NCBI GenBank assembly: GCA_036924855.1
Contig: JBAGRP010000001.1
Coordinates: forward strand, 4,030,001 to 4,094,000
Length of the DNA stretch: 64,000 nt
Direction: 5' to 3'
Source of the DNA: Nitrobacteraceae bacterium AZCC 2146
GTDB taxonomy: Bacteria; Pseudomonadota; Alphaproteobacteria; Rhizobiales; Xanthobacteraceae
The translations under genes and the position numbers were made by a program. Each line of letters opens with the position of its first letter. Position 1 is the first letter of the stretch. Of the stretch, positions 1-64,000 are shown piece after piece. Below the pieces are notes generated by a model. It did not search any database. It was given only the letters and a program-made list of their open reading frames with translations, and had not been told where the DNA came from.

Positions 1-157
1 AGTCGGGAGACCTTCGAATTAGGCGTATGGTCAGTCATACGCCTATGTCTTCACCCTCCATCGCTCCGCGCAAGGCGGCCCTCGCCGGAGCGATACTGTT
101 TGGTAAGCTCGGCGGGATTTCGAAAATCGGTATCGTCAATGACGTTGCCCCCAAGTT

Positions 158-1084
158 TTATCCAACGGTGAGTTCGTTCCTGGCGGTTGGATTGCCCTGG
201 TGGGCGGGTGGAGCGACGGGAGCTGGGGCGGAGCCGTCGGCATAGCGCAGCGCCAGCTCCCGCCGCGGATGGGTGAAGGCAAATTCGGACGGCGTCCGCC
301 ACCCGAGTCGGGAGTGTGGTCGGGCGTCGTTGTAGTCGGCGCGCCACCATCGGAGGGCAACGCGAGCCTGGGCCAGTGACGTGAACAACGTCTCGTTCAA
401 CAATTCATCGCGCAGCCGGCCATTGAAGCTCTCGATGAAGGCGTTCTGCGTCGGCTTGCCCGGAGCGATGTAGTGCCAGTCGATGCCGGCGTGATCGGCC
501 CATGTCAGGATGGCGTTGCTGGTCAGTTCGCTGCCGTTGTCGCTGACCACCATCGTCGGCTTGCCGCGCTCGATCGTCAGCCGGTCCAGTTCCCGCGCCA
601 CCCGGACGCCGGAAAGCGAGGTATCGGCCACCAGCGTCAGGCACTCGCGGGTACAGTCATCGACGACAGTCAGGATGCGGAAGCGACGACCGTCGGTCAG
701 CTGATCCGACACGAAGTCGAGCGACCAGCGGTCGTTGGATGCTGCCGGAACCAGCATCGGCGCCCTGGTCCCGATCGCCCGCTTGCGACCACCGCGGCGG
801 CGCACCGCAAGCTTCTCCTCCCGATACAGCCGGAACAGCTTCTTGTGGTTGATCACATAGCCCTCCCGCTTGAGCAGCACGTGCAGGCGCCGATAGCCGA
901 AGCGGCGGCGCTCATGGGCGATCGCCTTCATACGCTGGCGAAGGCCGGCATCGTCGGCCCGGGTGGTCTTGTACCTCATGGTCATGCGGCAGCTGCCGAT
1001 GGCTTTACACGCCCGCCGTTCGCTCATCTCGAATGCAGTTCGCAGATGCGCGACAGCTTTCCGCTTCCCCGCGGGCGTCACCAT
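158..1084 (-). CDS. IS3-family transposase OrfB (DDE integrase)
   Basis: A 308-aa protein with an N-terminal HTH_21-type region (RRFGYRRLHVLLKREGY) and an rve integrase core. The catalytic triad is visible as SLDFVSD, VVSDNGSE and FIESFNGRLRDE. It catalyses strand transfer of the element, probably as the OrfAB fusion. It is full length, so the element may still be mobile. Confidence 0.92.
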   Translation of the reverse strand: MVTPAGKRKAVAHLRTAFEMSERRACKAIGSCRMTMRYKTTRADDAGLRQRMKAIAHERRRFGYRRLHVLLKREGYVINHKKLFRLYREEKLAVRRRGGRKRAIGTRAPMLVPAASNDRWSLDFVSDQLTDGRRFRILTVVDDCTRECLTLVADTSLSGVRVARELDRLTIERGKPTMVVSDNGSELTSNAILTWADHAGIDWHYIAPGKPTQNAFIESFNGRLRDELLNETLFTSLAQARVALRWWRADYNDARPHSRLGWRTPSEFAFTHPRRELALRYADGSAPAPVAPPAHQGNPTARNELTVG

Positions 1085-1380
1085 TTCTTTCCCAAGAGAT
1101 CCTTCAACGCCGCATTGTCCAGCATGGCGTCGGCCAGCAACCGCTTCAGCCGGGTGTTCTCGTCCTCAAGCGTCTTCAGCCGCTTGGCCTCCGAGACATC
1201 CATCCCGCCGAACTTCGCCTTCCACTTGTAGATGCTGGCGTCGCTGACGCCGTGTTTGCGGCAAAGATCGGCGACCGAAACGCCGGCCTCATGCTCCTTC
1301 AAAATCCCGATGATCTGCTCTTCCGAAAAGCGACTGCGCTTCATGCTCTGGTCCTCGTCATGGGCCAGAACGAACTTCAA
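1078..1380 (-). CDS. IS3-family transposase OrfA
   Basis: A 100-aa protein starting MKFVLAHDEDQSMKRSRFSE; the usual family start is the internal MKRSRFSEEQI. It has the helix-turn-helix (EEQIIGILKEHEAGVSVADL, then CRKHGVSDASIYKWK) followed by a leucine-zipper-like segment (LKTLEDENTRLKRLLADAML). It binds the IS ends and normally makes OrfAB by programmed -1 frameshifting. Its 3' end overlaps orfB by a few bases, the arrangement expected for that frameshift. Confidence 0.9.
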   Translation of the reverse strand: MKFVLAHDEDQSMKRSRFSEEQIIGILKEHEAGVSVADLCRKHGVSDASIYKWKAKFGGMDVSEAKRLKTLEDENTRLKRLLADAMLDNAALKDLLGKKW

Positions 1381-2136
1381 CCTGGATTAAGCCGGAGGGG
1401 CAACGTCATCAACATTGATATTCTTCGCGATGATCGTTTCGATCCGTCCGCGGACACGATTGGCCGTCTCTCGCTTCTCAACCCAGATCGGCCGCAGCAA
1501 TTCGTAGATGTGGCTGGGCTTGATCTCCGGGATCTTGAGTTTTCCGATCGTCGCGTAGGCGTACCGTTGAGCGACGACGGCCATTGATCGCGGTGCTTCT
1601 TGCTCCAGGTTAACCAGCGCTCGCGAATGTAGATTTCGGAGCATTCCTCGAAGGTGGGCAAAGTGACCTGGATCTCTATGGCTCTCGCTTCCTCGCGCGC
1701 CGCCCGCTTTTCCTGCACAATGTCGACGCCGGGCGTACTGCGATCGCCTTTGACCCGAAGGCGCGCAGCATCGCGAGCTAGACGCGCATCCTTTAGCGAT
1801 ACGTCCTTGAGTGAGCCCAGGCCGAGCCAGCGCTGCTTGCCGTCCTTGTAATACCGATAGCTCCAGTTTTTCGAGGTGGCGCCGGAGACGACCAGGTAGA
1901 GACCATCACCGTCGGCATATTTGCCGGGCCGCGTTTCGCGTTCGACGTCGAGCGGCTTGAGCTTGCCGGCCATGTGTTCCCCTCGCGAAAACCATCCTCC
2001 GAACCCACGGTCAAAAGCTACGGTTTGCACGGTGACTAGGGGTAACATCGCGGCATTAACCGCAACAGCCTTCGTCGCGCTACTCGTTGTTTTTGCTGTC
2101 GATTCGAACAATCGGATACAGAGGAGAACAGTGTAG

Positions 2137-2150
2137 TGGCGGAGAGAGTG
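2137..2150 (-). other. att-core-like 3' end of tRNA-Ser
   Basis: The 14 bases TGGCGGAGAGAGTG are the reverse complement of the usual 3' end of a bacterial tRNA-Ser gene including CCA. The rest of a tRNA (T-arm, anticodon arm) is absent on both sides, so this is not a tRNA gene. It sits about 160 bp upstream of the integrase start, where an attachment site would be expected. A coincidental match cannot be fully excluded. Confidence 0.55.
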
Positions 2151-2379
2151 TCCGCCCAGAAATTAAAGAAAGCCAGTTGTGATCGGCGTTTCTGGCATGG
2201 CGTCTGCGGCTACATACACTCCTACATACACCTCTTCCGAGGAGCGCCTTCTCCCTTTTGGGAGAGGGGTGCTCTGTGTAACCGATTGAGATAGCAGGGG
2301 AAACGGAAATCGGTGTCCATATAGTGTCCCTCGCGTGCGGTTCCCGGGATCATGCCCCGCTTGTGTCCCGGCGAAAAGA

Positions 2380-2742
2380 TTAGGAGCTCAGCCCGGATAC
2401 GCCGCGTGAGATTCGGCAAGCCTCCAGCACGTTGCAAGCCGCGTCGTTTTCGTCCGGCAGCGCGACAGCCGCGCGCGTCAATTCACAGACGGCCTCGACA
2501 GGCGGCAACCAAGAGCGCCACAAACGATCCCTGATCGCATCGAACTCCGTCTGCTCTTGCTTAGTCAGTGGATTGGCTTCCGGGTATTCATAGTGCCGCT
2601 TGCTCAGTCTCTGATAGCGTTCAATCTCGGCGCCTGAAAGCACGCCGAAATAGCGATCATCCGCGACGCGGCCATCCCGGTCGATCAGGTAGCGGTGCGG
2701 GATGCTGTTGTAGAGGCGACCGTCCTCAACGATGCATTCCCG
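2380..2742 (-). pseudogene. N-truncated conserved hypothetical protein
   Basis: An open frame begins just after a TAG at 2743-2745 and reads ECIVEDGRLYNSIPHRYLID then RDGRVADDRYFGVLSGAEIE, ending GVSGLSS. No ATG lies at the 5' end; the first plausible start is a GTG at 2643. The charged, soluble-looking sequence reads like real protein from its first residue, so the 5' end has probably been lost. I do not recognise the family. Confidence 0.4.
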
Positions 2743-2929
2743 CTAGCCTGCAGGCGCTGAACCGGCACAGCGCGAATGCCAATGTCACTTGGCCTAGCGC
2801 TAACTGCGATACCTTCCTAGATGAAGTAAAAATATTGGGAATGCAGCTTAATCCAGACTCGGATTGCTGCCCTCGGCCACCACTGAGCAATACTCGGTCG
2901 GTATGCGAGCAAGTTAGAGGAGCAGCGTT

Positions 2930-3472
2930 TTGAGCTTGGAGGAAGTCGCACGGATCGTGCCGATTGGGACAGTGGTCGTTGCTCTCAGCGCGCTGGGCGT
3001 AGCGATGTGGTCGTTGCTGGCCCAGAAAGGCGTTGCTCGTCGGCGTGCAGCGATCGATTTCTTTCTCAAAACTGAGATGGATGAGAAGCTGCTTGTCGCA
3101 TACGACAAGTATAGGGCGTCGGTAGATGTACTGCGAAAAGCTACCGACTTGGACGCATTCTGCAAAACGGATGACTACCACCACGTAAGAAGCTACCTGA
3201 ACATTCTTGAACTGATGGCCGTTGGCATTGAAAACAGCACATTTGATGAACGCATTTGTTATGTGTATTGGAAAGGCTTCATCTTAGATGCGATGTCCGA
3301 CACCGCCAAACTGATTGAACACATCCGAAGTAGGCACAACGCCGACCTTTACTTTCGGAGCTTCCGCCGACTTCATTACCGCTGGATGAGCAACCCTGAG
3401 CTGGCGCTTCGTTGGCAGCACAAAGGGCCGCCTCTTAGGCGGGGGCCGATACCTCTCAGCCCTCCAGCATAG
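2930..3472 (+). CDS. DUF4760-like membrane-anchored protein
   Basis: A 180-aa protein with a TTG start preceded by AGAGGAG. One N-terminal transmembrane helix (about residues 8-30: VPIGTVVVALSALGVAMWSL) is followed by a soluble helical region with RRRAAIDFFLKTEMDEKLL. That layout matches DUF4760 proteins as I know them. Function is unknown. It stands alone between the integrase region and the SRAP remnant. Confidence 0.65.
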   Translation: MSLEEVARIVPIGTVVVALSALGVAMWSLLAQKGVARRRAAIDFFLKTEMDEKLLVAYDKYRASVDVLRKATDLDAFCKTDDYHHVRSYLNILELMAVGIENSTFDERICYVYWKGFILDAMSDTAKLIEHIRSRHNADLYFRSFRRLHYRWMSNPELALRWQHKGPPLRRGPIPLSPPA

Positions 3473-3474
3473 GA

Positions 3475-3829
3475 AATTCGCAATACATTCTCGCCGCATT
3501 GGCGCATGTGGCTGAAGCCAGAGAAACGATGCCTTTGTGTTCGCTTTCGCGGCATCTGGACCGAGTTCAAAGGGGATCGGGGAACGAAGTCAAAGCCGAT
3601 CCCGGGGCCTCACCTTGTCTACGGCTTTCTCACCACTCAAGCGAATGCGATCGTCGAGCCGATCCATCCGAAGGCCATGCCGGTGATCCTGACCACCGAG
3701 GAAGAATGCGATGCTTGGATGCGTGCTCCATGGGATGAGGCGAAGGCGCTTCAACGGCCATTGCCGGATGATGCCGTAAAGATCGTTGCGCGCGGCGCGG
3801 ACAAGGAAGATCGTGCAGCGGCAGCATGA
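3475..3829 (+). pseudogene. SOS-response-associated peptidase (SRAP/YedK) remnant
   Basis: The frame reads [18 protein letters not shown], typical of the middle of SRAP proteins, then jumps directly to [13 protein letters not shown] and on through [21 protein letters not shown] and WMRAPWDEA to the end. The N-terminal third, with the catalytic Cys2 that bonds abasic DNA, is absent. The stretch between RCL and FRGIW is also missing, indicating an internal deletion. Intact SRAP proteins shield abasic sites in single-stranded DNA; this copy cannot. Confidence 0.75.
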
Positions 3830-3846
3830 TCAGGAAGGCGGGAAAC

Positions 3847-4023
3847 ATGAACGGAAATCGTTACTACGGGGTTCGAGTTGAGGGAGCAAAATACGGCGTG
3901 GGCTTTGGTTCCGCCCTTGCTATCGCGATATCCTACACTGCCAACCATTCGATACTTTGGGCAATCATCCACGGCATTTTGGGCTGGCTGTACGTGATCT
4001 ACTTCGCACTGTTTCGGTCTTAG
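3847..4023 (+). CDS. Small membrane protein
   Basis: A 58-aa protein starting MNGNRYYGVRVEGAKYGVGF, with a start chosen for the upstream GGCGGGAAAC. It has one or two hydrophobic segments (SALAIAISYTANHSI; WAIIHGILGWLYVIYFALF). It resembles short inner-membrane proteins common in Bradyrhizobium, of unknown role. It begins just after the SRAP remnant. Confidence 0.6.
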   Translation: MNGNRYYGVRVEGAKYGVGFGSALAIAISYTANHSILWAIIHGILGWLYVIYFALFRS

Positions 4024-4061
4024 CCGCTGTGCCATGGCATCAACAGTTTTTCGATCCGATC

Positions 4062-4319
4062 ATGGTGCCGGGCCGAAAGCCATTAGTCACGCTCCATGAC
4101 ACGGCACTCTACATCACCAAACTGCCCAAGGCAGAGCACGGTGCCGACGAATGGCAAGCCGCGATGGAGGCGCTGATGCTGGTCGCCGAACATGACGGCC
4201 CCACGATGTTCGCCCGGATAGGCATGATGCGCGCGCTGAATCGTCACGTTGAGCGGGTGTTCTACACGTCACGCAAGGATCACCATTGGGGACGCCGGAA
4301 GCTGGCGCGGGATCAGTGA
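4062..4319 (+). CDS. Small conserved hypothetical protein
   Basis: An 85-aa soluble protein (MVPGRKPLVTLHDTALYITK, then LPKAEHGADEWQAAMEALML, ending KLARDQ). It is clearly paralogous to the protein at 35608-35907, sharing the ITKLPKAEH/ITRLPKAEH block, FARIGMM/FARMGVM and the KLARDQ/KLVRDQ tail. No Shine-Dalgarno sequence is obvious, so the start is provisional. Function unknown. Confidence 0.6.
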   Translation: MVPGRKPLVTLHDTALYITKLPKAEHGADEWQAAMEALMLVAEHDGPTMFARIGMMRALNRHVERVFYTSRKDHHWGRRKLARDQ

Positions 4320-4434
4320 CGGAAGGTCGGAAAGCTCGGCGGGAATATACGCGCCGCTTCTCGGGCCCCCGAAAAACGTCCGCACGACCCGCATGTGGAC
4401 GGGACTGGTCCTTCGCTTAGAGATGGAGCACGAA

Positions 4435-4500
4435 CTAAAACCCAATTTAATGGTGTCGGCAGATTGCGAAGCTACATCAGTTTCACGCTTTGGGTGTTCT
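4435..4500 (+). repeat. Leader motif, copy 1 of 3
   Basis: The block TTTAATGGTGTCGGCAG followed by a ctacatcag...ttcacgc stretch occurs here upstream of the small gene at 4515. It recurs at about 4918-4982 and, more divergent, at about 43497-43545. Each copy lies near a small gene or pseudogene, so it may be a shared promoter or leader, or simply part of duplicated DNA. Confidence 0.5.
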
Positions 4501-4514
4501 CGTGAGGCTCCACT

Positions 4515-4754
4515 ATGGATTGTGCAATCTCCAAGCTCAACGGTACTGTGTTCGGCGTGCATGATTGGCTTAACTATCTACGGGATCAAGCGGCCAGTTA
4601 TCGGAAACTTCTCGCGAAGGCCGGTGATCCTTTCGTTAAAACCGAACTGCTTGCGTTGGCGTCGGTTTGCGACGAGATCGCCGATAACATCGAAGATCAT
4701 CTGACGGGCGGGGAACACCATGCGCCGCGTGGCCCGTTGTCAAGGCCCTCATGA
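4515..4754 (+). CDS. Small conserved protein, intact paralogue
   Basis: A 79-aa protein with ATG at 4515 and GAGG eight bases upstream. The core reads SKLNGTVFGVHDWLNYLRDQ, AASYRKLLAKAGDPFVK, and CDEIADNIEDHLTGG. A second copy lies at 7580-7780 and ends exactly at HLTGG; here the frame runs on with EHHAPRGPLSRPS, probably a 3' extension by mutation. Helical and soluble, function unknown. Confidence 0.6.
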   Translation: MDCAISKLNGTVFGVHDWLNYLRDQAASYRKLLAKAGDPFVKTELLALASVCDEIADNIEDHLTGGEHHAPRGPLSRPS

Positions 4755-4917
4755 AAGAGGCCGCCGACGAGACGGCCTTAAAAAGCACAACCCCGCCTGA
4801 GCGAGTATGTTGCTCGGCGGCGTTGGTATTTCCTTGGTTTGGTCCTCAAATCCCGCGCCGATGTACCCGGGTAGGCGCGACATCTGCCGGGCGCTCGCTG
4901 CCTCAGGGCTCGCAGCA

Positions 4918-4982
4918 ATAAAACTCATTTTAATGGTGTCGGCAGAGCGCCGAACCTACATCAGCTTCACGCATTTGGCGTT
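4918..4982 (+). repeat. Leader motif, copy 2 of 3, interrupted by IS
   Basis: This nearly repeats 4435-4500 (TTTAATGGTGTCGGCAG, then ctacatcagcttcacgc and ggcgttct) and stops at the TA where the IS630 element begins. Homology with copy 1 resumes at 7565 (ctagtgaaaagctctactg versus ctcgtgaggctccactatg). This shows that a 5' leader plus gene was split by the two IS elements. Confidence 0.7.
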
Positions 4983-4985
4983 CTA

Positions 4986-6119
4986 GTGGTCTGATTCATT
5001 CAGACGATTCCCAAATTGAGCGAAGCAGTTCAATCTCTCTGCATGAGAGCAGGAATTGTCGTGAACGTCACTCGAGCGGACCGCCATCGACTTGAGGCGA
5101 TCGTCTCGGATCGCAGCGCGGCGCAAAAGTACGTGTGGCGGGCCAACATCATTCTTGCCACTGCCGAAGGCTGTGGTACCGCCGAGATCATGCGCCGCTC
5201 GGGCAAATCCAAGCCCGTGGTGTGGCGATGGCAGGCGCGGTTCATGGCGGAGGGGGTCGACGGGCTGACACGCGACAAAACGCGCAAGCCCGGCAAGCAG
5301 CCCCTGCCGGCCAGCACGGTCCAGAGAGTGGTCGACCTGGCGCTCGGGCCGCCGCCGGGACAAGAAACCCACTGGACCGGCCGGATGCTGGCGAAGGCCG
5401 CCGGGGTGAGCCTGCGCTCGGTGCAACGTATCCTTGAGGCCCATCAACTCGCGCCGCATCGCATCCGCACGTTCAAGCTGTCGAACGATCCGAAGTTCGC
5501 CGAGAAACTCAAAGACGTCGTCGGCCTTTACGTCGATCCTCCTGCCCATGCGGTCGTCCTCTCAGTCGACGAAAAGAGCCAGATCCAGGCGCTCGATCGC
5601 ACCCAGCCAGGGTTGCCGATGAAGCCGGGTCGTGCCGGCACGATGACCCACGACTACAAACGCCATGGCACCACCACGCTGTTCGCTGCCCTCAACATCC
5701 TCGACGGCACCGTCATCGGCCGCAATATGCAGCGCCATCGCCACCAGGAGTTCATCCGATTCCTCAACACGATCGAGGAACAGGTCCCGGCAGGGAAAGT
5801 CATCCACGCCATCGTCGACAACTATGCGACCCACAAGCATCCGAAGGTACGCCAATGGCTGGCCCGGCATCCCCGTTGGACGTTCCACTTCACCCCGACC
5901 TCCGCATCGTGGCTCAATGCGGTTGAAGGCTTCTTCGCCAAGCTCACACGCCGTCGCCTGAAGCGAGGCGTGTTCCGATCCGTCGTTGACCTGCAAATTA
6001 CCATCAACCACTTCGTCGCAGAGACAAACGCCCACCCCAAACCATTCGTCTGGACCGCCGACCCAAAGCGCGTCCTCGCCGCCGTCAAACGTGGGAAACA
6101 AGCGTTAGAGTCGCTCCAC
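4986..6119 (+). mobile_element. IS630-family element, copy A
   Basis: The ends GTGGTCTGA and GTGGAGCGA (complement) form short inverted repeats, and the element is flanked by TA at 4984-4985 and 6120-6121, the usual IS630 target duplication. The length is 1134 bp. An inverted copy lies at 39184-40311, shorter by 6 bp within the transposase gene. Confidence 0.88.
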
Positions 6120-6122
6120 TAG
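5043..6122 (+). CDS. IS630-family transposase, copy A
   Basis: A DDE transposase with N-terminal helix-turn-helix domains (CGTAEIMRRSGKSKPVVWRW; GVSLRSVQRIL) and a DDE_3 core: VVLSVDEKSQ (D), AIVDNYATHKH (D), SWLNAVEGFF (E). The ATG at 5043 gives 359 aa; an in-frame TTG at 5016 could extend it by nine. The stop codon TAG uses the TA target duplication outside the element. Confidence 0.9.
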   Translation: MRAGIVVNVTRADRHRLEAIVSDRSAAQKYVWRANIILATAEGCGTAEIMRRSGKSKPVVWRWQARFMAEGVDGLTRDKTRKPGKQPLPASTVQRVVDLALGPPPGQETHWTGRMLAKAAGVSLRSVQRILEAHQLAPHRIRTFKLSNDPKFAEKLKDVVGLYVDPPAHAVVLSVDEKSQIQALDRTQPGLPMKPGRAGTMTHDYKRHGTTTLFAALNILDGTVIGRNMQRHRHQEFIRFLNTIEEQVPAGKVIHAIVDNYATHKHPKVRQWLARHPRWTFHFTPTSASWLNAVEGFFAKLTRRRLKRGVFRSVVDLQITINHFVAETNAHPKPFVWTADPKRVLAAVKRGKQALESLH

Positions 6123-7563
6123 CACTACTTTGGCAATTTTTTAGCGGCGGCGAGTTTTTGGGATTCCCAAGAGAAGGTTTGCGTGATTCATGGGAGGTCG
6201 GCTGGCGGAGGGCCGATCTATGGACGTGGACTGGCAAGTTGATCTTGATCGCTGGCTTGCGCCGTTTGTCGCGGCGCTGCGGCACAAGACGCGGGCCCGG
6301 ATGTGCCCTCTCTATGTCGCGGGTTTGATTGGTCCAGGAGACCGCAAGAGTGTTCAGCCGATGGCAGCACGCGCCAGCGGTGTCGGTTACGATCAGCTCC
6401 ATCATTTCGTCGCTGCCGGAGTTTGGGACACTGCTCCACTCGAGGCTGCCCTGCTGAAGGAGGCAGATAGATTGGTTGGCGATGATGCAGGTTTTCTTGT
6501 CATAGATGATACGGCGTTGCCCAAGAAGGGACGTCACTCGATTGGCGTCGCGCCACAATATGCCTCGTCGCTCGGAAAGACTGCCAACTGTCAGTCGCTG
6601 GTTTCGCTAACGTTGGCGTCGCGGGAGGTGCCGGTGATGGTGGGCCTGCGGCTGTTCCTGCCCGAGAGTTGGACAAATGATCCTGAGCGCATGGCGCGGG
6701 CCCGTGTGCCGAAGGATAGACAGACTGCTCTGACAAAGCCGGAGATTGCCATCGAGGAGATCGACCGCGTCATCGCCTCCGGTGCGCGTTTCGGCTATGT
6801 GCTTGCCGATGCAGGGTACGGCTCCAGCGGGCCTTTCCGTCAGGCTCTGAGCGAACGCGGTCTGCTGTGGGCGGTGGGTCTGTCGCGGCGCCAGAACGTC
6901 TATCCCGCCGACATTGCCCTGATCTTCCCCGTCGCGAAGACCGGAAAGCCCCGCAAATACCACATCCCTGATCAGCCGCCGGTCTCTGCTGAAGCGTTAT
7001 TGGCTGAAGGCAAATGGCAAAGGGTCAGTTGGCGGCGGGGCACCAAAGGTCGGCTGACATGTCTCTTCACTGCCCGCCGTGTCCGGGTTGCGGATGGCCA
7101 TAAGCACCGGATGCTCAATAACCGTGTGCAGTGCATGCCTGGCGACGAGGTCTGGCTCGTCGGCGAGCGGCGATCGACCGGGGAGCAAAAATACTATGTG
7201 TCGAACCTGCCGGTCGATACCACCATCAAGACACTCGCGGCTACTATCAAAGCCAGATGGGTCTGTGAACAGGGCCACCAGCAGCTCAAGGAAGAGCTTG
7301 GGCTCGACCACTTCGAAGGAAGATCCTGGACCGGATTACATCGACATGCCTTGATGACGATGATCGCCTACGCCTTCCTACAGTCCCGCCGCCTTAAAGC
7401 AGCGGGACGAAAAAAAAAGAATCTCGGGACCGCCACCACAACCAAGCATGCCGGCCATCAGGCAAGCAATCCTCGACCTCTTCGCAAGACCTCCACCCCG
7501 ACGATGCCCTCACTGTGACATGCTACTTGCAGATATCGCGAAGCCTAAAGTGCCAAAGTAGTG
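6123..7563 (+). mobile_element. IS701-family element, copy A
   Basis: Terminal inverted repeats CACTACTTTGGCA are flanked by CTAG at 6119-6122 and 7564-7567, a 4-bp YTAR-type duplication as I recall for IS701-family elements. The left CTAG is made by the end of the IS630 element plus the base after its TA. The 1441-bp element therefore inserted exactly at the IS630 right border. An inverted copy of the same length is at 37740-39180. Confidence 0.88.
6220..7518 (+). CDS. IS701-family transposase, copy A
   Basis: Starts MDVDWQVDLDRW behind GGAGGG; an upstream ATG at 6190 would add ten residues. The protein has the SRSO17-like DDE fold of IS701 transposases: FLVIDDTALPKKG, VLADAGYGSSG, and the C-terminal CEQGHQQLKEELGLDHFEGR, which includes the probable catalytic Glu. 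The translated product is the same as that of copy B at 37785-39083. Confidence 0.9.
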   Translation: MDVDWQVDLDRWLAPFVAALRHKTRARMCPLYVAGLIGPGDRKSVQPMAARASGVGYDQLHHFVAAGVWDTAPLEAALLKEADRLVGDDAGFLVIDDTALPKKGRHSIGVAPQYASSLGKTANCQSLVSLTLASREVPVMVGLRLFLPESWTNDPERMARARVPKDRQTALTKPEIAIEEIDRVIASGARFGYVLADAGYGSSGPFRQALSERGLLWAVGLSRRQNVYPADIALIFPVAKTGKPRKYHIPDQPPVSAEALLAEGKWQRVSWRRGTKGRLTCLFTARRVRVADGHKHRMLNNRVQCMPGDEVWLVGERRSTGEQKYYVSNLPVDTTIKTLAATIKARWVCEQGHQQLKEELGLDHFEGRSWTGLHRHALMTMIAYAFLQSRRLKAAGRKKKNLGTATTTKHAGHQASNPRPLRKTSTPTMPSL

Positions 7564-7579
7564 CTAGTGAAAAGCTCTA

Positions 7580-7780
7580 CTGCGGATCATCAACTCCAAG
7601 CTCAACGGTACAGTGTTCGGCATGCATTATTGGTCTGAATGTCTACGGGGCCAAGCCGCCACATATCGGAAACTTGCCGAGCAGGCGGACGATCCTGTCG
7701 TCAAAAAAAACCTGCTTGAGTTGACGTCGGACTGCGAGGAGGTCGCCAATAATATCGAGGACCATCTGACGGGCGGGTAA
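7580..7780 (+). pseudogene. Small conserved protein, IS-separated paralogue
   Basis: This frame reads SKLNGTVFGMHYWSECLRGQ, AATYRKLAEQADDPVVKKN, ending NNIEDHLTGG, paralogous to 4515-4754. The two IS elements inserted about 13 bp upstream and cut the leader off. The position matching the ATG of copy 1 is now CTG, so translation may be lost unless the internal ATG of GMHYW is used. Probably inactive. Confidence 0.65.
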
Positions 7781-8026
7781 GGACCGCAGCCACGGTTCAA
7801 TTTCAGTTTCTCTCGCCGATGTCCGCTTTTGCTCGCACAGCGGACTCAAGTTGGGGATCGCGCCATGTCCGTAAAGTGCCAGAGCACTAAATCGCTGCGC
7901 GATAGCCCGCTGAAGCGGGGGCCTACCCGAGGGCGCGGTAACAAATGAGAGATCGTCGATAGCGGGCATGTCGGCCTGTCTTGAGGATGGAGGTGTCGTC
8001 AACCTCATCCAAGACAGGAGTTGCCC

Positions 8027-8947
8027 ATGAGTACGGTTACGGCCAGCCCGTTGCGCCAGCGCATGATCGAGGACATGAATGCACGCAAGCTCTGCGTGGG
8101 GACGCAGAGGGGCCATATTCACAGCTGCAAGCGGTTCGCTGCGTTTCTCAAGCGGTCCCCGGACACGGCCACGGCGGAGGATATCCGTCGGTTTCAACTG
8201 CATCTTTCCGAGACGGGCGCGAGCATCTGCAATCGCAACCGCATCATGACCGGGTTGCGGTTCTTGTTTCGCGTGACGTTGCGGCGACTGGATCTTGCGG
8301 CCGAGATTTATCACCTCCGTGAGCCGCAGAAGATTCCGCTGGTGATGAGCCAGGACGAGACCCGGCGGCTGCTGGCGGTCGCGAGCAGCCTCAAGGTGCG
8401 CGTGCTGCTCAGCCTCGGCTATGGCTGCGGCCTGCGCGCCGGCGAGGTGGTCAGGCTGAAGGTCAAGCACATCGACAGCGCGCAGAAGATCATTCGGGTC
8501 GAGCAGTCCAAGAGCCGTAAGGACCGCAATGTCATGCTGTCGCCCGACACGCTCGACCTGCTGCGCCAATGGTGGAAGACGCGCCAGCGGAGTTTCGATT
8601 CCACAACTCCCGTGGAGGAGCGCTGGCTGTTTCCAGGCCGAAGGCCCGGTAAGCCGATGACAACCCGCCAACTCAACCGCCTGTTCCATGAGGCGGCCGA
8701 TGCGGCCGGAATCCGCAAGGGCGTAACGCTCCATGCGCTTCGACACTCCTTTGCCACCCATCTACTTGAACGTGGCACCGATATTCGCGTTATCCAGGCG
8801 CTGCTGGGGCACGACAAATTGGACACGACAGCGCGCTACGCCCGCGTCGCCACCGGCACGATCGCTGGCATCAAGAGCCCACTCGACCTGCTGTCGCAGC
8901 CTTGCAAGAAGCCCAAGAAGAACAGGAAAGACCAGCCGCCGACGTAA
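8027..8947 (+). CDS. IS91-associated tyrosine recombinase/integrase
   Basis: A 306-aa protein, ATG at 8027 with AGGAG seven bases upstream. It has an N-terminal SAM-like DNA-binding domain and a catalytic domain with the R-H-R-Y set: GCGLRAGEVVRLK (R), HALRHSFATHLLERG (HxxR), LGHDKLDTTARYARV (H and Tyr). These proteins accompany some IS91 transposases and are thought to resolve or assist transposition. It is co-transcribed with the downstream transposase. Confidence 0.88.
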   Translation: MSTVTASPLRQRMIEDMNARKLCVGTQRGHIHSCKRFAAFLKRSPDTATAEDIRRFQLHLSETGASICNRNRIMTGLRFLFRVTLRRLDLAAEIYHLREPQKIPLVMSQDETRRLLAVASSLKVRVLLSLGYGCGLRAGEVVRLKVKHIDSAQKIIRVEQSKSRKDRNVMLSPDTLDLLRQWWKTRQRSFDSTTPVEERWLFPGRRPGKPMTTRQLNRLFHEAADAAGIRKGVTLHALRHSFATHLLERGTDIRVIQALLGHDKLDTTARYARVATGTIAGIKSPLDLLSQPCKKPKKNRKDQPPT

Positions 8948-8959
8948 CGGCCCCCGGTC

Positions 8960-10177
8960 ATGTCTCGCCCGGTGCTGGAGGTCGCGGATATCTTCCGCGA
9001 CCACGGAGCGGCGTGGCGTCGTGCCAATGTCGGTCACGTCAGCCTCGACCAGATGAAGGTGATGTCGGCCATCGAACGCTGCCGCACGGCGGCGCTCGGC
9101 GGCCATGTGGCGCGCTGCGAAGATTGCCCGCACACAGTCATCGCTTACAACAGCTGTCGTAATCGCCATTGTCCGAAGTGTCAGGGCACGGCCGCCAAGG
9201 AATGGCTCGCCGCGCGCGAGGCCGATCTGCTGCCGGTGCCGTACTTTCATGTGGTGTTCACGCTGCCGGCCGCCATCGCGGACATCGCCTATCAGAACAA
9301 GGCCGTGATCTACGACATCCTGTTCACGACCTCGGCCGAGACCATGACAACCATCGCGGCCGATCCCAAGCACCTCGGCGCCCGCATCGGCATCACCTCG
9401 GTGCTTCACACCTGGGGCTCGGCGCTGACGCATCATCCCCATGTCCACATGATCGTGCCGGGCGGCGGCATCTCCATTGATGGCACGCGGTGGGTAGCGT
9501 GCAGGCCAGGCTTTATCCTGCCCGTGAAGGTTCTCTCGTGCCTGTTCCGGGGATTGTTCCTGGCCAAGCTCGTCGCCGCCCACCGGGCCGGGCGTCTCAA
9601 GTTTTTCGGTGTCCACGCCCGCCTCGATAACATCAGAGCCTTCAAGGCGTATCTGGCGCCGCTGCGCAAGATCGAGTGGGTGGTCTATGCCAAGCGGCCG
9701 TTCGGCGGCCCCAGGGCCGTGCTCGCCTATCTGTCGCGCTACACCCACCGGGTCGCCATCTCCAATCGCCGCCTGATCGCGGCCGACCACACCGGCGTCA
9801 CCTTCCGGTGGAAGGATTACCGGATCGAGGGGCCCGACCGCTATCAGACCATGACGCTGTCGATCTACGAGTTCATCCGACGCTTCCTGATGCACGTGCT
9901 GCCCGGGGGCTTCCACCGTATCCGGCACTCCGGACTGCTGGCCAGTGGCAGCCGCGCCGCCAACATCGCGCGGGCGCGCGAACTGCTCGCCGTGCCGGTC
10001 CGCTCCGAACAGCAAGATGCCTCAGAGGCCCCGGCGGCCGACCAACCCCGCATGCTGCCACGACCGTGCCCCTGCTGCGGCGGACGCATGTTCATCATCG
10101 AGACCTTCGCGCGCGGCAGCGAGCCGAAGCACCGCCCCACGCATGCGCCGACAGAGATCAGGATCGACACCTCATGA
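8960..10177 (+). CDS. IS91-family HUH transposase
   Basis: A 405-aa protein with an N-terminal zinc-binding region (CEDCPHTVIAYNSCRNRHCP) and the HUH motif in HHPHVHMIVPGGG. A Y2-like segment reads YLSRYTHRVAISNRRL. Near the C-terminus PCPCCGGRM suggests another Cys pair. It nicks single-stranded ends for rolling-circle transposition and is full length. Confidence 0.9.
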   Translation: MSRPVLEVADIFRDHGAAWRRANVGHVSLDQMKVMSAIERCRTAALGGHVARCEDCPHTVIAYNSCRNRHCPKCQGTAAKEWLAAREADLLPVPYFHVVFTLPAAIADIAYQNKAVIYDILFTTSAETMTTIAADPKHLGARIGITSVLHTWGSALTHHPHVHMIVPGGGISIDGTRWVACRPGFILPVKVLSCLFRGLFLAKLVAAHRAGRLKFFGVHARLDNIRAFKAYLAPLRKIEWVVYAKRPFGGPRAVLAYLSRYTHRVAISNRRLIAADHTGVTFRWKDYRIEGPDRYQTMTLSIYEFIRRFLMHVLPGGFHRIRHSGLLASGSRAANIARARELLAVPVRSEQQDASEAPAADQPRMLPRPCPCCGGRMFIIETFARGSEPKHRPTHAPTEIRIDTS

Positions 10178-10733
10178 TGCCGTCGCCATCGATCAAGGAC
10201 CGCAGCGACGCCCGTCATTCTTGCTGGCTCTCGGCCGGCAGCGCCCCAGCTTGTGTCGGTCCGCCAGATCGGCCCGCGATCGCACCGCAAATCTTCTGGC
10301 GCAACGTGCAATCCGCTCGTTCGCGCCAGCACCCGCGCCCAAGATTCCAGCTAAACCAATCCGATCGCCAGCGTCGGCTCAACTTCCCAAACACTCACGC
10401 CGACGCCAAATCCCCATAGCACCCGCTGCACTGTCGCTGCCCCACACCCCGCGATTTCCTGCCTTGGCGCTTTTCGGATGCCGGCTGTCCGAGCGTGGGG
10501 ATGGTCTCGGCATGCCGGCATCCGAAAACCTGCACATAATCGGAAATGCCCGATGTGTTCTGGCACTTCGGCCTCCGGAACGAACCCCGGGGCCGGGCCG
10601 GTGCCCGCGCCACAATGCTGGAGTATTAGCCGCGCTCCCAAAGTTTTATATGCGATGTGCAAAGCATCCACGAAATCCACGAGGGCGTCATCCCTCGCCG
10701 GATTGGCCAAGTCCACCGGATGTCTCTTATGGG
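10178..10733. other. Gene-poor stretch downstream of the IS91 transposase
   Basis: No convincing gene. It contains a 15-bp perfect inverted repeat, TTTTCGGATGCCGGC at 10471-10485 and its complement at 10514-10528, around a 28-base spacer. This would fold into a strong hairpin and might belong to the IS91 terminus. A minus-strand stretch, [20 protein letters not shown], near 10660-10720 looks like a gene scrap I cannot place. Confidence 0.4.
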
Positions 10734-10945
10734 TCCACGCCGTGCTCAATCAGGCCATTAACGCCGGCGGCTCGTCGCTGCGCGATATCAGCCAGACCTC
10801 CGGCGAGCTCGGCTATTTCCAGCATTCGTTTCAGGTCTACGACCGCGAGGGCGAGGAATGCAAAACGGATGGCTGCGCGGGGATCGTGAAGCGTTTTGTG
10901 CAGAACGGGCGATCGACGTTCTGGTGCCCGAAGTGCCAGAGGTGA
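10734..10945 (+). pseudogene. mutM: Formamidopyrimidine-DNA glycosylase C-terminal remnant
   Basis: The sequence [20 protein letters not shown], then [20 protein letters not shown] and the zinc finger C-x4-C-x16-C-x2-C (CKTDGC ... FWCPKCQR), is the C-terminal part of MutM/Fpg. The catalytic N-terminal proline and most of the helix-two-turn-helix domain are absent. Whole MutM excises 8-oxoguanine; this remnant cannot. The 5' breakpoint near 10730 abuts IS91-side DNA. Confidence 0.8.
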
Positions 10946-10968
10946 ATCGCGCTGCTCGCGTTGATGCG

Positions 10969-11105
10969 CGTCATCCTGAGGTGCTCGCCGTCTTCGGCGG
11001 GCCTCGAAGGATGCGGCTCCAAGTGCAAGCGGCCCATCCTTCGAGGCCGCCGCTTCGCTCCGGCACCTCCAGCCTGAACGCAATTGCGTTCAGGCGAGGA
11101 TGACG
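10969..11105. repeat. Palindromic intergenic repeat (Bradyrhizobium-type)
   Basis: The region opens with cgtcatcctgaggtg and closes with cgaggatgacg, with internal inverted pieces around gcctcgaaggatg and catccttcgaggc. Such elements are common between genes in Bradyrhizobium and relatives. It would form an extended stem-loop and lies between the mutM remnant and the oxalate decarboxylase gene. Confidence 0.6.
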
Positions 11106-11185
11106 CGGCAGGTGCGGCGACGTTGAATGCAGGTCATCAATCGAGACGCGCAAGCGCCAGTGTCGATCCCGGCCGCATCGGTCGC

Positions 11186-12352
11186 CTATTTGCCGGGGCC
11201 ACTCCTGCCAGCAATAAACACGTCATGATGGGGGAACTTCCCGAACAACTCCGGGGGCTGGCCGAAGTTGGTGGCCAGAACGTCGGTGGGGTTTCCAGCA
11301 ATCCATTGCGACAGGTCGATGGTCTCATAGATTCCGGCGTTGAATCCGATCAGAATGCGAGCGGCCTTGTCTCCCACGTTTTCGATCGAATGCCCGTAGC
11401 CCTGCGGGATATACCCGACGTCCCCCTGCTGCAGCTGCTCGATCCGATAGCGCCCGTGGGAGCCGAACAGCGTGACGCTCACCGTGCCCTCGACGACGTA
11501 TTGCCATTCGTCGGCATTTGGATGCCAGTGCAGCGTTCGCAACGCGCCGGGATCGAGATCGAGGACAACCCCGGTGATCGTTTTGGCAATCGGGAATCGG
11601 CTGGAATCGACGCGCCACTCGCGGCCGCCCTGATGGATGCTGTGCGGCTGCTGCGCCAGCAGGCGGTACTTGTGCGTTTCCGGCGGCAACTTCCATCCCT
11701 GGAGCGGTACCGTGGGCTCCGCGGGAGGCAGCGTCGCGCGGGCAAAGTATGCCTCTTCCCTGGGGAACGTTTCGAACGCCGCCTCGGGTAAGCCGAAAGT
11801 CTTCGCCAGCAGCGGCCTCGGCGTGTGTCCGATCCAGTCGGTGATGCTGAACGTGCCGAATTCGGAAAAGTAACCGTTGTCGAAGATCAAAATGAAATGA
11901 CAGGATTTGTCGCCCAGGCACTGCAGCATGTGACCGTGACCGCGGGGAAAGTACCAGACGTCGCCCGGGTCGAAGTCGTTCGTCTCGGCGAAGCCGCTTG
12001 GATCGATGATCGTGGTGCGAACCCGCCCCTCGAGAACGAACGCCCACTCGGCTGCGGTGGCGTGCCAGTGGAGCTCGCGCATCGCTCCGGGTTCGATCCG
12101 CATCGAAACCCCGGCAATTCCCTTCGAGATCGGCAGTTGCGTGACGGTTGCTTCTTTCCCGTAGCTGTTGCCGATGACCTTGCCCTCCGACTTCTCAAGG
12201 GCGAACTTGAATGTCGGCAGGTCCTTGTCTGACAGCGCGGGATCCGGAACGTTGTTCATGAAGCTCGGATCGCCGGCGATGGCTGGTTGCGAGCCGCTCA
12301 GCGTTGCCAGCGCGGCCGCGGCCAGAAATTCCCGTCGTTGCAGATCGGACAT
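11186..12352 (-). CDS. Bicupin oxalate decarboxylase, Tat-exported
   Basis: A 388-aa protein with a twin-arginine signal (LQRREFLAAAALATLSGS, cut probable after AIA) and two cupin domains. The first metal site is HWHATAAEWAFVLEGR with PRGHGH. The second is HWHPNADEWQYVVEG with PQGYGH. Each supplies the His-His-Glu-His ligands for Mn. It converts oxalate to formate and CO2 in the periplasm. The lid loop reads SEFGT where Bacillus OxdC has SENST, keeping the Glu that serves as proton donor. The gene stands alone; a GAG-rich ribosome site lies upstream of the ATG. Confidence 0.88.
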   Translation of the reverse strand: MSDLQRREFLAAAALATLSGSQPAIAGDPSFMNNVPDPALSDKDLPTFKFALEKSEGKVIGNSYGKEATVTQLPISKGIAGVSMRIEPGAMRELHWHATAAEWAFVLEGRVRTTIIDPSGFAETNDFDPGDVWYFPRGHGHMLQCLGDKSCHFILIFDNGYFSEFGTFSITDWIGHTPRPLLAKTFGLPEAAFETFPREEAYFARATLPPAEPTVPLQGWKLPPETHKYRLLAQQPHSIHQGGREWRVDSSRFPIAKTITGVVLDLDPGALRTLHWHPNADEWQYVVEGTVSVTLFGSHGRYRIEQLQQGDVGYIPQGYGHSIENVGDKAARILIGFNAGIYETIDLSQWIAGNPTDVLATNFGQPPELFGKFPHHDVFIAGRSGPGK

Positions 12353-12369
12353 GTTGCTCTCCTTGTGAG

Positions 12370-12444
12370 AGGAAGGAATCCTCCGGCGAGCGGCAACGTG
12401 GCCGCCGAACCGCCAGGAAGCCTGATGAACTCACGCCGCTTCAT
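12370..12444 (-). pseudogene. 5' fragment of an ABC-transporter substrate-binding protein
   Basis: MKRREFIRLPGGSAATLPLA is very like the Tat-type start MKRREFIRLLGGAAA of a large family of ABC substrate-binding proteins in rhizobia. Homology ends within about 25 residues, where the oxalate decarboxylase leader begins. Only the signal-peptide end survives. Confidence 0.45.
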
Positions 12445-12639
12445 TCGATCACCTCGTCGGCGCGCAAGCATCGTGGGGGAACGGTGAGCATCGCGCGAGC
12501 AACAGCCAGCGGCCACGCAGTCACCGCACCGCCGACAAGGCCAGTAACCTGGCGCCGCCTCACGTCCGCCCTCGGCTCGGGACAAGGCACAGTTCGATCT
12601 CAAACTATCGCACTGAAAGGGGGTCGTGGAAAGCGTCAG

Positions 12640-12790
12640 GCAGTTCGGCGCGGGGTGACCAATGTCCAAATCGGGTCATTCGCGTCGTTCTGATCCGCCG
12701 CCGATGATTTCCGGTTTAAGTCGGTGAAGGGACATTCTCAGGATGGGCGGACATGTCTCAAAGGTGCCAAAAGGCGACATGGGAGATCAG
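12640..12790. repeat. Dispersed intergenic repeat, copy 1
   Basis: The sequence around ccaatgtc, gggtcattcgcgtc and catgtctcaaaggtgcc recurs at about 15550-15663 with the same order of blocks. This kind of repeat is widespread between genes in Bradyrhizobium. Short open frames in it are not genes. Confidence 0.55.
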
Positions 12791-12835
12791 CCGCCTACCT
12801 CCAATCATCCGCCTACATTGAGACCCTGCTTTAGC

Positions 12836-13654
12836 CTATTCAGCCGCTGTCGACGTTAGAGATGCCAAGGGCACGTCGAACGCGTACACGAAACCGCTGG
12901 GCTCATACGCCAAATGGACATCGCCCTTTAGTTGCTTGCCGAGCGTTTCGACCAAGCGGGTGCCAAAACTGCGCTTATCTGGAGCCCGAACCGCAGGGCC
13001 GTTCTTCTCCGTCCATTTCAGATGCAGACGCCGCGTCTTGGCATCAAGCGTCCAGGTGATGTCGACGCGGCCGGCAGGCACCGACAATGCGCCGAACTTC
13101 GTGGTATTGGTGCAGAGTTCGTTGAGGGTCATCGCAATCGCGATCACAGCTCCCGACGTCATTCGGACATCAGGTCCCGCAATCGTGAATTTCGGCACAT
13201 CGGGATTGTCGAAAGCCTCGGTGGCGCCGCGAACGATCTTCCCGAGATCCGCACTGGTCCATCTTGCCTGCAAAAGCAGGTCATGAGCCCGCCCCAGTGC
13301 CAGCAGGCGGCCTTCGATCGCGTGCTGCGCGTGTTCTGCGCCCGGCACGTTGCGCAGGCTCTGGGAGGCAATGGCGCTGACCGTCGCCAGGGTATTCTTG
13401 ATGCGGTGGTGAAGTTCTTCCAGGATCAGCTTCTGAAGCTTGTCTGCCGCCTCGCGCTCCCTGGCGTCAATGCCAGCCTGAGCGAGCAAGCCCTGGGCAT
13501 CAATTTCGGCCTGCGCCAACAGCAGCCGAAGGCTGACGTTCTCCGCCTCCAGAAACTCCTGGGCAGGCGCCGCGCCGTTCGATGGGCGCTGAGCTTGCTG
13601 ACGATCGATTTCAGGCATTACTGGCTGTATCACCATAAGTCGGGTTCCGCTCAA
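12836..13654 (-). CDS. HWE/HisKA_2-type sensor histidine kinase
   Basis: A 272-aa soluble kinase with a coiled-coil-prone N-terminus (LLAQAEIDAQGLLAQAGI) and the phosphoacceptor segment LILEELHHRIKNTLATVSAI. The ATPase domain shows NELCTNTTKFGAL (N box), WTEKNGP (the W-x-E of HWE kinases) and GTRLVETL. No membrane helix or PAS domain is present, so it senses a cytoplasmic cue or a partner. It lies 70 bp downstream of the receiver gene at 13724-14110, on the same strand, probably as a pair. Confidence 0.85.
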   Translation of the reverse strand: MSGTRLMVIQPVMPEIDRQQAQRPSNGAAPAQEFLEAENVSLRLLLAQAEIDAQGLLAQAGIDAREREAADKLQKLILEELHHRIKNTLATVSAIASQSLRNVPGAEHAQHAIEGRLLALGRAHDLLLQARWTSADLGKIVRGATEAFDNPDVPKFTIAGPDVRMTSGAVIAIAMTLNELCTNTTKFGALSVPAGRVDITWTLDAKTRRLHLKWTEKNGPAVRAPDKRSFGTRLVETLGKQLKGDVHLAYEPSGFVYAFDVPLASLTSTAAE

Positions 13655-13723
13655 ATCATTGCTGAGGGGGTTTCGGGCGCAATCGAGCGATTACTGTGGT
13701 TTCCAGCTCTCATAACGCCGGTT

Positions 13724-14110
13724 TTAGGCGTCGCCGATCATGCTCTGCATCTGGGCAATCATGACCTTGGCTTCGAGAGGTTTACCGAAAAACCGGCTGT
13801 CGGGGGGAATATCGATGTTCGCCAGCTTCAGCTGTCCAGACACCAAGATAATCTTGATCGGCGGCCAGCGCTTGTGCACCGCGTGCGCGAGCTTCAGACC
13901 GTCCATACTACCCGGCATCTGGATATCGGTGAAAAGTAAGGCGATGTCAGAGCGCGACTCGAGGATTGCGACAGCCTCGTCAGCATCCACGGCCTCGACC
14001 GATGTAAAGCCGGCGTCCTCCACCATATCAACCGCACGCAAGCGTAGCACCATCTCGTCTTCGACGACGAGAACGACCGTGGGGACCGCGGAATAATCCA
14101 AGACCATCAT
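13724..14110 (-). CDS. Single-domain response regulator
   Basis: A 128-aa receiver domain with VVLVVEDEMVLRL (acidic pocket), LLFTDIQMPGSMDGLKLA (phosphoacceptor Asp), IILVSGQ (Thr/Ser position) and FFGKPLEAK (Lys). No output domain follows, as in CheY/FixJ-N-like regulators that feed HWE kinases. The start is ambiguous between tandem ATGs at 14110 and 14107. Confidence 0.85.
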   Translation of the reverse strand: MMVLDYSAVPTVVLVVEDEMVLRLRAVDMVEDAGFTSVEAVDADEAVAILESRSDIALLFTDIQMPGSMDGLKLAHAVHKRWPPIKIILVSGQLKLANIDIPPDSRFFGKPLEAKVMIAQMQSMIGDA

Positions 14111-14238
14111 GACCAATGTTTCGAATTTGAACGAAAAGAAAACCTGGGCGATTGTTCAAAGTTGCTTGGCTTCGAATGACGACAAACAGCAAGACAAGTA
14201 CCTCATAGCCCACATAGCCGCGCTGCGAGTGAAACGCG

Positions 14239-14544
14239 TTACCATCGCCGCCACCAACCGCCGCTCCACCTATTTTCCCATCCTCCGACACCTCGAAAGA
14301 GGCGCACTACAAGGAGAAGCAATATCGCCCCAATGGTAGCGTTAACGATTGCGCGGACCACTCCAGTACCGAGATGGATGCCTAGCTGAGGCAACAACCA
14401 ACTTCCGATAAAGGCGCCCAGAATGCCGACGATGAGGTCACCAATGATCCCAAATCCGGTTCCTCGCACGATTTGACCTGCCAACCAACCTGCAACGAGA
14501 CCCACAAACAATGTGACCAGCAGGCCTTCACTCGACATATTCAT
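14239..14544 (-). CDS. GlsB/YeaQ/YmgE-family membrane protein
   Basis: A 101-aa protein with three hydrophobic, glycine-rich helices (LLVTLFVGLVAGWLAGQIV, IIGDLIVGILGAFIGSWLL, VRAIVNATIGAILLLLVVRL), the pattern of transglycosylase-associated stress proteins. The ATG at 14544 has GAGG eight bases upstream. The Trp/Arg-rich tail is unusual. Inner membrane, probably stress-induced, exact role unknown. Confidence 0.85.
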   Translation of the reverse strand: MNMSSEGLLVTLFVGLVAGWLAGQIVRGTGFGIIGDLIVGILGAFIGSWLLPQLGIHLGTGVVRAIVNATIGAILLLLVVRLFRGVGGWENRWSGGWWRRW

Positions 14545-14733
14545 TGGGCAACCTCGGTACTTGCTTCAAAGGCAGCTTCGCAAGCCGATCTGCTGCCATT
14601 TGTTCGATCAGCATCATCACATGTTGTGGCAATCGGTTGGGCTCGCCTGTCAGCGCAGATAGCGGCACTACAACTGCTGCCGATTTGAATATCGTTCTGA
14701 ACAGTTGGATTGGTCATGAAGGTTGCCGGTTGA

Positions 14734-14979
14734 TTAGCCGCGGTCAGCACTGACAAGGCGAGCTTCAAGTTTCGCGCCAGCACCCTGCAGGCACGAGGCA
14801 CTAAAGTTCGGCCAGGTCTGTTTTGCACAGTCCCGATCGACGATATGAATATGAAGCCGGTTGCTCTTCTGAAGGACGACCGGCTCTCTAGCTTCGACTT
14901 GCGGGGCAAAGCTGGGGAATACGCACAAGGCGGCTGCAATGAAGGCAGAAAGTGCGATGGCTGAGAGCGCTTTGATCAT
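14734..14979 (-). CDS. Small secreted protein
   Basis: An 81-aa protein with a clear Sec signal (MIKALSAIALSAFIAAALCV, then FPSFAPQVEA). The mature part has two cysteines (DRDCAKQTWPNFSASCLQG) likely to form a disulphide. It resembles short periplasmic proteins repeated in Bradyrhizobium genomes. Function unknown. Confidence 0.65.
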   Translation of the reverse strand: MIKALSAIALSAFIAAALCVFPSFAPQVEAREPVVLQKSNRLHIHIVDRDCAKQTWPNFSASCLQGAGAKLEARLVSADRG

Positions 14980-15116
14980 TTAAACCCCAATTCAGAGGGA
15001 CAATTGCACCGAAGGTCAATGGTTCCAATCTTGGCTCTGTTATTTGCCCGGCTTTTACGCGGGCACTGGTCCGAATGGAGCAATGTCGAGTTTAGGCCTT
15101 GCGCTTAGCGTAAGCA

Positions 15117-15152
15117 CAAAAAAAGCCGCGGATTTCTCCACGGCCTTTTGCA
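15117..15152 (-). terminator. Rho-independent terminator
   Basis: On the minus strand GGCCGTGGA-GAA-ATCCGCGGC is followed by a run of about seven T. It lies 15 bp after the stop of the gene at 15167-15475. Confidence 0.75.
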
Positions 15153-15166
15153 TGTGCCCTTTTTCC

Positions 15167-15475
15167 TCAGTAGCGGTCGGTGCCGATACCCACGCTCACG
15201 CCGGGAGCGCGGAAGCCGATGCCGCCACGTTCTTCATAACCACGGCGTTCGATGTACCGCTCGCGAGGAGCGTCGTGACCATACGAGTCGCGAATGATTA
15301 CGCGTCGGTCACGGTGTTCGCGCCAACAACGGCCGTTTTCGTTGCATACCATGCGGACGTTCTGGATGTTGCTGTCCTGAGCTACCGATTGATTGGCAAT
15401 GAGCGGTGCGGCAGTGGCGGCGGTTGCGAAGAGCGCACTTGTGCCCACTGCGAAAGAGATTGCAATCTTGTTCAT
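15167..15475 (-). CDS. Small secreted Arg/Gly-rich protein
   Basis: The ATG at 15475 has GGAGG seven bases upstream, giving 102 aa. A signal peptide (MNKIAISFAVGTSALFATAA TAA) is followed by MVCNENGRCWREHRDRRVII and an Arg/Gly-rich tail ending GVSVGIGTDRY. Two cysteines flank ENGR. Such proteins are frequent in Bradyrhizobium; function unknown. Its own terminator follows. Confidence 0.65.
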   Translation of the reverse strand: MNKIAISFAVGTSALFATAATAAPLIANQSVAQDSNIQNVRMVCNENGRCWREHRDRRVIIRDSYGHDAPRERYIERRGYEERGGIGFRAPGVSVGIGTDRY

Positions 15476-15549
15476 AAAGTCCTCCAGACGGGATGTGTCG
15501 AAGTTGCAAACAGCCTCACCGCTCCTTTGTTCCAGCGCCGGGAGTAAGG

Positions 15550-15663
15550 ACGCCAATGTCGGAGATGGGTCATTCGCGTCAGTTTGGCGATGTCCGCGTT
15601 GCTTCCGCTTTACCCCTGAAAGCCGACATTCATCGTAAGGGGCAGCATGTCTCAAAGGTGCCG
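15550..15663. repeat. Dispersed intergenic repeat, copy 2
   Basis: Shares the blocks gggtcattcgcgtc and catgtctcaaaggtgcc with 12640-12790. The IS1182-family element begins within a few bases of its right edge, so the repeat may have been the insertion target. Confidence 0.55.
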
Positions 15664-15667
15664 ATTG

Positions 15668-17252
15668 TGTTGATTTAGTTTGCGGTTGATCAACGTTGGC
15701 CGGCGTGATTCCATCCTTGTGTTGCTTTGCGGAGGGGCAGGACGATGATGGGGATGCAGACGTCGCCGGCACGGCTGTTCTACGATTTCTGCCTCGATGA
15801 CCACGTTCCCGGCGATCACCTGCTTCGTCGCATCGACCAGTTCCTCGAACTTGAGACGGTGCGCTCGGAACTAAAGCCGTTCTACAGCACCATTGGCCGC
15901 CCCTCGATTGATCCTGAGCTGATGATGCGGATGCTGATCGTCGGCTATTGCATGGGCATCCGATCCGAACGGCGGCTGTGCGATGAGGTCCATCTCAACC
16001 TGGCCTATCGCTGGTTTTGTCGTCTGGGGCTCGACGGCAAGGTGCCGGACCACTCCACCTTCTCGCGCAACCGCCATGGCCGGTTCCGGCAGAGTGATAT
16101 CCTGCGGCATTTGTTCGAGGCGGTGGTGGGGCGGTGCCTGCGCGAAGGTCTTGTTGGCGGTGAGGGGTTCGCGGTGGACGCGAGCCTGATCGCAGCCGAT
16201 GCCAACAAGCAGCGGTCCATCCCCGGAGATCAGTGGCGGGTCGATGACCTTGGCGCCGATGCCGGGCAGGCTGTTCGCGAGTATCTGGCAACCCTGGACG
16301 ATGCTGCTTTCGGCGCTGCCAGCGAGGTGACGCCGAAGTTCATCTCGCCTTCGGATCCAGCCGCGCAGTGGACCGGCGCCCATAAGGGGCACGCCTTCTT
16401 CGCCTACGCAACCAACTACCTGATCGACACGGAGAACGCTGTCATTCTCGACGTCGAAGCCAGCCGAGCCATCCGCCAGGCGGAGGTCGGAGCCTCACGC
16501 ACTATGATCGATCGAACCACCAAACGCTTTGGCCTCAGGCCCCGGTACCTTGCTGCCGACAGCGCCTATGGCTCGGCTGCGAACCTGGCCTGGCTGGTCA
16601 AGGAGCGGCAGATCGAACCGCACATCCCGGTGTTCGACAAGTCCAACCGGACCGACGGCACCTTCTCGCGATCCGACTTCGTCTTCGACGCTGAACGCAA
16701 CCACTACACCTGCCCACAGGGCAATTTGCTGGTGCAGTTCAGGCGAACCTTCGCGACGCCGCGCTCGGGCATCACCAAAGACGGAACGCGGCTATACCGA
16801 TCGAGCAAGTCTGATTGCCAGGGCTGCGCCCTCAAGGCGAAGTGCTGTCCGAACACGCCGCAGCGCAAAGTGCCGCGTGACCTCGACGAAGATGCTCGTG
16901 ATGTCGCCCGAGCTCTGGCAAACACGCCGGCCTACGAACGTTCGCGGCATCGCCGGAAGAAGATCGAGATGCTGTTCGCCCATCTCAAGCGCATCCTTAG
17001 ACTCGGTCGCCTCAGATTGCGCGGCCCCAACGGCGCACGAGACGAATTCCTCCTCGCCGCCACCGCCCAAAACCTGAGAAAGCTCGCAAAGCTTCGACCG
17101 ATGCCGGCCGTCTGCCCTCTGGGGGCATGACGATGCACACGATCAAGGGGCTGAGGCCTCCATGAACGGCCCGGATTAGAAACATCGCCTCTATAAATAG
17201 ACGTGGGACCGGAAAGGACCGGCTCGAATGCAACGCGGCGACTAAATCAACA
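15668..17252 (+). mobile_element. IS1182-family element
   Basis: Perfect 12-bp terminal inverted repeats, TGTTGATTTAGT at 15668-15679 and its complement at 17241-17252, bracket one transposase gene. No clear direct repeat is visible at the flanks, so the exact borders may be a few bases off. Confidence 0.8.
15745..17130 (+). CDS. IS1182-family transposase
   Basis: A 461-aa DDE transposase; the ATG at 15745 follows GGAGGGG. The N-terminal DUF772-type domain reads RPSIDPELMMRMLIVGYCMG. The DDE core has GFAVDASLIAAD, LAADSAYGSA and the C-terminal KKIEMLFAHLKR (E). A zinc-ribbon-like insert CQGCALKAKCCP is typical of the family. Full length. Confidence 0.9.
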   Translation: MMGMQTSPARLFYDFCLDDHVPGDHLLRRIDQFLELETVRSELKPFYSTIGRPSIDPELMMRMLIVGYCMGIRSERRLCDEVHLNLAYRWFCRLGLDGKVPDHSTFSRNRHGRFRQSDILRHLFEAVVGRCLREGLVGGEGFAVDASLIAADANKQRSIPGDQWRVDDLGADAGQAVREYLATLDDAAFGAASEVTPKFISPSDPAAQWTGAHKGHAFFAYATNYLIDTENAVILDVEASRAIRQAEVGASRTMIDRTTKRFGLRPRYLAADSAYGSAANLAWLVKERQIEPHIPVFDKSNRTDGTFSRSDFVFDAERNHYTCPQGNLLVQFRRTFATPRSGITKDGTRLYRSSKSDCQGCALKAKCCPNTPQRKVPRDLDEDARDVARALANTPAYERSRHRRKKIEMLFAHLKRILRLGRLRLRGPNGARDEFLLAATAQNLRKLAKLRPMPAVCPLGA

Positions 17253-17317
17253 ATATCTGCCAGGATCGGACATTCAACTTCAGCAGGCGTGAGCAGGCCT
17301 GTCTAGACACACCCGCA

Positions 17318-17899
17318 CTATTGCTCTTTTGCCAGCGCCGCGAGCGCCTGTGTCAATCCACGGAACGACAGAGGCAGCGCCGCCTCGCGATCGGCGGCGT
17401 CCTTGAAGACGATGCGGCCCGGTTCAGTCTGCGCGCTGAAGGTGCCTATCGCATCGTCGGACACCGGCGCCGCGGCAAAGCAGGCACCCGGCGTGCAGCG
17501 CTGCCAAATCAGATCCGTCGGCGTGGCGCCGGCCTTTGCGATCGACACCTGAGGCTTGGTCAGGATCGCGATATTCGGCGGCAGGACGAGGGTCAGCCGC
17601 TTGCTTTCATTCGGCGCCTGCCTGCCAATGGCCACCTGCGCGATCGGACTGGTCTGGCTCTGCAATGTGATCACCTGTGCGACCTCGCAAGTTCGCCGCG
17701 CCGGCGCCACCGCCCCCTCGCAACGCATCATCCAGTCGCCGAAGCTTGCCGTCGTGCGCTCGGGCGTCGACGGGACGGCAGCCGGCGAAATGACCGACGG
17801 CTTCGGTATTTCCTTGGGCGTTTCCTTCGCCGTCTGCGCGCCGGCGGCGATCGGAACAATTCCCAGCAGCAGGGCGCACGCTCGCATAACACGGATCAT
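17318..17899 (-). CDS. Invasion-associated locus B (IalB)-like protein
   Basis: A 193-aa protein with a signal peptide (MRACALLLGIVPIAAGAQ). The IalB domain reads TTASFGDWMMRCEG, CEVAQVITLQSQTSPIAQVA, RLTLVLPPNIAIL and a CTPGACFAA disulphide pair. It is periplasmic or outer-membrane associated, named from Bartonella but widespread in alphaproteobacteria. It lies 87 bp downstream of the tpsA stop on the same strand and may be read with it. Confidence 0.85.
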   Translation of the reverse strand: MIRVMRACALLLGIVPIAAGAQTAKETPKEIPKPSVISPAAVPSTPERTTASFGDWMMRCEGAVAPARRTCEVAQVITLQSQTSPIAQVAIGRQAPNESKRLTLVLPPNIAILTKPQVSIAKAGATPTDLIWQRCTPGACFAAAPVSDDAIGTFSAQTEPGRIVFKDAADREAALPLSFRGLTQALAALAKEQ

Positions 17900-17985
17900 C
17901 AGTCAGTCCTTTGGAAGCGGCGCCGGCCGTGCATCAGCACGCGGGAATGGCACGCAGTTGCGGAACGCATCAACGCACATGATTA

Positions 17986-20900
17986 TTATTTGGCAAGGAT
18001 GACGGCGAGGTATTTTTCCGCCGCGAATGTTTTCAGCGCCGCGATCTTCGCATCGTCGACGAAGGCCAGACCCGCCGACGCCGCGTCAGCGAGCGTCATC
18101 CACTTGGTTCCACCGGGACCGAGGATCCGGCTGATCGGACCAACCGCATGGGTTTCGGGGTTGTAGCCGAGCAGCACGCGCAGGCCGGTGGCGGGATCGT
18201 TGGCCACGATGCCGTCTTCGGTGCGCACCGTCGCCAGCAGCCAGGATATCCCGCCGGCGCCGGCGAGAACAACCGGCCCGCGGCCGAGCAGTGCGCCGAG
18301 GTCGGTCGTGCCGTCGAGCGGCAGCGCGCTTGCGGCGTTCGGCTCCGTTGCCTGCGGACCCACCGCGAACGTCACCTTGTCGGTCAGCGGATTCTGCCAG
18401 CCCACGCCGCGCCAGTCGGCGCCTTTTGCCGGATCGAACAGATGGTCGATGGTCGGCGTTTTGTCGCGACCCGCCGTGCGAGCGATCATCGTCAGGATGG
18501 TGGCGAGACCGGTGCGGTCGGCATAGTCGGGAAGTTTGCCGTCGGAATATTGTACGGCGTCATACTGGCTGATCGGCTGGTAGATCAGGCCGTCGGAACT
18601 TGTCGCAAGCGACTTGCCGAGACTGCCCGTCGTGATCTCTTCGGGCGCGGCGGCGGTTTGCGTCGGCATTTCGGTGCCGCGTGCGGCGGTACGCGTCGGC
18701 GACGACCGCGTGAACGCGACGAGCGATCCGGGCGCGTACGAGGCGGTGACGAAATTGATGCTGGAGACCTTCGGCGGCTGATATGCCGGACTCGACACGA
18801 CCACGGGGTTCACCGGGCTGTTGTTGACAACGGGAGCCGGGGTGACGGTGAGGTCCGCGCCGACATAGCTCAGCGCATAGTTGCTGCTCGCAGCCAGCGA
18901 CCCCTGCGTGATCGCGTAACTGCCGGCGACAGACTGCGTGGTCGCTGCCGTCGCCAAGCCGCCGCTCAGCGTGTCACCAATCACCAGGCCGAACCCGCCC
19001 ACCGCGTAGGTGAGCGGCGGGTTCGGATCGCTGACCACGCGGCTTTGAGCATCGGCCACGACGCTGATCGGGCGGGGTGTGATACTGCCCGCCACAGCGG
19101 AGCCGATCGTCAGCGTGTAGTTCGCTCCGGCGTTGCCGTCGTTGATGGCATAGCCTCCATTCACGCTCAGGATGTGCGAGCCGACGTTGCCTGAGTCGTA
19201 GCTCTGCGACAGACCACTGACGGTGTCGGCGCCTCGCAATCCGGAAACCAAGGGTGTGGCCGGAGACGCTGTCGTGCCATCATAAATCTTCGTCGCGGAA
19301 ACCGCATCGAAGGTCAAAGCCGCCTGCGCAATGCTGGCGGTGGTGGTTGCCGTTGTGTTGAAGGTGTAATTGCCGGCGCCCGTGCCGCCGACAGTGATGC
19401 CGGACACCGACACCGCCTTGCCCACGCCGACATTTTTGTCGGCGAAGCTGGCGCTGCCATACCCGAGCGTCAGGCTGTCGCCGGCGATGTGATTGTCGAC
19501 CAGCGTGACCGTCGCGCCGGTGGTCGCGTCATAGACCCGGTTCGCCCCAGTCGCCGACACGGTCAGGGACCGCGCCGAGATCGACGCCGTCAATCCGGTC
19601 GGTTGAACCAGCACATAATTGCCGGCATCGATCCCGGAGATGGTGTAGCCACTTGCTGTCACCGTCTTGTTGGTTCCGGCATTCTTATCGGCGAAGCTGG
19701 CGCTGATGCCACTGCTGCCCAGCACCACGCTGTCGGTAGCAATGAGCCCGATCGAGCCCGACTGACCTGCCAATACCGCCGCGCCGCTCAGACTGTCGGC
19801 ACTGGTGCCGTCATAAGTCTTGCCCACGCCCGCCACCCCGGTCACCGCCACCGAGCGCTGGGTAATCGATGCCATCGTGCTTGTGGTGGTATTGAACGTA
19901 TAATTGCCGGCATCCGCGCCGGTCACACCGATGCCGGAGACCGACACCATCTTGCCGGCGCCGGCATTCTTGTCGGCGAAGGCGGCGCTGCCGTAGTTGA
20001 GCGTCAGGCTGTCGCCGGTGATGCGATTGTCGGCCAGCGTGACCGCCGCGCCGGTGGTGGCGTCATAGACCCGGTTCACCCCGGTCGCCGTCACTGCCAA
20101 CTGCGCCTGCAAAATATTGGCGGTGGCGGTCGCCGTGGTGGAGGCTAGCGTGTAGTTGGACGCATCAGTGCCCCAAATGCCGAAGGTTTCGCTGACGGTC
20201 TTGCCGGTGCCCGCGTTCTTGGTGTCGAAGCTGCCGCTTTGGCTCAGCGCGACAGTGTCGCCGTTGATCAAGCCGCTCAAGCTGCCGCCACTGACGGTGG
20301 CCGCGGTGGTGCCGTCGTAGACCTTGCCGGCCGCGCTGGCGCCGCTCGCGGTGAGTGTGGCCACGGTGATGCTGGCGGTGGTCGTCGCGGTCGAACTCGC
20401 CAGCACGTAGTTGCCGGCATCGGTGCCGCCAAGGCCGAATGTTTCGGTCACGGTCTTGGCCGCGCCGACGTTCTTGGTGTCGAAGCTGCCGCTTTGGCTC
20501 AGCGCGACGGTGTCGCCGTTGATCAAGCCGCTCAAGCTGCCGCCACTGACGGCGGCCGCGGTGGTGCCGTCGTAGACCTTGCCGGCCGCGCTGGCGCCGC
20601 TCGCGGTGAGTGTGGCCGCGGTGATGCTGGCGGTGGTCGTCGCGGTCGAACTCGCCAGCACGTAGTTGCCGGCATCGGTGCCGCCAAGGCCGAATGTTTC
20701 GGTCACGGTCTTGGCCGCGCCGACGTTCTTGGTGTCGAAGCTGCCGCTTTGGCTCAGCGCGACGGTGTCGCCGTTGATCAAGCCGCTCAAGCTGCCGCCA
20801 CTGACGGCGGCCGCGATGGTGCCGTCGTAGACCTTGCCGGCCGCGTTGGCGCCGCTGGCGGTGAGTGTGGCCGCGGTGATGCTGGCGGTGGTCGTCGCGG

Positions 20901-23900
20901 TCGAACTCGCCAGCACGTAGTTGCCGGCATCGACACCGCTCAGGCCGAATGTTGCGGTCACGGTCTTGGCCGCGCCGACGTTCTTGGTGTCGAAGCTGCC
21001 GCTTTGGCTCAGCGCGACGGTGTCGCCGTTGATCAAGCCGCTCAAGCTGCCGCCACTGACGGTGGCTGCGGTGGTGCCGTCGTAGACCTTGCCGGCCGCG
21101 CTGGCGCCGCTGGCGGTGAGTGTGGCGGCGGTGATGCTGGCGGTGGTCGTCGCGGTCGAACTCGCCAGCACGTAGTTGCCGACATCGGTGCCGCCAAGAC
21201 CGAAGGTTTCGCTGACGGTCTTGCCGGTGCCCGCGTTCTTGTCGCTGAACGCGCCGCTTTGGCTCAGCGTGACGATGTCGCCGTTGATCAAGCCGCTCAA
21301 GCTGCCGCCACTGACGGTGGCCGCGGTGGTGCCGTCGTAGACCTTGCCGGCCGCGCTGGCGCCGCTGACGGTGAGTGTGGCGGCGGTGATGTTGGCGGTG
21401 CCGCTGATGCTGTTCAGCGCATAGTTGCCGTGGACGTTGCCGGTCAGACTGGCGTTGGAGGCGCTCAGCAACTTGCCGGTGCCGACATTCTTGTCCGCGA
21501 ACGCCACCGTAGCGATGACCCCCAGCGTGTCGCCGGTGAGCACGTTGGTGAAGGTGTAGCTTGGCGCCGCGTAGCTGGTGGTGCCGTCGTACACCTTGTT
21601 GTTGCCGCTGACGGTGACGGTCACCGGACGCGGCGTGATGGTCAGCTTCGGGTTAGCGCCTGCAAAGCTGATGTCGTACGTGGTCGACCACAGGCCGTCG
21701 ACGGCGTAGGTGCCGAAGTTGACCGCGTTGTCGTAGCCGAGGGTGCCGTTCAGGCCGACGATGGTGCTGCCGTTGGAGCTGGTCGCGCCGGTGAAGGTGG
21801 CGCTGCCGGTGAAAGCGGCCGATTGCCCGTCATATGTCTTAGTGATGTCGCCGCCGTTGAGCGTGACTGTCAGCGGCGTCAGGAAGAATTTCAGCAGCGG
21901 CACGGTATGGCCTTCGTAGATGCGCCAGGTGCTGCCAAAGTCGAAGCCGCTGAAACTGGACTGCTGCATCATCTGCGCGGAGGTCAGACCAGTCGTGCCC
22001 CCCCGGTTGCCGACCCCGCCCGCGAAGTTGCTGCCGCTCCCGATGCCAACGGTTTGACCGCTGGTGTCCGTGTTCCAGTAAGAGCCGGAAACGCTGGCGA
22101 AGTTGAGACCGATTAGCGCGCCGAACGGCTTGTTGAATGTCTGGAAGTCGGGAATCGACGTCAGGACGACGGCGCCCGTCGCGTAGCTCTGCTGCACGGA
22201 GATGCCTTGGTTGGCGGCGGGGATAAACCCGTTGCCGTTAATTCCGACCAGGCCCCCAACATTGAGAGAGCCGGTCACGCTGCCGGTGGCGTAGGTTTGC
22301 GATACCGTACCGAGGTTGGACCCGACCAGGCCGCCGACGTCCATGTTCCCGCTCACCGCGCCGGTGGCGTAGCTCACGCCCACCGAACCCAGAGAAATTC
22401 CGACCAGTCCGCCTACGTCCATGTCCCCGCTCACCGCGCCGGTGGCGTAGCTCTTCTGCACTGAGCCGCTGAAGAAATTCCCGATCAGCCCGCCAGACGA
22501 ACGCCCCGTGGCGCTAACATCGCCCGTGGCGTAGCTCTCGTCCAGCGAACCCCTAAAAAATCCGACCAGTCCGCCAACCTCGGAGCGACCGCTGACCCTG
22601 CCGGTGGCGTAGCTCTGCTGCACTATCTGCACTACGCCGCCGGTGACGCTCCCGATCAGCCCCCCGACGTCGAGACCCCCGTTGACATTGCCGGTGCTGT
22701 AGCTTCGCTGCACTGTGCTGCCGCCGGTGCTTAATCCGACCAACCCGCCGACAACGTCTCTGCCGGTCACGCTTCCGCCGACGAGGCCGACGTCGGTAAT
22801 CAGCACGCCGTTCGTGTAGCCGAACAATCCGACGTCGTCGGTCGTCGGCCTGTTGATCGTCAGATTGCTGATGGTGTGACCCTGGCCGTCGAGGACGCCG
22901 GTAAAGTTCGCCGAAAGGGTGCCGATCGGCACGAACCCGGCTCCGGAATTCCAGCCCGACGTCGCGCCGGCATCGATGTCACGGCCCAGCGCGTAGCGAC
23001 CGTTTAGATTGTTCTGCACGTTTTGCAGGTCGGTTGCAGTGTTGACCAGCATGGAGGTGGTCAGCGTTGCGCCGCCGGTCAGCGTGACATTGCCGCTGAA
23101 GTTGGTTTGGGTTGCGCTGATATATTTAGTGCCGTTGACCGTCGTGCCGTCCCCGGTCGGATTGTAGTATATCGCGACCTTGCCACCGCCAGAGAACGCC
23201 ACCTGTCCGGCGCTGGCAAATTGCACCGTACCGGCGCCCGTGCCCGTGATATCGGCGCGCAGCACCAGACCGCCGCCGGACCCGGTGTGAGTGATCGAGG
23301 CGCCGGAATTGAACGTAATGTTGCGATAGGCGCTCAGCGTCAGCGTCGAGTTCGCCGACCACGAGACCGGCGCGGCGACGGTGACATCGCCGGCCTGCCC
23401 ACCGCCAGAGTCGGTGGTGACAATGACGTTGGCCAAGGCGAGCGCGTTCTGCAGCGTCGTCACATTGATCACGCTGTCGTTGCCGGTGGCCGTAAAGCCG
23501 CTCTGGTTCGCATCGACCGCGTTTGAGATCGTCACATTGTACGGATCGAGCAGCAGCGTGCCGAACGCGCCGTTGACCGCCGAGAGATCGGTGAAACCGG
23601 TGTAAGCGAGCTTCGCTTTGCCCGAGACTTCGGCCTCGCCGCCATTGCCATCGAGCGGGCCACCCTTGGCGCTGATGGTGCCGGCAAAGGTGGTCAGCAG
23701 GTCCGACCAGACGACGACATTGCCGCCATTGCCGCTCTGCGTCGCATCGGCCTTGATGGTGGTCGCCGCATCGATGGTCGTGGTGTCGGCATGTTGCAGC
23801 GTGCCGCTGCCCTGCCGTCCGCCGCCGATGTTGATATTGCCGCCGCCGGTGGCGCCGGAGGCATCGACGGTGGCGCCCTTCAGTTTGATGTCCTTGCCGG

Positions 23901-24855
23901 TCACCTGAATCGTGCCGCCGCTGGCATGACGCGAGTTCGCAATCAGCCGTCCAGTGATCCTGACCTTGCCGCCAGCGCCGCCGCCGATGATGATCGATCC
24001 GGAGCGGCCGCCGATCGAGCGGGCCTGCACCAGGCCGGAGATGTTGATGGCACTGCGCGCGGCCTCGCGCGCGGTCGCGGCACTGATGATGATGCTGCCG
24101 CCGTCCGCCCTGAGCGAGCCGGAGTTTTTGATCTGCGCGCCCTTGCCGCCGGCATTGGTCGGCATCGCCACCTGCAGAAAGCCGTCGCCGGCAAAATCCA
24201 GCGTCGCGCGTTCGCCGGAACCAAGCCCGACCTTGCCGAGCGGCACGCTGATGCTGCCGGAATTCGAGACCGTGCCGCCGATCAGCGCGGCATAGCCGCC
24301 GCGGCCGACCGTGATGACGCCGGCGTTGCTGACACGCGCCGAGGCGCCATTGCCGCTGAAGCTGCGGCGGCCAGACATGAAGTCATCATCGGCAATGCCG
24401 AGCGTCGAGGCGACAAAACCGCCACCGACATTGACGGTTCCGCTTTTGGTGATCGCGATGCCGTTCGGGTTGACGAGATAGACCTGACCGTTGGCGGTGA
24501 GCGAGCCGGCGATGGTCGAAGGTGTCGAACCGGTGACGCGATTGAGGATCGCCGAGGAGGCATTCGGCTGCGCGATGTTGACAGCGCTGCCCTGCCCGAT
24601 CGAGAAGCCCTGCCAGTTGACGACCGCGCTCTGGCTCGACTGCGTGATGTTGAGCTGCGTGGCGGAGGGCTGCGCGATCGCCACGCTGCCGGCGGCGACG
24701 CTGCCGCCGGTGGGAAGGGTCTGCGCATACGCCAGACCCGGGACCGCGAGTGCGCACCCGAGCGCGGTCGAAGCCAGCAAATTACGCGTTGAAACCTGAA
24801 GAACACGCCTAAATTGGCGATGGACGGCCGACGTAAACATGGTTGACCCGTCCAT
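17986..24855 (-). CDS. TpsA-like filamentous haemagglutinin-type adhesin
   Basis: A 2289-aa secreted protein. The extended signal peptide is cut probably after AYA-44. A TPS domain follows (about 45-300) with VNWQGFSIG, NPNGIAITKSG and many beta-helix GG repeats. GLUG-type repeats with the SYATG motif occupy about 685-900. From about 1030 to 1920 there are YDG/MBG repeats (KVYDGTTAA, LINGDTVALSQSGSF, GNYVLASSTA); five of them are near-identical. The last about 200 residues lack repeats and contain ISWLLATVRTEDGIVANDPA, slightly like C39-type folds. It is exported by the TpsB encoded just upstream (25260-27002). The role is probably adhesion or biofilm; the start could be the ATG at 24840. Confidence 0.85.
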   Translation of the reverse strand: MDGSTMFTSAVHRQFRRVLQVSTRNLLASTALGCALAVPGLAYAQTLPTGGSVAAGSVAIAQPSATQLNITQSSQSAVVNWQGFSIGQGSAVNIAQPNASSAILNRVTGSTPSTIAGSLTANGQVYLVNPNGIAITKSGTVNVGGGFVASTLGIADDDFMSGRRSFSGNGASARVSNAGVITVGRGGYAALIGGTVSNSGSISVPLGKVGLGSGERATLDFAGDGFLQVAMPTNAGGKGAQIKNSGSLRADGGSIIISAATAREAARSAINISGLVQARSIGGRSGSIIIGGGAGGKVRITGRLIANSRHASGGTIQVTGKDIKLKGATVDASGATGGGNINIGGGRQGSGTLQHADTTTIDAATTIKADATQSGNGGNVVVWSDLLTTFAGTISAKGGPLDGNGGEAEVSGKAKLAYTGFTDLSAVNGAFGTLLLDPYNVTISNAVDANQSGFTATGNDSVINVTTLQNALALANVIVTTDSGGGQAGDVTVAAPVSWSANSTLTLSAYRNITFNSGASITHTGSGGGLVLRADITGTGAGTVQFASAGQVAFSGGGKVAIYYNPTGDGTTVNGTKYISATQTNFSGNVTLTGGATLTTSMLVNTATDLQNVQNNLNGRYALGRDIDAGATSGWNSGAGFVPIGTLSANFTGVLDGQGHTISNLTINRPTTDDVGLFGYTNGVLITDVGLVGGSVTGRDVVGGLVGLSTGGSTVQRSYSTGNVNGGLDVGGLIGSVTGGVVQIVQQSYATGRVSGRSEVGGLVGFFRGSLDESYATGDVSATGRSSGGLIGNFFSGSVQKSYATGAVSGDMDVGGLVGISLGSVGVSYATGAVSGNMDVGGLVGSNLGTVSQTYATGSVTGSLNVGGLVGINGNGFIPAANQGISVQQSYATGAVVLTSIPDFQTFNKPFGALIGLNFASVSGSYWNTDTSGQTVGIGSGSNFAGGVGNRGGTTGLTSAQMMQQSSFSGFDFGSTWRIYEGHTVPLLKFFLTPLTVTLNGGDITKTYDGQSAAFTGSATFTGATSSNGSTIVGLNGTLGYDNAVNFGTYAVDGLWSTTYDISFAGANPKLTITPRPVTVTVSGNNKVYDGTTSYAAPSYTFTNVLTGDTLGVIATVAFADKNVGTGKLLSASNASLTGNVHGNYALNSISGTANITAATLTVSGASAAGKVYDGTTAATVSGGSLSGLINGDIVTLSQSGAFSDKNAGTGKTVSETFGLGGTDVGNYVLASSTATTTASITAATLTASGASAAGKVYDGTTAATVSGGSLSGLINGDTVALSQSGSFDTKNVGAAKTVTATFGLSGVDAGNYVLASSTATTTASITAATLTASGANAAGKVYDGTIAAAVSGGSLSGLINGDTVALSQSGSFDTKNVGAAKTVTETFGLGGTDAGNYVLASSTATTTASITAATLTASGASAAGKVYDGTTAAAVSGGSLSGLINGDTVALSQSGSFDTKNVGAAKTVTETFGLGGTDAGNYVLASSTATTTASITVATLTASGASAAGKVYDGTTAATVSGGSLSGLINGDTVALSQSGSFDTKNAGTGKTVSETFGIWGTDASNYTLASTTATATANILQAQLAVTATGVNRVYDATTGAAVTLADNRITGDSLTLNYGSAAFADKNAGAGKMVSVSGIGVTGADAGNYTFNTTTSTMASITQRSVAVTGVAGVGKTYDGTSADSLSGAAVLAGQSGSIGLIATDSVVLGSSGISASFADKNAGTNKTVTASGYTISGIDAGNYVLVQPTGLTASISARSLTVSATGANRVYDATTGATVTLVDNHIAGDSLTLGYGSASFADKNVGVGKAVSVSGITVGGTGAGNYTFNTTATTTASIAQAALTFDAVSATKIYDGTTASPATPLVSGLRGADTVSGLSQSYDSGNVGSHILSVNGGYAINDGNAGANYTLTIGSAVAGSITPRPISVVADAQSRVVSDPNPPLTYAVGGFGLVIGDTLSGGLATAATTQSVAGSYAITQGSLAASSNYALSYVGADLTVTPAPVVNNSPVNPVVVSSPAYQPPKVSSINFVTASYAPGSLVAFTRSSPTRTAARGTEMPTQTAAAPEEITTGSLGKSLATSSDGLIYQPISQYDAVQYSDGKLPDYADRTGLATILTMIARTAGRDKTPTIDHLFDPAKGADWRGVGWQNPLTDKVTFAVGPQATEPNAASALPLDGTTDLGALLGRGPVVLAGAGGISWLLATVRTEDGIVANDPATGLRVLLGYNPETHAVGPISRILGPGGTKWMTLADAASAGLAFVDDAKIAALKTFAAEKYLAVILAK
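20216..21490 (-). repeat. 255-bp tandem repeats inside tpsA
   Basis: The segment starting TTCTTGGTGTCGAAGC (plus strand) recurs at 20216, 20471, 20726 and 20981, with a variant at 21236, each exactly 255 bp apart. Each unit encodes one 85-aa YDG/MBG domain. Neighbouring units differ by only a few bases, indicating recent expansion or gene conversion. Copy number is likely to vary between strains. Confidence 0.9.
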
Positions 24856-25054
24856 TCCAAGGATGAGGCGACAATTAACGGTTCATTAAGCCAACCAATC
24901 TTTAGCCGCAATGTTGTGGCGGAGCCACATCAGTCTAGAGTTAACGGCGAAACTTTTTGCGTGGATCGGGCCGGCGATCGCACGTGCCCGCGGCCGCGCT
25001 TGTTTTTGAATTGGGCCTTGCGCATGGACCGGGAGTCCCTCCCAACCACCCGGG

Positions 25055-25247
25055 CGCCTCGGCATCCGCTGGCGTGTGGGAAGTGCGCCGGATCGTCTCG
25101 GCGGTCGTCCCGATCGCCCTGCTGCCTCTCTTGGAAAACCACGGCGCGTCCGGCATGCTTGCCGCGATCATAGGCGCCTTGCTGGCGAGCCTTGCGCTGA
25201 TTCTTGCGGCTGCGCCGCCCGGCCATGCCCGCAAGCCCGTCGGCTGA
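25055..25247 (+). pseudogene. MFS transporter C-terminal remnant
   Basis: VRRIVSAVVPIALLPLLENH, then GASGMLAAIIGALLASLALI and LAAAPPGHARKPVG, resembles the last transmembrane helix and tail of major-facilitator transporters. It lies on the plus strand between tpsB and tpsA, which read the other way. No N-terminal part is present. Confidence 0.4.
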
Positions 25248-25259
25248 AGCCGCTCGGTT

Positions 25260-27002
25260 TTAAAATCTGAACGCCGACACCACTGTGAAACGATCGCCTG
25301 CGGCGGCAACGCCATCGCTGCGCGTGGCGTGGCCGTATTCGAGGCTGAGCGAACCGTTTGACAGTGCGCCGGCGGCTGCGCCACCGAGGCGGAGACCCCC
25401 GCCATAGGAAGACGCGTGGATTCGCGGCGCTTCCAGCGCGGTCGGGGCTTTCAGCGATACTTCGCCATAGGCGCCGAAGATGTAAGGCGCTGCAACGACG
25501 CCGATACTCTGCCCGAATATTGGGTTCTGTACCGGCAGGCTCCACGGCGACTGCAACTCGCCCCTGACCACATAGCCCTGATCGCCGACGATGGTGCCGG
25601 CGTCGAACGCCGACAGACCTGAGGTATTGGCGATGCCTATCTGTTCGCTGCGCAGCAGCGGTGCATTGAACGAGGTCTGCGCTCGTGCCGAGAGACTGAC
25701 AGCAAGATGATCGAGGACGGACTGGTTGTAGTTCAGCGCGATATCGAATTTCTGGAACGTGGCGTCGGCGCCCTGCCGCGACAAGGCCGGAAGACCTGTT
25801 ATCTCAGCCGCGGTGCGCGCGCCGAGTCCGTCGATGCCGAACGAAGCGGTGGCACGACCAGAGATGGTGGCGCCCCAGGGCGTCAGCACATCGCCATCGT
25901 TGACAAAGCGGACGATTCTCAACCGGTCCAACGAAAATGGCACCGGATCGCCACCAAGGAACAGGCTCTGCTTCTCGTCCTGCGCGTCGAACGACACTTC
26001 GCTGTTAAAGTTAGCTATCCGTCCGCGCAACCAAGCATACCGCAGACGTAGCGACAGCCGGTCGAAGGTGTCGGTGCTGGGCGGGGCCCCTGTGACGACC
26101 GCGGGCGTCGTCCGCGCGTCGGTATATTCGGCGTTGAAGGTGAGGCCGTCAACCCACAGCGGTAGAATGAAGCCCGCCGCCAGCGTGCGATTGCGCGGAT
26201 AGGTCTCGAAGAAGCCGTTGTCGCCATCGTTGGGATGGCCGCTGGCGCGCAGGTAGATCAATTCGCCGAAGCCGGCGATGCTGTTGAAATCGAGACCCGC
26301 GCCGAGTGTGGCGCGGCCAAGCGCCTTCGACAGCGTGTTGTCGAAAGTCAGTGTCTCGCTCACCGCCTGATACTTGCCGTCGATTACCAGCACCGTGGCG
26401 CCCTCGCCCTTCCCTGGCGACAGCGTCGAACGCAGCACCGCGCCGGGTGTGTCGCCAGCCAGCAGTACGCGCCGCTCGATCTCCCAAAGCATCAGACTGC
26501 GGCGACCGGTCAGTGGTCCGACTAGCGTCATAATCCGGTTGCGCACCCGCTCCGGCACATCTTTGGTCTCGATGCGCTCGATGAAGCCGTCGACGACGAC
26601 CAGCTTCAGCCGCGCGCCATTGACGAGTTGCTGCGGCGGCAAGATCACGCGCACCAGCACGTAACCAGCCTTGGCATAGGCTGCTTCGAGATCGCGCGCT
26701 GCGGCAAAGACGTCGGCGCCCGAGATCTTGTGGCCGGTGAGCCGCGCCTCAAGTTCAGCGGTCGCGCCCGCCAGCGCCGGCAAGCCGCCCTTGATGCTGA
26801 CGCCCGACAATTTGACGAACAGCTTCTCCGCGCCCGCCGGCGTCGCCAATCCCGGCGTGCCGGGCAGCGAGAAACCGCCATGTCGCTCAAGGTTCGGACG
26901 AAAGCTCGGCGGCGTGATTTGCGATGCGGTTTGGGCAAAACTGGAGGCGGGCAACAACACGAATGCTGTGACACCGAAACTAAATATTCGACAGCCCAGC
27001 AT
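25260..27002 (-). CDS. TpsB outer-membrane exporter (ShlB/FhaC family)
   Basis: Start taken at the ATG at 27002 (MLGCRIFSFGVTAFVLLPAS), which gives a proper signal peptide; 580 aa. POTRA domains are recognisable (LFVKLSGVSIKGGLPAL; ARDLEAAYAKAGYVLVRVIL; LKLVVVDGFIERIE), followed by a ShlB-type beta-barrel ending DRFTVVSAFRF with the C-terminal Phe of outer-membrane proteins. It exports the TpsA encoded 405 bp downstream. The gap between the two carries an unrelated MFS scrap. Confidence 0.9.
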   Translation of the reverse strand: MLGCRIFSFGVTAFVLLPASSFAQTASQITPPSFRPNLERHGGFSLPGTPGLATPAGAEKLFVKLSGVSIKGGLPALAGATAELEARLTGHKISGADVFAAARDLEAAYAKAGYVLVRVILPPQQLVNGARLKLVVVDGFIERIETKDVPERVRNRIMTLVGPLTGRRSLMLWEIERRVLLAGDTPGAVLRSTLSPGKGEGATVLVIDGKYQAVSETLTFDNTLSKALGRATLGAGLDFNSIAGFGELIYLRASGHPNDGDNGFFETYPRNRTLAAGFILPLWVDGLTFNAEYTDARTTPAVVTGAPPSTDTFDRLSLRLRYAWLRGRIANFNSEVSFDAQDEKQSLFLGGDPVPFSLDRLRIVRFVNDGDVLTPWGATISGRATASFGIDGLGARTAAEITGLPALSRQGADATFQKFDIALNYNQSVLDHLAVSLSARAQTSFNAPLLRSEQIGIANTSGLSAFDAGTIVGDQGYVVRGELQSPWSLPVQNPIFGQSIGVVAAPYIFGAYGEVSLKAPTALEAPRIHASSYGGGLRLGGAAAGALSNGSLSLEYGHATRSDGVAAAGDRFTVVSAFRF

Positions 27003-27286
27003 TTTCACATTTTTCAACCGGTCACATGCGGGCAATACGCTCCGAAGGCAGGTCACCGCGGATCAATTGCTTTCGATCACTATAGTGGCTCCACACCTTT
27101 GTAAATGTCCCGGCGAGGGAGCCCACGAATTATGCGATGGCGGCAGGATGCGCCCCCGCCGCAGCCCAACCCTGTTTGCTTCGACGCCGGACGCCGTGAC
27201 GAATTCTTGACAGCGTCGCTGCGCGCTTCACAATGTGCGGGGCAGCGCCCATGACAACGCGAGACAGAGTAAACATAGTTTGAACG

Positions 27287-27380
27287 CGGCAGGGGCTGAC
27301 GATGCGGAGCAAGACCGCGGACGAAATTCTGGCGCATCCGCGATTTGCGGACGCCCGCCGCGCCCGTTACCCCATCTATG
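27287..27380 (+). repeat. Partial duplicate of the 5' end of the regulator gene
   Basis: SKTADEILAHPRFADARRA is encoded here in the same context (gctgacgatg before the codons) as the start of the regulator at 27920. Homology stops after about 20 codons. It is a truncated duplicate, not a functional gene. Confidence 0.75.
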
Positions 27381-27523
27381 CAGTTGAAAATTTTTACGTG
27401 ATCGAAATTGTGGATATCGAGCTTTCATCAGACGTAACGCGCCGCGCCCTTGCCGGCGTAGCTGCGGGTGACGTCGAAGAACTCGCCTTCGAATGTCGCG
27501 GCGAGAAAGGCCGCTGACGAATT

Positions 27524-27679
27524 TCAATACCCGCCGGCGCTCAAATCGAGGCCATAGGTTGCAAGGCACAGCGATGCCAACAGGCCGATGCCGCAAAGCA
27601 ATGCGATGGTGACGAGGGGCCCGGAGTCCGACGATGCGCGGGGAAACACGCGCCAGAAAACCTTTGCGATCGCTGTCAT
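27524..27679 (-). CDS. Small hydrophobic protein
   Basis: A 51-aa protein, MTAIAKVFWRVFPRASSDSG, then one transmembrane helix (PLVTIALLCGIGLLASLCLA) and a short tail. The ATG at 27679 has GGAGA six bases upstream; an upstream ATG would add four residues. Typical of unnamed single-pass proteins of this group. Function unknown. Confidence 0.55.
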   Translation of the reverse strand: MTAIAKVFWRVFPRASSDSGPLVTIALLCGIGLLASLCLATYGLDLSAGGY

Positions 27680-27919
27680 GCCGTTCTCCATCTTGAGGTT
27701 TGAACGCGGTTTGGACGTGGTTGCGACGACATCGCTGAGTGCGCGCGCTGCTGTTAACCGAATTGCATCGGCCACGGGATGTGTGCCCATCCGAACAAAT
27801 CCGGCAGGAAGACGTTGCGGTACGCAATAACCACGGCTAGCAACGACTGAGAACGAAACTTATTGCGTGGATCGACGCGCCCGCCCGGTCGGGTCGCATC
27901 CGCGACGGCAGGGCTGACG

Positions 27920-28816
27920 ATGCAGAGCAAGACTGCGGACGAGATTCTGGCGCATTCGCGTTTTGCGGAGGCCCGCCGCGCCCATATAGATGCACTGGTC
28001 GGGCTTTTTGCCGGCGACCGCTTCGTCACCCGGATGATGTCGGACGCCGGCGTCATCACTCTGCGCGGGTTTCTTGCCGGGTTCCATGCCGCCTATGACG
28101 AGAACGACCGCACCACCTGGGCCACGCCCGGACAATTGCAAAAACTGATCGTGGAACGGGGCTTTGCCAGCGCGCGCCGGCTCGACGATCTGATGGCCCG
28201 CTTTCGCCAAGCCGGCTACCTCGTGTCCGTGGTGTCTCCAGTCGACAACCGGATTCGCATCCTGAGGCCGACCGAACGTCTGCTTGCGCATGACCGCGCG
28301 CATCTGGCCGTCTATCATCGCTTCCTGCACGACCTCTATCCGGACCGGGGCTATGAGTGGGCGCTCCGGCAGGACCCCCGTGTGCAGCTCGCGATCAGGA
28401 AAGCCGCGTTTTACGCGCTGCCGCAGGCACTGGCCTTCATGCGACATGTGCCGATCATGATGTTCCTGGCCCGCGATGCCGGCTACCTCGCGTTTCTTCT
28501 GGCGGCGCAGGCCGAACTCTCGGATCGCGATCGCGGACCGTCCTTCACGTCGATGTCCGCGGATCTCGGCGTTTCGCGCACGCATATCCGCAATCTCTTC
28601 GTCGAAGCCGAGGACGCGGGCTATGTCCGCCTCACCGCGCGCCGCCGCCCCGTGCAAATCCTGCCGCCGCTGTGGGAGGCCTATGACCGTTTCATCGCCG
28701 ACGTGCAGGCCGATCAGGATGCCATCGCGCAGGTCGCATTTGCGCAGCTTCGCGCGGCCGATGCAATCGAATCATCTCAAAAGATCGATTCAGCGAATCG
28801 ATCGGACGATCACTGA
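27920..28816 (+). CDS. Winged-helix (MarR-like) transcriptional regulator
   Basis: A 298-aa protein starting MQSKTADEILAHSRFAEARR. Two DNA-binding-type regions can be seen: TWATPGQLQKLIVERGFASA (about 75-95) and the MarR-like FTSMSADLGVSRTHIRNLFV with EAEDAGYVRLTARRRPVQIL (about 215-255). The middle is helical and probably forms a dimer or ligand part. A partial copy of its first 20 codons lies about 630 bp upstream. Target unknown. Confidence 0.65.
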   Translation: MQSKTADEILAHSRFAEARRAHIDALVGLFAGDRFVTRMMSDAGVITLRGFLAGFHAAYDENDRTTWATPGQLQKLIVERGFASARRLDDLMARFRQAGYLVSVVSPVDNRIRILRPTERLLAHDRAHLAVYHRFLHDLYPDRGYEWALRQDPRVQLAIRKAAFYALPQALAFMRHVPIMMFLARDAGYLAFLLAAQAELSDRDRGPSFTSMSADLGVSRTHIRNLFVEAEDAGYVRLTARRRPVQILPPLWEAYDRFIADVQADQDAIAQVAFAQLRAADAIESSQKIDSANRSDDH

Positions 28817-29100
28817 TCCAGCGACCATCCGCGAATGCCGAGCTGCCCGTCGGGTAGCTCGAAGACGGCTTTGGGTCATGAACTGTCTTCAGATGACGTC
28901 TCTGTTGGGTCTGCTTTTCCCTCGACAGCAGTTTGTCGAACACGTTTGCGCGGCAACTCTGTGCCACGTGCCGACAGAAGACGAGCAAATTCCATCAGTG
29001 CCTGTATGGCCGTCCGGTGGCGGCGCGAAAATTCATGTCCCTCGCTCCCAACGCAAGAAGAGTCCTGGGAGAGAGGTCTATTGACCTATAGCTGTCACCC

Positions 29101-29658
29101 TTAAACGCCCGCCAACGGCGGGTTAATTGACTGCTCTGCCTGTGTCACAGCTACATCAAACTGCCGTTCTAGCCACGATGACGTACCGCGCAGCCCGGCA
29201 ACGACATTTTTCGCCCAGGCGATGTATTCGAGTCGACGCTTAACAGACCAGCCGGCCGCGGGACTTGACGCGATCGTTCGCAAGTTGCTCGTCTTATCCG
29301 CAAGTTTGATCAATTTCGCATCCTTGCTCTTCTTGGGTGCGGCTTCAATCTGCTTGCGTTTCCGCTCTTCCTTCGGAAGGTTTTTGTCGTCTGTAACTTC
29401 CATCACAATATCAGCGACCTGCTTTCCAAATTCACGGACGATTATTTCAAGTGGCACCTCCTGGTCTTCGACCGCGTCGTGAAGCAATGCCGCGATCACT
29501 AAATTTGGATCCGAGCCGCCGGTCGCTTCGGTCACCAAACTAGCAACTTCCAGCAAGTGATTGATGTAAGGCTCTTGAGCGATTCCCTTGCGCCGCTGAT
29601 GGACATGCCAACGCGCCGCCGCATCCGCAGCCCGTAACACTGAAACCCATTCCTTCAT
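29101..29658 (-). CDS. HD-domain hydrolase, SpoT/MESH1-like
   Basis: A 185-aa stand-alone HD protein: AARWHVHQRRKGIAQEPYIN with H, then ALLHDAVEDQEVPL (the HDxxED of ppGpp hydrolases), and KLADKTSNLRTI. There is no synthetase, TGS or ACT domain, so it resembles small alarmone hydrolases that convert (p)ppGpp to GDP/GTP, or NADPH in the MESH1 case. It follows two same-strand genes (29760-30968). Substrate is inferred from motifs only. Confidence 0.75.
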   Translation of the reverse strand: MKEWVSVLRAADAAARWHVHQRRKGIAQEPYINHLLEVASLVTEATGGSDPNLVIAALLHDAVEDQEVPLEIIVREFGKQVADIVMEVTDDKNLPKEERKRKQIEAAPKKSKDAKLIKLADKTSNLRTIASSPAAGWSVKRRLEYIAWAKNVVAGLRGTSSWLERQFDVAVTQAEQSINPPLAGV

Positions 29659-29759
29659 ATTATCCCTTCCTTTGCGTTATTGACTTTTACTGCACAGCTG
29701 CAGCTGGTGCGCCATTTGTTGATTTCGCTTACCGACCAAACGAAATTCCGCTCGAACGG

Positions 29760-30611
29760 TCAGTCAGTCGGCTTAGCCAGCGCAGATGCTTCTTCCACAG
29801 CGGCTTCGGCTGCTGCCATAACGAGCCTGCCAAGTGTAGCGCACACCTTTCCAAGGCCATGCTTCTTCTTGCCGGAATCCTCCTCCATATAGAGCCGCCT
29901 GTTAACCTCAATCATCACTGACAGGATGCGGTGATCCTTTCGGTATGACGAAAGGGGCACCAACGCACCGGAAAACGGAGCGTCAACGGCGACTGAATAG
30001 CCATCCGCTTCAGCGGCCGCAACAATCGCATCGCGGACTGCCCAAGGCGTATGAAACGAATCCGTGCCGATGCAAATATCCGCGCGGGGCGAGGCTTGAT
30101 CGAGCTCGTATGGCAAAGCAACTGACGGAAAGCTGTGGCAATCGACAATCACGCAGACACCCGATCGCTCAACGACATCCTTTACCAGGTGCTCCAGCTT
30201 CGAATGGTGCGGCCAATACCACCGGTCCAGGCACTTTTGACGATCCGCTGGATCCGGCTGCGCTCGAAGCACTCCGCCCATCGATGTACGAGTGTAAGTG
30301 ACACCCATTCCCCGAGCCGCCATCGGCTCGTTCTCGTCTGACGGGAATCGCTCGACATCGCAGACCAATCGACTCAGGGGAAAGATCACTCGGCCCGCTT
30401 CAACCGGAGTTATCGGAAACAGTTCATCCGTATAGGCGTCCGTCATGCGCAACAGTTCGCCGTTGAGCTCAGTATCTTCTACGAGGATGGCTTGGCGCTC
30501 TTCCGCAGGCACTCGCCGAGACGAGTGCGGGATATGCAGAACGACGATCTGAGAAATAGAGCGCCGTGGTCTATTTGCGTGGCTACCACGTTGCGCAGTG
30601 ATGTCTACCAT
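29760..30611 (-). CDS. N-formylglutamate amidohydrolase family protein
   Basis: A 283-aa protein with LHIPHSSRRVPAEER near the N-terminus, VCDVERFPSDENEPM, VDCHSFPSVALPYE and VMIEVNRRLYMEEDSG. These fit the FGase/HutG-like family (zinc-dependent deformylation of N-formylglutamate in histidine degradation). No other hut gene is nearby, so the true substrate may differ. It starts 13 bp after the preceding small gene at 30624, as an operon. Confidence 0.85.
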   Translation of the reverse strand: MVDITAQRGSHANRPRRSISQIVVLHIPHSSRRVPAEERQAILVEDTELNGELLRMTDAYTDELFPITPVEAGRVIFPLSRLVCDVERFPSDENEPMAARGMGVTYTRTSMGGVLRAQPDPADRQKCLDRWYWPHHSKLEHLVKDVVERSGVCVIVDCHSFPSVALPYELDQASPRADICIGTDSFHTPWAVRDAIVAAAEADGYSVAVDAPFSGALVPLSSYRKDHRILSVMIEVNRRLYMEEDSGKKKHGLGKVCATLGRLVMAAAEAAVEEASALAKPTD

Positions 30612-30623
30612 AGTGCTAGGTCC

Positions 30624-30968
30624 TCAGTTACTGCGGTATATGCAAATGTACGGCGGCAAAAATCCATGCGCCTGCGCAGACGCGACGCGTCGACGGGCGG
30701 TGTCTATTGGAATCGTATGGCCACAGAGCTCTACGCTGGCTCGGCCTTTTCGCGTAGCCGCTTGCAAGCTTCCTTCGAGCGCATGAAGAAATAAGCGTTC
30801 GAGGTACCCTGCATACTGCGGGCCAAACGGAAATGGCAGACGGCGCACCGGCATAAGATTGACGGCACGCACGATGGCAGGAGCGCACAGCAGAGAGGCC
30901 GCGGCGCCAATGAAGAGACTCCTACGTGTTATGAGGCTGTGGTCGGGGATCAGAATTGGTGCTGTCAT
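30624..30968 (-). CDS. Small exported (Tat-like) protein
   Basis: A 114-aa protein; ATG at 30968 directly behind GGAGGGC. The leader TRRSLFIGAAASLLCAPAIV has a twin-arginine signal. The mature part ends HGFLPPYICIYRSN. Similar proteins occur in rhizobial prophage-like regions, from memory. First gene of a likely three-gene unit with the amidohydrolase and HD protein. Confidence 0.55.
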   Translation of the reverse strand: MTAPILIPDHSLITRRSLFIGAAASLLCAPAIVRAVNLMPVRRLPFPFGPQYAGYLERLFLHALEGSLQAATRKGRASVELCGHTIPIDTARRRVASAQAHGFLPPYICIYRSN

Positions 30969-31336
30969 TTAGCCCTCCTTTCACAATGAGGGCTGGCACC
31001 GCTCTGCTACATTTACCGTTGAACGGCCACATCCCACTTTCGTGGAAACCACCTTGCCGCAGTGAGGCAGGTTGGTGAAGGTGCCAGCCTTCGTCGAGAT
31101 GCAACTCCTATTTATTGTCGGGCGTGGTGTATTGCAAGCACGTTTCAAAAAAATGCAAGGTGCCATCTGCATCGTGATAGTCTCTCGCAGTAGGGGGCAC
31201 GGCACCTACCGCGTAATCGGGCACCGAGCTTAAGGGCTTCACCTTGGCTGCCATAGGTAGCTATTACGACGCATCTATTGTCGATTTCTCTGAAACACGA
31301 GGCTGGGGAGCGCCGATTATTGGGAAACCGTTAAAA
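30969..31336. other. Intergenic region
   Basis: I see no convincing gene. Short minus-strand frames here are Cys/Thr-rich without recognisable features. The segment separates divergent transcription units and probably carries both promoters; no clear -35/-10 pair was identified. Confidence 0.4.
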
Positions 31337-31820
31337 ATGAAATACTTCGCGTATGGTTCGAACACGCCTCGCTTACGCGAGCGGGTACCTTCATGCGGAT
31401 TTGTCACCACGGCTAAATTATTGGGGCACCAACTTCGCTTTCACAAACGGAGCAACGACAAATCTTCAAAATGCGATGCGTTTCATAGCGGCGTAGACAC
31501 CGACATTATTTGGGGAGCAGTCTTCAATACTTCGGCTGCGGAAAAGAAAGCATTGGATAAAGCTGAAGGTCTGCGGTTACAATGAAAAAACGGTGGATTT
31601 AATAATGCCAGCCGGCGAACATCTGAGGGCGATCACCTACTACGCAGATACTACTGCTATTGCGGAAGGGCTATCTCCTTACACTTGGTACAAAGATTTA
31701 GTCTTGAACGGAGCGGCCGAACACGGGTTGCCTGCCGACTACATCACTGCATCAATTGAAGCCGTAACTGCTACCAAAGATCCTGATGCCAGTAGAGATA
31801 AAAGAAATCGTTTCAATTGA
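31337..31820 (+). pseudogene. Gamma-glutamylcyclotransferase-like gene with a frameshift
   Basis: From the ATG at 31337 the protein reads MKYFAYGSNTPRLRERVPSC, SKCDAFHSGVDTDIIWGAVF, KKALDKAEGL, the GGCT fold with its YGSN phosphate loop and the catalytic Glu in KAEG. At about 31577 one extra base ends the frame. Removing it restores GLGYNEKTVDLIMPAGEHLR, then ITYYADTTAIAEGLSPYTWY and a normal C-terminus at 31820. It is a pseudogene, or a sequencing error in an otherwise complete gene. Confidence 0.75.
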
Positions 31821-32637
31821 GGAGCCGTTAGCAGCTGACAGGCGCGTTGGGGCCGCGGGGCGGCCGACCAACCCAGCGTTCGGCAAGGCAGCTTGATCGG
31901 GGGCAGTATGGCGTACCAAGTGGTTGGAGACGATGGACAGTTAATGGACGAACCACTGCGGAACGGATCCAACACAGGTCGCTCAAGGTGACCGCGGCCC
32001 GCCTGCAAATAGCCTAATCAGCGCCAGACCTGATAGATATCATTTATTAGCGCTTCGCCCGTCTGATGGGTAAGCGCCTGGACTACCCCTCTGCCTACAC
32101 CCCCGAATTAAAAGCGAGCTGGCTCAGAAAGGCGCTGGGGTGGCGTTGCTTTCCGCACTCCCGCCTTGTCGAATTCATAAACCATCAACCGCGGTCAGCT
32201 TTGGTTTACCAGACCGCTTAAGCTTTCTCGTCCGGCAGCATGCCATGGTGATAGCAGATCGGGGACAAACTCCGACAGGGAAAGCGTCAGGGTCAGGCTG
32301 CTATGCGGCCTGACCCGCCATCGCCGGGGAATGCAATGGCTGCGAAAACGACGCCCCAAAAGGCAAAGCGCAAGAAATCAAAGCCGAGCCCGCCGCCGGT
32401 CTATGTGACCACGACGCTATCGCGTGGTCACACAAAACCTTTTCAATATGATCGCCGTCGGGGACGGTGCTGCTCGGGCTTCTGGCCGCCAAGCATTTTT
32501 AGACCGGCAGGCAGCGTTCGCCGATGAGAGGTGCACCGCAGCGAACATGCCGGCACCATAACCCTCCAGCCATTCACCGCTTCAAGCCGCCGTGCCTTTC
32601 CTAAGCGACCGCCGACAGGACTGACCGTATGTTCTAT
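31821..32637. other. Long gene-poor region
   Basis: About 800 bp without a convincing gene. A Lys-rich plus-strand frame from 32336 (MAAKTTPQKAKRKKSKPSPP) is the only candidate; it has no clear ribosome site and ends in a Cys/Arg-rich shadow-like tail. The region lies at the edge of the decayed integrase and may be island junction DNA. Confidence 0.35.
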
Positions 32638-33226
32638 TCATCTGCGTTCATGTCCATGACGGTTTCCGGCTTCGCCAGTCCTATGCATGAGACATAGGAG
32701 CTCGCACTCCTCAGGCGACAGATAATCCGTTCGGGAAGGAGCGCACTTTGGCCCTTTGATTTTTGGGGGCTGCGTTCCAATTTCCAACCACTCGTAAGCT
32801 GTAGTCAGACACTTGCTCAATACCGTTAAGCGATTCTTGAGTGTTTTACTCGTAACGCCGTTTCTACCTTCGTATGCTTTGTAGCGTTCTATGTCGTGCG
32901 TAGTGATCTGTGCAATCTGCATTTTTCCGAAGAAAGGAATGAAGGAAGGCATTGAGGAGGTATTTTTTCGTTCGCTGCTCCGAATATTTGTTATTCGGTA
33001 CCACATAGTCCTCAAACCACCTTCGAGCAAATTGCTCGAACGTCTGCTCTTGTTGCGTCTCATGCGCTACTTTGTCTATCGGCTCGCCACGCGCTATTTT
33101 TTGCCGCAAGGTCGCTTCGTAAGCCAGTGCTCCTGTTCTCGAATTTTCAGGGCTTCGCTTCCTGTGGCGTTCGTAGTTGAACATAAAGTCAATCCACCAC
33201 GTATTTTTTATTTTTCGTACTGCCAT
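32638..33226 (-). pseudogene. Tyrosine integrase N-terminal half, frameshifted
   Basis: MAVRKIKNTWWIDFMFNYER, then a SAM-like core domain (TFEQFARRWFEDYVVPNNKY), runs to about 32950, where the frame shifts. It continues as GKMQIAQITTHDIERYKAYE, TLKNRLTVLSKCLTTAYEWL and YLSPEECELL. The sequence ends at HGHERR before any catalytic Arg/His/Tyr. It pairs with the excisionase-like gene at 33238, a remnant of an integrated element. Confidence 0.8.
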
Positions 33227-33237
33227 ATCTGATCTAT

Positions 33238-33438
33238 TTAGCCGATTGTTTCCACCCGCTGCTTCTCCAAATACGACACAAGATCGCTTTTGACGAAACG
33301 AACGCTGCCCCCTACCTTGAAGAAAGGGATGAGCCGTCGTTGTTGCAGGCGTCGCACCGTCGATTCGGAGATTTTGAGAAACTCCGCCACCTCGGCAATC
33401 GTCAACAACTCCATTGTCTGGCTGGAATTAGTCGGCAT
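33238..33438 (-). CDS. Excisionase-type helix-turn-helix protein
   Basis: A 66-aa protein (MELLTIAEVAEFLKISESTV, then RRLQQRRLIPFFKVGGSVRF) with the MerR-like winged helix of the excisionase (Xis/HTH_17) family. It sits 11 bp upstream of the broken integrase on the same strand. It probably regulated or directed excision of the lost element. Confidence 0.82.
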   Translation of the reverse strand: MPTNSSQTMELLTIAEVAEFLKISESTVRRLQQRRLIPFFKVGGSVRFVKSDLVSYLEKQRVETIG

Positions 33439-33721
33439 ATTTTTTCAAAGAGCAGTACAGCGTCGGCGAAAGCTATTGCCGACGAACAGTACAATCCTAT
33501 CATTATCTGGCGGTGTGTTCATCCCAGCATCGTACTGACGCCGACGGCTGGTCATAGACGCGGGATTCTGCCGTGTCGGCAAGAGCGAACTGGGTCGTGG
33601 GCGAGAGCCTCAGCTCAGGTAATGCGCCAGCGTCGTCAGACCTCGAATCGAGGTATCTTCCAACCAGCTGAGTATCCTCAGTGCTCTGTATCGCAACGCG
33701 GCCGCTCGCTGGACTGTGGCG

Positions 33722-34018
33722 CTACTCCGGAGGGACGTCCTCTTTCTTGAACTTCGGCGTTGCCGTCTCGTCGTATCCACTTCGGCTGCTATAGAACATG
33801 AGAGCCATCAACCCGCAGCCGATGACTAAGGAGGAAATAGTACCGAGCGCGAGCGCGATCCAGCCGTGGGTCGACATCTGAGCGTCCTCGGCTGACGTCC
33901 ATGCCATCATGCTCCACACGATTGCAAAAAGAAGCATGGCGAAAAGCACGGCGAGCAGCAGAGCTTGACCCAGTCCAAAATTTCGGGGCTTTGTGGTGCG
34001 GTCAACAGGATCGCTCAT
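33722..34018 (-). CDS. Small two-helix membrane protein
   Basis: Start taken at the ATG at 34018 (MSDPVDRTTKPRNFGLGQAL), 98 aa. Two hydrophobic helices: LLLAVLFAMLLFAIVWSMMA and HGWIALALGTISSLVIGCGL with MALMF. The charged tail is KFKKEDVPPE. Conserved-looking, no known function. Confidence 0.6.
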   Translation of the reverse strand: MSDPVDRTTKPRNFGLGQALLLAVLFAMLLFAIVWSMMAWTSAEDAQMSTHGWIALALGTISSLVIGCGLMALMFYSSRSGYDETATPKFKKEDVPPE

Positions 34019-34440
34019 TATCCAATTCCGTTTTCCTGCGCTCTTCGAGCTTGCGAAGCTGCGCCGCGTTCGACATTCCAAATATGTCCGGTAAAGAGTT
34101 TATCGAGCTGGTGAGGCGGCATGGCTGACACCCTCCGCTGCTGGGCGAACAAAATCGACGATCTGTGGATCTACTTTCCACTTGGAGAATCAAAAAGGCG
34201 TCGGACGATGCAACGATAAACCGCAATACGCTACAAACCGACAGCAAAAAACGTTCATGTTCAGGCCTTGCTAGACGGCGCGGCCCGAGCAACAATTCGG
34301 CCCTTAGCGACCGTCCGAACTCGGTGGCACCTGTTGTCTCTGGCGCCTCAACGAAGACTTGGCCGCGTCATCCCTCCGGGTGGCGCGGCCTTTTTTGATG
34401 TCCGCTCACAATACAGCATGCGGCGGTTTGTTCTCTGTTG
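34019..34440. other. Intergenic region with a terminator
   Basis: No gene is convincing here. A 14-codon frame (MSGKEFIELVRRHG) at 34086 may be a scrap. The region ends with the strong hairpin at 34361-34397. Confidence 0.35.
34361..34397 (+). terminator. Rho-independent terminator
   Basis: GGCCGCG and its complement CGCGGCC enclose a loop and are followed by TTTTTTG. No plus-strand gene directly upstream is convincing, so it may end a small RNA or a lost gene. Confidence 0.65.
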
Positions 34441-34770
34441 TTAGTTGCCGGAGCCGCCCCCGGAGCCACCTCCGCCGCCACCGGAGGTGCGGCCCTCGGA
34501 TGAGTTGTTCGTTTTGTTTGGCCCCGCCGCGCTATTGCTCCCGCTCGGCGAGTTGGCGTTATTCCCTTTCTCGGATCCGACAGCGCGGGGAGACGAACCA
34601 GTGGTGCCGGTCGGTCGATCGACCGCCGTGCCCGTCGGGGACGTCCCCGGCGCGGTCACGCCGGTACCGGTCGAGTTCATTTGCGGCGCGTTCGGATTTG
34701 CACCCGTCTGGGCGAGAGCGGCGCCGCCGATCAGTGCGGTAGCCACAGTTATCAAAAGTAATTTTTTCAT
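34441..34770 (-). CDS. Secreted Gly/Ser/Asn-rich protein
   Basis: A 109-aa protein with a Sec signal peptide (MKKLLLITVATALIGGAALAQ). The low-complexity mature part is rich in Thr, Gly, Ser and Asn, ending in a GGGGGGSGGGSGN tail. Probably periplasmic and disordered. Similar proteins are common in Bradyrhizobium; role unknown. Confidence 0.6.
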   Translation of the reverse strand: MKKLLLITVATALIGGAALAQTGANPNAPQMNSTGTGVTAPGTSPTGTAVDRPTGTTGSSPRAVGSEKGNNANSPSGSNSAAGPNKTNNSSEGRTSGGGGGGSGGGSGN

Positions 34771-35155
34771 TGCGTTTCCTCGCTGAGTTTTTTTGATGCC
34801 CCTCCCGGAAGAATGCGGGCCTCCGAAAGGTGTTCCAATGGATGATCACTCCGGCCGGAATGTACCTCTAGCGCCAAGAGTCATCCTTCTGGGTGGCGGC
34901 TTTTTTAGTTTCGAAACTAGTTTCCGCTGGCAGCGTTGAGTTGGGCGCCGCGCGTCGCCCCTTAACCTAAGCGCGGCGCGGGAGGCTCCGCCGAATGGTC
35001 CTCCAAGCTTGAGGCGGGGCCTCTCACTCTCACTCCGTCTCACTCCATCAGCCCGATCACGCGCCGAGATTGAGTGTGTCGACTTGATCAAATCGGCCGG
35101 TCCCGGGCGCCGTGACGCAGGGCGGAGCTGGCGGCGCAGTCTTTTTCGTTGTTTC
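34771..35155. other. Intergenic region
   Basis: No gene seen. A weak plus-strand hairpin (cgcca...tggcg) followed by CTTTTTTA lies near 34870-34910. Short frames here are shadows. Confidence 0.35.
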
Positions 35156-35410
35156 TTAACGGGACCATTCAGCGATCCCGACGGTGATTAGTTCTTGTCC
35201 TTTGTCATCGGTGATCACTACGTTATCGGGCCACTCGCCCGACCTGAGAGTTTTCCTCAAGAGTTTCCGCGCCGAGAAAACGGCCTCCTCTTTTGCGGCG
35301 TTTAGGTCCGGAAGTTCGAGGCCATCTTGGATCTCAATGGCTCTGGCGCCCCGGCATAAATAGAAGACGTACCTTGGCACAGTCGCCCCCATGCCATCTG
35401 TCTGACTCAC
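35156..35410 (-). CDS. DUF6894-like small protein
   Basis: An 84-aa protein, GTG start at 35410. It contains VPRYVFYLCRGARAIEIQDG, LELPDLNAAKEEAVFSARKL and ITDDKGQELITVGIAEWS, the pattern of DUF6894 proteins (YYFH...D..G.EL.....A...A). Last of a row of closely packed minus-strand genes from 36260. Confidence 0.7.
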   Translation of the reverse strand: MSQTDGMGATVPRYVFYLCRGARAIEIQDGLELPDLNAAKEEAVFSARKLLRKTLRSGEWPDNVVITDDKGQELITVGIAEWSR

Positions 35411-35414
35411 CCCT

Positions 35415-35611
35415 TCATTCCACCAGCCTGATCACGCGCCGACGATTCAGCCGGTCAAGCGCTTGGATTAGGTCTTCGCGATCGAGGGTGGCGAGCAGGC
35501 GTTCTACCGTCTCCCCCGGGCGCGCAGCCGGTCTGGCTCGATATATTCGCCCAAGATTCGCCGGGCGTCTTCCACTGCGCGTAGCACCAGTTCAAGGTCC
35601 GGCGTTTTCAT
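35415..35611 (-). pseudogene. Small conserved protein with a 1-nt frameshift
   Basis: MKTPDLELVLRAVEDARRIL, then GEYIEPDRLRAR, breaks at a run of C/G near 35515. In the next frame it continues GETVERLLATLDREDLIQAL and DRLNRRRVIRLVE, ending just before the DUF6894 gene. The length of 197 nt is one short of a multiple of three. Its ATG overlaps the TGA of the preceding gene (ATGA), supporting a real gene. Confidence 0.65.
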
Positions 35612-35907
35612 TGGTCCCTCACGAGCTTTGCCCGCCGCCATTTTGGCTCCTTGGTCCGCGGCGAATAAACCGGGTCGCCTTTCGGGTAGAGCGCCTGCAT
35701 CACGCCCATCCGGGCGAAGTCGGTCGGGCCGCCGCTATCGGCCGCCTGCAGCAGGCAATGCATCGCGGTCTGCCATGGTTTGCTGTCGTGTTCGGCCTTC
35801 GGTAGTCTGGTGATGTAGTCGCCGGCATCCCGCAGCGTAATCAGAAGAGCGCCTTTCGGTGTCAGGATCGGTTCGCGGAAATGGACGTACCAGCCGGCTT
35901 TCGACAT
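35608..35907 (-). CDS. Small conserved protein, paralogue of 4062-4319
   Basis: A 99-aa protein (MSKAGWYVHFREPILTPKGA, LLITLRDAGDYITRLPKAEH, ending WRRAKLVRDQ). It shares blocks with the protein at 4062-4319. Its start overlaps the stop of the upstream gene by one base (TGATG), and its stop overlaps the next start (ATGA), so it is translationally coupled. Function unknown. Confidence 0.65.
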   Translation of the reverse strand: MSKAGWYVHFREPILTPKGALLITLRDAGDYITRLPKAEHDSKPWQTAMHCLLQAADSGGPTDFARMGVMQALYPKGDPVYSPRTKEPKWRRAKLVRDQ

Positions 35908-36260
35908 CAGACGAGCCTCATGGTCAATTGGCGCTCTGGGCCTGCGTATCGGGTAACGAACTCTTCGACGCCGGGGACCAGATCGGCGTAGCTCAAATCA
36001 GCGCGGCGGCGCACCTCGCGCGCAACATCCTCGGAAACGTCCTGCGCCCAATGCTCGACGGTGTTGAAGGCGACGACCCGGAGCGGATCAGGATACTGGC
36101 CGGAGAGCAGGTCGGTGATGACAGTTTCGAGGTCAGTGTCGGCGACGTCTGTCTCGCGCCATAGGCAGCGGCGCCCGCTACCGTCGCAGTCCACCACCAA
36201 GTAGACGTTCTGATCGTGGCCGTTCGGCACGATCGACGGGGTCCAGCCGGACCGACGCAT
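35907..36260 (-). CDS. Conserved hypothetical protein
   Basis: Start taken at MRRSGWTPSIVPNGHDQNVY (36260), 117 aa. It contains YLVVDCDGSGRRCLWRETDV, LETVITDLLSGQYPDPLRVV and AFNTVEHWAQDVSEDVAREV. First gene of the overlapping small-gene operon running to 35156. I recall similar proteins in Bradyrhizobium; no function is known. Confidence 0.65.
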   Translation of the reverse strand: MRRSGWTPSIVPNGHDQNVYLVVDCDGSGRRCLWRETDVADTDLETVITDLLSGQYPDPLRVVAFNTVEHWAQDVSEDVAREVRRRADLSYADLVPGVEEFVTRYAGPERQLTMRLV

Positions 36261-36370
36261 GACGCAACTCCACCAACTCAACAGGAACCGCGATTCAAGT
36301 GAGATGCGGGCAATTCGTTCCGGAACGAGCAGCGGTGGCCGTTGTTGTTGCGCAATAAGGAGTGCGACAA

Positions 36371-36538
36371 ATGAGCAAAGAAACCCCGAAAGACGATCCG
36401 CACGAAAAGACCGACTGGAAACCCTCTCCAGCTACGGACGAGCCCTGGAAGCAGAACGCGCGAAAGACCCAAAATCCGGACGGCTTCGACACGCCTAAAC
36501 CGGACTTGGAAAAATGGCAGGAGACCAATACGCATTGA
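36371..36538 (+). CDS. Very small hydrophilic protein
   Basis: A 55-aa frame, MSKETPKDDPHEKTDWKPSP, ATDEPWKQNARKTQ, ending PDLEKWQETNTH, acidic/basic and Trp-containing with no hydrophobic part. The terminator hairpin at 36557-36579 follows 19 bp after the stop. Similar short proteins occur in Bradyrhizobium. Confidence 0.6.
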   Translation: MSKETPKDDPHEKTDWKPSPATDEPWKQNARKTQNPDGFDTPKPDLEKWQETNTH

Positions 36539-36556
36539 GGTCGCCTGAAAAATAAA

Positions 36557-36579
36557 GGCCCCGGTCATGCACTGGGGCC
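36557..36579. terminator. Bidirectional terminator hairpin
   Basis: GGCCCC and GGGGCC pair across an 11-base loop. On the minus strand the hairpin is followed by TTTATTTTTC. It lies between the converging small genes at 36371-36538 and 36610-36792. Confidence 0.65.
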
Positions 36580-36609
36580 TCATTGCTAAAAGGGGGTACA
36601 TCCGCCCTG

Positions 36610-36792
36610 TCAGCCGTTCTCTTTGCGAACGCCTTTGAATTTCTCGTCGTCCTTTTTCTGGTCCATGAACTGGCCGGTGGTCGTGTCGCGCTTGGTGGAG
36701 CGCTCGACATCGTCGATCTCAGCCTTGACCTGGGATCGATCCTTTACGGCACCAACCCTGTGGCCATCCGGCGGTGGTTTGTTTGTCGACAT
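36610..36792 (-). CDS. Small hydrophilic protein
   Basis: A 60-aa protein, MSTNKPPPDGHRVGAVKDRS, then TKRDTTTGQFMDQKKDDEKF and KGVRKENG. It is similar in plan to the broken gene at 49356-49539 (N-terminal NKP, WTKRDK.SGE.M, C-terminal KF K.VxREK). Probably a conserved small family; function unknown. Confidence 0.65.
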   Translation of the reverse strand: MSTNKPPPDGHRVGAVKDRSQVKAEIDDVERSTKRDTTTGQFMDQKKDDEKFKGVRKENG

Positions 36793-36859
36793 GCTCGTTC
36801 TCCTTTCAAGCTCTGAGAACTACGTTTCAGGGGTAATGTTCCTGCCGAGCGCTGCCAGA

Positions 36860-37183
36860 CTAACGCTTGCTCGATCGGTTAGCCGAGGCATCCTGATGAT
36901 GGTGCCAGTGCTGGATATCGTGCTCGGTCAGGCCCGCCCGAAACCTTTCCCACACTGCCCGGAAGCGGGTCTTGGCCTCATCCAGCGAGCCAGCGTCTCC
37001 ATTGCCCCATGCGGGGATCGGCAGCGGGACGTTAATCATCCAAACCCAGACGGAGCCCTGCCAGCTGCGCTCGGTCGCCAGCCGAATTCGCCCGATCGCG
37101 CGGCCTTCGCTCATCACGCAGTAGTCGTCCTGCAGGGTGTCACCGCCGATGACGGTGCGCCGCATGGTGAGTGTCTCTGGCAT
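36860..37183 (-). CDS. Conserved hypothetical protein
   Basis: A 107-aa soluble protein: MPETLTMRRTVIGGDTLQDD, YCVMSEGRAIGRIRLATERS, WVWMINVPLPIPAWGNGDAG, and SLDEAKTRFRAVWERFRAGL. This is a composition I associate with a common Bradyrhizobium family that reports genotype-specific but unknown functions. Stands alone. Confidence 0.6.
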   Translation of the reverse strand: MPETLTMRRTVIGGDTLQDDYCVMSEGRAIGRIRLATERSWQGSVWVWMINVPLPIPAWGNGDAGSLDEAKTRFRAVWERFRAGLTEHDIQHWHHHQDASANRSSKR

Positions 37184-37270
37184 CCGTCCAGTTTAGCGGA
37201 GAATCCTGTTGACACCGCAAATACCGATTTGGAAAATCCCACGGCTTCCAGGAGGCAAAGGAGATTGACG

Positions 37271-37504
37271 GTGTCAAAATATATCTCAAAAAGCATGCGC
37301 GTCCGATGGAGTGACGAAGATCTCACACGACTGCGGGCGTTGGCTGGCAAAGTGCCACCCGGCGATCTGGCAAGGGAGCTCCGCCGGTCCGCCGCTGCGA
37401 TAAAGATCAAAGCCTGTGCGCTGGGAATTTCCTTGCGGATGGCGAGGACCGGCCCACGAGGTCAGCGGAAGGGCCAGCCGCCGGGTGGCGTCGTTTTCGG
37501 ATAA
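37271..37504 (+). CDS. SANT/Myb-like small DNA-binding protein
   Basis: A 77-aa protein with a GTG start behind AGGAGA. MRVRWSDEDLTRLRALAGKV, PPGDLARELRRSAAAIKIKA and CALGISLRM match the SANT-like helix pattern (W..ED...L, LaxxLxRsxxAvxxKAxxLGI). Likely a DNA-binding regulator of unknown target. Confidence 0.6.
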   Translation: MSKYISKSMRVRWSDEDLTRLRALAGKVPPGDLARELRRSAAAIKIKACALGISLRMARTGPRGQRKGQPPGGVVFG

Positions 37505-37565
37505 AACTATTCGGCGGGGCTACAAGGGCCGCCTTGGCAAGCGCGGTTTTTTATCATCGGACGGC

Positions 37566-37739
37566 CTAACCGTCCCGGTTCCCCGTCGCTGGAGGCGAAT
37601 CCATATCCATATGGCAGGGATCGAAACCCCACCACCCGCAGCGATCGCAGACATAGATGCAGACATAGATAAAGCCATCGGAGCCCGCGACGGGTCCAAC
37701 CGCTTGATCGGTCTCGCAATTGCTGCAGCGGCATCCTAG
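37566..37739 (-). pseudogene. Possible zinc-ribbon protein, 5' end cut by IS701
   Basis: The minus-strand frame reads CRCSNCETDQAVGPVAGSDG, FIYVCIYVCDRCGWWGFDPC, ending TGNRDG: two CxxC pairs as in a zinc ribbon. A 12-bp direct duplication produces the repeated IYVC. The IS pair begins at its 5' end, and even with the IS removed a TGA lies close upstream, so it was probably already broken. Alternatively this is non-coding; a plus-strand frame ending at the IS border is also open. Confidence 0.3.
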
Positions 37740-39180
37740 CACTACTTTGGCACTTTAGGCTTCGCGATATCTGCAAGTAGCATGTCACAGTGAGGGCATC
37801 GTCGGGGTGGAGGTCTTGCGAAGAGGTCGAGGATTGCTTGCCTGATGGCCGGCATGCTTGGTTGTGGTGGCGGTCCCGAGATTCTTTTTTTTTCGTCCCG
37901 CTGCTTTAAGGCGGCGGGACTGTAGGAAGGCGTAGGCGATCATCGTCATCAAGGCATGTCGATGTAATCCGGTCCAGGATCTTCCTTCGAAGTGGTCGAG
38001 CCCAAGCTCTTCCTTGAGCTGCTGGTGGCCCTGTTCACAGACCCATCTGGCTTTGATAGTAGCCGCGAGTGTCTTGATGGTGGTATCGACCGGCAGGTTC
38101 GACACATAGTATTTTTGCTCCCCGGTCGATCGCCGCTCGCCGACGAGCCAGACCTCGTCGCCAGGCATGCACTGCACACGGTTATTGAGCATCCGGTGCT
38201 TATGGCCATCCGCAACCCGGACACGGCGGGCAGTGAAGAGACATGTCAGCCGACCTTTGGTGCCCCGCCGCCAACTGACCCTTTGCCATTTGCCTTCAGC
38301 CAATAACGCTTCAGCAGAGACCGGCGGCTGATCAGGGATGTGGTATTTGCGGGGCTTTCCGGTCTTCGCGACGGGGAAGATCAGGGCAATGTCGGCGGGA
38401 TAGACGTTCTGGCGCCGCGACAGACCCACCGCCCACAGCAGACCGCGTTCGCTCAGAGCCTGACGGAAAGGCCCGCTGGAGCCGTACCCTGCATCGGCAA
38501 GCACATAGCCGAAACGCGCACCGGAGGCGATGACGCGGTCGATCTCCTCGATGGCAATCTCCGGCTTTGTCAGAGCAGTCTGTCTATCCTTCGGCACACG
38601 GGCCCGCGCCATGCGCTCAGGATCATTTGTCCAACTCTCGGGCAGGAACAGCCGCAGGCCCACCATCACCGGCACCTCCCGCGACGCCAACGTTAGCGAA
38701 ACCAGCGACTGACAGTTGGCAGTCTTTCCGAGCGACGAGGCATATTGTGGCGCGACGCCAATCGAGTGACGTCCCTTCTTGGGCAACGCCGTATCATCTA
38801 TGACAAGAAAACCTGCATCATCGCCAACCAATCTATCTGCCTCCTTCAGCAGGGCAGCCTCGAGTGGAGCAGTGTCCCAAACTCCGGCAGCGACGAAATG
38901 ATGGAGCTGATCGTAACCGACACCGCTGGCGCGTGCTGCCATCGGCTGAACACTCTTGCGGTCTCCTGGACCAATCAAACCCGCGACATAGAGAGGGCAC
39001 ATCCGGGCCCGCGTCTTGTGCCGCAGCGCCGCGACAAACGGCGCAAGCCAGCGATCAAGATCAACTTGCCAGTCCACGTCCATAGATCGGCCCTCCGCCA
39101 GCCGACCTCCCATGAATCACGCAAACCTTCTCTTGGGAATCCCAAAAACTCGCCGCCGCTAAAAAATTGCCAAAGTAGTG
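37740..39180 (-). mobile_element. IS701-family element, copy B (inverted)
   Basis: Same length (1441 bp) and ends as 6123-7563, in the opposite orientation, flanked by CTAG at 37736-37739 and 39181-39184. One of those CTAGs is again formed at the border of the adjoining IS630 copy. Confidence 0.88.
37785..39083 (-). CDS. IS701-family transposase, copy B
   Basis: Its translation is the same as the copy at 6220-7518, with all DDE motifs (FLVIDDTALPKKG, VLADAGYG, QLKEELGLDHFEG). The start at MDVDWQ is preferred as in copy A. Confidence 0.9.
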   Translation of the reverse strand: MDVDWQVDLDRWLAPFVAALRHKTRARMCPLYVAGLIGPGDRKSVQPMAARASGVGYDQLHHFVAAGVWDTAPLEAALLKEADRLVGDDAGFLVIDDTALPKKGRHSIGVAPQYASSLGKTANCQSLVSLTLASREVPVMVGLRLFLPESWTNDPERMARARVPKDRQTALTKPEIAIEEIDRVIASGARFGYVLADAGYGSSGPFRQALSERGLLWAVGLSRRQNVYPADIALIFPVAKTGKPRKYHIPDQPPVSAEALLAEGKWQRVSWRRGTKGRLTCLFTARRVRVADGHKHRMLNNRVQCMPGDEVWLVGERRSTGEQKYYVSNLPVDTTIKTLAATIKARWVCEQGHQQLKEELGLDHFEGRSWTGLHRHALMTMIAYAFLQSRRLKAAGRKKKNLGTATTTKHAGHQASNPRPLRKTSTPTMPSL

Positions 39181-40254
39181 CTAGTGGAGCGACTCTAACG
39201 CTTGTTTCCCACGTTTGACGGCGGCGAGGACGCGCTTTGGGTCGGCGGTCCAGACGAATGGTTTGGGGTGGGCGTTTGTCTCTGCGACGAAGTGGTTGAT
39301 GGCAATTTGCAGGTCAACGACGGATCGGAACACGCCTCGCTTCAGGCGACGGCGTGTGAGCTTGGCGAAGAAGCCTTCAACCGCATTGAGCCACGATGCG
39401 GAGGTCGGGGTGAAGTGGAACGTCCAACGGGGATGCCGGGCCAGCCATTGGCGTACCTTCGGATGCTTGTGGGTCGCATAGTTGTCGACGATGGCGTGGA
39501 TGACTTTCCCTGCCGGGACCTGTTCCTCGATCGTGTTGAGGAATCGGATGAACTCCTGGTGGCGATGGCGCTGCATATTGCGGCCGATGACGGTGCCGTC
39601 GAGGATGTTGAGGGCAGCGAACAGCGTGGTGGTGCCATGGCGTTTGTAGTCGTGGGTCATCGTGCCGGCACGACCCGGCTTCATCGGCAACCCTGGCTGG
39701 GTGCGATCGAGCGCCTGGCTCTTTTCGTCGACTGAGAGGACGACCGCATGGGCAGGAGGATCGACGTAAAGGCCGACGACGTCTTTGAGTTTCTCGGCGA
39801 ACTTCGGATCGTTCGACAGCTTGAACGTGCGGATGCGATGCGGCGCGAGTTGATGGGCCTCAAGGATACGTTGCACCGAGCGCAGGCTCACCCCGGCGGC
39901 CTTCGCCAGCATCCGGCCGGTCCAGTGGGTTTCTTGTCCCGGCGGCGGCCCGAGCGCCAGGTCGACCACTCTCTGGACCGTGCTGGCCGGCAGGGGCTGC
40001 TTGCCGGGCTTGCGCGTTTTGTCGCGTGTCAGCCCGTCGACCCCCTCCGCCATGAACCGCGCCTGCCATCGCCACACCACGGGCTTGGATTTGCCCGAGC
40101 GGCGCATGATCTCGGCGGTACCACAGCCTTCGGCAGTGGCAAGAATGATGTTGGCCCGCCACACGTACTTTTGCGCCGCGCTGCGATCCGAGACGATCGC
40201 CTCAAGTCGATGGCGGTCCGCTCGAGTGACGTTCACGACAATTCCTGCTCTCAT
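39181..40254 (-). CDS. IS630-family transposase, copy B (two-residue deletion)
   Basis: Like copy A except that SQIQALDRTQ became SQALDRTQ (loss of two residues just after the first catalytic Asp region, VDEKSQ), and one Thr changed to Ala (LQITINHF to LQIAINHF). The DDE residues remain. The small deletion close to the active site might affect activity. Confidence 0.88.
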   Translation of the reverse strand: MRAGIVVNVTRADRHRLEAIVSDRSAAQKYVWRANIILATAEGCGTAEIMRRSGKSKPVVWRWQARFMAEGVDGLTRDKTRKPGKQPLPASTVQRVVDLALGPPPGQETHWTGRMLAKAAGVSLRSVQRILEAHQLAPHRIRTFKLSNDPKFAEKLKDVVGLYVDPPAHAVVLSVDEKSQALDRTQPGLPMKPGRAGTMTHDYKRHGTTTLFAALNILDGTVIGRNMQRHRHQEFIRFLNTIEEQVPAGKVIHAIVDNYATHKHPKVRQWLARHPRWTFHFTPTSASWLNAVEGFFAKLTRRRLKRGVFRSVVDLQIAINHFVAETNAHPKPFVWTADPKRVLAAVKRGKQALESLH

Positions 40255-40311
40255 GCAGAGAGATTGAACTGCTTCGCTCAATTTGGGAATCGTCTGAATG
40301 AATCAGACCAC
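39184..40311 (-). mobile_element. IS630-family element, copy B (inverted)
   Basis: Matches 4986-6119 in reverse, flanked by TA at 39182-39183 and 40312-40313. It is 1128 bp, 6 bp shorter than copy A, because of an in-frame deletion in the transposase gene. Confidence 0.88.
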
Positions 40312-40464
40312 TAGGGGCTTGCATTCTCAATTGTGACTGGTCGTGCTCGTTCCATTGAGGCCGAATTTTAAATGAAACAAATGGAACATTAAATATTAAT
40401 GGTAATTTATAGTTAATTGCGGTATTTTATTTAAATTCGTAACGACGAGCAAAGGGACAGCGCC

Positions 40465-40701
40465 ATGTCACAACCGAAAGACGACGCCGCTTCTATCGCC
40501 GATCGCCGAAAATTCCTCGCTGCATGCGGCAGGTTTGCCGTGATCACGCCGCCGGCACTTACGGTCCTGTTGTCGACGTCTCTTAACTCAACCGCCATCG
40601 CGCATTCGGGTGGCCGGGGCGCCAGCGGTTGGGGGGATAATGGTCACGGCGAAGGTCACGGTCACCACCACCACAAGGACCACGACCGCGATCGCGATTG
40701 A
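40465..40701 (+). CDS. Small His-rich exported protein
   Basis: A 78-aa protein, MSQPKDDAASIADRRKFLAA, CGRFAVITPPALTVLLSTSL with DRRKFL as a Tat-like motif, and a Gly/His/Asp-rich tail (GHGEGHGHHHHKDHDRDRD) that could bind metal. AAAGGGACAG precedes the ATG. The AT-rich 40370-40450 region upstream probably holds its promoter. Function unknown; metal binding is inference. Confidence 0.65.
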   Translation: MSQPKDDAASIADRRKFLAACGRFAVITPPALTVLLSTSLNSTAIAHSGGRGASGWGDNGHGEGHGHHHHKDHDRDRD

Positions 40702-41015
40702 GGGTCGAGAAGAGCAGTAGCTCAAACCGGCTCATTCGCCGGCATTCGGGCCCCCAGTCGGTCACATCCCAAATTTCCATGTCGCTGCGGGCAGTGAATT
40801 TAAGTGCCGCCAGCAAAGCGGCGTCGTCATTCGTGGCCAACAAAATCGACGCGCTGCGCCAAGCTCGGGGCCGATAAAAATATCATATATTTATCAATAG
40901 ATTAGAGCCGCGGCCCTTAGTTGCCACCGCGGTAACGGCGGCTTTCACTCACCCATAAATGTGTATGCTTTTTACCATTCGCGTCTAGGATGCGAAAAAT
41001 GGTGTGGGGAGAATC
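40702..41015. other. Intergenic region upstream of the ParA operon
   Basis: A minus-strand frame (TARSDMEIWDVTDWGPECRR) runs through here but overlaps the well-supported gene at 40465; it is at best a remnant. An AT-rich tract (40875-40905, tatcatatatttatcaat) followed by the inverted pieces gccgcggc and ccgcggtaacggcgg could be promoter or operator for the ParA operon. Confidence 0.35.
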
Positions 41016-41870
41016 ATGCAAGTCGTCTCGTTCATGAACATGAAGGGCGGTGTCGGAAAAACGACGCTCGCAGTAAACGTCGCCTATGCGCTCGCTCACC
41101 AGCATGGCAAACAGGTTTTAGTGGTGGACGGCGATCCGCAGTTCAATGCCACTCAGTGCCTCCTCGATGACGAGGATTATCTCGCGCACATTAAAGCGAA
41201 GGGAACGTTGAAAGACATTTTCATTCCTCGACGGGCCGGCGCGGTAAACACGACAACAGGGCTCGCCAAGGTCGCTGGTAAAACCAAAATGAGCTTGGCG
41301 GATTGCACGGTCGAAATATACGCGGGTATGCACGGAAAGCCGGGCAGGCTCGATTTGCTTCCGAATCATTTATCAATCATTGAGGCTGAGATGGCGCCCC
41401 GGGGAGCGGAAAAGCGTCTAAAGTCATTTCTAAAGGAAAGGGCTTCAAAGTACGACTACGTGATTATTGATTGTCCGCCAACGATATCGTTCTTCACGCA
41501 GGCCGCGATGCTCGCGAGCGACAAATATCTGGTTCCAATAAAGCCTGATTGGCTATCGGTCGTTGGTCTGCCTCTTCTGGAACGTTACATTGAAGATTTC
41601 ACAGACGATGCCGGAATGAAGCTTCAACAAGTCGGCCTGGTTTTCACGATGGTCACCGGTCCGGTACCGCAGGCGATGAAGCAAGTCATGGATCAAATCA
41701 GGAAAGAGAGAAAAACAGAGGTTTTCAAAGATTATCTTAGCCAATCCACAAACGTCACGAAATCTGTCACGGAACGTCTTCCGGTGTTCCTCTATAAAAA
41801 AGCTTCTGCGAAAATTAAGCTGCAGGTGCTCGACATAACGCTAGAATTTCTAAAACGAACGGGGAAATGA
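41016..41870 (+). CDS. ParA/MinD-family ATPase
   Basis: A 284-aa protein, ATG at 41016 behind GGGGAGA. The deviant Walker A reads MNMKGGVGKTTLAVN (residues 10-17), followed by VLVVDGDPQFNAT and the Walker B-like YDYVIIDCPPTISFF. It runs full length to FLKRTGK. No ParB gene follows; instead two unknown genes are packed directly downstream (stop TGA, then GTG at once). This argues for a role other than classical partitioning, or for partition with novel partners. Confidence 0.88.
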   Translation: MQVVSFMNMKGGVGKTTLAVNVAYALAHQHGKQVLVVDGDPQFNATQCLLDDEDYLAHIKAKGTLKDIFIPRRAGAVNTTTGLAKVAGKTKMSLADCTVEIYAGMHGKPGRLDLLPNHLSIIEAEMAPRGAEKRLKSFLKERASKYDYVIIDCPPTISFFTQAAMLASDKYLVPIKPDWLSVVGLPLLERYIEDFTDDAGMKLQQVGLVFTMVTGPVPQAMKQVMDQIRKERKTEVFKDYLSQSTNVTKSVTERLPVFLYKKASAKIKLQVLDITLEFLKRTGK

Positions 41871-42410
41871 GTGCCTGCAGACAATAAACATAAGGCGTGG
41901 CTGACTTTCATTCGTAAGGTCGCCGAGGTCCCTATGGAATACACACTGGATGATTTGCGAAACTTTAAGCGCCTCGCCTGCAAGGAGACTCCGTCGATGG
42001 TTCGCGTCATCGAAGCTTACGTTGATCTCGCAATTCGCTCGGAGGTAAAGCGGTCGGGACTTGCTGCTTCACTTGCGGCTAAAACGCCACGGCGAGGTCG
42101 CGTAGCGCAGATGCATCTCTTCGATCTCTTACGAGAAAAGAAATTCTTCCCCAAGAACTCTGATTTGGCTCAATTCGCGGCGCGAGTCGTTCCCGAAATG
42201 AGGACTTATAGTTTCGATAAGATGGCCCGCAGCGATATTGCGGCGAGAATTGTCGAATATGTGGAAGATAACGACCCGCGCGCACGCGAGGCTCTCGAAA
42301 TCTCGATGCGAGACGCGCTTCTATCAATGGGCGCCGCTCCCCCAAAGAAGGTCGACAGGCAGAGCTTCCTATCGAGGTGGGAGAGGATCATTAAAGGTCT
42401 TGAGCTTTAA
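41871..42410 (+). CDS. Unrecognised protein in the ParA operon
   Basis: A 179-aa protein, GTG start abutting the parA stop. It is charged and helical: WLTFIRKVAEVPMEYTLDDL, RNFKRLACKETPSMVRVIEA, YVDLAIRSEVKRSGL and FLSRWERIIKGLEL. There is no signal peptide, membrane helix or known motif. Its stop is followed immediately by the next ATG, so the three genes form one tight operon. It might be an adaptor or DNA-binding partner of the ATPase; that is inference. Confidence 0.65.
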   Translation: MPADNKHKAWLTFIRKVAEVPMEYTLDDLRNFKRLACKETPSMVRVIEAYVDLAIRSEVKRSGLAASLAAKTPRRGRVAQMHLFDLLREKKFFPKNSDLAQFAARVVPEMRTYSFDKMARSDIAARIVEYVEDNDPRAREALEISMRDALLSMGAAPPKKVDRQSFLSRWERIIKGLEL

Positions 42411-43127
42411 ATGTCAAAACGACCAATCCCAACCGTTGCAGATGACTTTGCCCAGGTCACTTCATTTCTTAAAGAGCGGAATATTATATCGGCCCATCCC
42501 GCTGCATCATTGTTAGTCAACGCAAAACACATCCACTCTTTCACTTATAGCCTCATCCTTTGGCGCTTCCGGCTCCGGAATCTTCCGGAGCACAGTAAAG
42601 TTTTTGTGGAGGAGATTGCGTCAGATGCCCTTCAGATATTGCCCCAGATCCTAATGGGGTACGGGAAGACATCTAAGCTGCTTATCCGCGGCATTGTCGA
42701 AAATGCTCTGAGGCATGTGTACTTTTCCGATCATCCCATAGAATTCGGAAGAATGAACAGAGACAAAAAATGGTACCTGAGCGTGACTGAGCTGTGCGAC
42801 TATGCGAAAATCCATCCGCTGTTTGTTAAGACGGAGCCGAAATTCGCAGCAGTTGCTCAACTTATCAGTCTTTACAGTGACCTCTCCGGTGGCGTGCACG
42901 GTCGAAGTGTCCGAGATCTCGAAATGCGCTCTGCTCTAAGTAAAATTGCCTATGACGACGATGCGGCGAAACAAGAAGTGGAAAAACTAAAACGTTGCGC
43001 CGAAGCAGTGAATTTCATTCTTGCGATTTTTCATGCCGACAAAGTCCGTGCTTTTGCAGCTGAGGATCGACGCATCATCTTGAGGTCCATGCCTGCCCAT
43101 GCACGCTCGGTTTGGACCCATCATTGA
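42411..43127 (+). CDS. Unrecognised helical protein in the ParA operon
   Basis: A 238-aa protein: MSKRPIPTVADDFAQVTSFL, SLILWRFRLRNLPEHSKVFV, LIRGIVENALRHVYFSDHPI, LISLYSDLSGGVHGRSVRDL, and a C-terminal KRCAEAVNFILAIFHADKVR. All-helical with conserved-looking R/N/H in RGIVENALRH and GGVHG, it is reminiscent of HEPN-like or DUF5677-type domains, but I cannot assign it. Third and last gene of the operon. Confidence 0.62.
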   Translation: MSKRPIPTVADDFAQVTSFLKERNIISAHPAASLLVNAKHIHSFTYSLILWRFRLRNLPEHSKVFVEEIASDALQILPQILMGYGKTSKLLIRGIVENALRHVYFSDHPIEFGRMNRDKKWYLSVTELCDYAKIHPLFVKTEPKFAAVAQLISLYSDLSGGVHGRSVRDLEMRSALSKIAYDDDAAKQEVEKLKRCAEAVNFILAIFHADKVRAFAAEDRRIILRSMPAHARSVWTHH

Positions 43128-43232
43128 TCCCGAAACCAAGAGCGATATCTCTTCGGTCAATGCCAACCATTGCTGCACCTCAGCCTTGTCAGGGGCACCT
43201 CGGGCCTGGCCACAGTCACTCAAGGAGACGCG

Positions 43233-43364
43233 TTAGGATCGCGGCGAGGGCGCTACCGCGTGATAATGCCCGGCTCGCCAGTGTCGGCCCTCATGTAGGC
43301 TCGCAAGCGTCAGTGTCGCCACCATTCCCCAAAGCGCCAGCGAGATCAGTGCAGCGTTTTTCAT
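43233..43364 (-). CDS. Small single-pass membrane protein
   Basis: A 43-aa protein: MKNAALISLALWGMVATLTL, then ASLHEGRHWRAGHYHAVAPS. A shortened copy is at 52916-52996. The 5' leader region is duplicated as well. The pattern of short Leu-rich leader plus a His/Arg tail is seen in other Bradyrhizobium small proteins. Confidence 0.5.
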   Translation of the reverse strand: MKNAALISLALWGMVATLTLASLHEGRHWRAGHYHAVAPSPRS

Positions 43365-43496
43365 CGCCTATAGCGCCCTTAATGCCATTGTGACGGGCGC
43401 TCTATAGCCGGGCCTCGAGAGCCATGCAATCAATCGGGCAGGTACTGGCCGAAATAGGCACTCGTAACTTGAAGACAGACCAATCTAAGAATCTAA

Positions 43497-43545
43497 AACA
43501 AAATTTAATGGTCTCGGTGGATTGCGGACCTACATAATAATTGTG
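43497..43545 (+). repeat. Leader motif, copy 3 of 3 (divergent)
   Basis: TTTAATGGTCTCGGTGGATT followed by gcggacctacat resembles the leader blocks at 4435 and 4918. No intact gene of the 4515 family follows here. Confidence 0.4.
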
Positions 43546-43577
43546 TCGGCCTCCCGTTCCGGCATTTCTAAACTTCG

Positions 43578-43616
43578 GCCCCAGTTCGTCTTGGCTGCTG
43601 GGGCCGTTCTTTTGCG
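43578..43616 (+). terminator. Rho-independent terminator
   Basis: GGCCCCAG and CTGGGGCC form an 8-bp stem followed by GTTCTTTT on the plus strand. It lies downstream of the leader motif, possibly ending a short transcript begun there. Confidence 0.55.
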
Positions 43617-43798
43617 TCAGGCGCCTGACCGATCAAGTTCGTCAAGCCCAGCCTCGCAAATGACCGGAACATCGTCCTGCAGTTCGACAAGGCCTCGATC
43701 GATTAGCTCGCGGACATGTTCGGGGTCCAGCGGCGTCAGCTTCAGCGGCCCGCTTTGATGTCTCGGAGTGTCCAGCGCAGGTCAATGAGGTCGGACAT
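43617..43798 (-). pseudogene. Frameshifted paralogue of 53106-53288
   Basis: MSDLIDLRWTLRDIKAG is followed by a premature stop caused by one missing base. The next frame continues LKLTPLDPEHVRELIDRGLV and ELQDDVPVICEAGLDELDRS GA. The intact version is at 53106-53288. The length of 182 nt is one base short. Confidence 0.8.
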
Positions 43799-43858
43799 GG
43801 TATTAGATCCTGGACGTTAAACGACTAGAGATGAAATCACGAACGATCGCATGCAGGC

Positions 43859-44218
43859 TCAGCGACGTAGTCGATGCCAAATGAACAATGACGATCGAAT
43901 CATATTAGCCGCAAACCCCAGCGGTGCACCGACCAACATTCCAAGCACGCCGTAGCCAATCACGGCAACGATCGCGCCCAGCATGGTAGCGCTCGTCAGC
44001 CATCCGTAACTGGCGCCGACCGCGCCAAGGGTCATGGCAGTAACGAACAGATTTCGATCGTTGCGATCTTCGATTCTGTGTCTCTGTGCTTCTTTTGCGC
44101 TCTTCTTATAGGGGCCCGAAGGCTCTCTCGACCCGCACCGCGGGCAGGAAACCGCGCTGAATGACACCGGATTTCCGCAATCGTGGCAATCGATTGTCTC
44201 AGCGGGCTTCATCGCCAT
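43859..44218 (-). CDS. Zinc-ribbon membrane protein
   Basis: The start at 44218 (MAMKPAETIDCHDCGNPVSF) has AAGGA just upstream, giving 119 aa. A two-CxxC zinc ribbon (CHDCG ... CPRCGS) is followed by two transmembrane helices (LFVTAMTLGAVGASYGWLTS; MLGAIVAVIGYGVLGMLVGA). It is next to another zinc-ribbon/TM2 protein on the same strand. Function unknown. Confidence 0.65.
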   Translation of the reverse strand: MAMKPAETIDCHDCGNPVSFSAVSCPRCGSREPSGPYKKSAKEAQRHRIEDRNDRNLFVTAMTLGAVGASYGWLTSATMLGAIVAVIGYGVLGMLVGAPLGFAANMIRSSLFIWHRLRR

Positions 44219-44257
44219 CGTATCCTTGATCGGGCGCATACGTCTATCCAGCGTCGG

Positions 44258-44638
44258 TCAGCCGTATTTCATCTCAAAGTCTGCATCGCTCATTGTCAGG
44301 TAGATTATCCCTTCGATGAGGCCGATGACCGCTGGCACGAACGTCCAGCAAAACAGCAGGTAGAGAACGCCCTGCCAGATCTGTCCAAGGTAAAATTTGT
44401 GGATTCCGACGCCGCCGAGCAGAATCGCGAATATGGCAGCTGCGACTCGGCTTCGGCCGCTTGCAGTCGTCGCCCCGAAAGCGCCCGGCGGGCTCATCTG
44501 CCGCACGCCGCACCGTGGGCAAATTTCGGCGCGCGCGCTGATAATAGATCCGCAATCTGTGCAGTATTTTTGATTTTCGCCACGCGTGACAGGGCTAGAC
44601 AATTTCCATTCCCTCGGGCCTGCGGCATCCAAGCGCAA
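44258..44638 (-). CDS. TM2-domain protein with zinc ribbon
   Basis: The protein reads NQKYCTDCGSIISARAEICP RCG (zinc ribbon), then the TM2 domain AAAIFAILLGGVGIHKFYLG, QIWQGVLYLLFCWTFVPAVI and GLIEGIIYLTMSDADF. The start is unclear: only TTG codons are available (44638 or nearer), because the ATG ahead is out of frame. The 5' end may therefore be damaged. Membrane protein of unknown role. Confidence 0.75.
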   Translation of the reverse strand: MRLDAAGPREWKLSSPVTRGENQKYCTDCGSIISARAEICPRCGVRQMSPPGAFGATTASGRSRVAAAIFAILLGGVGIHKFYLGQIWQGVLYLLFCWTFVPAVIGLIEGIIYLTMSDADFEMKYG

Positions 44639-44671
44639 CTCGATCGGGCGCGCAAGCGATAAGGCCGCGCG

Positions 44672-44902
44672 TCATTTCCCCTTCGCCTTCGCCTTCGGCT
44701 TCGCTTTCGTGTCCGGTGGCCCCGCAGCCTCCCTTGCGAGCCGCTCGGCCTTGAGACGCTCGCGGTTCTTAGAAAAGGCCTTCTGTGCGATCTCTTGCTC
44801 AGTAATTGCCTTTTCCGCATCGACTTGGCGGAAGGCCTTACGCGCTTCGCGCTCGGCTTTGCTGATCGGATTATGTTCAACTTCGCCCGGTCTCTTCGTC
44901 AT
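44672..44902 (-). CDS. Small Lys/Glu-rich protein
   Basis: A 76-aa protein, MTKRPGEVEHNPISKAEREA, RKAFRQVDAEKAITEQEIAQ KAF, and a Lys/Pro/Ala tail. Strongly helical and charged with no hydrophobic core. Its ATG overlaps the TGA of a possible upstream frame (ATGA). Similar proteins occur in Bradyrhizobium. Confidence 0.6.
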   Translation of the reverse strand: MTKRPGEVEHNPISKAEREARKAFRQVDAEKAITEQEIAQKAFSKNRERLKAERLAREAAGPPDTKAKPKAKAKGK

Positions 44903-44985
44903 TTCTTCGCCTTCAGCCCCAGTTCAACCAGCCGGCGGATGGCCTCGGGGCGGTTTGGCAGCACTGGCACCGGCGGCACGCCTTG

Positions 44986-45150
44986 ATGCTCGCAGGCCAG
45001 CTTCCGGACGGCCGCGACGACGCCCTGGCCGTTCTGGAGTGTGTGAAAGAGTTGGTCACGGCTTTCCTGCAGACGGACGCGCCGGAGCCTGCCAAGGCGA
45101 CGTCAACGATTGTAACGCTTGTCCGAGATTGCCAAGACTTATCGGCCTGA
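44986..45150 (+). CDS. Possible 54-aa protein before a terminator
   Basis: MLAGQLPDGRDDALAVLECV, KELVTAFLQTDAPEPAKATS, TIVTLVRDCQDLSA is a plausible small acidic helical protein ending 8 bp before a strong terminator. On the other strand, an open frame without an ATG (VRLQESRDQLFHTLQNGQGV ... VELGLKAKK) ends by overlapping the start of the gene at 44902. Only one of the two is likely real; the terminator favours this one. Confidence 0.4.
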   Translation: MLAGQLPDGRDDALAVLECVKELVTAFLQTDAPEPAKATSTIVTLVRDCQDLSA

Positions 45151-45157
45151 AGAAAAA

Positions 45158-45190
45158 GCAGCCCGCCGGCTCACGCCGGCGGGTCTTTTT
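45158..45190 (+). terminator. Rho-independent terminator
   Basis: CCCGCCGG-CTCAC-GCCGGCGGG followed by TCTTTTTTTG, a textbook plus-strand terminator. Confidence 0.85.
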
Positions 45191-45355
45191 TTGCACGGTA
45201 CTGCAACCAACCGGGCTCACGAATGTTGCGGATTCGCTGGGTGGGCCATCAATAGGAGCGCATCCATGTGAGAGTACAGCTTGCACGCGGTCGCTACCCG
45301 TCCCGCGGACGTGGCGGATATGTTGGTGTCGACCAAATAAACAGGGAGTTCGGAC

Positions 45356-45559
45356 GTGGCGACAGGTACTGTGAAATGATTCAACCCGGCCAAGGGCTTT
45401 GGCTTCATTCAAGCGGACAACGGCGGCAAGGACGTCTTCGTGCACATCTCGGCTGTGGAGCGGGCCGGGTTAAGCAGCCTCAACGAGGGTGCGAAGGTTA
45501 GCTATGAGGAAACCGAAAATCGCGGCAAAACGTCCGCGGAAAACCTAAGGGTCGGCTAG
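45356..45559 (+). pseudogene. cspA: Cold-shock protein gene with TGA at the conserved Trp
   Basis: The frame from the GTG at 45356 reads MATGTVK[18 protein letters not shown], then [20 protein letters not shown] and the rest of a 67-residue CspA-type protein. In the family, codon 8 is the Trp of VKWFN; here TGG has become TGA (45377-45379). The RNA-binding motifs KGFGFI and VFVHIS are intact and everything after the stop stays in frame. So either it is a very young pseudogene or the TGA is read through; a sequencing error is a third option. Cold-shock proteins bind single-stranded RNA/DNA. Confidence 0.85.
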
Positions 45560-45627
45560 ACACCCGCATTGCGCACGGCGTCTGTCTCGCCGGCCGACGG
45601 CAGGTTCAATCAGGAACGTAAATAGCT

Positions 45628-45663
45628 GCTTCACCGCTCGTTCCCGAGGGGCGGGCTTTTTGC
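45628..45663 (+). terminator. Possible terminator after the cold-shock gene
   Basis: An imperfect stem (ccgCTCG...CGAGgggcgg) is followed by GCTTTTTGC, about 70 bp after the csp stop. The stem has a bulge, so support is moderate. Confidence 0.4.
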
Positions 45664-45856
45664 TGGCATCCGGACGAGGAGAGGTGAGTCGGCACAGCCG
45701 AGACTAGCTGAACGCGAGAACGAGCCAACCTGAGCACAACAGCACAAGGGAGGTCACGATTAGCGCGAGGAATCCGTCGGACGCGAAGTCATGATCACGC
45801 ATGGTACACCTCCTGCCGCTGGCCAGAGGCTGGTCCGAATTTATTAAAGAGTCGTA

Positions 45857-47383
45857 CGTGAAGAATCCCTCGGCTCTCGGATTTAGGCGTATTTGATCGG
45901 GCCGATGACGCGGCAGAGCATCTGCATCAGGACCCGCAAAAGTTGTTCGAACCAGCGCAGCAGCAGGTGGAAGTTGAAGCCGGCGGCGGCAAGGACGGGG
46001 TTGATTCGGTCGCCGGCGCGGCCCTTGAGGTGGTTGCGGCCCATGCGGTGTTCGGCCTTGAGGTGACCGATCACCGGCTCGACCGCGGCGCGGCGCTTCA
46101 TCTCGCGGCGGATGGTCTTGGTGACGCGGCGGACCTGGCCGGAGATCCAGACCCTGAAGCGGTTCGGATAGCTGTGGCCGCGATAGCCTTTGTCGACATG
46201 GATGCGCTGGACGTCGACGCCGGTCAGCTTCTGCAGATCGGCGATGACCGGCCCCAGCGTGTGGCCGTCATACGGATTGCCGTGCAGCGCCTTGGCGTGC
46301 AGCACGAACTGGCCGCCTTTGGGCGCGGTGACCGGGGTGACCACGGAGACCTTGCAGCCGAACTCATAGGGTGCGCGCGCCTTGCCCTTGCCGATGCATT
46401 CGACTTCCGGGGCGTGCAGCGAATAGACCTTTGGGCCGCGCTGACGGTGATCCTGCTGCCGCACGCGGCTGGCGAGATCGAGCAGCGGCGCGAAGCGATC
46501 CTCCAGCACGGCGTTGCCTTCGACCTTGCGGCGGATGTCGCGAATGATGCGGCCGAGCCGGGTGCGCAGGAATTTGAGCGCGCGGCGGGCGCGCTTGAAC
46601 TGATGGGCATGGGTGTAACGCCCGACCATGATCGCCGCGCGCTTGGCGAGGCGCCGATAGCTCTGACGCAGGCTGACGCCCTCGCGTTTGGCAAGATCGA
46701 CCAGCTTCTCGATCGCACGATGGTTGAGCCGGGCGTCGGCGGGATGCGCAACCGCCTTCTCCTGCACGGTGGTGTCGACGACCACCCGTTCCAGATCCCT
46801 GGTTTGCAGCGCGCCGCTGCGGTGCGCCACCGCAAGGCTCTCTTGCAGCAGCGCCGTAAGTTGCTCCTCGCCCAGCCGCTGGCGCCAGCGCGTCAGCGAG
46901 GAGCGGTCGAATGGCAGATCGTGCCGGAACACGGCCTCGCCGCAGAAGAACTGGAAATACGGGTTCTCCACCCAGCGCGCGCACAGCACCTCGTCGGACA
47001 GGTTGTGCATGTGCTTGAGGATCAAAAGCCCGGCGATCAACCGCGTCGGCAACGGCGGCTGGCCCGGCCCGGACCGGCACACCCCGCCAAAGCGCGTGCC
47101 GACAAACTCCCAATCGACCTCCGCGGCCAGCCGCACCAGCGGGTGCCCGAGGTCGATGATCACATCCAGCGCCGGCCGGAACAGATCCACCTGACGATCG
47201 TCGCGCGGCTTGCTCATCGATCCCTCCCGACAGCCGAACACTGCCCGAAGGAATCACGAAACGCTCAGATTGAGAATCCCAAAACGCAGGAAAACCGCGG
47301 CACGACCGCCGCTTTCTTGCAAAATTGAATACTTGGTCAAAGCAGGTCAGGCCCGATTATCAACCGCTTCTGCATTCTTCACG
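45857..47383 (-). mobile_element. IS5-family element
   Basis: CGTGAAGAAT at 45857-45866 and its complement at 47374-47383 form 10-bp inverted repeats around one transposase gene. The flanks do not show a clean duplication, so the ends are approximate. Confidence 0.75.
45883..47217 (-). CDS. IS5-family transposase
   Basis: ATG at 47217 behind GGGAGGG, 444 aa. It has the N-terminal DUF772-type domain (PTRLIAGLLILKHMHNLSDE) and a DDE_Tnp_1 core: VVVDTTVQEK (D), IHVDKGYRGHSY (D), AAVEPVIGHLKAEHRMGRN (E of YREK-like E-x6-H). Full length. Confidence 0.9.
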   Translation of the reverse strand: MSKPRDDRQVDLFRPALDVIIDLGHPLVRLAAEVDWEFVGTRFGGVCRSGPGQPPLPTRLIAGLLILKHMHNLSDEVLCARWVENPYFQFFCGEAVFRHDLPFDRSSLTRWRQRLGEEQLTALLQESLAVAHRSGALQTRDLERVVVDTTVQEKAVAHPADARLNHRAIEKLVDLAKREGVSLRQSYRRLAKRAAIMVGRYTHAHQFKRARRALKFLRTRLGRIIRDIRRKVEGNAVLEDRFAPLLDLASRVRQQDHRQRGPKVYSLHAPEVECIGKGKARAPYEFGCKVSVVTPVTAPKGGQFVLHAKALHGNPYDGHTLGPVIADLQKLTGVDVQRIHVDKGYRGHSYPNRFRVWISGQVRRVTKTIRREMKRRAAVEPVIGHLKAEHRMGRNHLKGRAGDRINPVLAAAGFNFHLLLRWFEQLLRVLMQMLCRVIGPIKYA

Positions 47384-47574
47384 GGCGACTAAAGATTTCG
47401 GAATCGGCCCCTTGTCCGAAGGAAATGCCAAAGCAGCAGCAATCTTATTTGTGGGTAGGTTTGTCGATACATCTCGTCAAATTTAATATCACAAACAATA
47501 TCAACAGGTTATTGAATGTGCGGGCGGTTGCAGCGTCACCGTGACCGGGACGGTGGCTGCCGAGAAATCGACGG

Positions 47575-48270
47575 CTACATCACAGAAGTGGTCCAGACCG
47601 GTTGTTCGGTTCCTGTATTTGCGCGAGGTGCGGTTTTCGCTCCAGCGGGCATCGGCACACGCGCCGGGCGCGCGATGCGGTACTCTAAAGTGGCTCGGAT
47701 CTGCGGTTCAACAAACTGGATCGCAAAACCATTTGCTATGTGCCGGACGACACGGCCGACGCAGGCGCCCAACGCAAGCGGCGCTCCGATGTTCGGCTGC
47801 ACTTCCGCCGATACAGCAGCTCCAGATACTGAAAGGTCCACAACGAAGCAGCCGTGGACGCTGCCATCGCCAAATGTTAGTGCCGAATGCGGGTTTGCCG
47901 GGATTATGCGCGCTTGCTTACGGACGTCCAAGATGCTGGAATCTTTCTCCTTCTTCTCCAGCCAGGACAGCTTGTCGGCCATTTTCCGACGCAGCGAGCG
48001 CGTCATCGACAGTTCGAGCAGGAATTCACCTGCTACAGCGTCACTTACCCGTCCCTCAAGGCTGCCGAAATCGCCGAAATAGATTGCGATACGATCCCCG
48101 ATCTTGCCGATCACGGGGGCGGCAACGATCATTCGGAATGGGGATACCCTGCTGGTACGGCAAGCGAACGTGCGCGGCTTCCCGTTCACATCGAGCCAGT
48201 TCGCTAGTTCATACTGGCCGCTCAAGACGATGTTGACGGCGCGTTGCTTCAAGAATTCGTTCACAGACAC
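47575..48270 (-). CDS. PilZ-domain protein
   Basis: A GTG start at 48270 (VSVNEFLKQRAVNIVLSGQY) with GAGG upstream is chosen over an ATG at 48300; 231 aa. Two beta-rich halves resemble PilZ folds: RTFACRTSRVSPFRMIVAAP and DGSVHGCFVVDLSVSGAAVS, the latter with the D/NxSxxG pattern. It probably binds cyclic-di-GMP. It lies a few kb from a second PilZ gene and a GGDEF-EAL gene. Confidence 0.75.
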   Translation of the reverse strand: MSVNEFLKQRAVNIVLSGQYELANWLDVNGKPRTFACRTSRVSPFRMIVAAPVIGKIGDRIAIYFGDFGSLEGRVSDAVAGEFLLELSMTRSLRRKMADKLSWLEKKEKDSSILDVRKQARIIPANPHSALTFGDGSVHGCFVVDLSVSGAAVSAEVQPNIGAPLALGACVGRVVRHIANGFAIQFVEPQIRATLEYRIARPARVPMPAGAKTAPRANTGTEQPVWTTSVM

Positions 48271-48410
48271 GGGCTTATCCTCGCGGCAAAGAACCATAAT
48301 GCCAAAATTGTAGAATCGGCACAGGGTACGTGAGAAGGCCTTCGCAACGGTTAGCGAGAACTTGCGCAAACTCCTATAAATTGGATGAATTTCCCGGTTC
48401 TGAACGACGC

Positions 48411-48924
48411 CTAATTCGGCCGGCAGAGCGGCACGCCGGGCTGTTTCAGGATGCGCGCGATCGGCAGTCCGCGCCAGAACAACCGCCATTCGTCGTCGGA
48501 GACCTCACCGTCTCCGAAGGTGATTTTGCGCCGGATGAGATATTCGTCGTCGTGGCTCGTCCTCAAATCCCGGCAGCGGCCACTGTGGTGGCGTGCGGTC
48601 GCCGCGATCGAGGCGGGCGTATTTTTCGGCTGTCCAGGCCTCGCGATGCCGGGCATCCCTGAAGTCGGCCGGCGATCGTCTCGACAGCAGGATCTGCCAA
48701 GCCGCTTCGAAGCCGGCGCGGGCCTCGTCGAAGGTCTCGGCGATGCCGCTGAAGTGGTCGTCCGGCCCATCCGCATCGCAATGAAAGCCACAGTGCCATT
48801 GCCATTCCGGAACGTCGTGCGGGATGCCGCCACGCTTCGAGATCCCGCCGACGTGGACGCGGTCGTAGAAGATGCCCCACGATTCCCGCTTAGGGTCCAG
48901 CAGGCGGCGGCTCAGCTCGGGCAT
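48411..48924 (-). pseudogene. Conserved hypothetical protein, 3' end frame-broken
   Basis: The frame from 48924 reads RESWGIFYDRVHVGGISKRG, EWQWHCGFHCDADGPDDHFS, and FDEARAGFEAAWQILLSRRS, a family I recall from Bradyrhizobium. It then runs out as FEDEPRRRISHPAQNHLRRR at 48505. A second frame opposite the end (DEYLIRRKITFGDGEVSDDE, WRLFWRGLPIARILKQPGVP) looks like real protein to 48411. Either one gene has a frameshift near 48560, or two gene pieces are fused. Confidence 0.5.
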
Positions 48925-49355
48925 GCGAGAGTTTAGCGCGATCGGGCCGGGATGCCAGCCCTGCGAATCCCGCCCGCAATTTGGACTAGACGCTTTTCAA
49001 GGCACCATCTTATTCTGGGAGGAGCGAGGGGGGCCGGAATGGGCAAGGTCAAGTGCCAGGGCGCAAACCGTTGATCCGAAATGCGCCGTGCGCGTCGCAC
49101 AGATCGCGAAGAGGCTCAGCAAGGAATTCGATATCGAGGTTTGACACCGCGGCGCGTTGGCGTGGTCGGAACGGTTGGCGGCCTAGAAAAGGACGGGTTG
49201 GTTCGTCATCCTGCACCAAAGCGCAGCTCAGGCGAGTAGGCAAACCGTCCTAGACTTGGCGTGCTCGCGGATCACTTCTTCTTGGGCGGCGGCCATCGGC
49301 GGTAACTTGGATGTCGGCGCCCACTATGCTGACGTATGGGTCGGTGCTCATGCTC
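48925..49355. other. Gene-poor region
   Basis: No convincing gene. A plus-strand tail reading PKCAVRVAQIAKRLSKEFDI, ending at 49144, could belong to a frameshifted 34-residue peptide that starts MGKVKCQG at 49039; too little to call. Confidence 0.3.
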
Positions 49356-49539
49356 TCAGGCCTTCTTCTCGCGGTGGACGTCCTTGAACTTTTTGGGGTT
49401 TTCTTCACCGCCATGAGCTCGCCGGAACTCTTGTCCCGCTTAGTCCAAGCCTCGGCGTGGCCCATCTTACTCTTGGCCTGAGCCCGCTTTCCAGCGCGCC
49501 CTTACGAGCCTTGTCGCCCACCGGCTTATTGACTGCCAT
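49356..49539 (-). pseudogene. Small hydrophilic protein with two frameshifts
   Basis: The ATG at 49539 follows GGGAGGTT. MAVNKPVGDKARKGAL is followed by a shift to KRAQAKSKMGHAEAWTKRDK SSGELMAVKKTP and a second shift to KKFKDVHREKKA before a stop at 49356. The restored protein resembles the intact one at 36610-36792. Two independent indels in 184 nt mark it as decayed. Confidence 0.7.
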
Positions 49540-49699
49540 TTGAACCTCCCTCCGGCAGCCACGGTACTGCTGCTATCGGGAACTAAATTCCCGAAGCTTT
49601 GTTCCGCTGCGCCCAAACGTTGTCGCCGGTTTATCGGCTGATATCGAGTGCAAGACCCAATCGAGACCGCACTCGGCGGCGTAAGTGCATGCACCCTTC

Positions 49700-50026
49700 C
49701 TATTGCACTAGGTCTTCTTTGCTTAGTTGAGGAGGTCGCATTTTTTTCTTCCTTCCAGGCAGAAGGAAATTGACCCCCATCTGATCACCGTTAACCCAGG
49801 CGAGCTCGCAGCGTCGATAGGCAAGGCCCGTTGTTGAAAGCAACAGGAAGAACTCCGTGAGGTTAAGTCCCTCTACCGATTTTATTATGGTCAGCTTGGC
49901 ACCTGATTCGGATGCTTCTGTCATGATGCAGGCCCGACGCCAGGTGCCGTCTATCGCCATGATGTGAGCGTCGAATCCACGCTCGAAAACGACACTATCG
50001 TCTTTACGTCGTTCTGCGGTGGCCAT
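49700..50026 (-). CDS. PilZ-domain protein
   Basis: A 108-aa protein: TAERRKDDSVVFERGFDAHI with the basic RRxxx(R) region replaced by ERRKDDS, MAIDGTWRRACIMTEASESG with the D/ExSxxG turn, and FFLLLSTTGLAYRRCELAWV NGDQMGVNFL. It fits single-domain PilZ proteins of rhizobia. c-di-GMP binding is likely but the first arginine motif is weak. Confidence 0.75.
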   Translation of the reverse strand: MATAERRKDDSVVFERGFDAHIMAIDGTWRRACIMTEASESGAKLTIIKSVEGLNLTEFFLLLSTTGLAYRRCELAWVNGDQMGVNFLLPGRKKKMRPPQLSKEDLVQ

Positions 50027-50602
50027 GTGAATCCCGGCAATTGAGCTGGCTGCTTGCTAATGCCAGCCAGCTAAGAAGCCGTAAAACTCTCTCCTAAAAT
50101 GGGAAAAAGTGGCAATCTCAACCCGTGAGAATACTTATCCGGGAGCCGGTCCAAATTACGAACCAGCGGAACTTATCCCACGCGCGTCTCGCAGGTGCGA
50201 GAAGTTTCCTTGGACACGTTTGCGTAGCCTCATCGGATTCGCATCGGAATATTACGAACGTCCAACCGACCTCAGCCCCGCATAAACAGGGCATTCCGAA
50301 TTCGGATTGGAAGTCGCACGTCGGCGAGAGCCGCGTGATCCGGAAGTCCTGGTGACGGGTCCATCAATGTTCTTTCCCTCAATCAAAAGTAAAATAACGC
50401 GACCTTAACAAGTCGCGATGATTGGTTGAACTGCGGAGAGTTTTAAGCCTCCCGAGAACGATGGGACGATTCAAAGTCTCGACGAGCAACGCAATTAACG
50501 GGCTTTTAAGCTCACCGATGGATTGGTTTTCCGCTCAACCAACCGTTATTGCAACATCGTCAGACTGCAAGCAAGTTAACCACCAACAAGTCGCGTGTAT
50601 GG
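50027..50602. other. Gene-poor region upstream of the GGDEF-EAL pseudogene
   Basis: No gene found. The stretch is moderately AT-rich around 50370-50410 (caatcaaaagtaaaataacg), where a promoter could lie. Confidence 0.35.
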
Positions 50603-52640
50603 ATGAGCCTGGCAGCTGCACTGATCTATTGGGTTATTATAGCGTTGTGGCTCGCGGTGTTTGCGACAGTATGCGTCGCATTCATCCGTCAATCCTCGAA
50701 CATTTGGAACCATTCGCCTTTTACTGTCGGTGCTGTCGATCGATACTATTCGAAATATCGCCGAAAATATCTATTTTGGTTTGTATTTCGGAGGTCAGTA
50801 CGGACTGTTTCCAGCCTCGATTGTCGGAGTGCTTGGCAATCCAAACTATCTTATCATCCCAAAGGTGCTGAACATCGTTGCAGCTTGCGCCGTGTTGGGT
50901 CTGCTTGCGTTCCGATGGCTTCCTTTGGCAGCGAAAGAACGGGCCGAAGCTGACGCTGACATTCTCTTGAAAGACGTCGCCTTGGGACAGGAGGCTGACG
51001 AGAGCCGTCGACTGTTTGAGACATCCTCGGATTTGATCCTAGTAACGGATCTAAAAGGAATATTTACGCGTGTCAGTCCCAGCTCTTTGGCGACCCTCGG
51101 GTATCGGCCGGATGAGATGATCGGACGAAGTGGCGCGGAGTTCATTTTACCAGAGGATCTCGACGGTGCGCGGAGCGAAATGAAGTTAGGCCGTAGCGGC
51201 CAGCATAAGCGCGATTTTGAGACAAGGTACATTCACAAGAACGGTCGCGTCGTGCCCCTGAACTGGTCTGGAGTGTGGTGTGAGCCCGAGCAAAGGTATT
51301 TCTTTTTCGGCCGAGACATGACTGAACGGAAATCCGCGGAGGAACGACTGCGACGACTGGCCTTCTACGATCAACTGACTGACCTTCCTAATCGGGCGCG
51401 TCTTCGGGAAGATTTCAAAGGGCTATTTAAGGAGCGAGCAGACACTCCTGTCCGACCCATATCCATCGCGATGCTCGATCTTGACGGCTTCAAGGACGTC
51501 AATGATACGCTGGGTCACTCTGTCGGTGATCGACTCTTGCAAGAAGTCGCCCGACGGCTTGAAACCGTTTCGGATGAGATGTGTGTTTATCGGTTGGGAG
51601 GAGATGAATTTGTCGTGGTCCTTAAAGACTGTGGCGATCCTCTTGTGGCGACCGAAGCCGTCGGCTCCATTTTGAAGCACTTGACCAGGCCCTTCAATAT
51701 AGATGGTCATCAGCTGTTTGTTGCCGCTAGCGCCGGCATAGCGACCGGCCCAATACACGGCTCGAACGCTGATGATCTCCTGGCAAACGCGGATCTGGCG
51801 CTTTACGACGCCAAAGCAAGCGGGACCCGGACGTATCGGTTATACAAGCCATCTTTACGCGCGCGAGCAAACGCTCGCCGACAGCTCGATAGCGAGCTTC
51901 GGCGTGCATGCGCAAACCAAGAATTTGTCCTGTACTATCAGCCTCAAGTTCGATCAAGCGACGGTGTTGTGATCGGTGCCGAGGCTCTCCTTCGGTGGAA
52001 CCATCCAGAAAGAGGCATCCTGGCGCCGGGAGTTTTTATTGACGCGCTTGCTGAAAGTGCCGTCGCCATGGAAGCTGGCCGATGGATTGTGGCGGAAGCC
52101 TGCCGCACGGCAGCCTTATGGCGCACGAAAGGCCTGCCCGATATTCGGATGGGCGTGAATCTTTTCCCCGCGCAATTCCGTAACGGCACGCTGCTGCAGG
52201 ATGTCGAACATGCCCTCTCTGAAAGTGGATTGCCGCCTGAAGCGCTTGAGCTTGAGATCACTGAAAACATCGCGCTTGGTCGCGAAGATGGAGCACTGGC
52301 TCCATTGAAAGCGCTCCGAGCGATGGGCATCGGGATTGCGTTCGATGACTTTGGAACGGGATATGCGTCTCTCAGCTATTTGACACGCTATCCGCTTACC
52401 CGAATCAAAATCGATCGAAGCTTCGTCCAGAAGATCAGTATCCAATCCGCTTCGGAGGATACGGCGATCGTACGTTCCATCATCGTAATGGGGCGTAACC
52501 TGGGACTTGAGGTTGTTGCCGAGGGCGTCAAGCGAGCCGGAGCAACTTCGCATCTAGTGTTTTGAAGCCTATCAATGTCGCGTTGCGGATCACTGGGGCA
52601 GGTTTGTCTGGAAACACCCCCGGCATCACCGGCAGGTGCC
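50603..52640 (+). pseudogene. PAS-GGDEF-EAL cyclic-di-GMP protein, frameshifted at both ends
   Basis: The membrane start MSLAAALIYWVIIALWLAVF ATVCVAFIR (50603 on) is cut by a one-base insertion near 50690. The main frame then reads NPRTFGTIRLLLSVLSIDTI with further helices, a PAS domain (LFETSSDLILVTDLKGIFTR), GGDEF (RLGGDEFVVVL) and EAL (GAEALLRWNHPERG; LEITENIA; DDFGTGYASLSYL). After VVAEGV the frame is lost: a one-base change yields SEPEQLRI then TAG, then CFEAYQC in a decayed tail. Catalytic motifs are intact, so a shorter soluble product from the TTG at 50661 might exist, but the gene is damaged. Confidence 0.8.
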
Positions 52641-52915
52641 GATTCGCGATTGACGAGGACGGGTTTTTTCCTGCGATAAAGCCGTGAACGAGGATGAGGT
52701 AGACGCAATCACTTGCCTACCGACATGCACTCGCGTTTTGGGCACGACCTCCTTGAGAGACGTTGCTGCCTGGAAGAAATCCGTAATCCACTCCTCTTCG
52801 CAACGGAGGAGGAAGTTTGACCGTGAGTCAAAAGGGATAAGAGGCGCGCTGACATGTCAAGTTGCGTTCCCCTCCATGCTATGGCTAGTTTAGACCTCGA
52901 CCATAAGGCGTTGGG

Positions 52916-52996
52916 TCAGGGGGCGTCAGGATTCGCAAGCGTCAGTGTCACCACCATTCCCCAAAGCGCCAGGGAGATAAGTGCAGCGTGTTTCAT
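52916..52996 (-). pseudogene. Shortened copy of the small membrane protein at 43233
   Basis: MKHAALISLALWGMVVTLTL ANPDAP stops early compared with the 43-aa copy at 43233-43364. The DNA around it (about 52920-53065) is nearly the same as 43293-43435. Confidence 0.5.
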
Positions 52997-53105
52997 CGCC
53001 TATAGCGCCTTAATGCCATTGTGACGGGCGCTCTATAGCCGGGGCTCTAGAGGCATGCAATCAATCGGACGTCCGACGGGCCTCCAGCAGAATGATCCGA
53101 GCCCC

Positions 53106-53288
53106 TTAGGCGCCTGACCGATCAAGTTCGTCCAGCCCAGCCTCGGTAATGACCGGAACATCGTCTTGCAGTTCGACAAAACCTCGATCGATCAGATCGC
53201 GGACATGTTCGGGGTCCAGCGGTATCAGCTTCAAGCGATCCGCCTTGATGTCTCGAAGTGTCCAACGTAGGTCAATGAGGTCGGGCAT
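53106..53288 (-). CDS. Small conserved protein, intact paralogue
   Basis: A 60-aa protein, MPDLIDLRWTLRDIKADRLK, LIPLDPEHVRDLIDRGFVEL, QDDVPVITEAGLDELDRSGA. It resembles a short winged-helix end (LIDRGFVEL.....ITEAGLDEL), so it may bind DNA. The frameshifted copy is at 43617-43798. Confidence 0.65.
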   Translation of the reverse strand: MPDLIDLRWTLRDIKADRLKLIPLDPEHVRDLIDRGFVELQDDVPVITEAGLDELDRSGA

Positions 53289-53340
53289 GCTGTTTGGTCC
53301 TAGGGCCTCAGGCGGCAACTTACGAAGATGGACACCTATT

Positions 53341-53583
53341 TCACGTCCCAAACGGCCGCAGGTGAGCTTCAATGATTCCACGGGCGGCCACGTAGATGCC
53401 CTGCATTTCAGGTGTCTTCGCTTGAGCCGCTTCCAGCATCAACAGCGCCTGTTCGAAAATCTCCCGCTCCTCATCGACCGACAGAACATCTTTCCGCGTC
53501 AACATTGACACAAGAGCGGCTAGTGTCGCCGACGATACGATATCCGACACCGCAATGGATTGGAGGAGATCAAGATCTTTCAT
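53341..53583 (-). CDS. Small helical protein
   Basis: Start at the ATG at 53583 (MKDLDLLQSIAVSDIVSSAT), 80 aa. It is helical throughout: LAALVSMLTRKDVLSVDEER, EIFEQALLMLEAAQAKTPEM, QGIYVAARGIIEAHLRPFG. Conserved-looking; no known function. GGAGGA lies upstream. Confidence 0.6.
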   Translation of the reverse strand: MKDLDLLQSIAVSDIVSSATLAALVSMLTRKDVLSVDEEREIFEQALLMLEAAQAKTPEMQGIYVAARGIIEAHLRPFGT

Positions 53584-54217
53584 CGCAATCCCAATGGTCG
53601 CAGGTGGGTCAATACGACCACCCATGGACGAGCCGATAACGCCGACAATTCCATAAAAATGCCATAGCAGATTCACATCCAAAGAAATTACTAGCCTAGC
53701 ATGAACCAGCCCTAGTTATACCTGACAGGTTCGGCATGCCGCTAATTTAGCGGCGCCGGGCAAGACTGTCATCTGGGCGGTGCGGAACGTCTTTAAGCGC
53801 TCACAGGTTAACTTGGGCGCCGACCGGACATTACGGCGTGTCAGGCCCCGCCACACATCCCCCTTGTCCCCCAAGGCGGGGCCTTTCTGTACTCCGGAGA
53901 CCGGGAGGGGCCGCAGCGACGGGCTCGGCCGGGCTCTCGCTCTGGCCTTCAATCCATCGGCCGCGCATGGTGTCCCAAGGGCGTCGCGCTTGCTTCCGAA
54001 TCGCAGCAAGCCGCCTTTTACTAAGTCGGCGCTGGTGCTATTCATCGGCCAGTTCGAGGACGACAAATGCAGAGACAAATGCAAAAGAGATGCCTACGCG
54101 GACCTCTAGCATAAAAGCCTCCCTGCCCGCGTCGCTGCAGGCGCGGTAAGTTTGGCATTCAATCGCAAGGTGACATCGACGACGGCAAGTCGCCCGCGAG
54201 AATGCGAAACAAGCGTC
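53584..54217. other. Gene-poor region with a terminator
   Basis: No convincing protein gene. The plus-strand hairpin at 53843-53880 with no gene before it hints at a small RNA between about 53720 and 53885. Confidence 0.35.
53843..53887 (+). terminator. Terminator-like hairpin
   Basis: AGGCCCCGCC and GGCGGGGCC pair across a pyrimidine-rich loop and are followed by TTTCTGT. The stem is strong but the T-run is short. Confidence 0.55.
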
Positions 54218-54361
54218 TTAGAACCATTCGCCGGGCACGTATTGGTCCAGGATCAGCACAACCAACGATAGCAGCAGCCAGAATCCGCCAAATATGGCCA
54301 GGGACGAAACCGCCGGTCGAGGCTTTGCCGAAGGTATTGAAAGCCCGACAACAGCTCGCAA
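54218..54361 (-). CDS. Possible small membrane protein
   Basis: An open frame reading LRAVVGLSIPSAKPRPAVSS, LAIFGGFWLLLSLVVLILDQ YVPGEWF contains a convincing transmembrane helix near the C-terminus. There is no ATG; a TTG would be the start. It could be the end of a larger lost gene. Low support. Confidence 0.3.
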   Translation of the reverse strand: MRAVVGLSIPSAKPRPAVSSLAIFGGFWLLLSLVVLILDQYVPGEWF

Positions 54362-54570
54362 AAGGCAGAGCCCAGGCCCGGGAGATTGAGCATGGTCGAA
54401 GCCACAAAACTCGCGCCCATTGTTGCCGCGGACTCCCCTGGCGGTGACCCAATGCCCAGACGGAGTTTCGCGACAAGGCCTTGGCGCTGTGCAGAGAGCT
54501 TCGCGAGACCTACGACCTTATCGAGTGAAGACCCCTACGAGCGCGCCTTACCGAAACCCTGCCCTCGAAA

Positions 54571-57500
54571 TTACACGATCCATATATCATGCGAGGTCAG
54601 CGGCGTCGTGACACCGGTCAGCGTCACGGATGCGTCGTGGCCGAGGTCGATGACGGTGTCATGACCGACGGTGTGGAAGGAAAGATGAGCGAAGTCAGTC
54701 ACGACGGTCGAGTCGATCTGAATGACGTCATGGCCCGCAGAATCCCCGGGCTTGAAATTGTTGATGATGTCGTGCCCGGACGTTTGCTTGAAGACGAATG
54801 TATCTCCGCCGGAGCTGTTCATCACGTCGTTCGCCGATGTAGACGTCAACGTCACACCTGACGCATAGGCCGTCATGGTGTGGGAACCATCGTTATTGTC
54901 AAAGGTCGATGCGACTCTGTGCCCCGACGCATCCAGCACATCGTGTCGCGCCTCATAGGCCTGCCCTGTGATCCCGAACGTATCGACCTCCCGCGTGCCA
55001 TCGGCGTGTCGATGAGTTTCGGAAGTCAGGCTGCCGTCCGAAGCGTAGCTGGACTGCAGATAGGAGCCGTCCTTCTGCGTCACCGTCTGCTGGGCGATGT
55101 GGCCGAGGCTGTCGTACTGATCCAGCGTCCGGACGCCGTCGGTGCCGACCGTCTGTTTCAGGGCCAGCGTGCCGTCTTCGTGAAACTGCTCGATCAGAAT
55201 GCTGTGACCTGAAACGTCGCGAATGCTGTGCTCGGACGTATAAGTCTTGCCGACGATCCCGTAGGTGTAGATGTCGCGCGAGCCATCGGCATGCCGGAGG
55301 GTTTCGGCGGTCAGGCTGCCGTCTGCGCCGTAGTTGGACTGCACGTAAGAGCCGTCCTTCTGCGTCACAGTCTCCTGGCCGAGATGGCCAAGGGCGTCAT
55401 ATCGATCGAGCGTCGTGGCGCCGCTGGCGTCGACAGCCTGCTTCATGACCAGCGAACCATCGTCGCGGAAGCCTTCGATCAGCACGCTGTGCCCCGAGGC
55501 ATCGGTGACCGTATGCAGGGAGGTGTAGTCGGTGCCAACGATACCGTAGCTGTAGATGTCGCGCGACCCGTCGGCGTGCCGGATCGTCTCGCCGGTTTCA
55601 GATCCCGCCGCATTGAAGGTGAACTGATCGAACGAGCCGTCGGCATAATTCTTTGCAAATGTTGTGAGATGGCCCGCGGTGTCATAGCCCGTGATATCGA
55701 CCGAGCCATCGCCGTTGACGGCCTGCCTGAAGGCGAGATCGCCGTCCGCAAAAAAGCGCTCGATCAGCGTGGTATGGCCGCTGGCGTTGATGACGTCATG
55801 CTCGGACGTATACTCCTTGCCGGCAATTGCAGAACTGTAGACGTCGCGCGAGCCGTCGGCATGGCTAACCGTTTCGCTTGTGATGTTTCCGGCGCTGTCG
55901 GTCGTCTGAATCTGGTACGAGTCGCCGGCGGAAAGGCCGGATTGGATCGCCGCAGGCGCGGCAGCGCCGATCGTGACGTCCGCGAACTTCAGGAATTCGA
56001 TATTTGTCAGGTGATCGGTGCCGTCGCGGCCCGCCATCCGGTCGCTGACGTCAATCTGGTTTCCGACCCGGCTGAAGGTGTAATCGCTGACCTTGCCCGA
56101 GAACACCGCCGTATCGCTTCCATCGCCGCCATCGATGATATCGTCGCCGATGCCGCCGGCGATCACGTCGTTGTCGCTCGATGCACCGAAGAACCAGTCC
56201 TGATGGTTCGTCGTGTCGAAGTGGATGCTGCGGACATAGAGGTCGAAGGTGCCCGGCGAGCTGGCGTTGGTGCCATCCGCCGGCAGCAGGGCGACACCGT
56301 TGATCGAAACGTCCTTGATATGCAGCGCCCGCCCCGAGGTGGAGTTGGCCAGCGAGATATCGACGCTGGTGATGGCGTCCGGATTGTTGAAGCTCACCGT
56401 GAAGGTCTGATACCCCGACGGATCCGTCGCCGGCTTGAATTCGAGCAATCCGGACACAGCCTGCCCGTTGACCAGAAGCTGCGCCTGCGCGCCGGTGCCG
56501 CCGACGACGGAACCATATCCAGTCAGGGTTATCGTCGTCGTCGCTAGCCTTCCGGCCGTGGCGGGACCGCCGGTGATGACATCGTTTCCGGCGCCGCCGT
56601 GGATGACGTCATTGCCGAGCCCGCTGTTGATCGTGTCATTGCCCCGACCGAGATCGATGGTGTCGGCAATCGCCGAGCCGGTCACGGAGAGGTTGGGCAC
56701 GGCGCCGTCGCCATGGAAGTATTGCGAGACCACGGTCGCTGCAGGTTTTCCCATCACCGAATAGCCAGTGGCAGAATACTGGTTGTTGAGATCCCATTGC
56801 CAGAGTTCGACGCCCTTCAGCCAGCTGCCGCCATGGGCGGTCCAGACCTGGAAGAAGGCGTTGTAGGCATCTGCCTGTTCGCCCACGTCGGCGGTGCCGC
56901 CGGACGTCCAGGCTCCCGGGCGGATGGCGGTGCCGTCGAGGCTGCGATAGCCGACCTCGGTCATCAGCACGGGTTTGCCGTATTGCTCGGACAGCCCGTG
57001 AAGGAAATCGACCGGGGATTTGTTCTGGAATGCCGTTGCATAATATGGATTGAACGGCACCTCGGTCCAGGCATGGACCAGATCCTGCACCGTCGGCGTA
57101 TTGCTGGAGGTCAGCGGCGGGTAGGTGTTCACGCCGATGGTGTCGACCTGATCCCAGAAGCTGACCTTGGAGGCCTCGTCCGTCGCCGCGGCGTAGGTCA
57201 GTTCCCCGTGATAGACCTCGCGAACCGCCGATATCAGGTCGGTCCAGTAGCCACGATAGGCCTGACCCGACAGGCTGCTCATTTCATTGCCGAGCGCGAA
57301 CGTCTCGACGCCGCCGGCCTGCGCGATGGTGGCAAGGTGCACAATTTCGGTTTTGTAGGAGGCAAAGAAGGAACTGACGTCGGTGGGAGCCAGGCCGGAT
57401 GACGCCGTTCCATTGAGTGTGGAAATCGCCGGCTTGAACAGCACCGAAAGTCCCGCAGCGTGCGCGGCACTAAAGCCTGCCAGCAGGGTTGCATCGCTTT

Positions 57501-57702
57501 CGGTTTTGCCGGGATCGGCAAATACGGCGTTGCTGGTTCCGCTCTGGGTCCAGATGCGCGCGGTCAGTTCGATCGAGTTCGAACCGAGCGATGCGATGGA
57601 TTGAAATGCCTGATTGGCGGAGGCGCTGGCAAATTGCCCGTTCCACTCGGAAAGCGCACCGAAGCCTTGAACATCGAAGATATTTGCCACATGGAACTCC
57701 AT
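54571..57702 (-). CDS. RTX-type secreted protein with glycosidase-like N-terminus
   Basis: A 1043-aa protein without an N-terminal signal. Residues about 1-330 form a TIM-barrel hydrolase-like domain (SIELTARIWTQSG; FALGNEMSSLSGQ with a candidate acid/base Glu; IGVNTYPP; VLMTEVGYRS with a candidate nucleophile), reminiscent of GH113-like enzymes. Next come RTX repeats (GNDTINSGLGNDVIHGGAGN), a CBM60-like beta domain (TITLTGYGSVVGG ... ALHIKDVSINGVAL), more RTX (GGIGDDIIDGGDGSDTAVF), four 95-aa repeats (HADGSRDIYSYGIVG...) and a C-terminal RTX-like end (GGDTFVFKQTSGHDIINNF). It is probably exported by a type I system using the C-terminus. No transporter is nearby. Substrate unknown. Confidence 0.8.
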   Translation of the reverse strand: MEFHVANIFDVQGFGALSEWNGQFASASANQAFQSIASLGSNSIELTARIWTQSGTSNAVFADPGKTESDATLLAGFSAAHAAGLSVLFKPAISTLNGTASSGLAPTDVSSFFASYKTEIVHLATIAQAGGVETFALGNEMSSLSGQAYRGYWTDLISAVREVYHGELTYAAATDEASKVSFWDQVDTIGVNTYPPLTSSNTPTVQDLVHAWTEVPFNPYYATAFQNKSPVDFLHGLSEQYGKPVLMTEVGYRSLDGTAIRPGAWTSGGTADVGEQADAYNAFFQVWTAHGGSWLKGVELWQWDLNNQYSATGYSVMGKPAATVVSQYFHGDGAVPNLSVTGSAIADTIDLGRGNDTINSGLGNDVIHGGAGNDVITGGPATAGRLATTTITLTGYGSVVGGTGAQAQLLVNGQAVSGLLEFKPATDPSGYQTFTVSFNNPDAITSVDISLANSTSGRALHIKDVSINGVALLPADGTNASSPGTFDLYVRSIHFDTTNHQDWFFGASSDNDVIAGGIGDDIIDGGDGSDTAVFSGKVSDYTFSRVGNQIDVSDRMAGRDGTDHLTNIEFLKFADVTIGAAAPAAIQSGLSAGDSYQIQTTDSAGNITSETVSHADGSRDVYSSAIAGKEYTSEHDVINASGHTTLIERFFADGDLAFRQAVNGDGSVDITGYDTAGHLTTFAKNYADGSFDQFTFNAAGSETGETIRHADGSRDIYSYGIVGTDYTSLHTVTDASGHSVLIEGFRDDGSLVMKQAVDASGATTLDRYDALGHLGQETVTQKDGSYVQSNYGADGSLTAETLRHADGSRDIYTYGIVGKTYTSEHSIRDVSGHSILIEQFHEDGTLALKQTVGTDGVRTLDQYDSLGHIAQQTVTQKDGSYLQSSYASDGSLTSETHRHADGTREVDTFGITGQAYEARHDVLDASGHRVASTFDNNDGSHTMTAYASGVTLTSTSANDVMNSSGGDTFVFKQTSGHDIINNFKPGDSAGHDVIQIDSTVVTDFAHLSFHTVGHDTVIDLGHDASVTLTGVTTPLTSHDIWIV
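54980..56000 (-). repeat. 285-bp tandem repeats in the RTX gene
   Basis: The codons for HADG(S/T)R(D/E)(I/V) recur near 54985, 55270, 55555 and 55840, each 285 bp apart. This makes four 95-aa units (HADGSRDIY ... SGHxxLIExFxxDG ... YDxxGH ... KDGSYxQS). The units have diverged more than those of tpsA, suggesting older expansion. Confidence 0.8.
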
Positions 57703-57950
57703 CGTTGTTCGACGAATATCGGAAAGCCTTAACGTTCCTCTTAAAGATTCGAAGAAGAATCTTGCGACTGTGGGAATTGCGCGAAATAGCGCGACGAAAT
57801 TCGTACTGCGTTATTTCTGCAACGAGGATTCGCAACGCGCCATCGCTATTGGTTCCGCTTCTGGAACCATGTGGAGAATAGGGAACCGCGCAACGTAAGC
57901 GCTGCGAGTTAGCTGGTGGAAAAACGCAGGTGAAATTTTCGCGCGGCTCT

Positions 57951-58240
57951 TCACTTCGGATCGGCACTCGCCGTCACCGGCCGCACCGGATCGCCTTCGC
58001 GCAGCAGCGCGCCAGCGCGCGCCACCACGATGTCGCCTTCGCTCAATCCTTCGCGGATTTCTACCCGGCCCGCCGACATCAATCCGACTTCGACGCGCCG
58101 GGCTTCGACGCGCTGCCGCCGCACCACCTGCACCACCGTGCCGCCGGTGCCGTAGAGAATCGCGGTCAAGGGCACTGCGATGCCGCAGCTCTCGCCGGTT
58201 TTGATCATAGCGCGGGCATAGGCGTTGCTCATCAACCGCC
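57951..58240 (-). pseudogene. RND efflux membrane-fusion protein, C-terminal remnant
   Basis: YARAMIKTGESCGIAVPLTA, ILYGTGGTVVQVVRRQRVEA, RRVEVGLMSAGRVEIREGLS and EGDIVVARAGALLREGDPVR are the beta-barrel and membrane-proximal parts of a HlyD/AcrA-type adaptor. Everything before is missing; at 58240 the sequence changes to phage-like DNA. No RND pump lies next to it. Confidence 0.75.
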
Positions 58241-58440
58241 GCGGCGAGTTTGCTCGTTTCGACACCCCGGCAGTCAAGGAGCTAGTCAAGGAGTTGCTCG
58301 AAGGCGGACAGGAAGCCTTTGACTTCCGCAAGCAGAAGTATGGCTTCGCATCCGAAGCAAATACGACTTGCGCCACCTTCTTCACCAAGGAAGACGATGG
58401 CCTAACGCAGGATTGGAAAAATCATCGCGTCTTAGCGTTG
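58240..58440 (+). pseudogene. Unrecognised gene fragment
   Basis: GEFARFDTPAVKELVKELLE, GGQEAFDFRKQKYGFASEAN, TTCATFFTKEDDGLTQDW reads like real soluble protein but has no clear start. It breaks into the terminase fragment on the opposite strand at about 58440. Probably one more scrap in a mosaic of phage and plasmid pieces. Confidence 0.3.
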
Positions 58441-58681
58441 CTTCAGCCCACATCGCGTACGCACCGCAATAAGCTGCGAGCGCCGCACGATCGAGCTTTG
58501 TGATCATGTTGAGCGAGGAAAGCTCGCCGACCAATCTCGCCCACTCACGTTGCGCTGGTTCTGGTGGACAATCGGGGATGACCGGGTCAGGCCGGGGTTC
58601 GTTCTTATTCAGCGGACGTTTGCCGGGGTTGCCGGTAAGGACCTTCATCCGTGAGGGCTTCGGAGGACGGCCGCGCATCAC
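58438..58681 (-). pseudogene. Phage terminase small subunit (P27 family), 5' part
   Basis: MRGRPPKPSRMKVLTGNPGK, RPLNKNEPRPDPVIPDCPPE, WARLVGELSSLNMITKLDRA ALAAYCGAYAMWAEA is the N-terminal half of a P27-type terminase small subunit. Homology ends near 58438 and the frame runs out at 58382. A remnant of a tailed-phage packaging module. Confidence 0.75.
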
Positions 58682-58684
58682 GAT

Positions 58685-58820
58685 GTCCCCTCAATTTCTG
58701 GCCGCATGACCGAGATGGCAATATTCTCGTCCGCTTTTGGAAAGGCCAGTCCGTCCCACTCGCGGATCGCAACTTCGCCAGTGAAGGACTGCCAGCGCTT
58801 GAGGACCAGATGGTGCGGCG
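58685..58820 (-). pseudogene. DNA methyltransferase C-terminal fragment
   Basis: The frame HHLVLKRWQSFTGEVAIREW DGLAFPKADENIAISVMRPE IEGTS resembles the last part (V..RWQ.FTG..A) of phage-type DNA methylases, which often precede terminase genes. The catalytic motifs are missing. Directly upstream of the terminase scrap on the same strand. Confidence 0.45.
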
Positions 58821-59242
58821 ATGTCGCCGACCCACACCCGGAAGGGTGGCAAGCTCTACGCTATTACATCAGCCAGAGCGTCATCAAGCGCGGGACGGAC
58901 GCCTGCCCGGTTCGCCAGGTCCCGGCCGCTGAGATCGAACGGATCGTCATTGAGCAGATCCGGTCTCTGCTGCTGTCGCCTGAGGTCATTGTCGCCACCT
59001 GGCGCGCGGCCCAGAAGGCAGGCACGTCCCTCGGCGAGAATGACGTCCGCAGCGCGCTGGTGGAATTCGAGCCGCTCTGGGCTGAGCTGTTCCCAGCCGA
59101 ACAAGCCCGCATTGTCGAACTGCTAGTCGAGCGGATCGACATCAGCCCCACCGGCATCGATCTCCGTCTGCGGGTGGACGGCCTGACCTCGCTTTGTAAC
59201 GATCTTCGCGGCGCCCCCGCTTCGCAGCAAGAGGCCGCATGA
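58815..59242 (+). pseudogene. Large serine recombinase, C-terminal part, frameshifted
   Basis: SPTHTRKGGKLY in one frame and ALRYYISQSVIKRGTDACPV in the next form the zinc-ribbon/recombinase region, split by a frameshift near 58855. The rest, RQVPAAEIERIVIEQIRSLL, continues to QQEAA. The catalytic N-terminal resolvase domain is gone. The final codons overlap the next start (ATGA). Confidence 0.75.
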
Positions 59243-59676
59243 CCACTCAACAGAATCTCATCGTTGGCAAATCCCGGCGCCCCACTCTCAGCAGGGACGG
59301 AAGGACGATCTCGGTCCACATTCCAATCACGATGCGCCACCGAGGTGTCCGAAAGCAGGTCGTGACGCCGGCCGATGCGACGCCCTGGATCCCGCGCGCC
59401 GCTCGGATCGACGGCACCTTGGTGAAAGCAGTCGTTCGCGCGCATCGCTGGCGGGACATGCTGGAATCCGGCCGCTACGCCACTGTTCGAGACTTGGCGA
59501 ACGCTGAAAGCATCAACGAGTCGTACCTCAGTCGCGTGCTGCGGCTGACGTTACTCGCGCCGTCCATCGTTCAAGTTATCCTTGATGGGCACCAATCGGA
59601 CGACCTGCAACTCGATAGTTTGCTTGGGCAAGTCCTCCCGACTTGGCAACAGCAATACGCTCAGATTCTCAAATAA
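59239..59676 (+). CDS. Recombinase-associated helix-turn-helix protein
   Basis: A 145-aa protein overlapping the recombinase stop. It has ISVHIPITMRHRGVRKQVVT, RIDGTLVKAVVRAHRWRDML ESG and a ParB-like HTH, YATVRDLANAESINESYLSR VLRLTLLAPSIVQVILDG. Proteins of this type follow large serine recombinases in many alphaproteobacterial islands. It may survive as an orphan DNA-binding protein. Confidence 0.7.
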   Translation: MTTQQNLIVGKSRRPTLSRDGRTISVHIPITMRHRGVRKQVVTPADATPWIPRAARIDGTLVKAVVRAHRWRDMLESGRYATVRDLANAESINESYLSRVLRLTLLAPSIVQVILDGHQSDDLQLDSLLGQVLPTWQQQYAQILK

Positions 59677-59736
59677 TCTAAACTACATTCGAGAAAAAAC
59701 GCGATGCTTTAGCATTCGCTTCGCACGCACCGTAGA

Positions 59737-61062
59737 TCAACTAACCGGCAGCACGCGACCACCCGCGTATAGCTCTCGAAGAATGCCAATGAGAGTGTAA
59801 AACGAGAGAATGCTCGCATAGGCCTGGATATGTTTATGCTTCGCACCGTCTCCGAAATCCGCAACGCCCTTTATGCCCAGCACTCCAGGAGGTCGGCCTA
59901 CACATTTTTGAGCCGCCGTGAATACGCCATAAAGCTCCATTTCTAGACCCACCGCAGACGGGTGACGCTTAATTATCTCATCGATCTGTGCCGAATCTGC
60001 TATCACGCTTGATCCTGACACAACCATTCCGTATTTGAGCTCAGGTGTTTGCCGAATCGATTCGCCATAAGCCTCTCGCAGCTTTCGAGACCCCGCTGAC
60101 TTTAAGAAGGTTGCAAAAATCGGGACGATCGATTCGCTAGCTGTCTCAATAGTCGCAGAAAGAACCGGGGCAATCGCACCATCTACAGTTCGAATGTTAG
60201 CTCTGTTGCGAAAGAGTCGCTCCTTTTCTTTGCCGTACTCCAAATACTTCCCCTCTTCCCAGCATGCACACTCTCTCGCAATCAACACATCGCCAAACAG
60301 AGCCGGGCTGGAAGATCTCTCATGATTGAACCCGCACGCCATCCCGAGCATAGAGACAATTCTTGGACGTAGAAGGCTTATGGCTTGGCTGGTGAGGACC
60401 GCTGCTGATGCGATTCCCATCTCTCCTATGCAAATTAGCGTCGTCCTGAGGCTCCGACCGCCTTCGAAAGTCATCCTGCCAGTAAGCGTCCGATGCGTTG
60501 GGAAGTAAGGACTATTTTTGGAGGGATCAGACTCCCAATCCATTTTTTCAGAAATCGGCTTAAATTCATTTTCGTAACGGGCCACTACGATCAGCAAGTC
60601 GGTCTGATAATTGTTGCTGATAAACTGAACTGAGGCCGTCTTCGACTTGATCAGGTAAATAATCTTTCCTGCAATTCGATCAGCCCAATCTTCAGTCTCG
60701 AACGAAAACAACTCCAGAGCGAGGAGGCTCTCCGAATAATACGCTCGCTCAGTTTCAGCAACTGCGCTATGTTGAGTTAGTCCAATTATATGCGGTACAG
60801 GCGTAAGCTCTCCGGCCTGCATCATGGATAGCAGCGTTCGTGAATTCTCAGCGCTGACGGTTCCCGCTGCAACCGGTATCAAAAGATCAAGAACAACAAG
60901 ATCGAATGTACTTTCTGTAAGGGTTCTAACAGCAGAATTATACTCGTCCGCCCAAACAAATTTGCACGAAATGTGACTTAGGCGCACCTCTAAGAGGGCC
61001 ACGATCCGCTGATACTTTTCCGCGGAATCTTCGACTATCAAAACACGAAACTCGACATTCAC
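59737..61062 (-). CDS. dtcC: DtcC-like effector: receiver + nucleoside-phosphorylase domain
   Basis: A 441-aa fusion. Residues 1-125 form a receiver: FRVLIVEDSAEK (E11, D12), LVVLDLLIP with phosphoacceptor D59, HIIGLTQHS. Residues about 150-441 form a PNP/UDP-phosphorylase-fold domain: LICIGEMGIASAAVLTSQAI, SMLGMACGF, FGDVLIARE, AVGLEMELYGVF (the E-M-E ribose/base site) and LGIKGVADFGD. In Detocs systems this effector, once phosphorylated, cleaves ATP to adenine and ribose triphosphate and halts phage growth. The GTG start overlaps the stop of the receiver gene (GTGA). Assignment rests on domain architecture and gene order recalled from the published Detocs family. Confidence 0.85.
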   Translation of the reverse strand: MNVEFRVLIVEDSAEKYQRIVALLEVRLSHISCKFVWADEYNSAVRTLTESTFDLVVLDLLIPVAAGTVSAENSRTLLSMMQAGELTPVPHIIGLTQHSAVAETERAYYSESLLALELFSFETEDWADRIAGKIIYLIKSKTASVQFISNNYQTDLLIVVARYENEFKPISEKMDWESDPSKNSPYFPTHRTLTGRMTFEGGRSLRTTLICIGEMGIASAAVLTSQAISLLRPRIVSMLGMACGFNHERSSSPALFGDVLIARECACWEEGKYLEYGKEKERLFRNRANIRTVDGAIAPVLSATIETASESIVPIFATFLKSAGSRKLREAYGESIRQTPELKYGMVVSGSSVIADSAQIDEIIKRHPSAVGLEMELYGVFTAAQKCVGRPPGVLGIKGVADFGDGAKHKHIQAYASILSFYTLIGILRELYAGGRVLPVS

Positions 61063-61511
61063 TTTAGAACCCCTTCCACGGCACTAAGAAGATCCGCATG
61101 CCAACTCTGATTGGTGAGATCGACGCGAACAATGCCGCGATATATTCCAGGAAACGCCTGCCTTAAAAGATCATGCAGTTGCTCCACAGAACCAATATTC
61201 AGAAGCCCGCTTTGCGAAAATACTGTGTGCTGCGTTGCGACGATGACCGGATACTTGATTCGCTTTCCCGTCATGTACTGAAGGAGCTCTAGCCCCGCCA
61301 ACGCCTCCTTCTTAACCGCCTGCCCAATGCCTGAAGAGACCTGAAAGGTCATATCAAGAATTACTAAGTCCCACACATCATGCTCAAGCATTGCGTAGGC
61401 GCCAGAGATAGTAGGAATGAACTCAAAATCTGCATCGTATCGTGAACGAATCTGAGCTGCGATCTCATCGCCCTTTAACTTGTTGTCTTCCACAATCAGA
61501 ATGCGAGTCAT
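61059..61511 (-). CDS. dtcB: DtcB-like stand-alone receiver
   Basis: A 150-aa receiver domain: MTRILIVEDNKLKGDEIAAQ (E8, D9), WDLVILDMTFQVSSG (D53), VIVATQHTVFSQSG. No output domain follows. In Detocs the middle protein is thought to take phosphate from the kinase and buffer the pathway so that the effector is not triggered by noise. It overlaps both neighbours by four bases (ATGA and GTGA), the tightest form of operon coupling. The typical Lys-Pro motif of receivers is not evident. Confidence 0.83.
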   Translation of the reverse strand: MTRILIVEDNKLKGDEIAAQIRSRYDADFEFIPTISGAYAMLEHDVWDLVILDMTFQVSSGIGQAVKKEALAGLELLQYMTGKRIKYPVIVATQHTVFSQSGLLNIGSVEQLHDLLRQAFPGIYRGIVRVDLTNQSWHADLLSAVEGVLK

Positions 61512-64000
61512 TGAACAAGCGCGTCCTTAGACACGTCCGGGACTTTGATTTCCACGATGTACTTTCGCGCCTTGGCCGAAAGTGGAGGAAGATTTATATC
61601 TGGAACTGCGGAGAAGACTCGACCGCAAACGCTCTTGATTTTGAAGAATCCCGATTTTGTATCTGTACTTGAGTCGATACGGACATCACTCTTAATGGAC
61701 GCCTGAACCTTAGAATGCTCCTCCGAAATTAAAACGTAATTCTTGTCAGAAAACGTATTAACGCATCGAAAAATGAGATCTTGCCCGTCAATAATGAGAG
61801 AGAACTCAATGTCCGTATTCATCCCAAGCCCACTATGGCGGTACGCATTGGATATCAGATTGTGAACTATTTCTTGGATAGGTTCGAAGAAAATCCCTCG
61901 GATCTTGGGATGAGCTCTTAATTTTAGTATTGTCGCGCCATTGCGCATGTAAGAAGAATATCGAACTTTCAGCTTTTTGAGATCCGAGAATATGAGCGAA
62001 ACCGCCTCAAAATTTATCAGGTCAAGCAGTTGGAAATCTGGCACATCGTTGTCAATTTTGATTAAGCCAAGCCAGCTGCCGACCTCATCGAAAGAAGCGA
62101 GGATATTTTCGTCGAGGAGGTCAAAGAAGACTGGAGTTCTACTTATGTCAGCCTGACGACACTCACGCCGAGCACTAGAAATCTCTGAAATGATCGCTTG
62201 TTTTACGTTTCCAAGTAGCTCTTCGCGCGCTTGTCGTAAGACTTCTTCGACGTTACCGCGAAACACGCCCACGATGTGATCTGCAGCGTCCCAACTATCA
62301 AGGTGCCTCTGCCCTGCAATCTTCGCAACGAGCGCCTGAGATGTATCGTCCTTGACACGGGCGTAAAAACTTCCGTTCCGATCAACGATAAGCCAGAAAT
62401 CTTTATACTGATTCAGTGCTGCTGTTACAAAGTCACGAAGCTGAAGTATTCTATGAGCATTGTCATCGAAGTGACGTAAGATAATGGTGGTAAGATCGCC
62501 GATTTGGTTTTGGTTCAGGTCGGTGCTGGCGATCACTGCTTCGTTGAAAGCCCTCAAGAAGCGAGGAACGATCACGCCATGCCGCAGATTGTTTCCTAGG
62601 GACTGTTCCAGGCTTGACTCTGAATCAAATAGCAGTTGATCAGCGACCTCTTGCGCAAACAGACCTACGACGGTTGAAACCACGCCCGATGTGACTGATG
62701 TTTCGTCCTGATCGGAGAGAACGAAGTCGAACTGGGTCTCGATCGTTCGAGCAATCGTGAACGTTAAGTATTCCCAGTCGATTTTAATTCGGCCAGCTTT
62801 GAAAAGATTATGAAACAGATGCATTCTCAGAAAATGCGCTTCGTCATCAATTATCCTATCGGCTTGTTCAGCAGTCAGGATCAGTTCGCGCTTGGCGATA
62901 TTGGCGAGTTCCATTCGCAGCACACTGGATTGATTGTCCACTCTCGGTAACGATTCTGCTGCAAGCTTGATCGAACTTGGAAAGGCAAACGCTAGTCGCT
63001 CCATCATGCCCTTATCTAGAATCTCCTGCATCAAGCGCTGACGCGATCGAGAGGGAAGAATCCGAAAGCGATGCACGAACTCATTGGTAGCTTTGCGCCG
63101 AGATCGAGAGGGCGGCGAATGAGATCTTGGCAAGATCGCCGCTTCGGTAGCCCCGCCTCGAAGTCTATTTACGAAAGAGCTGATATCGGCGGTAAGTTGA
63201 CCACGACCCCGCGCAAATGCAACCGCAATGAAGCGCTTCACGACAGGAGGCGTCGACATCAGATATTTAATAAAGATAGAATATGGATCTGCATCGATCG
63301 CCGCCAGCTCGAATGCCTCGTGAATAACCTGCCAATCAAGAAACGCGTAAGCGCGCTGATCGACTTGATACAGACGAACGAGTTGTTTTTTGAACACTAC
63401 AAGTTCGCGACGTCGAACTGCTATTGCCATATTAAGGCAAAGGGAAAGTATCTGATTTAGCGGATCAAGATTATTCGAAACCCGATGATACCCAACCGAT
63501 GAGTCGATGCCATTTACAATTACCATAGATGCAAGCACTAACGCATCGGTCTCGGCTTTACTATGAGCGCGGAGGAACTCTCCCTCTAGTCTAAAGCCGC
63601 CCAGAGCCCGTATAGCGACTAACTTTATGAAGAGATCGCTAAGATTCCACATGACGGCTAGTTCATATCCATAAACAAGCTGCCTTTCTGAGATCTCATA
63701 CATTGGGTCGGAGAGAGCTTGAAATACTGAGAGTAGGTCCGGACCTAAGACGGGCCACCAAGCTTGCTTCAACGAATGAAATGCGTTCAGAATGCCATCA
63801 ATATTGCTTATCTTATCCGTATGGAGTCCGAACGCATAAAGGTATCTTACAAATGAGCCAGCTGTCGCTACTCTGGGAGCACCGATCTTTCGGAGAAAAG
63901 ATCTTACCCTGTTTGAAACCGCTCGTTTAAATTCAGAATTTTCGCTGGGTTTCGAAAGTACATGCTCGAAAGCAGCGATGGAATAGTCAGTATCATCAAG
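61508..64000 (-). CDS. dtcA: DtcA-like sensor kinase (partial, 5' end outside window)
   Basis: About 830 codons are visible and the frame remains open to the window edge (reading LDDTDYSIAAFEHVLSKPSE at 64000). The long N-terminal region is helical and soluble, of the repeat-like sensor type, with no transmembrane helix. A GAF/PAS-like stretch (NQYKDFWLIVDRNGSFYARV) precedes the C-terminal ATPase domain: EPIQEIVHNLISNAYRHSGL (N box, about residue 710 of the visible part), LIFRCVNTFSDKNYVL, TKSGFFKIKSVCGRVF. The degenerate G boxes fit Detocs-type kinases. It is predicted to sense phage infection and phosphorylate DtcB/DtcC. Its stop overlaps the dtcB start. Confidence 0.83.
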   Translation of the reverse strand, partial: LDDTDYSIAAFEHVLSKPSENSEFKRAVSNRVRSFLRKIGAPRVATAGSFVRYLYAFGLHTDKISNIDGILNAFHSLKQAWWPVLGPDLLSVFQALSDPMYEISERQLVYGYELAVMWNLSDLFIKLVAIRALGGFRLEGEFLRAHSKAETDALVLASMVIVNGIDSSVGYHRVSNNLDPLNQILSLCLNMAIAVRRRELVVFKKQLVRLYQVDQRAYAFLDWQVIHEAFELAAIDADPYSIFIKYLMSTPPVVKRFIAVAFARGRGQLTADISSFVNRLRGGATEAAILPRSHSPPSRSRRKATNEFVHRFRILPSRSRQRLMQEILDKGMMERLAFAFPSSIKLAAESLPRVDNQSSVLRMELANIAKRELILTAEQADRIIDDEAHFLRMHLFHNLFKAGRIKIDWEYLTFTIARTIETQFDFVLSDQDETSVTSGVVSTVVGLFAQEVADQLLFDSESSLEQSLGNNLRHGVIVPRFLRAFNEAVIASTDLNQNQIGDLTTIILRHFDDNAHRILQLRDFVTAALNQYKDFWLIVDRNGSFYARVKDDTSQALVAKIAGQRHLDSWDAADHIVGVFRGNVEEVLRQAREELLGNVKQAIISEISSARRECRQADISRTPVFFDLLDENILASFDEVGSWLGLIKIDNDVPDFQLLDLINFEAVSLIFSDLKKLKVRYSSYMRNGATILKLRAHPKIRGIFFEPIQEIVHNLISNAYRHSGLGMNTDIEFSLIIDGQDLIFRCVNTFSDKNYVLISEEHSKVQASIKSDVRIDSSTDTKSGFFKIKSVCGRVFSAVPDINLPPLSAKARKYIVEIKVPDVSKDALVQ

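Follow-up and report, generated by a model that had tools for sequence, protein, structure and literature searches.

The closest described system to the operon considered here is Detocs (DtcA-DtcB-DtcC), which in the accounts cited is presented as a kinase, a phosphate buffer and a response regulator, and as cleaving ATP (PMC11728103, PMC11249213). One of these accounts places an E. coli Detocs island at yjcB-ssb (PMC11728103). Among the PADLOC models we take the candidate system PDC-M60 to be the counterpart of Detocs, on grounds of architecture. No link between PDC-M60 and the yjcB-ssb island was found in the four E. coli chromosomal regions inspected (of 10 matching records), which lie at three sites, none of which is yjcB-ssb. 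Our window, the whole stretch of 64,000 nucleotides that was analysed, comes from Nitrobacteraceae bacterium AZCC 2146 and contains a three-gene operon that, judging from sequence, is very probably an anti-phage system of the Detocs kind, though a divergent one. It resembles Detocs in its three-gene order, a kinase with a His/ATPase-type transmitter, a lone receiver, a receiver-PNP effector and signs of a mobile setting. It is unlike Detocs in that the PADLOC models do not pick up its kinase, the N-terminal half of this kinase aligns with none of the other groups compared and the operon falls in a separate clade in both the effector and the receiver trees.

The initial annotation had described three overlapping minus-strand genes with the gene order and effector architecture of Detocs, and the open reading frames bear this out. 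The DtcA-like soluble kinase is encoded at 61508..64000, the DtcB-like stand-alone receiver (150 aa) at 61059..61511 and the DtcC-like effector (441 aa), a fusion of a receiver with an MTAN/PNP-type nucleosidase, at 59737..61062. All three frames are on the minus strand and open, with an overlap of 4 bases at each junction (kinase stop at 61508 and receiver ATG at 61511; receiver stop at 61059 and effector GTG at 61062). The window holds the C-terminal 830 of the 935 aa of the kinase; its 5' end, which had been listed as missing, was recovered from the contig, which places the ATG start 315 bases beyond the window edge, at window-equivalent 64315. The match to Detocs-type operons in gene order and receiver-PNP effector extends to the kinase transmitter when profiles are compared with profiles. 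Promoter-like and terminator-like sites near the operon were no commoner than in shuffled sequences.

The stand-alone receiver matches the PADLOC model PDC-M60B at 9.8e-21 and Pfam Response_reg at 8.2e-6, the latter below the cut-off. It carries the acid pair E8-D9, the phosphoacceptor D53 and T93; E8, D9 and D53 are identical in all 20 receivers compared, and position 93 is T or S in all 20. The effector matches PDC-M60C at 4e-63, Pfam PNP_UDP_1 at 2.2e-10 (above the cut-off) and Response_reg at 1.2e-5 (below it). Its receiver part runs from residue 5 to about 120 and includes D12, D59 and T96, and its nucleosidase part covers about 150-431 with E166, M375-E376 and D402. The phosphoacceptor Asp59 and the EME and GxADFGD-type motifs that had been read from the sequence are indeed kept, as D59, EME (374-376) and GVADFGD (399-405). 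The expected PNP fold was also seen, the predicted model of the effector having an MTAN/PNP fold in fold-search rows that span 150-437, the nucleosidase part only. Among solved structures the nearest in fold are MTAN and futalosine hydrolase; when aligned with S. aureus MTAN, the EME and the D402 region fall on its EME and SD motifs. The effector is unlike these two enzymes in scoring far under their NCBIfam cut-offs (27.2 vs 169 bits for MTAN, 29.2 vs 213 bits for futalosine hydrolase), in being fused to a receiver and in being encoded with a kinase. A lysine commonly follows strand 5 in receivers; none is conserved there in the effector receivers (columns 115-118 of the alignment of 19 of the 20 effectors, that of Aliidiomarina being left out since it is not a PNP).

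Three further operons contain the divergent type of kinase, in Brevundimonas sp. MYb52 (L040), Devosia sp. CJK-A8-3 (L041) and the genome G012 (L033). They have the identical gene order, but their kinases share just 22-27% identity with the kinase under study. The effectors of the four operons group together in a single clade (100/99), which stands apart in the effector tree (the same 19 effectors) and in the receiver tree. Both trees carry long-branch warnings, for G293, G012, NGR, Kpast and G123 among the effectors and for G293, v050, Aliid, NGR and others among the receivers, where Aliid meets the divergent clade.

Direct searches of family databases do not recognise this kinase, which has no match at E<=1 in Pfam or PADLOC (window part and full length) or in NCBIfam (window part). 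All eight kinases tested from related plasmid operons match PDC-M60A (8 of the nine plasmid kinases were run, leaving out that of Agrobacterium), whereas the kinase under study matches no PDC-M60A model. The G012 and Brevundimonas kinases also do not match PDC-M60A at E<=1, and the Devosia kinase reaches 0.012. The anticipated match to all three PADLOC models was therefore found for the effector and the receiver and not for the kinase, giving two of three. A profile of the four clade kinases compared with 16 Detocs-type kinases in hhalign gave E=3.5e-18 with a probability of 99.0 over 442 columns, against E values of 0.22-1 for one reversed and five column-shuffled controls. By this comparison the C-terminal half of the kinase is homologous to Detocs-type kinases, and the proposed kinship with kinases of receiver-PNP operons holds. 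Against single groups this half reached E<1e-3 with three of seven (1.2e-5, 2.4e-12 and 1.1e-5), the others giving 0.0012-0.028. The strong E value stems from pooled profiles.

The same half contains an H-box-like L577-R578-H579-G580, a HATPase-like N-box (N819-x3-N823-A-x2-H-S) and SGFFK (888-892); the H-box-like motif is present in every one of 20 kinases compared, and is aligned and invariant in the 9/9 and 4/4 alignments. The description of the protein as a HATPase kinase rests on profile-profile homology and on weak HATPase_c matches in two of the three close-relative kinases (0.025 and 0.014, neither reaching the cut-off); Pfam gives it no direct support. A PDB sequence search at E<=1 returned 0 matches for the kinase, 8 for nine Detocs-type kinases and 1 for the clade alignment, the best at 0.18 and none convincing. 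A structure model of the kinase (830 of 935 residues, built with two relatives) was mostly helical, but with a mean pLDDT of 44.1 it was too poor to be used in fold searches.

The N-terminal half of the clade kinases aligns with none of the seven other groups of Detocs-type kinases. Presumably it is the sensor. DtcA has a TPR-type sensor region, and the annotation of the E. coli relative kinase in L059 names it a TPR protein; at E<=1 a TPR family is matched neither by the kinase under study nor by 8 other kinases nor by this 'TPR'-annotated one. Among the seven other groups, an alignment (E<1e-3) was obtained between transmitter halves for 17 of 21 group pairs and between sensor halves for 7 of 21, which points to the sensor half as the diversifying part. 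This comparison used 17 of the 20 kinases, those of Arcobacter, Sphingobium RC1 and G123, which have short frames, being excluded. On present sequences, then, the operon belongs to a divergent Detocs clade with conserved receivers, effector and kinase transmitter and an unrecognisable sensor half. A tentative extension, plausible to us although we do not favour it, is that Detocs may be a modular alarm in which unrelated sensors were grafted several times onto a conserved transmitter-receiver-effector chassis, with the clade carrying one such sensor and answering a phage cue other than that of the TPR-type Detocs.

The features of Detocs found in the operon, namely gene order, kinase homology with His/HATPase-type motifs, an intact receiver D53 and intact nucleosidase residues, allow a mechanism of infection sensing, phosphorelay and ATP cleavage to be inferred by homology. 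Some sign of phage infection would be sensed by the kinase through its helical N-terminal half, and the C-terminal transmitter would autophosphorylate, with H579 as the likely site given the conserved residues. The phosphoryl group would pass to the lone receiver at D53, where stray signal would be soaked up; a strong stimulus would also bring it to D59 in the receiver part of the effector. Going by its fold and residues (E166, M375/E376, D402), the phosphorylated nucleosidase may then cleave adenine nucleotides at their N-glycosidic bond, with ATP, the substrate in the studied Detocs, as the first candidate by analogy; infection would thereby be halted.

The genomic setting is only partly as described in the initial annotation. 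The GC content is 45.8-48.9% in the four 1-kb blocks of 60001-64000 vs 57.4-63.4% in the five preceding blocks, the effector is found in one of 18 genomes of the genus (the source genome alone), and a tyrosine integrase and a tRNA-Ser lie 9-10 kb from the operon, all of which fit mobile cargo. Of the decayed recombinase placed nearby, there is an adjacent weak zinc-ribbon match (0.0019, below the cut-off). A defence island was not found around the source copy, as the five kinase-side neighbour proteins have no convincing defence match in PADLOC (best PDC-S29, 0.0022); the neighbours on the effector side include a GH113 glycosidase-RTX protein and, farther away, a GGDEF-EAL protein. The Brevundimonas operon adjoins an MkoC match (1.5e-65), which we take to be Mokosh-type, and a HEPN-nucleotidyltransferase protein. 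The 14-base 3' end of the tRNA-Ser has three genomic copies, all on one strand (0 on the other strand and 0 for the control), and tandem insertions were suspected for this reason. Flank tests for island boundaries gave no clean empty site in congeners; the flank left of the farthest 14-base copy contains dispersed repeats and maps away from the tRNA in congeners.

One alternative keeps the Detocs-like phosphorelay and gives the effector a substrate other than ATP, some further nucleotide that contains adenine or is related to those that do, such as NAD+ or SAM-derived or modified nucleosides. MTAN and futalosine hydrolase, the nearest folds, are nucleosidases with varied 5' groups, and the clade effectors are longer (441, 442, 444 and 435 aa vs 390-414 aa in nine plasmid records), and the model has loops of low confidence between 270 and 297. 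However, all 19 effectors compared share D12, D59, E166, M375, E376, K398, D402 and K408, so there is no sign of an altered active site at the checked positions, and we consider another substrate unlikely. The neighbours described above would also suit a two-component system that answers stress or nutrients through a metabolic nucleosidase and has no part in defence, given the lack of a convincing defence match on the kinase side and the glycosidase-RTX and GGDEF-EAL proteins on the other. Against this speak the patchy presence of the operon (the effector as given above and the divergent kinase in two of 397 genomes of the order, the source genome and G012), the low GC and relatives on plasmids and predicted viral contigs. 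With the MkoC-like and HEPN genes beside the Brevundimonas relative and the scores far under the MTAN and futalosine hydrolase cut-offs also against it, it appears distinctly improbable.

Least probable of all, and hardly to be expected, is that the operon is a decayed or inactive Detocs remnant. The weak recombinase trace next to it would agree with decay, as would a kinase relative with internal stops carried by G827, but the operon itself has three open frames with 4-base overlaps and keeps the checked catalytic-type residues. With the operon read as a divergent Detocs member, its clade is one that the PADLOC kinase models overlook, and Detocs-type systems may for that reason be undercounted where all three genes are required.

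Additional members of the clade may well exist beyond the four operons. Of 58 plasmid records that matched, nine were inspected, and all nine show the order of kinase, receiver and receiver/PNP effector, as do the three close relatives; L026 has a short annotated kinase frame that is seemingly split. Scanning genome contigs with the effector alone gave 63 pattern matches, 0 of them confirmed, and scanning viral contigs with the receivers confirmed none. A two-row receiver alignment gave at least 595 pattern matches in genome contigs, and among the matches listed there were six loci, two of the clade (L040 and L041), L042 and three generic-receiver matches. The L042 operon combines an ordinary Detocs-type kinase with a different effector. 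In the viral contigs the effectors led to six loci, three of which are full operons with ordinary kinases.

On the minus strand at the end of the window, the operon consists of genes for the receiver-PNP effector (59737-61062, 441 aa), the lone receiver (61059-61511, 150 aa) and the kinase (935 aa), which was completed from the adjoining stretch and runs from 61508 to 64315 in window-equivalent numbering, continued past 64000. Four-base overlaps join effector to receiver and receiver to kinase, and the AZCC 2146 genome is one contig of 7.64 Mb. The coordinates in the initial annotation are correct, as are the residues it had named in the effector, namely D59 of its receiver domain, EME at 374-376 and GVADFGD at 399-405. 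We file the operon as Detocs because it agrees with the DtcA-DtcB-DtcC system in all structural features on which a decision was possible. It differs from the PADLOC candidate PDC-M60 in that its kinase fails model A, and for this reason it cannot be called as PDC-M60. PMC11811056 places PDC-M60 among candidates from Payne et al. (2021) that are unpublished and that go under different names in PADLOC and DefenseFinder. Among the titles listed by full-text literature searches on Detocs and PDC-M60 there was none on such a divergent clade.

On plasmids, a tblastn search for relatives matched 58 records, every one at less than 60% identity, and kinase, receiver and receiver-PNP were present in all nine that were opened (E. 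coli, Sinorhizobium medicae and fredii, Klebsiella pasteurii and pneumoniae, two Sphingobium, Arcobacter and Agrobacterium); the Arcobacter kinase, annotated as a 495-aa frame behind a 638-aa frame, appears split. Of 398 genomes searched in the phylum, 17 matched the effector model PDC-M60C (E<=1e-10); the match covers the model's receiver start in 5 of these and its later part only in the other 12. Within the genus the effector occurs in 1 of 18 genomes, that of AZCC 2146. The AZCC 2146 kinase as query matched two of 397 genomes of the order, itself and G012, and a two-row alignment of these kinases returned the same pair from 385 genomes of the class and, in the family of G012 (199 genomes), G012 itself plus, in G827, a fragment interrupted by internal stops. 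A receiver-based scan added, among the matches listed, the operons of Brevundimonas sp. MYb52 and Devosia sp. CJK-A8-3. All four members of this clade carry the same three genes, and the AZCC 2146 kinase is 22-27% identical to the other three. The clade's members group together in the effector tree (100/99 support) and in the receiver tree (90/97), both subject to a long-branch warning.

In Aliidiomarina shirensis (L042:4506-5696) the effector of a Detocs-type operon joins a receiver to an alpha/beta-hydrolase-like domain instead of PNP, with a below-cut-off Hydrolase_4 match (0.0095), a GHSFG motif and a hydrophobic C-terminus. A 2052-aa protein of G185 (L039:6748-12906) matches the nucleosidase part of the effectors only and is a different PNP-bearing architecture. 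In the operons of the E. coli plasmid (L004:7229-7681), Agrobacterium (L029:6421-6912) and Klebsiella pneumoniae (L030:6271-6753), the gene immediately after the effector is a DUF4231 gene.

The kinase is the odd component of the AZCC 2146 operon. It returned nothing at E<=1 from Pfam and PADLOC, with the window part or at full length, nor from NCBIfam with the window part. PDC-M60A was matched by all eight plasmid kinases given to PADLOC, and the three clade relatives' kinases gave no convincing match to it (Devosia, 0.012). Profile-profile comparison of the four clade kinases with 16 Detocs-type kinases gave E=3.5e-18 (probability 99.0) over 442 columns, all within the C-terminal half, against E of 0.22 to 1 for one reversed and five column-shuffled controls; the AZCC 2146 kinase alone, compared with nine, gave E=2e-7 (probability 93.7). 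All 20 kinases carry the motif [LIV][SAG]-(two or three residues)-[LIVM][RK]H, two of them in two copies, and its His is invariant in the alignments of the nine plasmid and four clade kinases; the AZCC 2146 version is LGNNLRHG, with H579 as the His. N819, N823, S888, G889 and K892, invariant in all four clade kinases, would fit an N-box and glycine-rich lid, and weak HATPase_c matches fall at that region in the G012 and Devosia kinases and none in Brevundimonas. The transmitter is thus homologous to that of Detocs-type kinases, and H579 is likely the phosphoacceptor.

To compare the halves, 17 of the 20 kinases were split 130 residues upstream of the motif His and compared by group. Against the pooled group of nine, the clade's C-terminal half gave E=1.7e-17. 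Of the seven single groups, three matched it at E<1e-3 and the remaining four gave 0.0012-0.028. Its N-terminal half aligned with none of eight groups (E 0.035-0.65), these being small alignments. Among the seven other groups, also small alignments, 7 of the 21 pairs of N-terminal halves and 17 of the 21 pairs of C-terminal halves matched at E<1e-3. The clade may carry a different sensor, which is a reading and not proof because helical repeats may diverge past recognition. A structure model (830 residues) makes the N-terminal half mostly helical, but its pLDDT of 44.1 is too poor for use. Separately, a Detocs-type operon of G293 (L034:2291-5482) has a 1063-aa kinase that barely matches PDC-M60A (0.0015). 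None of the other groups compared aligns with the N-terminal half of this kinase, perhaps a further sensor type.

In Detocs, as PMC11728103 describes it, DtcA is a histidine-kinase protein, DtcB a buffer absorbing the phosphate signal and DtcC the response regulator. For the AZCC 2146 operon the most economical reading is the same event chain, of which we infer each biochemical step. Sensing would occur through the kinase N-terminal half, H579 would carry the phosphoryl signal, and this could pass to D53 of the lone receiver as a sink or to D59 as the output, after which the effector nucleosidase would act.

GC content is 45.8-48.9% in the four 1-kb blocks over the operon (60001-64000) and 57.4-63.4% in the preceding five. 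Past the kinase start, 9-10 kb away, are a 442-aa tyrosine integrase (Phage_integrase 1.6e-17) and a tRNA-Ser, whose last 14 bases occur at three genome sites on a single strand: the tRNA itself, an exact copy at window 2137-2150 and, 145 kb farther out, contig 3886784. These copies suggest possible attachment scars of tandem islands or insertions; empty-site tests gave no clean outcome. The five proteins between kinase and integrase had no convincing defence match in PADLOC. Unlike the AZCC 2146 copy, the Brevundimonas operon adjoins one protein that resembles MkoC (1.5e-65) and another of HEPN/nucleotidyltransferase type, and a TIR-domain protein adjoins one Klebsiella/E. coli operon type. 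Between operon and integrase there is also a 434-aa homologue of the DNA polymerase III beta-clamp (L002:16932-18236, window-equivalent 70932-72236; DNA_pol3_beta_2 3.2e-13), as if the element brings its own sliding clamp. On the effector side, 54571-57702 encodes a protein of 1043 aa in which RTX repeats accompany a GH113 glycosidase domain (1.4e-41). Elsewhere in the window are a SAM-I/IV riboswitch (30999-31107; 42 bits, gathering score 41.1) and, at 140-1408, a probable insertion sequence with a second identical copy at contig 1940882-1942150.
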